Assembly: GCA_030634615.1 (NCBI GenBank)
Contig: DAOWAL010000016.1
Location: forward strand, 1-14,099
Reading direction: 5' to 3'
From: Candidatus Aenigmatarchaeota archaeon
GTDB lineage: Archaea > Aenigmatarchaeota > Aenigmatarchaeia > QMZP01 > QMZT01
Length of the DNA stretch: 14,099 bases
The notes beneath the pieces were generated by a model. It did no database searches and was not told the origin of the DNA. It saw only the letters and a program-made list of their open reading frames with translations. Below, one piece after another: positions 1-14,099 of the stretch. Each line of letters begins with the position of its first letter. The stretch's first letter is position 1. The position numbers and the translations under genes are program-made.

Positions 1-101
1 CCTTGGGCTATAATTTTTGCCAAGGTTAAAACACCTTGCCCGCCATATCCAACTACAATAATATTAAATTCTTTATTTGGTTTTTTATCTAGTCTTTTCA
101 T
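1..101 (-). CDS. 2-oxoacid:ferredoxin oxidoreductase gamma / IorB-like subunit, N-terminal fragment (runs off left edge)
   Basis: Only the first 33 codons are in the window. The protein begins MKRLDKKPNKEFNIIVVGYG and continues GQGVLTLAKIIAQ. The G-x-G-G-Q-G-V-x-T-x-x-K-I pattern is the hallmark N-terminus of the gamma/IorB subunit of 2-oxoacid:ferredoxin oxidoreductases, which convert 2-oxoacids (indolepyruvate for IorAB) to acyl-CoA with ferredoxin. The ATG at 101 lies 4 nt after the stop of the upstream hydrolase gene, so the two are almost certainly co-transcribed. No clear Shine-Dalgarno is visible, which fits translational coupling. Which oxoacid is used cannot be told from this fragment. 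The IorB reading is favoured because the upstream gene ends in a ferredoxin-like tail like that of IorA. Confidence 0.8.
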   Translation of the reverse strand, partial: MKRLDKKPNKEFNIIVVGYGGQGVLTLAKIIAQ

Positions 102-105
102 TTTG

Positions 106-1296
106 TCATTTGTTTAACTCAATGCTATTTGGAAAGAGCTGTCTGCATACAGTACAACCCCAGCATTTATCTTGGTCAATAGAATACTTGCCTTTGTTTT
201 TTGTTATGTGTTCTGCTGAAAGTGCCTGATTTGCAAAGGACATATCCATAACTTCGCTTGGGTGGCCTTCTGCTGCCGCTAAGTTGATGAGTCTTCCTTC
301 ACCGAGAAGGTATATCTTTTTGCCATTTTTGAGTGTGTATTCTTCTACATTGTCTCTTATGACCTTTTTACTCTTTGAAAGTTTCTTTATGTCTGGAATG
401 CTTATTTCAGAATTGAAATGACCAGAGTTTGCAACAACGGCTCCTGATTTCATACTTTTCATATGTTTTCCTGTAATGACGTTTTTATTACCAGTGACAG
501 TTACAAATATATCTCCACTCTTTGCAGCTTCTGACATTGTCGCAACAGAAAATCCGTCCATGATAGCTTCAAGTGCTTTGAGTGAATCGATTTCTGTAAC
601 AGTTACATTTGCACCCATTCCTCTTGCTCTCATGGCAACGCCTTTTCCACACCATCCGTATCCTGCGACAACTAAGTTTTTACCCGATACAAGAACTGAT
701 GTTGCACGGAATATCCCGTCCAAAGTGGATTGTCCTGTTCCGTATCTGTTATCGAAAAGATATTTTGTGTGTGCGTCGTTTATTGCAATTATCGGGTATT
801 CTAAAATACCGTCTTTGAACATTGCTTTGAACCTTATAACGCCGGTCGTGGTTTCTTCGGTTCCTGCTATTATGTTTTTAAGAAGATCTTTTCTTTTTGT
901 GTGTATTCTTGTTACAAGATCTGCTCCGTCATCCATTGTTATGTTTGGTTTCGAATCCAGAACCTTGTCAAGACACCAATAATAATCTTTGTTGTTAACG
1001 CCTCTCCATGCAAAAACTTTGATACCGTCTTTTACAAGGGCGGCTGCGACATCATCCTGAGTACTGAGAGGATTTGATCCGCATAAATATACATCTGCTC
1101 CTCCTGCTTTCAGAGTTCTCATAAGAACACCTGTTTCCTTTGTTACGTGCAGGCAGGCTGCTACTTTGATACCTTTCAAAGGTTTTTCTTTGATAAACCT
1201 TTTTTTAATATCCATTAAAACTGGCATATGATCTTCAGACCACTGAAGTTTCAGTTTTCCTTGACTCGCTAGTTTCAAATCCTTAACTTTACTCAT
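106..1296 (-). CDS. ahcY: S-adenosylhomocysteine hydrolase (adenosylhomocysteinase) with a ferredoxin-like C-terminal tail
   Basis: Cytosolic NAD-dependent enzyme that splits S-adenosylhomocysteine into adenosine and homocysteine, clearing the by-product of SAM methylation. Visible signatures are MDDGAD (121-126), the substrate motif AGTEETTTG (144-152), [20 protein letters not shown] (171-190) with Lys178 and Asp182, the NAD-binding loop [10 protein letters not shown] (212-221), NSGHFNSE (290-297) with His293, and [20 protein letters not shown] (330-349). The N-terminal two thirds are full length. After KNKGK (366-370) the usual C-terminal extension, which reaches the neighbouring subunit's NAD site in known enzymes, is missing. 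In its place are about 25 residues with Cys378, Cys381 and Cys384 in C-x2-C-x2-C spacing, then Phe388-Pro389 where a 4Fe-4S ferredoxin has C-P. The ATG at 1296 has a strong ribosome binding site. The hydrolase assignment is firm; the tail's function is unknown. Confidence 0.95.
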
Positions 1297-1302
1297 CGTT
1301 AA

Positions 1303-1310
1303 CCACCTCT
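1303..1310 (-). promoter_or_regulatory. Shine-Dalgarno site of the SAH hydrolase gene
   Basis: AGAGGTGG on the minus strand, 6 nt before the ATG at 1296. It fixes the start and shows that this gene has a real leader, unlike several neighbours that look leaderless. Confidence 0.75.
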
Positions 1311-1339
1311 TGAAATGAATTTACTTTTTAGTTTGTTGG

Positions 1340-1352
1340 TATAAATATATAA
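1340..1352 (-). promoter_or_regulatory. TATA-like promoter element for the SAH hydrolase gene
   Basis: On the minus strand the sequence reads TTATATATTTATA. A start about 25 nt downstream would fall near 1320 and give a leader of about 24 nt that contains the Shine-Dalgarno site. The element also lies about 10 nt upstream of the divergent gene's ATG at 1355, too close to serve that gene as a normal archaeal TATA box. A weaker T-rich stretch near 1321-1331 is better placed for it. Confidence 0.5.
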
Positions 1353-1354
1353 CT

Positions 1355-2374
1355 ATGTCCGGCGAGTCAAATCCGATTGTTGAAGCATTTAACAGAGCGG
1401 AAGCTTACGACTCTCCTGTTAAAGATATTGAATTAATACAGACGCACATATCCTGGGTTTTTTTAACAGGTGATTATGTATACAAAATAAAAAAACCGGT
1501 TGACTTTGGATTCCTCGATTACACATCTCTTGAAAAAAGGAAAAAATTCTGCCAAAAGGAGCTTGAAATAAACAAGATGTTTTCAGAAGATTTGTACATA
1601 GATATTGTTCCGATAAGCAAATTTAACGATTCAATAAAAATAAACGGACCAGGTGAAGTCATAGATTATGCAATAAAGATGAAACAGATGCCTCAGCAAA
1701 ATCTCATGGATAAGTTGCTGGATCTAAATCAAGTTGACACAAAGGCCATGGATAAAATAGTTGACAAACTCATGAGCTTCTATTCAAATACCCAGACATT
1801 CACTGACCCTCATTCAGTAGGGTCGCTTGAAACAGTGAAATTCAACTGGAAAGAAAACTTTACACAGACCCGTGATTTTATAGGAAAGACAATTGATGAA
1901 AAAACATTCGATGAAATAAAATCAAATGTCGATATGTTCATGGAAAAGAACAAGACACTTTTTGACAAGCGTTTACGCGAAGGTAAAATCAAATGGTGCC
2001 ATGGCGATCTCCATTCTGGTAACATTTTCATAACACCTGAAGGAAAGATTTACATTTTCGACGCAATTGAATTCAACGACAGATTTGCATGTTCTGATGT
2101 TGCAAATGATATAGCGTTTCTTTCAATGGATCTTGACTTCCGTCACAGGAAATTCCTTTCAGACTACTTCATAAAAAAATATATAGAAAAAACCGGAGAC
2201 AGCGAGATAATGCAGCTTTTGGATTTTTACAAGTGTTACAGGGCATATGTTCGTGGAAAGGTCATCGGATTCAAAATAAACGATCCAACTGTACCAGAAC
2301 ACGAAAAGAAAGAAGCAAGGGATACTGCGAGTATATACTTTAAGCTTGCGTTAGCTTATTCAAAGAATTTCTAA
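1355..2374 (+). CDS. Aminoglycoside phosphotransferase-like kinase (COG2187 type), stand-alone phosphotransferase domain
   Basis: A 339-residue soluble protein of the protein-kinase-like phosphotransferase fold. The N-terminus carries QTHISWVFLTGDYVYKIKKP (29-48) followed by VDFGFLDY (49-56). This block is characteristic of COG2187 proteins and supplies the ATP-binding lysine (Lys45 or Lys47). The catalytic loop is HGDLHSGN (216-223) with Asp218 and Asn223, and the metal-binding motif is IFDAIEF (234-240) with Asp236. Many family members continue into a second, P-loop kinase domain. Here the protein ends soon after the phosphotransferase domain, so only that half is present. The substrate is unknown; a small molecule is likely, and drug resistance is not implied. 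No convincing Shine-Dalgarno precedes the ATG at 1355, and no in-frame start lies further upstream before the divergent gene. The gene ends 13 nt before the 3' end of a convergent tRNA gene. Confidence 0.85.
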   Translation: MSGESNPIVEAFNRAEAYDSPVKDIELIQTHISWVFLTGDYVYKIKKPVDFGFLDYTSLEKRKKFCQKELEINKMFSEDLYIDIVPISKFNDSIKINGPGEVIDYAIKMKQMPQQNLMDKLLDLNQVDTKAMDKIVDKLMSFYSNTQTFTDPHSVGSLETVKFNWKENFTQTRDFIGKTIDEKTFDEIKSNVDMFMEKNKTLFDKRLREGKIKWCHGDLHSGNIFITPEGKIYIFDAIEFNDRFACSDVANDIAFLSMDLDFRHRKFLSDYFIKKYIEKTGDSEIMQLLDFYKCYRAYVRGKVIGFKINDPTVPEHEKKEARDTASIYFKLALAYSKNF

Positions 2375-2387
2375 GAAAAATAGAAAA
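2375..2387 (-). terminator. T-rich terminator of the tRNA gene
   Basis: Immediately after the tRNA 3' end the minus strand reads TTTTCTATTTTTC. Archaeal RNA polymerase terminates at such oligo-T tracts. The 13 bp also separate the tRNA from the convergent kinase gene. Confidence 0.5.
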
Positions 2388-2462
2388 TAGCGAGAGGCGG
2401 ATTTGAACCGCCGACCTCTGGGTTATGGGCCCAGCGAGCACTCCAGGCTGCTCCATCTCGCT
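2388..2462 (-). tRNA. Initiator tRNA-Met (anticodon CAT)
   Basis: A complete 75-nt cloverleaf read on the minus strand. The 7-bp acceptor stem is AGCGAGA/TCTCGCT with discriminator A73. The D stem is GAGC/GCTC, the anticodon stem CTGGG/CCCAG around the loop CCCATAA, and the T stem GGCGG/CCGCC with loop TTCAAAT. Three consecutive G:C pairs closing the anticodon loop, the A1-U72 pair and C33 in place of U33 are marks of the archaeal/eukaryotic initiator and separate it from elongator tRNA-Met. CCA is not encoded, so a CCA-adding enzyme is needed. No intron is present. A TATA-like box lies at the expected distance upstream. Confidence 0.97.
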
Positions 2463-2485
2463 GTTGTGTTTAACTTTACTACGGA

Positions 2486-2495
2486 ATTATAAATA
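2486..2495 (-). promoter_or_regulatory. TATA box of the initiator tRNA gene
   Basis: The minus strand reads TATTTATAAT, centred about 28 nt upstream of tRNA position 1 (2462). This is the normal archaeal TATA-to-start distance. The rest of 2463-2556 is AT-rich and holds no other feature I can support. Confidence 0.6.
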
Positions 2496-2556
2496 GGTTA
2501 TTGATATTTAAAATAGTAAAAAAGCTGAAAAAGTTTCCAGCGTAGCGAAATATTTA

Positions 2557-3057
2557 TCATTTGTGCCTTTTTGGATGCTTTTCTTCGAATTTATCGTAGA
2601 ATATACCTTCTAGATAACCAAGAGCTATGAAGAACACAAAGCTCAATGGTGCAAGCATCAAAAAGCGAGTTGTGACAAGGAATATTCCACCCAAAACACC
2701 CTGATATGTTAGTTCACCAAGTGCTATTGCAACTGCTAATAGTACTGATAGTAGCAATCCCTTCTTTGCCGAAGTTTTACCGACAAGTTCGTTGTACATT
2801 ATTGCAAATATGAATGCAAACACTATACCTGCTATTATACCGCCAATTATAGACCCAGGCAATGCAAACATCATACCCATGTCAACAAGTTGTTCTATCG
2901 TCATTGGTATTTCTACGTTTTTTGGTAGAGAACCTTGTATTAATTTCATTATCTCGGCTCTGTAAAAAACGTATGAGAGTATGCTAACAATCCCTTGCAG
3001 TACACCGTATATTGCACCTGAAACAGCACCTGTTTTTAATATTCGACTCCATTCCAT
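2557..3057 (-). CDS. Small multi-pass membrane protein, unknown function
   Basis: A 166-residue protein that I do not recognise. It has about four hydrophobic segments, near residues 11-32, 61-88, 99-118 and 124-150. The second is glycine-rich (GSIIGGIIAGIVF), which suggests tight helix packing. A short polar segment (33-60) lies between the first two segments, and the tail is basic (EEKHPKRHK). It has no signal peptide or catalytic motif and no family I can name. The ATG at 3057 sits about 25 nt from a TATA-like element shared with the divergent 58-codon gene, so the transcript is probably leaderless. The two membrane proteins may be co-regulated. Confidence 0.75.
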   Translation of the reverse strand: MEWSRILKTGAVSGAIYGVLQGIVSILSYVFYRAEIMKLIQGSLPKNVEIPMTIEQLVDMGMMFALPGSIIGGIIAGIVFAFIFAIMYNELVGKTSAKKGLLLSVLLAVAIALGELTYQGVLGGIFLVTTRFLMLAPLSFVFFIALGYLEGIFYDKFEEKHPKRHK

Positions 3058-3075
3058 GAAAATAGTATGTTTTTC

Positions 3076-3087
3076 GTATATTTATTG
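3076..3087. promoter_or_regulatory. Shared TATA-like element of two divergent leaderless genes
   Basis: The element reads GTATATTTATTG on the plus strand and CAATAAATATAC on the minus. It is the only strong AT box in the 50-bp gap. Its centre is about 26 nt from the ATG at 3108 and about 25 nt from the ATG at 3057. Both distances suit a transcript that starts at or next to its own start codon. Confidence 0.5.
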
Positions 3088-3107
3088 GTTCTTAGCAAAA
3101 ATTAATC

Positions 3108-3284
3108 ATGAACAAAAAGGGTATAATGCCTCTCTGGGCAACTTCAATTTTTGGATTTTTGTTCCTTGTAATAGGAGCATATCTTGCAATAACGCTTTTT
3201 GCTGTACCACTTGCTTTCTGGTCAGGAATAGTACTGATAATTGTCGGAATTATAATGATTTTCATTACAATGGTTCTAAAATAA
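3108..3284 (+). CDS. 58-residue membrane protein with two transmembrane helices, unknown function
   Basis: The ATG at 3108 opens a 58-codon frame ending in TAA. The product begins MNKKGIMPLWATSIFGFLFL and has two hydrophobic helices (about residues 9-31 and 35-56) joined by a short turn (VPLAFWSG). The basic N-terminus suggests both ends face the cytoplasm. It is supported by a TATA-like box 26 nt upstream, by an intact hydrophobic pattern, and by a hairpin just after the stop. It lies between a divergent membrane-protein gene and the convergent PCNA gene. No family is recognised. A longer overlapping frame covers the same DNA, but its product is not protein-like. Confidence 0.65.
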   Translation: MNKKGIMPLWATSIFGFLFLVIGAYLAITLFAVPLAFWSGIVLIIVGIIMIFITMVLK

Positions 3285-3294
3285 GAAAAATGAT

Positions 3295-3316
3295 GATGCA
3301 GGATAAAACCTGCATC
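3295..3316. terminator. Hairpin between convergent genes (possible bidirectional 3'-end signal)
   Basis: A perfect 8-bp inverted repeat, GATGCAGG and CCTGCATC, with a 6-nt loop (ATAAAA). It lies in the 42-bp gap between the stop of the 58-codon gene and the stop of the convergent PCNA gene, so it could shape the 3' ends of both transcripts. No long T-run follows on the plus strand, so termination itself is an inference. Confidence 0.45.
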
Positions 3317-3326
3317 GATGTTTGGT

Positions 3327-4076
3327 TTACTCCTCCACTCTAGGTGCAAGAATGAAAGAAAGATTAATCTTGTCTATATCCTTAAATACCATTTTCATTG
3401 GATAATCGTTTGCAAATTCCACTGAAACCTTTTCTGAGAATTTAGACGCCTTTATCATCTTTTTAAGGTATTCCAAAGGATATCTTGCTCTCACAGCTTC
3501 TGATGCTTCCAAGCTTGTAAGACCTGTTTCACCTTTTTTCAATTCAAGCTGGGATGAGCTTACGTCACCCTTTGCCCACAATTTAAAGAGTTCGGGGTTT
3601 GTTTCCATGACAACGGAATCGTCGACAATGTCGGCATCGGATATTCCCTCTTCTAAAACACTTGCGTCCATTTCAATTTTGCCTTTGAAATTGAGCTGAT
3701 CGAGAGGTGGTTTTTCAGTGTTTATGTTAAGAAGAGGTATTTCGAACTTTCTCTTTCCTTTGCCTTCCATTATTATTTCAAGCATGTTAGATTTATCATC
3801 TTTTTTAAGAGTCACCTTTTCACCCGTTTTGATTCTTTTAATGACTGCTACAAGGTTTGCAAGGTTTAATCCAAGCATGTTCTCCCCTGAAACATCAAAA
3901 TCATTAAAAGCTGATGCAAGGAGCCTGAAATCCACAACTGCAATCATACTCCTGTCCGGTGAAAGTAAAGACAATCCATTTGAATCGACTTTGAATACAC
4001 CCTCATCTATAATCTCTGCTATTATTGGTATCGAATTTTTCAATAAATCCGCATTTTCTAAACTTATATTAAACAT
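3327..4076 (-). CDS. pcn: DNA polymerase sliding clamp (PCNA)
   Basis: A 249-residue protein, the normal length for archaeal/eukaryotic PCNA, which forms a trimeric ring on DNA and tethers polymerase, ligase, FEN1 and other partners. Visible signatures are AEIIDEGVFKV (20-30), SPDRSMIAVVDF (39-50), the interdomain connector with EKPPLDQLNFKGKIEM at about 120-136, SDADIVDDSV, the YPLEYLKKMIKASK block of domain 2, and the C-terminus SFILAPRVEE, where partner proteins dock. The start is set by a strong Shine-Dalgarno. It follows the OB-fold gene by 33 nt on the same strand, so the two are likely one transcript linking a single-strand-binding type protein with the clamp. No intein or truncation is seen. 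Confidence 0.96.
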   Translation of the reverse strand: MFNISLENADLLKNSIPIIAEIIDEGVFKVDSNGLSLLSPDRSMIAVVDFRLLASAFNDFDVSGENMLGLNLANLVAVIKRIKTGEKVTLKKDDKSNMLEIIMEGKGKRKFEIPLLNINTEKPPLDQLNFKGKIEMDASVLEEGISDADIVDDSVVMETNPELFKLWAKGDVSSSQLELKKGETGLTSLEASEAVRARYPLEYLKKMIKASKFSEKVSVEFANDYPMKMVFKDIDKINLSFILAPRVEE

Positions 4077-4081
4077 CTAAA

Positions 4082-4088
4082 CACCTCC
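4082..4088 (-). promoter_or_regulatory. Shine-Dalgarno site of PCNA
   Basis: GGAGGTG on the minus strand, 5 nt before the ATG at 4076. A strong ribosome site on the second gene, with an apparently leaderless first gene, is the usual archaeal operon pattern. Confidence 0.75.
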
Positions 4089-4109
4089 GATCAAATCTCT
4101 TCCTAAATA

Positions 4110-4442
4110 TTATTTCTTCTCCAATTCGCTGACTTTCTTGTACAGTTCCATATCAGCGTTAGTCATATCCTGAAGTATTTCGCCCTGCATTTCAAATCCG
4201 TCTTCAGTTGGCATAGCCTGACCAAAAACCCGTACTCTGCTGTTAACTTCAGCTTGCACAGGTTCAGCAAAGACAACATTTATTTTTCCAGTTCCGTCGT
4301 CAATTACCACAACATTGTCTTTTTTGTCTATGACAAGACCAACAATTCTTAACCTGACATCGTTTTTTTCGATTTCAGATATTTTTTTCTCTATTGATGC
4401 CTGCCTTCTTTGTGGTGTGCTTGCTTCAGGAGTTTCTGACAT
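4110..4442 (-). CDS. RPA-like OB-fold nucleic-acid-binding protein
   Basis: A 110-residue soluble protein. Residues 1-15 are a polar tail. An OB-fold follows with RLRIVGLVID (31-40), the signature VIDDGTGKINVVF (46-58), and SRVRVFGQA in the later strands. The last ~25 residues (ADMELYKKVSELEKK) form a charged helix. The DDGTG-hydrophobic block is typical of single-strand-binding RPA/OB proteins and of small RPA subunits. A role in DNA replication or repair is inferred from this fold and from its place directly upstream of PCNA. It is too short to be a full multi-OB RPA, so it may be a partner subunit. An RNA-binding or tRNA-related OB protein is the main alternative. Confidence 0.7.
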   Translation of the reverse strand: MSETPEASTPQRRQASIEKKISEIEKNDVRLRIVGLVIDKKDNVVVIDDGTGKINVVFAEPVQAEVNSRVRVFGQAMPTEDGFEMQGEILQDMTNADMELYKKVSELEKK

Positions 4443-4462
4443 TAATGAAATATATTAATAAG

Positions 4463-4471
4463 TTTTAAAAA
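4463..4471 (-). promoter_or_regulatory. TATA-like box of the OB-fold/PCNA operon
   Basis: The minus strand reads TTTTAAAAC, centred about 25 nt upstream of the ATG at 4442, giving a probably leaderless first gene. A second AT-rich stretch (TATTAATATA) lies closer and is an alternative. Confidence 0.4.
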
Positions 4472-4493
4472 TGTGTGCTCGCCAGGTGATTTT

Positions 4494-5834
4494 TCAGACC
4501 AAAATTACTCCCTGCTGTATATTGCAGTTCTCAGAATCCTCATAGTAATTGAGATTGTACGTAACCATCTCACCCAATACACCGGGATCAACCTCTATCT
4601 TATATTTCAATCCGTCAACAGGATCGCTTTCAGCGCATAAGAAATCTGAGAATGAATATGTATCGCCCCCGAGACCTTCGAGATAAACCACGTTTTCGCA
4701 TCCCGGGCTTTTCACAGTTATGTAATCTATGCCGAACCTTCCAATGTTTTCATGGGCAATCCTTATTTCCCCATCTCCGCATATGTTGGAGTTGTCCCTC
4801 AACAGATAATCATCGGAATAAAACCTGATCTCAGATCTTTTTGGTGTGTTCCCGGGGTTCACATAATCCTGCATTTCCTCCAGCTTTTTCCAGCAGTTCT
4901 TGAAGTCCCTCTTTTCAAGGCAGTCCAATAATCTGAATTTCTGAGCTATCAGGAAATTGGGGTTGAGGATATGTTCAAAATCATTCTCTATCTTATCGCA
5001 GCTTTCATCTACACCGCTTTTTACTTTGTGGAACATCTGCCCGAGGGTATACCCCTGGCTTATCCTTTGTATTATTTCGTTCACTGACCCGCCGGTGAGA
5101 ATCCCCTGGTAGATGAAATTATCTAGGAGGATTGGGAGCAAGAGATCCCCGGATTCAACGTACGCAGATGCCATTATGCTTGAAGCCTTAAGCAGGTTAA
5201 GCGATCTTCCCGAGATGGTCTCAGCCGGGATGAGCGTTCCTCCAAGAGTGGCTAGCATGCTTTCGTATTCAATCAGTTCCCCGAAATTGACCCCTGATCC
5301 GAGATAAGAGCATATGCCGACGTTGTAAGCGGATTCCTTGGCGAAATACTTCACAGCAGAGAAATCATTTTTTAGCTTGTTTTTCTGCTTCTCGATGCTC
5401 AACATGGTATTTTCCACTAATGGAACTATTCTAAGGTCACCATCATATCTTTCGCTCCCCATGGACTCGTTGGAAAATTTGGTGTAGAAATAAAATACCA
5501 TTTCACATGAGACCGAATCCATCCTCGTAAGATTTATCAAGGGATCCACATCGAAATGGCAGGTGTAAAGATTCTCTGTTCTGTTACACTTGTAAGGGTA
5601 TACATCAACGTAACTTCTCCCGCATTTCAAATCGAGATCAGATTCCATGTCCTTGATACCGCTTCTTATGAGGACTGATATCTGGTTGTCTATGAGCTGA
5701 CAGTCGAGATCTGAATTGATAATCTGGCAGTCGAGTTCGTTGTCTGAAATCTCCAGCACTTTGAATTCCTCCGCTCCAGTGTTAAGGCTAATCAAGAGGA
5801 AGACTGCGACTGTTATCAGTAACACCTTTTTCAT
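4494..5834 (-). CDS. Secreted cysteine-rich protein, unknown function
   Basis: I choose the ATG at 5834 (446 residues). It gives a clean signal peptide, MKKVLLITVAVFLLISLNTG, cut near residue 20. A GTG three codons upstream (5843) is the alternative and would overlap the previous gene by 8 bp. The mature part has 14 cysteines, an even number, which suits disulfides outside the cell. It includes a repeated DCQ-I/L-I unit near residues 32-46. A hydrophobic helical stretch lies in the middle (about residues 175-245, around TLGGTLIPAETISG and LLLPILLDNFIYQG), and the C-terminal part looks beta-rich. There is no C-terminal anchor. It starts one base after the stop of the prepilin-type gene, so the two are surely co-translated and may form a complex. 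No family is recognised. Confidence 0.75.
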   Translation of the reverse strand: MKKVLLITVAVFLLISLNTGAEEFKVLEISDNELDCQIINSDLDCQLIDNQISVLIRSGIKDMESDLDLKCGRSYVDVYPYKCNRTENLYTCHFDVDPLINLTRMDSVSCEMVFYFYTKFSNESMGSERYDGDLRIVPLVENTMLSIEKQKNKLKNDFSAVKYFAKESAYNVGICSYLGSGVNFGELIEYESMLATLGGTLIPAETISGRSLNLLKASSIMASAYVESGDLLLPILLDNFIYQGILTGGSVNEIIQRISQGYTLGQMFHKVKSGVDESCDKIENDFEHILNPNFLIAQKFRLLDCLEKRDFKNCWKKLEEMQDYVNPGNTPKRSEIRFYSDDYLLRDNSNICGDGEIRIAHENIGRFGIDYITVKSPGCENVVYLEGLGGDTYSFSDFLCAESDPVDGLKYKIEVDPGVLGEMVTYNLNYYEDSENCNIQQGVILV

Positions 5835-5835
5835 A

Positions 5836-7641
5836 TCAACCACATGGTATGTTCACAATCTGCTCGCTGGAACTCACGGCCTTGATGCCGCACTTGTTCA
5901 GCGTAGCCTGTATCTTTGAAGTCTCTGTGGACTTTATCGAATCCGCTGTCTGGCCTTCAACAAACGGAACGTAAACATAGAGCTTGTCTTCATCCCCGCT
6001 CGATAGATATTTCGAATCTATGTACCCGACGGTTATTTCATACTCCTTGCTTACAGCAGCTGCGAAAGTGCTGTAAAATCCGGGTTCGATGAAAGCTTCG
6101 GAAGAACCCGTAAATCCATCTGAACCGATATTGTAGAGCATGATCTTCTCCCCGTTGTCATGCTCCAGGTATACCAGCACGAAATAATTGCCCGGGAACA
6201 GGCTTATGGATCTCGGCTGGCTTTCAACCGTGTAATCCTTGTATTCGCCTATGGCCACGCTCTTCCCGCGTTTCAGCGGCACACCGTAAAAGTGAACCGG
6301 GATTTTCTTCCCGCCGCTTTCCATGACAACCGAATAACTTGACATGTCACCTGATTTCACGAGTTTTTTATGTTCTGAATAACCCTGCTTCTGGATCGAA
6401 ACCTCCCCTATCATGCAGGGTATTGGCGAACTGGTGAAACCTGAATAATCCGTCTCACCTATGGAACACCCGCCGAATGTGACAAGCGCGTTGCTCACGG
6501 GCATGCCGTTCTTATCCTTAACATCAACATTCGCGAAGCATTCACTTTCAGTCACGCATTTTTCATGGTATGAACTCCCCTTGCTTTTCCCGAATCCGCA
6601 TCCGGGCTTGTTTTCGTCTATATTGACCATGACCGCGAAATTGAAAATTTCATGCAGAGCATCATCCTTTATCATCACGATTACCGGGTATCTCACTGAA
6701 TAGCGGACGTCCGTGGTTTCTATGCATGCCGAGGAAAACGAAAGGATAGGCTTCGCGTAAAATGCAGAAGGGCTCGGTTTTACAGCCAGGTTTTTGCCGA
6801 GCTCCCAATCTTCGGGATATATGAAAGAAACGTCAATGTCAAGATCGGAAATTCCCAGAACATAGAAAGGATTTTCACCCGAGTTCAATATCTCCTTGTC
6901 ATAAACTATGTGGCTTGCTGTGTATTTGAGCGTGCTTTCAATCGATTCGAGCGTATCTTTGTCAGTCTTGAAAAACGCATTTCCGCATCCTGTTATTAGA
7001 TCCACGGTTGGCATCCACTTCTCTTCCGGGTTGGAAAACAGTATCGTGTTCAGTGTGGCCGATTCGAAAAAATCGGAATTGTCGCTGTTTTTTGTTATAG
7101 TGTCCGATATTTCGATTATTTCCTTGAGCCTTGAGGGGACCATCACACTGTAAGGTTGTGGAACATCAGAACCCTCGAATTTGGTGGGCATTTCAACATC
7201 GAATTTCACACCATTGCTCTGTATGTTAACAGAGATATCCAGTTTATCCAGGTCAAAGCGAACCTCTTTGCCAAAGAAGTCCATTTCACTTTTGAATATC
7301 TTCTCGATCCTGGATTCAATGCCCCTTTCGAGGATGGTTTTTATATTTGGCACTTCGCTCTTGTCACAGTCCTTCCATATGCCTATTTCCTTCACACCGT
7401 AAGTTACTGTGTTCCCTGAAAATTCCCCACCACCGTTTTTGTATATTTCCCTGAGCTCGCTCCTGACCAGGCTGCTTATGGAATTCAACACAGAATCCTT
7501 TACAGTCTTCTTCTCCTCACCGATGCCTGTTATGAGTGGATTGTCACTGTCTGTTACAGCAAGATTGGAAGACACCATGATAACGACAATCGCTATTATT
7601 ATCATGGCAAGAATGACTATGAATTCCATCTGGGCCTTCAT
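5836..7641 (-). CDS. Extracellular protein with prepilin-type (class III) signal peptide and carboxypeptidase-regulatory-like domain
   Basis: I choose the ATG at 7641 (601 residues). It gives MKAQMEFIVILAMIIIAIVV, a prepilin-type N-terminus with a basic-Ala-Gln site before a long hydrophobic helix and a Glu two residues after the Gln, as in archaeal pilin-like proteins cut by a prepilin peptidase. A TTG seven codons upstream (7662) is less likely. The rest is exported. An N-terminal part carries GCGNAFFK and FYVLGISDLDIDVSFIYPE. Then comes a cysteine segment (CGFGKSKGSSYHEKC) and a carboxypeptidase-regulatory-like beta sandwich (NVDVKDKNGMPVSNALVTFG, later IQKQGYSEHKK). The C-terminal domain ends in cysteine (NIPCG). 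At about 600 residues it is far too long to be a simple pilin subunit. It is probably a membrane-tethered surface protein partnered with the next gene. GC content is clearly higher than in the housekeeping genes. Confidence 0.75.
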   Translation of the reverse strand: MKAQMEFIVILAMIIIAIVVIMVSSNLAVTDSDNPLITGIGEEKKTVKDSVLNSISSLVRSELREIYKNGGGEFSGNTVTYGVKEIGIWKDCDKSEVPNIKTILERGIESRIEKIFKSEMDFFGKEVRFDLDKLDISVNIQSNGVKFDVEMPTKFEGSDVPQPYSVMVPSRLKEIIEISDTITKNSDNSDFFESATLNTILFSNPEEKWMPTVDLITGCGNAFFKTDKDTLESIESTLKYTASHIVYDKEILNSGENPFYVLGISDLDIDVSFIYPEDWELGKNLAVKPSPSAFYAKPILSFSSACIETTDVRYSVRYPVIVMIKDDALHEIFNFAVMVNIDENKPGCGFGKSKGSSYHEKCVTESECFANVDVKDKNGMPVSNALVTFGGCSIGETDYSGFTSSPIPCMIGEVSIQKQGYSEHKKLVKSGDMSSYSVVMESGGKKIPVHFYGVPLKRGKSVAIGEYKDYTVESQPRSISLFPGNYFVLVYLEHDNGEKIMLYNIGSDGFTGSSEAFIEPGFYSTFAAAVSKEYEITVGYIDSKYLSSGDEDKLYVYVPFVEGQTADSIKSTETSKIQATLNKCGIKAVSSSEQIVNIPCG

Positions 7642-7670
7642 ATTAATATTTAATTCCCCCAATAATTAAT
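7642..7670. promoter_or_regulatory. 29-bp divergent promoter region
   Basis: The whole gap between two divergent start codons is an AT-rich stretch beginning and ending in ATTAAT, with a C5 run in the middle (7656-7660). An AT box near 7645-7650 lies about 25 nt from the plus-strand ATG at 7671. One near 7663-7668 lies about 24 nt from the minus-strand ATG at 7641. Each box would therefore sit next to the other gene's start, and both messages would be leaderless. Confidence 0.45.
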
Positions 7671-10600
7671 ATGAATACAAAGTTTATTGCCTTTGCTTTA
7701 TTCGCAGTTCTCGCTTCATTATTTTTATCACCTTTGACGACTGCCGAGTACGAAGATCTTATATTTGACAATGGTGGTATATTAACGTCAAAAATAAGCG
7801 AAATCGAACAGACCATAAAAATGTTCGAAGATCGAACAGGAGTGAAGATAAGAATTTATACAGACGATCTAGTTTACGGTGACTATGACGATATCGATAC
7901 CGTCGCCAATAACGCTTACAAGTGGGAAGTTCTTGATATTGGCGGAAAACCTGCCTATAATATTCTCCTTTATTATGCAAAAACATATGAAAAGGGAAAA
8001 TTAGCGTATGTCCATTCACGTTCTTGCGAGGATTTTGTTGAATTCACAGATGAACTGAAGAAAGGCAAAATTAGCGAAGATAAAATAGCAGAAGATATTC
8101 TTGACAAAGTCAACCTTATCATAGCGAAGATAAAGGAGCTGAAAGACGCATACGGGGAAGAATGCGAGAAAGCCTCTGAGCAGGAAGCCGGTATAGAGGT
8201 AGTGAAAGAAAATTCCATATATCTGATAGATAACGAAAATCTGGAGAACGGGGGATGGAAGGATATTCTGAGCCTTTATCCGTTGACAACATATCACGTG
8301 GTCCCGGCAAAGTATCTAAAATCTCAGCTTGATGATGACCAGAAGATGACATTGAGAAAGGGGAAGGTCATCTACAACCCAACTCTCGTTTACCACAAAG
8401 AAGGTGAAAATCTCGATTTGGATTCCATAATGATTTACCTTGATCAACTGATAGGACCCAATCCCGAAGATTTTAATCTTTACATTGTTAACAACGCCCC
8501 CACAAAACTTAACTTAGCACTTCAGAAGTACGGTGCACTTCAGAAGTTTAGTTTTAAAGAAATTGCAATTTTACTCTCTCGGGATTACCCTAGACTTTGG
8601 GGAAAAAAAAGAGGTGGATACGATTCCGTGGTTCTTTCGGAAGATGATTACGCGACAGGGCTCCTGGCAAGCCATTTTGCGTCTTACACCAATTCACCAC
8701 TTGTTTTCTCAGCTGATGATCTCAAAAATTACTATTATGAAAAACTTTATTGTATAGGTAACGTAAAACATAGCGATTGTGACAAAAAATACAGCTTCGT
8801 AAACATAGAAGGCGTTCAGAAATTTCTCAGAAAAACTACAAAAACTGACAAAGTAATACTGGTGAACCCGATAGATATAGAAGACGGATCATGTGAACAG
8901 ATTCCATGGGAAACACAATTCGGCAAACTGGAAAAAAGCCATTGCGGGGATTCGATCATTTCTCCTTTACTCGCGAGCGTCAAGAACGAATTGATAGTTC
9001 CTATAGAAAACGAACCTTTGGATGTGGGAATGTTGCGTGGAATCATGCCTCCAGATTCTAATAAATTTTATGTCGACAAAGACGAGAATTACTATTTCCA
9101 AACGTCTAATTCGATAGAAAAATACAACTTTGAAAAACAAGAGGTTGAATGGGTTCTTAAACTTGATGAAAAGAATTATATATCTTTCATTTCTCCTGAA
9201 GGAAAGACATATATCGCTATGAGATCGACTGGTGATATTTTCGAGATAAAGGGTGATAGATCAGAAAAAATTTGCAGTTTAGGTAAAGATAGTATGTTGG
9301 TTGATTCCCATATAGAACTACCATTAGACTTTGCTGTGGATGATGAAGGAAACATGTACTTTGTCGGTAACAATTATGATTATTCCTACGGTGTATCCGC
9401 TAAACTAGCAGTTTTTGATAAAAACTGTCAACAAATATACGATGATATTATATTTGACGTGGGAAGACTTGAACAACGGTTAGATGAATTCTTTAAAGAA
9501 TATGCTCCATATAAAGAGTTTCATTTAACGTTAAAGGAAATCTACTACAAAGAAATAAAAATTTCCTTTAAACCCGATGGAATTTATTTCATATTACTTT
9601 TTTCTTCCAATCTCGAACTTGGTGAAAATAATGAACAAGATAATTATGTAATAGTTGTTTACAAATACGACAAAGAAAAACACGATCAGGAATGGTTTGA
9701 AAATGAAGATGATTATAAGAAAACTTATAGAATATACACAAATTATAAAAGAAAACCTAAGAATATGCAGATAGGGGAATCTGGAAATTTGTACTTTTTA
9801 AGCGGTCAAAATCTCGTGGAAGTACCCGATAACTTGGAATCCGTGGAATCCAGAGATCTTCTTCCATCAATCGGTTCTATGGGAGCAATGTCATCAAATG
9901 ACGGAAAAATATATTTGTTATATAATGATGTGGTTATAGCAGTTTTTGACGAAGATAAATTAATCAGTGGGGACAAAAAAACACCGGAGAAGCTCATAAA
10001 CCCCTTAGTAGAATGTTATTCCTATAAACTCGGTGCAAATAAAGAAAAGGAAACATTTGAAAACTCCATAAACATGAAGCAGAATTACATAAAGACTACT
10101 TTTGACAAAAAACTCGGAGAAATAGGTGGTGAATATAAATATCTCACGGTCATAGCGAGCCCAAGATCTATACCAATCAGCTCTTATTTCGGTTGTTCTC
10201 TGGGAGATTATTATGGCGGGAACGAGATTAGAATGCCATTTGATAGTAAAATAATTGAGGGAGACGCCACTGGAAGAATTTTCGGAATAACTGTTTCCGA
10301 TGCGTCATCTTACTTTAACAGGATAGCTTCCTTCTCGGAAGGAGATGAAGCATTTGTGCCTTCGGATGGAAAAACCCGAGAATTCGAGAAAATAGGTATA
10401 GTTGCTTATGATTTCGGTAAATATCAGGAATATATACTAGAACTTCGAAAACAACTGAGCGAAAAATACGAGGTTGAATGCTCTGTCGGCTATATACCAT
10501 TCATCGGCAAAGGTTGTGACTGGAACATATACACATCCAGTCTCCGGTATTTTAAAGATAAAGATATTTTCATATACGATGACCACGGTAAAGTGAATTC

Positions 10601-11816
10601 ATTGCTTGCTGTGCCTGTGGATTGGAGACTTGATAATATAAGTTCAACCATAGGTGTGACACAAGCATGTTCTACCGGCGATTATTATGCATCGTATGTC
10701 CAAACCAAGAAACCAAACCTTTTTGCTTCCAATTTCATGAGGATGGGCGGTTTGGGTTATATAGGAGCACCCAGCCTTACCTTACGTTCCGATATCGTAA
10801 AAGTCTTAGCATCCAAACTCATGAGCGGTTATGACCTCGGAAACACCTTAGAATCTACTGTAAATGATCCCAACATTAAAAAAACTCTTGAGTATTTCGG
10901 ATCAATATATTCAATAAAAGACTTAGCTCCAAACCACATGCTTTTCGGTGACCCGACTATAAAGCCGGCTCTCAAGAAGAAGATAAAACTGCATTTCGAC
11001 GTTGTCGAGTCAGAGAAAAGACACGAATGTGAAATGGAAGGAGACGTGAAAGTCTGCAACAGGAGAGCAGCAGTAAAAACAGCGAAAGTCAAGATGTGCG
11101 GAAAGGTGAGGAGCATGAAAGTGGAATCTATAGTATACAAGGGTCAGTATGGAGCACCCGATACTGAGGAGGCCGATGTATATAACCCGCTGTTATCCTT
11201 CTGGAAAAGCCTGAGTGACAAACAGCAGAGCAATATGATGAAGAATTTAGAAAGTCACAACATAAAATATACAAAACTTCGTTTAAACGTGTTAACCGAA
11301 GATGATAAATCTCTTGCTGGAGGAGAATACGACTATGAGGATGGTCTCAATCTAGCTGCTCAGGACCCGGTCTACTGCTGGTGTTTGAACAACATAGATC
11401 AATGTAGAAAGAAGTACGATAAAGAAATCGAAGATAAAAAACCGACCTCCACACCTCCACCGGAACCGGTGGAAGAACCGAAGAAAGAAGAACCGAAGAA
11501 AGAAAGTGTGCACATATGTACAGGTAAGATTGGGGACATAAAATGTGAATGTAGAACTTGTGATAATCCAAAACCCATAAAGAACATAAATGGGCAAGTG
11601 TGGGGTGTAAGCTGTGAAAGGGAGAATCTTAATATAAGATTCACGAAACAGGCATCCGTATGGCATCCTGGTTATGAGATACTGAAAGGTCCAAAAGGGT
11701 ACAAGGATGACTATCTTTGTATAGTTGAATGTAGTGAAGATAATACATGTTCCAGTAAAAACGTGGAATTCGATGCGTATCCAATTTTTGAAGAGTTGGG
11801 GTTTAAGGATGAGTAA
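7671..11816 (+). CDS. Secreted multidomain protein: TPM domain, gingipain-like (C25) caspase-fold peptidase split by a beta-propeller, cysteine-rich tail
   Basis: A 1381-residue exported protein. Residues 1-25 are a signal peptide. Residues 28-165 resemble a TPM domain (FDNGGILTSKI, ANNAYKWEVLDIGGK). Residues 180-460 are Rossmann-like, with YDSVVLSEDDYATGLLASHF (317-336). Residues 463-765 hold about six D/E-x-x-G-x-Y-F beta-propeller blades. Residues 825-1098 match the C25 peptidase core: the GDYYGG block (845-850), GRIFGITVSDASSYFNRI (868-885), YDDHGK (969-974) with His972, TQACSTGD (997-1004) with Cys1000, FMRMGGLGYIGAPSLT (1022-1037) and LFGDPTI (1091-1097). A beta domain, a Pro/Glu/Lys linker (1258-1279) and an eight-cysteine tail (1283-1360) follow. 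The His/Cys dyad is intact, so activity is likely; the substrate is unknown. There is no membrane anchor. The gene overlaps the next one by 8 bp. Confidence 0.85.
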   Translation: MNTKFIAFALFAVLASLFLSPLTTAEYEDLIFDNGGILTSKISEIEQTIKMFEDRTGVKIRIYTDDLVYGDYDDIDTVANNAYKWEVLDIGGKPAYNILLYYAKTYEKGKLAYVHSRSCEDFVEFTDELKKGKISEDKIAEDILDKVNLIIAKIKELKDAYGEECEKASEQEAGIEVVKENSIYLIDNENLENGGWKDILSLYPLTTYHVVPAKYLKSQLDDDQKMTLRKGKVIYNPTLVYHKEGENLDLDSIMIYLDQLIGPNPEDFNLYIVNNAPTKLNLALQKYGALQKFSFKEIAILLSRDYPRLWGKKRGGYDSVVLSEDDYATGLLASHFASYTNSPLVFSADDLKNYYYEKLYCIGNVKHSDCDKKYSFVNIEGVQKFLRKTTKTDKVILVNPIDIEDGSCEQIPWETQFGKLEKSHCGDSIISPLLASVKNELIVPIENEPLDVGMLRGIMPPDSNKFYVDKDENYYFQTSNSIEKYNFEKQEVEWVLKLDEKNYISFISPEGKTYIAMRSTGDIFEIKGDRSEKICSLGKDSMLVDSHIELPLDFAVDDEGNMYFVGNNYDYSYGVSAKLAVFDKNCQQIYDDIIFDVGRLEQRLDEFFKEYAPYKEFHLTLKEIYYKEIKISFKPDGIYFILLFSSNLELGENNEQDNYVIVVYKYDKEKHDQEWFENEDDYKKTYRIYTNYKRKPKNMQIGESGNLYFLSGQNLVEVPDNLESVESRDLLPSIGSMGAMSSNDGKIYLLYNDVVIAVFDEDKLISGDKKTPEKLINPLVECYSYKLGANKEKETFENSINMKQNYIKTTFDKKLGEIGGEYKYLTVIASPRSIPISSYFGCSLGDYYGGNEIRMPFDSKIIEGDATGRIFGITVSDASSYFNRIASFSEGDEAFVPSDGKTREFEKIGIVAYDFGKYQEYILELRKQLSEKYEVECSVGYIPFIGKGCDWNIYTSSLRYFKDKDIFIYDDHGKVNSLLAVPVDWRLDNISSTIGVTQACSTGDYYASYVQTKKPNLFASNFMRMGGLGYIGAPSLTLRSDIVKVLASKLMSGYDLGNTLESTVNDPNIKKTLEYFGSIYSIKDLAPNHMLFGDPTIKPALKKKIKLHFDVVESEKRHECEMEGDVKVCNRRAAVKTAKVKMCGKVRSMKVESIVYKGQYGAPDTEEADVYNPLLSFWKSLSDKQQSNMMKNLESHNIKYTKLRLNVLTEDDKSLAGGEYDYEDGLNLAAQDPVYCWCLNNIDQCRKKYDKEIEDKKPTSTPPPEPVEEPKKEEPKKESVHICTGKIGDIKCECRTCDNPKPIKNINGQVWGVSCERENLNIRFTKQASVWHPGYEILKGPKGYKDDYLCIVECSEDNTCSSKNVEFDAYPIFEELGFKDE
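8517..8552 (+). repeat. 18-bp tandem duplication inside the protease gene
   Basis: Two adjacent copies, GCACTTCAGAAGTACGGT and GCACTTCAGAAGTTTAGT, match at 15 of 18 bases and encode ALQKYG followed by ALQKFS (residues 283-294). It looks like a small in-frame duplication that has since diverged. Confidence 0.7.
11472..11501 (+). repeat. 15-bp tandem repeat in the proline-rich linker
   Basis: Two perfect copies of GAAGAACCGAAGAAA encode the EEPKK unit of the linker between the protease part and the cysteine-rich tail. Copy number is likely to vary between strains. Confidence 0.75.
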
Positions 11817-12681
11817 GTTAATGATATTGAGTGTGGCAGTTTTCCTTTCGTTAGTCTTGAGTATGCCCGTCCAATCACTCGAAATTGTAAGTTTCATGGA
11901 AGTGGATGGCGACACATTTTGGCCTTTTGATTCCGTTGATCTGGGAATGGTTATCATAAACGATGAAAGCAGAAGTGTTGTCTTGTTTGTTGAACAATAC
12001 ATAGTTTATCCTAAAACCCCTCCCATGCCCCTTTTAGAGGAGATGACAATAGCAGGAAACGGAGATGAGATGATATCCGACCTGAGCTTTGAAGTTTCTG
12101 AATATTCTGAAGCAGGCGAATACGATCATGTTGTGAGAGTCTACGAAGACGACGAAATGGTTCTGGAAAAAACGAGCACTTTCTACATTTACGGGACAAC
12201 TGGAAAACTGGAAGGTTTCACGTCAACAATCTGCGCTGACCACGGATGTACAGACGTGAGACCTGTTTTCGAGCTAGGGGAAACAGCTTATATATTCGTT
12301 GAATGCCCGAATATCCCTCAAGTAAGCGGGTATGTGGACTACCCTGACGGTAGTTCAGAACACCTTGTTTTTTCAGGAGATGTTGCGAAACTGAAACCAG
12401 TTTTGGGAGGAGTATATACTGCCAATATAATCCTTTCAAAGGAAGGATTCACTGATGAAGTGATTGAAAAGGAAATAACATTCGAGGAAAGTCTTGCACC
12501 ACCTAGTTACTTTTTCTGTAGCGATGTCGAAGATGACATGTGTGATATCCACTGCAAAGAGGGTGAGGATCCTGATTGCATAAGAATGAGAGGAGAATTC
12601 AACTTTTTACTAATAGTTTCAGCAATTATTGTAATTGTCATGTTAGTTATCGGAACACTTCTGTTTAAAATGAGAAACTAG
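11809..12681 (+). CDS. Ig-like surface protein anchored by a C-terminal transmembrane helix
   Basis: I choose the ATG at 11809 (290 residues). It gives the signal peptide MSKLMILSVAVFLSLVLSMP with cleavage near residue 23, and overlaps the protease stop by 8 bp (ATGAGTAA). A start 84 nt upstream would bury this signal peptide. The exported part looks like two beta-sandwich domains of the type that bind or present other proteins. A short cysteine module, C-x7-C-x3-C-x7-C (about residues 237-257, ending EDPDC), comes next; similar D-rich Cys modules are common just before the anchor in archaeal surface proteins. Residues 264-290 form a transmembrane helix with a short basic tail (KMRN). Overlap with the protease gene argues for co-translation, so it could be the protease's membrane receptor, since the protease lacks its own anchor. 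Confidence 0.8.
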   Translation: MSKLMILSVAVFLSLVLSMPVQSLEIVSFMEVDGDTFWPFDSVDLGMVIINDESRSVVLFVEQYIVYPKTPPMPLLEEMTIAGNGDEMISDLSFEVSEYSEAGEYDHVVRVYEDDEMVLEKTSTFYIYGTTGKLEGFTSTICADHGCTDVRPVFELGETAYIFVECPNIPQVSGYVDYPDGSSEHLVFSGDVAKLKPVLGGVYTANIILSKEGFTDEVIEKEITFEESLAPPSYFFCSDVEDDMCDIHCKEGEDPDCIRMRGEFNFLLIVSAIIVIVMLVIGTLLFKMRN

Positions 12682-12691
12682 ATGGTCTGAC

Positions 12692-12707
12692 TTTAATATT
12701 TATTATA
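12692..12707 (+). promoter_or_regulatory. TATA-like element before the last gene
   Basis: TTTAATATTTATTATA is centred about 27 nt before the ATA at 12727. A second TATA-like box, TTATATAA at 12723-12730, would place the start near 12750 instead. Which one is used decides the start of the last gene. Confidence 0.35.
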
Positions 12708-12762
12708 CGCTGGATAATTAAATTATATAAGATGGGGTTTTGCTCTTTTGGCAGTTTTATTG

Positions 12763-14099
12763 ATGGTTTTACCTTCTGTAAGTGCTTTGGATGCAGACAG
12801 CATATTTTCAGTAGAGCCTGGAGGCAGCTACAAGTGTATTTATGTAAATCTTCCCCAGGATCTCGGTCTTAGTTCTCTGGACAGCACTACAGAAACTGTT
12901 ATAGAAATTGACAAGGTGCAAAGCCCATGGGCTGACATGACGTACAACAAAGTTGTCCTTGAACCCGGTGTTATGAACAAGAATCCTGTATGTTTTTACT
13001 ATTCCGGGAAAGAAGAAGGAGAGTTTTCATTTTACAACATAAAGATGTCTTCTCTGAGTCTTGGCATATCCAATTCCATCTCAGGGGGCCTCTGCGTTTC
13101 TGATTACGAAGACGTCGACGTCGGAGTGGATGTGGGGGAAGGCACTGACATCTGCGCAATGCTAAATCAAAACGCGGACATAATAGACCTCAGTTTCAAA
13201 GAGGACATCACGCAGGCCAAGCCCGGTGACATAGTTGAAAAAACGCTTTACATAACGTCCTATGCGAACCTCAACATACGATTATCGATTGCGACCAGCC
13301 TTCAGGAGGATTTTGGAGATCCAGTTGTAAAAACATCACCTTCCAACCCGATGGTGAAAAAGACCTTCAAGGTCAAGGCCCCTGAGAGGGATGGCGAATT
13401 TGAAATGACAATAATGGCGCAGGCTGAGGGATGTAATCTGTATGCGTGCAAGAAGCAGAAAAAAACCACACTGTCAGTTACAGAGAAGGGGAAGGAAGGC
13501 TTCACGGTTTCTGCTATCCCCAAAAACATAAACCTTAAGGATCCTGAAGAGACCATCCTAAGAGTCATAATTTCCAATTACGAGGAATCCCAGGAATTCA
13601 CAATAGAAGCCTCTTCCGACCCTGTCACAGACATAGAACCGGAAACAAAAACCGTTGAGGTCGACAAGGACGAGGAAATAACAACCGTGTTCAAAGTCAT
13701 GCCCAGAGAGGACGACCTTTACAAAATAAATTTCAAAATCACGACCGGCAAGTCAGAGAAACTCCTCACCACTTACATATCATTAGGTGAACTCTTAACC
13801 GATGCATACAGGCATTCCGAGGATGTTGAGAGGGATTCCGAGCCTAGCCTGAGAGATCAGATAATAGCGGCGCGGGATCAATTCGAAAGCAGTTACGATG
13901 ACAGTGAATACGGCGAAGAATTCGATGAATACGAAGATTTCAGAAACACACTTGATGATCTAAAACAAACTTCTGAGAATAAGCCTGAAGATAAACCTAA
14001 ACCTGAACCAAAAGAAGAGCCTGGTTTTAACTGGTTTATTGTTATCATACCTATTGTAATAGTTGTAGCTGTTTTGGTCTTTGTGGCATACAAAAAAGC
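12763..14099 (+). CDS. Ig-like (NEW3-type) surface protein with C-terminal transmembrane anchor, 3' end cut by the window; start uncertain
   Basis: The open frame runs from after a TAA at 12715 to the window edge. The first ATG is 12763, but it lies inside what looks like a signal peptide: reading from the ATA at 12727 gives IRWGFALLAVLLMVLPSVSA, a textbook export signal. TTG codons at 12748 and 12760 are other options. After the signal come beta-sandwich domains resembling NEW3/Ig-like repeats (ITQAKPGDIVEKTLYITSYA; later NINLKDPEETILRVIISNYE), with paired cysteines. A charged helical segment follows (SLRDQIIAARDQFESSYDD), then a Pro/Lys/Glu stalk (KPEDKPKPEPKEEPG) and a transmembrane helix (14026-14087) with AYKK at the edge. 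It is therefore nearly complete. GC is high, like the 4494-7641 genes. It probably belongs to the same surface cluster. Confidence 0.8.
   Translation, partial: MVLPSVSALDADSIFSVEPGGSYKCIYVNLPQDLGLSSLDSTTETVIEIDKVQSPWADMTYNKVVLEPGVMNKNPVCFYYSGKEEGEFSFYNIKMSSLSLGISNSISGGLCVSDYEDVDVGVDVGEGTDICAMLNQNADIIDLSFKEDITQAKPGDIVEKTLYITSYANLNIRLSIATSLQEDFGDPVVKTSPSNPMVKKTFKVKAPERDGEFEMTIMAQAEGCNLYACKKQKKTTLSVTEKGKEGFTVSAIPKNINLKDPEETILRVIISNYEESQEFTIEASSDPVTDIEPETKTVEVDKDEEITTVFKVMPREDDLYKINFKITTGKSEKLLTTYISLGELLTDAYRHSEDVERDSEPSLRDQIIAARDQFESSYDDSEYGEEFDEYEDFRNTLDDLKQTSENKPEDKPKPEPKEEPGFNWFIVIIPIVIVVAVLVFVAYKK

Follow-up and report, generated by a model that had tools for sequence, protein, structure and literature searches.

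Three kinds of described system stand closest to the locus presented here: the archaeal-type SAH hydrolases of TIGR00936, the IorA proteins of TIGR03336, and the chimeric contig ends of metagenome assemblies, in which one contig carries a short foreign tip and its true continuation terminates a second contig in the bin. The window, i.e., the whole 14,099-nucleotide stretch of DNA analysed here, spans contig C125 in full; the draft genome to which it belongs totals 1.10 Mb in 142 contigs and is 83.5% complete. Residues 1 to 370 encoded by its ahcY frame make a standard archaeal-type SAH hydrolase, but the frame as assembled carries 26 unrelated residues in place of the last 46. These align with IorA at its last ferredoxin motif (many of the 22 IorA C-termini compared read C-W-G-C-x-V-C there) and are directly followed by an iorB-like gene, whereas the rest of IorA is missing and the tail is joined to ahcY. 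As in other chimeric contig ends, the putatively foreign tip is short and the true continuation appears at the end of another contig of the bin; unlike the usual ones, the join keeps the reading frame and so resembles a fusion gene. From sequence comparison we conclude, with a probability of roughly 0.93, that the tail and the iorB start form a chimeric contig tip and that the ahcY-iorA fusion would be an assembly artefact.

The hydrolase part itself is regular: TIGR00936 (ahcY) covers residues 3 to 372 at 587 bits, above the family cut-off of 497.6, and normal SAH hydrolase sequence extends up to Lys370 (codon AAG at 187-189). All eight family relatives are 64 to 76% identical over this part and continue into a normal tail of 46 to 52 residues ending in E-G-T; a C-terminal tail of about 46 residues with this ending is missing from the window frame as assembled. 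Among the listed homologues of 72 to 76% identity that carry an organism name, seven of eight are labelled Aenigmarchaeota or Aenigmatarchaeota and one Undinarchaeales, which makes the former the probable group of the host; the closest intact homologue (P0002) aligns to its last residue with the solved SAH hydrolase 7r39_A. Past Lys370 the frame instead presents Cys378 (163-165), Cys381 (154-156) and Cys384 (145-147), followed by Phe388 (TTT at 133-135) and Pro389, and after its stop codon four bases (102-105) lead to the ATG of the IorB-like gene at 99-101. The initial annotation, which had the hydrolase running normally to residues 366-370, then into a cysteine-bearing tail of about 25 residues with an IorB-like gene four bases on, is borne out by this reading of the frame (Table 1).

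Table 1. Features of the window that bear on the ahcY join.
Feature	Position	Strand	Details and basis
Open reading frame	106-1296	(-)	396 aa; stop TGA at 106-108
Genuine ahcY (SAH hydrolase) 5' part, codons 1-370 plus base 1 of codon 371	186..1296	(-)	TIGR00936, relatives, P0001
Junction zone: Gly-Lys bases plus the initial base of the following codon, which is aromatic in both parents; either parent possible	179..195	(-)	P0001 and IorA C-termini
Putative foreign segment 1: iorA 3' end (26 residues plus stop)	106..185	(-)	Matches ends of 491-653-aa frames in the phylum
Putative foreign segment 2: codons 1-33 of an iorB-like gene that runs off the contig start	1..101	(-)	NCBIfam IorB models below cut-off; iorB starts elsewhere
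APH-like phosphotransferase gene	1355..2374	(+)	Flanks ahcY on the intact side; conserved neighbour

The lost ahcY ending is observed directly elsewhere in the same assembly. When a composite tail was searched against the organism's own genome, two matches were returned, the window up to the junction and C139:5303-5425(-) (E 4.3e-16). C139 is a contig of 5,427 bases whose end, read on the minus strand, consists of two leftover bases and then FKVPDKLDLKIAELKLKSLNVKIDKLTPEQKKYLSGWTEGT-stop, and these 41 ahcY residues with their stop codon occupy the last 128 bases of the contig; this is an ordinary ahcY ending, cut by the contig end. Searching with the full window protein, we found a single ahcY match in the draft genome. 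The database protein P0001, encoded on a 20,084-base contig other than C125, matches the window residue for residue up to position 370, continues for five codons like a normal tail (FEIGV), and then departs from normal sequence with QST after residue 375 (residues 371-378 FEIGVQST), at the very codon where C139 begins. The arithmetic, likewise a direct observation, gives 370 residues from the window, five from P0001 and 41 from C139, i.e., 416, which is the usual size of the archaeal-type enzyme and that of 77 of the 120 listed homologues. By comparison with P0001, about 12 bases between the two ahcY parts are missing from both contigs; the true continuation is found on another contig of the assembly, which ends inside ahcY about 12 bases past the point where the window departs. 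The two contigs have no 9-mer in common in the 260-base ends that were compared, and since they share no overlap their join rests on the relatives and on P0001.

Gene order, also observed directly, places the same two contigs side by side. The ends of ahcY and of a convergent gene for an ArsA-family ATPase (PF02374, E 1e-105) overlap by four bases on C139, and an arsA-type gene was matched in the fetched loci of six of the eight relatives. It directly abuts ahcY in three, the gap being 10 bases in G005, 8 in G001 and 5 in G006; in G007 and G004 the match lies farther from ahcY, and G008 has a short, weak one only (39 residues, E 2e-5). No arsA match came from G002 or G003, whose loci include less than 1.5 kb on that side. 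On the side opposite arsA, an APH-like gene sits beside ahcY in the loci of four of the eight relatives, and one of the four that lack this neighbour (G005) has a locus that ends just past ahcY. Placing C139 before C125 thus restores the gene order of the relatives, because arsA then stands on one side of ahcY and the APH-like gene on the other. A deletion or recombination joining ahcY to iorA had been the simplest explanation in the initial annotation, with an assembly error as its main alternative; the genuine ahcY tail at the end of C139, where gene order predicts it, tells against the former and makes the latter the better reading.

Several observations concern other genes of the window. 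For the APH-like gene the family matches are all weak, APH itself staying below cut-off (E 1.7e-4). At 3327-4442 a PCNA gene adjoins a small gene on the same strand, the latter with weak OB-fold and RPA-like matches below cut-off; a 1,381-residue protein encoded at 7671-11816 has a sub-threshold TPM-domain match near its start only (E 0.0029); and the open reading frames at 5836-7662, 4494-5843, 11725-12681 and 12748-14097 match no Pfam family at E 0.01.

The identity of the tip as IorA and IorB sequence is read directly from other genomes of the phylum. Against family models the tail gives sub-threshold matches only (Fer4_7, E 0.023; NF058577, E 0.00072). In a search of 156 genomes of the phylum, its best foreign matches are the C-terminal ends of IorA-length frames (about 490 to 653 residues), the best of them, in one genome, at E 5.9e-7, a likeness at the ends of such frames that is more than chance would give. 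The 33 visible residues of the following gene match IorB models far below their cut-offs (best E 6.6e-5) and match no Pfam family, and the beginning of that gene matches iorB starts in 15 further genomes of the phylum, with 83% identity over 23 aa to G142 and 79% over 24 aa to G052. In G142, G052, G022, G134, G053 and others both matches fall at one locus, the iorA end just before the iorB start, an order read out directly in three of these; it is because of this co-location in several genomes that bases 1-185 are assigned to an iorA end and its iorB start. The tail is, as judged from these alignments, an IorA C-terminus followed by its own iorB, as had been proposed from its resemblance to the ferredoxin end of IorA ahead of iorB. 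The IorA catalytic body is a different matter: no TIGR03336 body match was found in the window.

The phenylalanine in place of a fourth cysteine, one base away (TTT versus TGT), had been taken for a sign of decay, and here the IorA C-termini point elsewhere. In eight-iron ferredoxins, one cluster is bound by cysteines one to three together with the last, and the other by cysteines four to seven. Our comparison set of 22 C-termini (20 within L160-L187, together with L010 and L099) comprises 20 hand-picked sequences, the genome's own C98 and G001; the 20 are tail matches for which a locus was fetched and whose frame is 491 to 653 residues long, G030 being excluded for want of a locus. In this set, which is not an unbiased sample, the first CxxCxxC and the last cysteine are both present in seven sequences and both absent in ten, while five lack the first motif and have a cysteine at or near the last position. 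All ten sequences without either feature keep Cys-Pro-Ala before the second motif, and the IorA of G135 reads Phe-Pro at exactly the window's position. Since these ten have lost one cluster motif and kept the other, a three-cysteine tail without the fourth would be the normal end of such a protein; a decaying IorA remnant is rejected, given that 10 of 22 C-termini lack the same cysteine and that G135 has the same Phe-Pro. We infer that the donor IorA was of this one-cluster-motif type, the donor's upstream sequence lying outside the window. Within the phylum, IorA has repeatedly lost the first ferredoxin CxxCxxC: 10 of the 22 examined C-termini are without both it and the last cysteine, and 5 more are without that motif only. 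At the level of sequence this looks as if one of two iron-sulphur clusters had been lost from the oxidoreductase in a coordinated way.

Where the tip came from was approached through the organism's own genome. Its sole strong IorA match lies on C98 and ends in HVKIRQDLCWGCGLCVQVAKPGAIIPSRRKKK, and the C98 iorB start differs as well (45% identity to the window's over 22 aa); the genome's own visible iorA is therefore rejected as the source of the tail. A search of the genome for an intact iorA, which the initial annotation had called for, thus does recover an IorA body on C98, but one whose C-terminus is unlike the tail. For this C98 fragment no solved chain was matched at E 0.001. IorB models match only C98 and C26 in the genome at E 0.001, a search that did not report the window's own 33-residue fragment and that equally short pieces elsewhere would also escape, and the IorA and IorB searches together returned no other piece of the tip's operon at that threshold. 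At the DNA level, bases 1-190 match nothing else strongly in the genome, the next best hit standing at E 0.002. Among the eight family relatives none matches the iorB start at E 0.01, and their IorB-model matches lie on contigs other than that of ahcY. The same segment could instead derive from a second iorAB operon elsewhere in the organism, misjoined within one genome, a version of the chimeric tip that we regard as unlikely: the genome is only about 83% complete, and the GC content of bases 1-178 (0.343) is near that of the neighbouring ahcY (0.389) and of C139 (0.362), but the searches at E 0.001 gave no further piece of such an operon, nor is the iorB start matched in the relatives. Even a misjoin of this kind would leave the fusion an artefact. 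The lack of a second strong match and of any other operon part favours another organism as the source, and the donor was most likely another archaeon in the sample. A DNA search of the 156 genomes for this donor gave, besides the window, only short matches of at most 41 bits; a search of the protein database gave no candidate, a result that, with no positive control and a suspect query form, is no evidence of absence, and IorB relatives clearly exist in the phylum, as the iorB-start search shows, despite that empty result.

The position and the sequence of the join suggest how it may have formed. It lies about 185 bases from the end of C125, and we propose that the assembly departed from ahcY near codon 370 and continued into about 185 bases of an ordinary iorA-iorB junction from elsewhere, the real ahcY being split, with its 3' end on C139 and about 12 bases in neither contig. 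At the junction P0001 reads K-F-E-I-G-V and the window K-Y-S-I, and in several IorA C-termini G-K-Y or G-K-F stands in register with this, equally far ahead of the cysteine motif. Both parents were probably Gly-Lys-aromatic at this point (K-G-K-F in the ahcY of P0001, G-K-Y or G-K-F in the IorA relatives), and a short identical stretch of this kind could have carried the assembler, or a chimera formed in the library, over into the second gene without loss of frame. The join would thus have arisen in assembly or library preparation, helped by the short shared stretch.

Several observations count against an artefact. The junction is in frame; P0001 also leaves normal sequence, five codons later than the window; C125 and C139 share no overlap; the donor was not recovered in the searches above; and arsA does not abut ahcY in three of the six relatives with an arsA match and was not matched in the loci of the other two. 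A site broken in two ways, after residue 370 in the window and after 375 in P0001, would also fit real variation, such as a recombination in part of the population in which cells with and without an in-frame ahcY-iorA join coexist. Such a history would account for one ahcY 5' part with two 3' continuations in the assembly, as a strain mixture likewise would, for the open frame across the junction, and for P0001 as a third end, and the departures after codons 370 and 375 could mark a recombination or insertion hot spot. We consider it highly improbable nonetheless, as no more than about 185 bases separate the join from a contig end, no further part of the supposed iorAB locus turned up in the genome, the relatives neither match the iorB start nor carry IorB-model matches on their ahcY contigs, and the protein would lose a 46-residue tail that its closest relatives carry. 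With P0001 breaking at the first codon of C139, the site appears to be disrupted in two or more assemblies or clones, and under the preferred reading of a chimeric tip we take it as a fragile spot in assemblies.

A fixed functional variant of ahcY, with an iron-sulphur tail conserved in the lineage, would predict that other genomes have the same junction. We compared 89 loci, one SAH hydrolase frame each, from the window, the eight family relatives and 80 drawn from named genomes: a CxxCxxC after the family part occurs in the window only (0 of the 88 others), and none of the 120 listed proteins, of 8,000 scored candidates, has one in its last 70 residues, so that no junction common to relatives, as expected of a genuine fusion, was seen in either set. 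The open frame and the well-formed CxxCxxC speak for such a variant; against it stand its absence from these loci and proteins, the normal tails of all eight relatives and the normal tail in the organism's own assembly, which together make it exceedingly improbable.

The functional consequence first suggested for the fusion was the loss of a tail that completes the NAD site of the neighbouring subunit. According to published work, archaeal structures have a shortened C-terminus and are missing the hydrogen bonds by which Lys and Tyr contact the NAD of the neighbour (PMC10978960), and archaeal-type enzymes lack the last 8 to 11 residues (PMC7765604). A lost cross-subunit NAD contact is rejected for archaeal-type enzymes on the strength of these statements, and since such enzymes lack those contacts, a real truncation would not act via the neighbour's NAD. 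The C-terminal domain would nonetheless be shortened by its last 46 residues.

Read literally, the contig would point to a novel, redox-linked SAH hydrolase; under the chimeric-tip reading, the archaeal SAH hydrolase actually encoded would be an ordinary one of 416 residues. A misjoin close to a contig end, if it preserves the frame, can thus mimic a gene fusion, and seeking the lost tail at other contig ends of the same bin settles most of the question of whether a fusion exists. If the join were real, it would offer a natural test of how much of its tail an archaeal SAH hydrolase needs.
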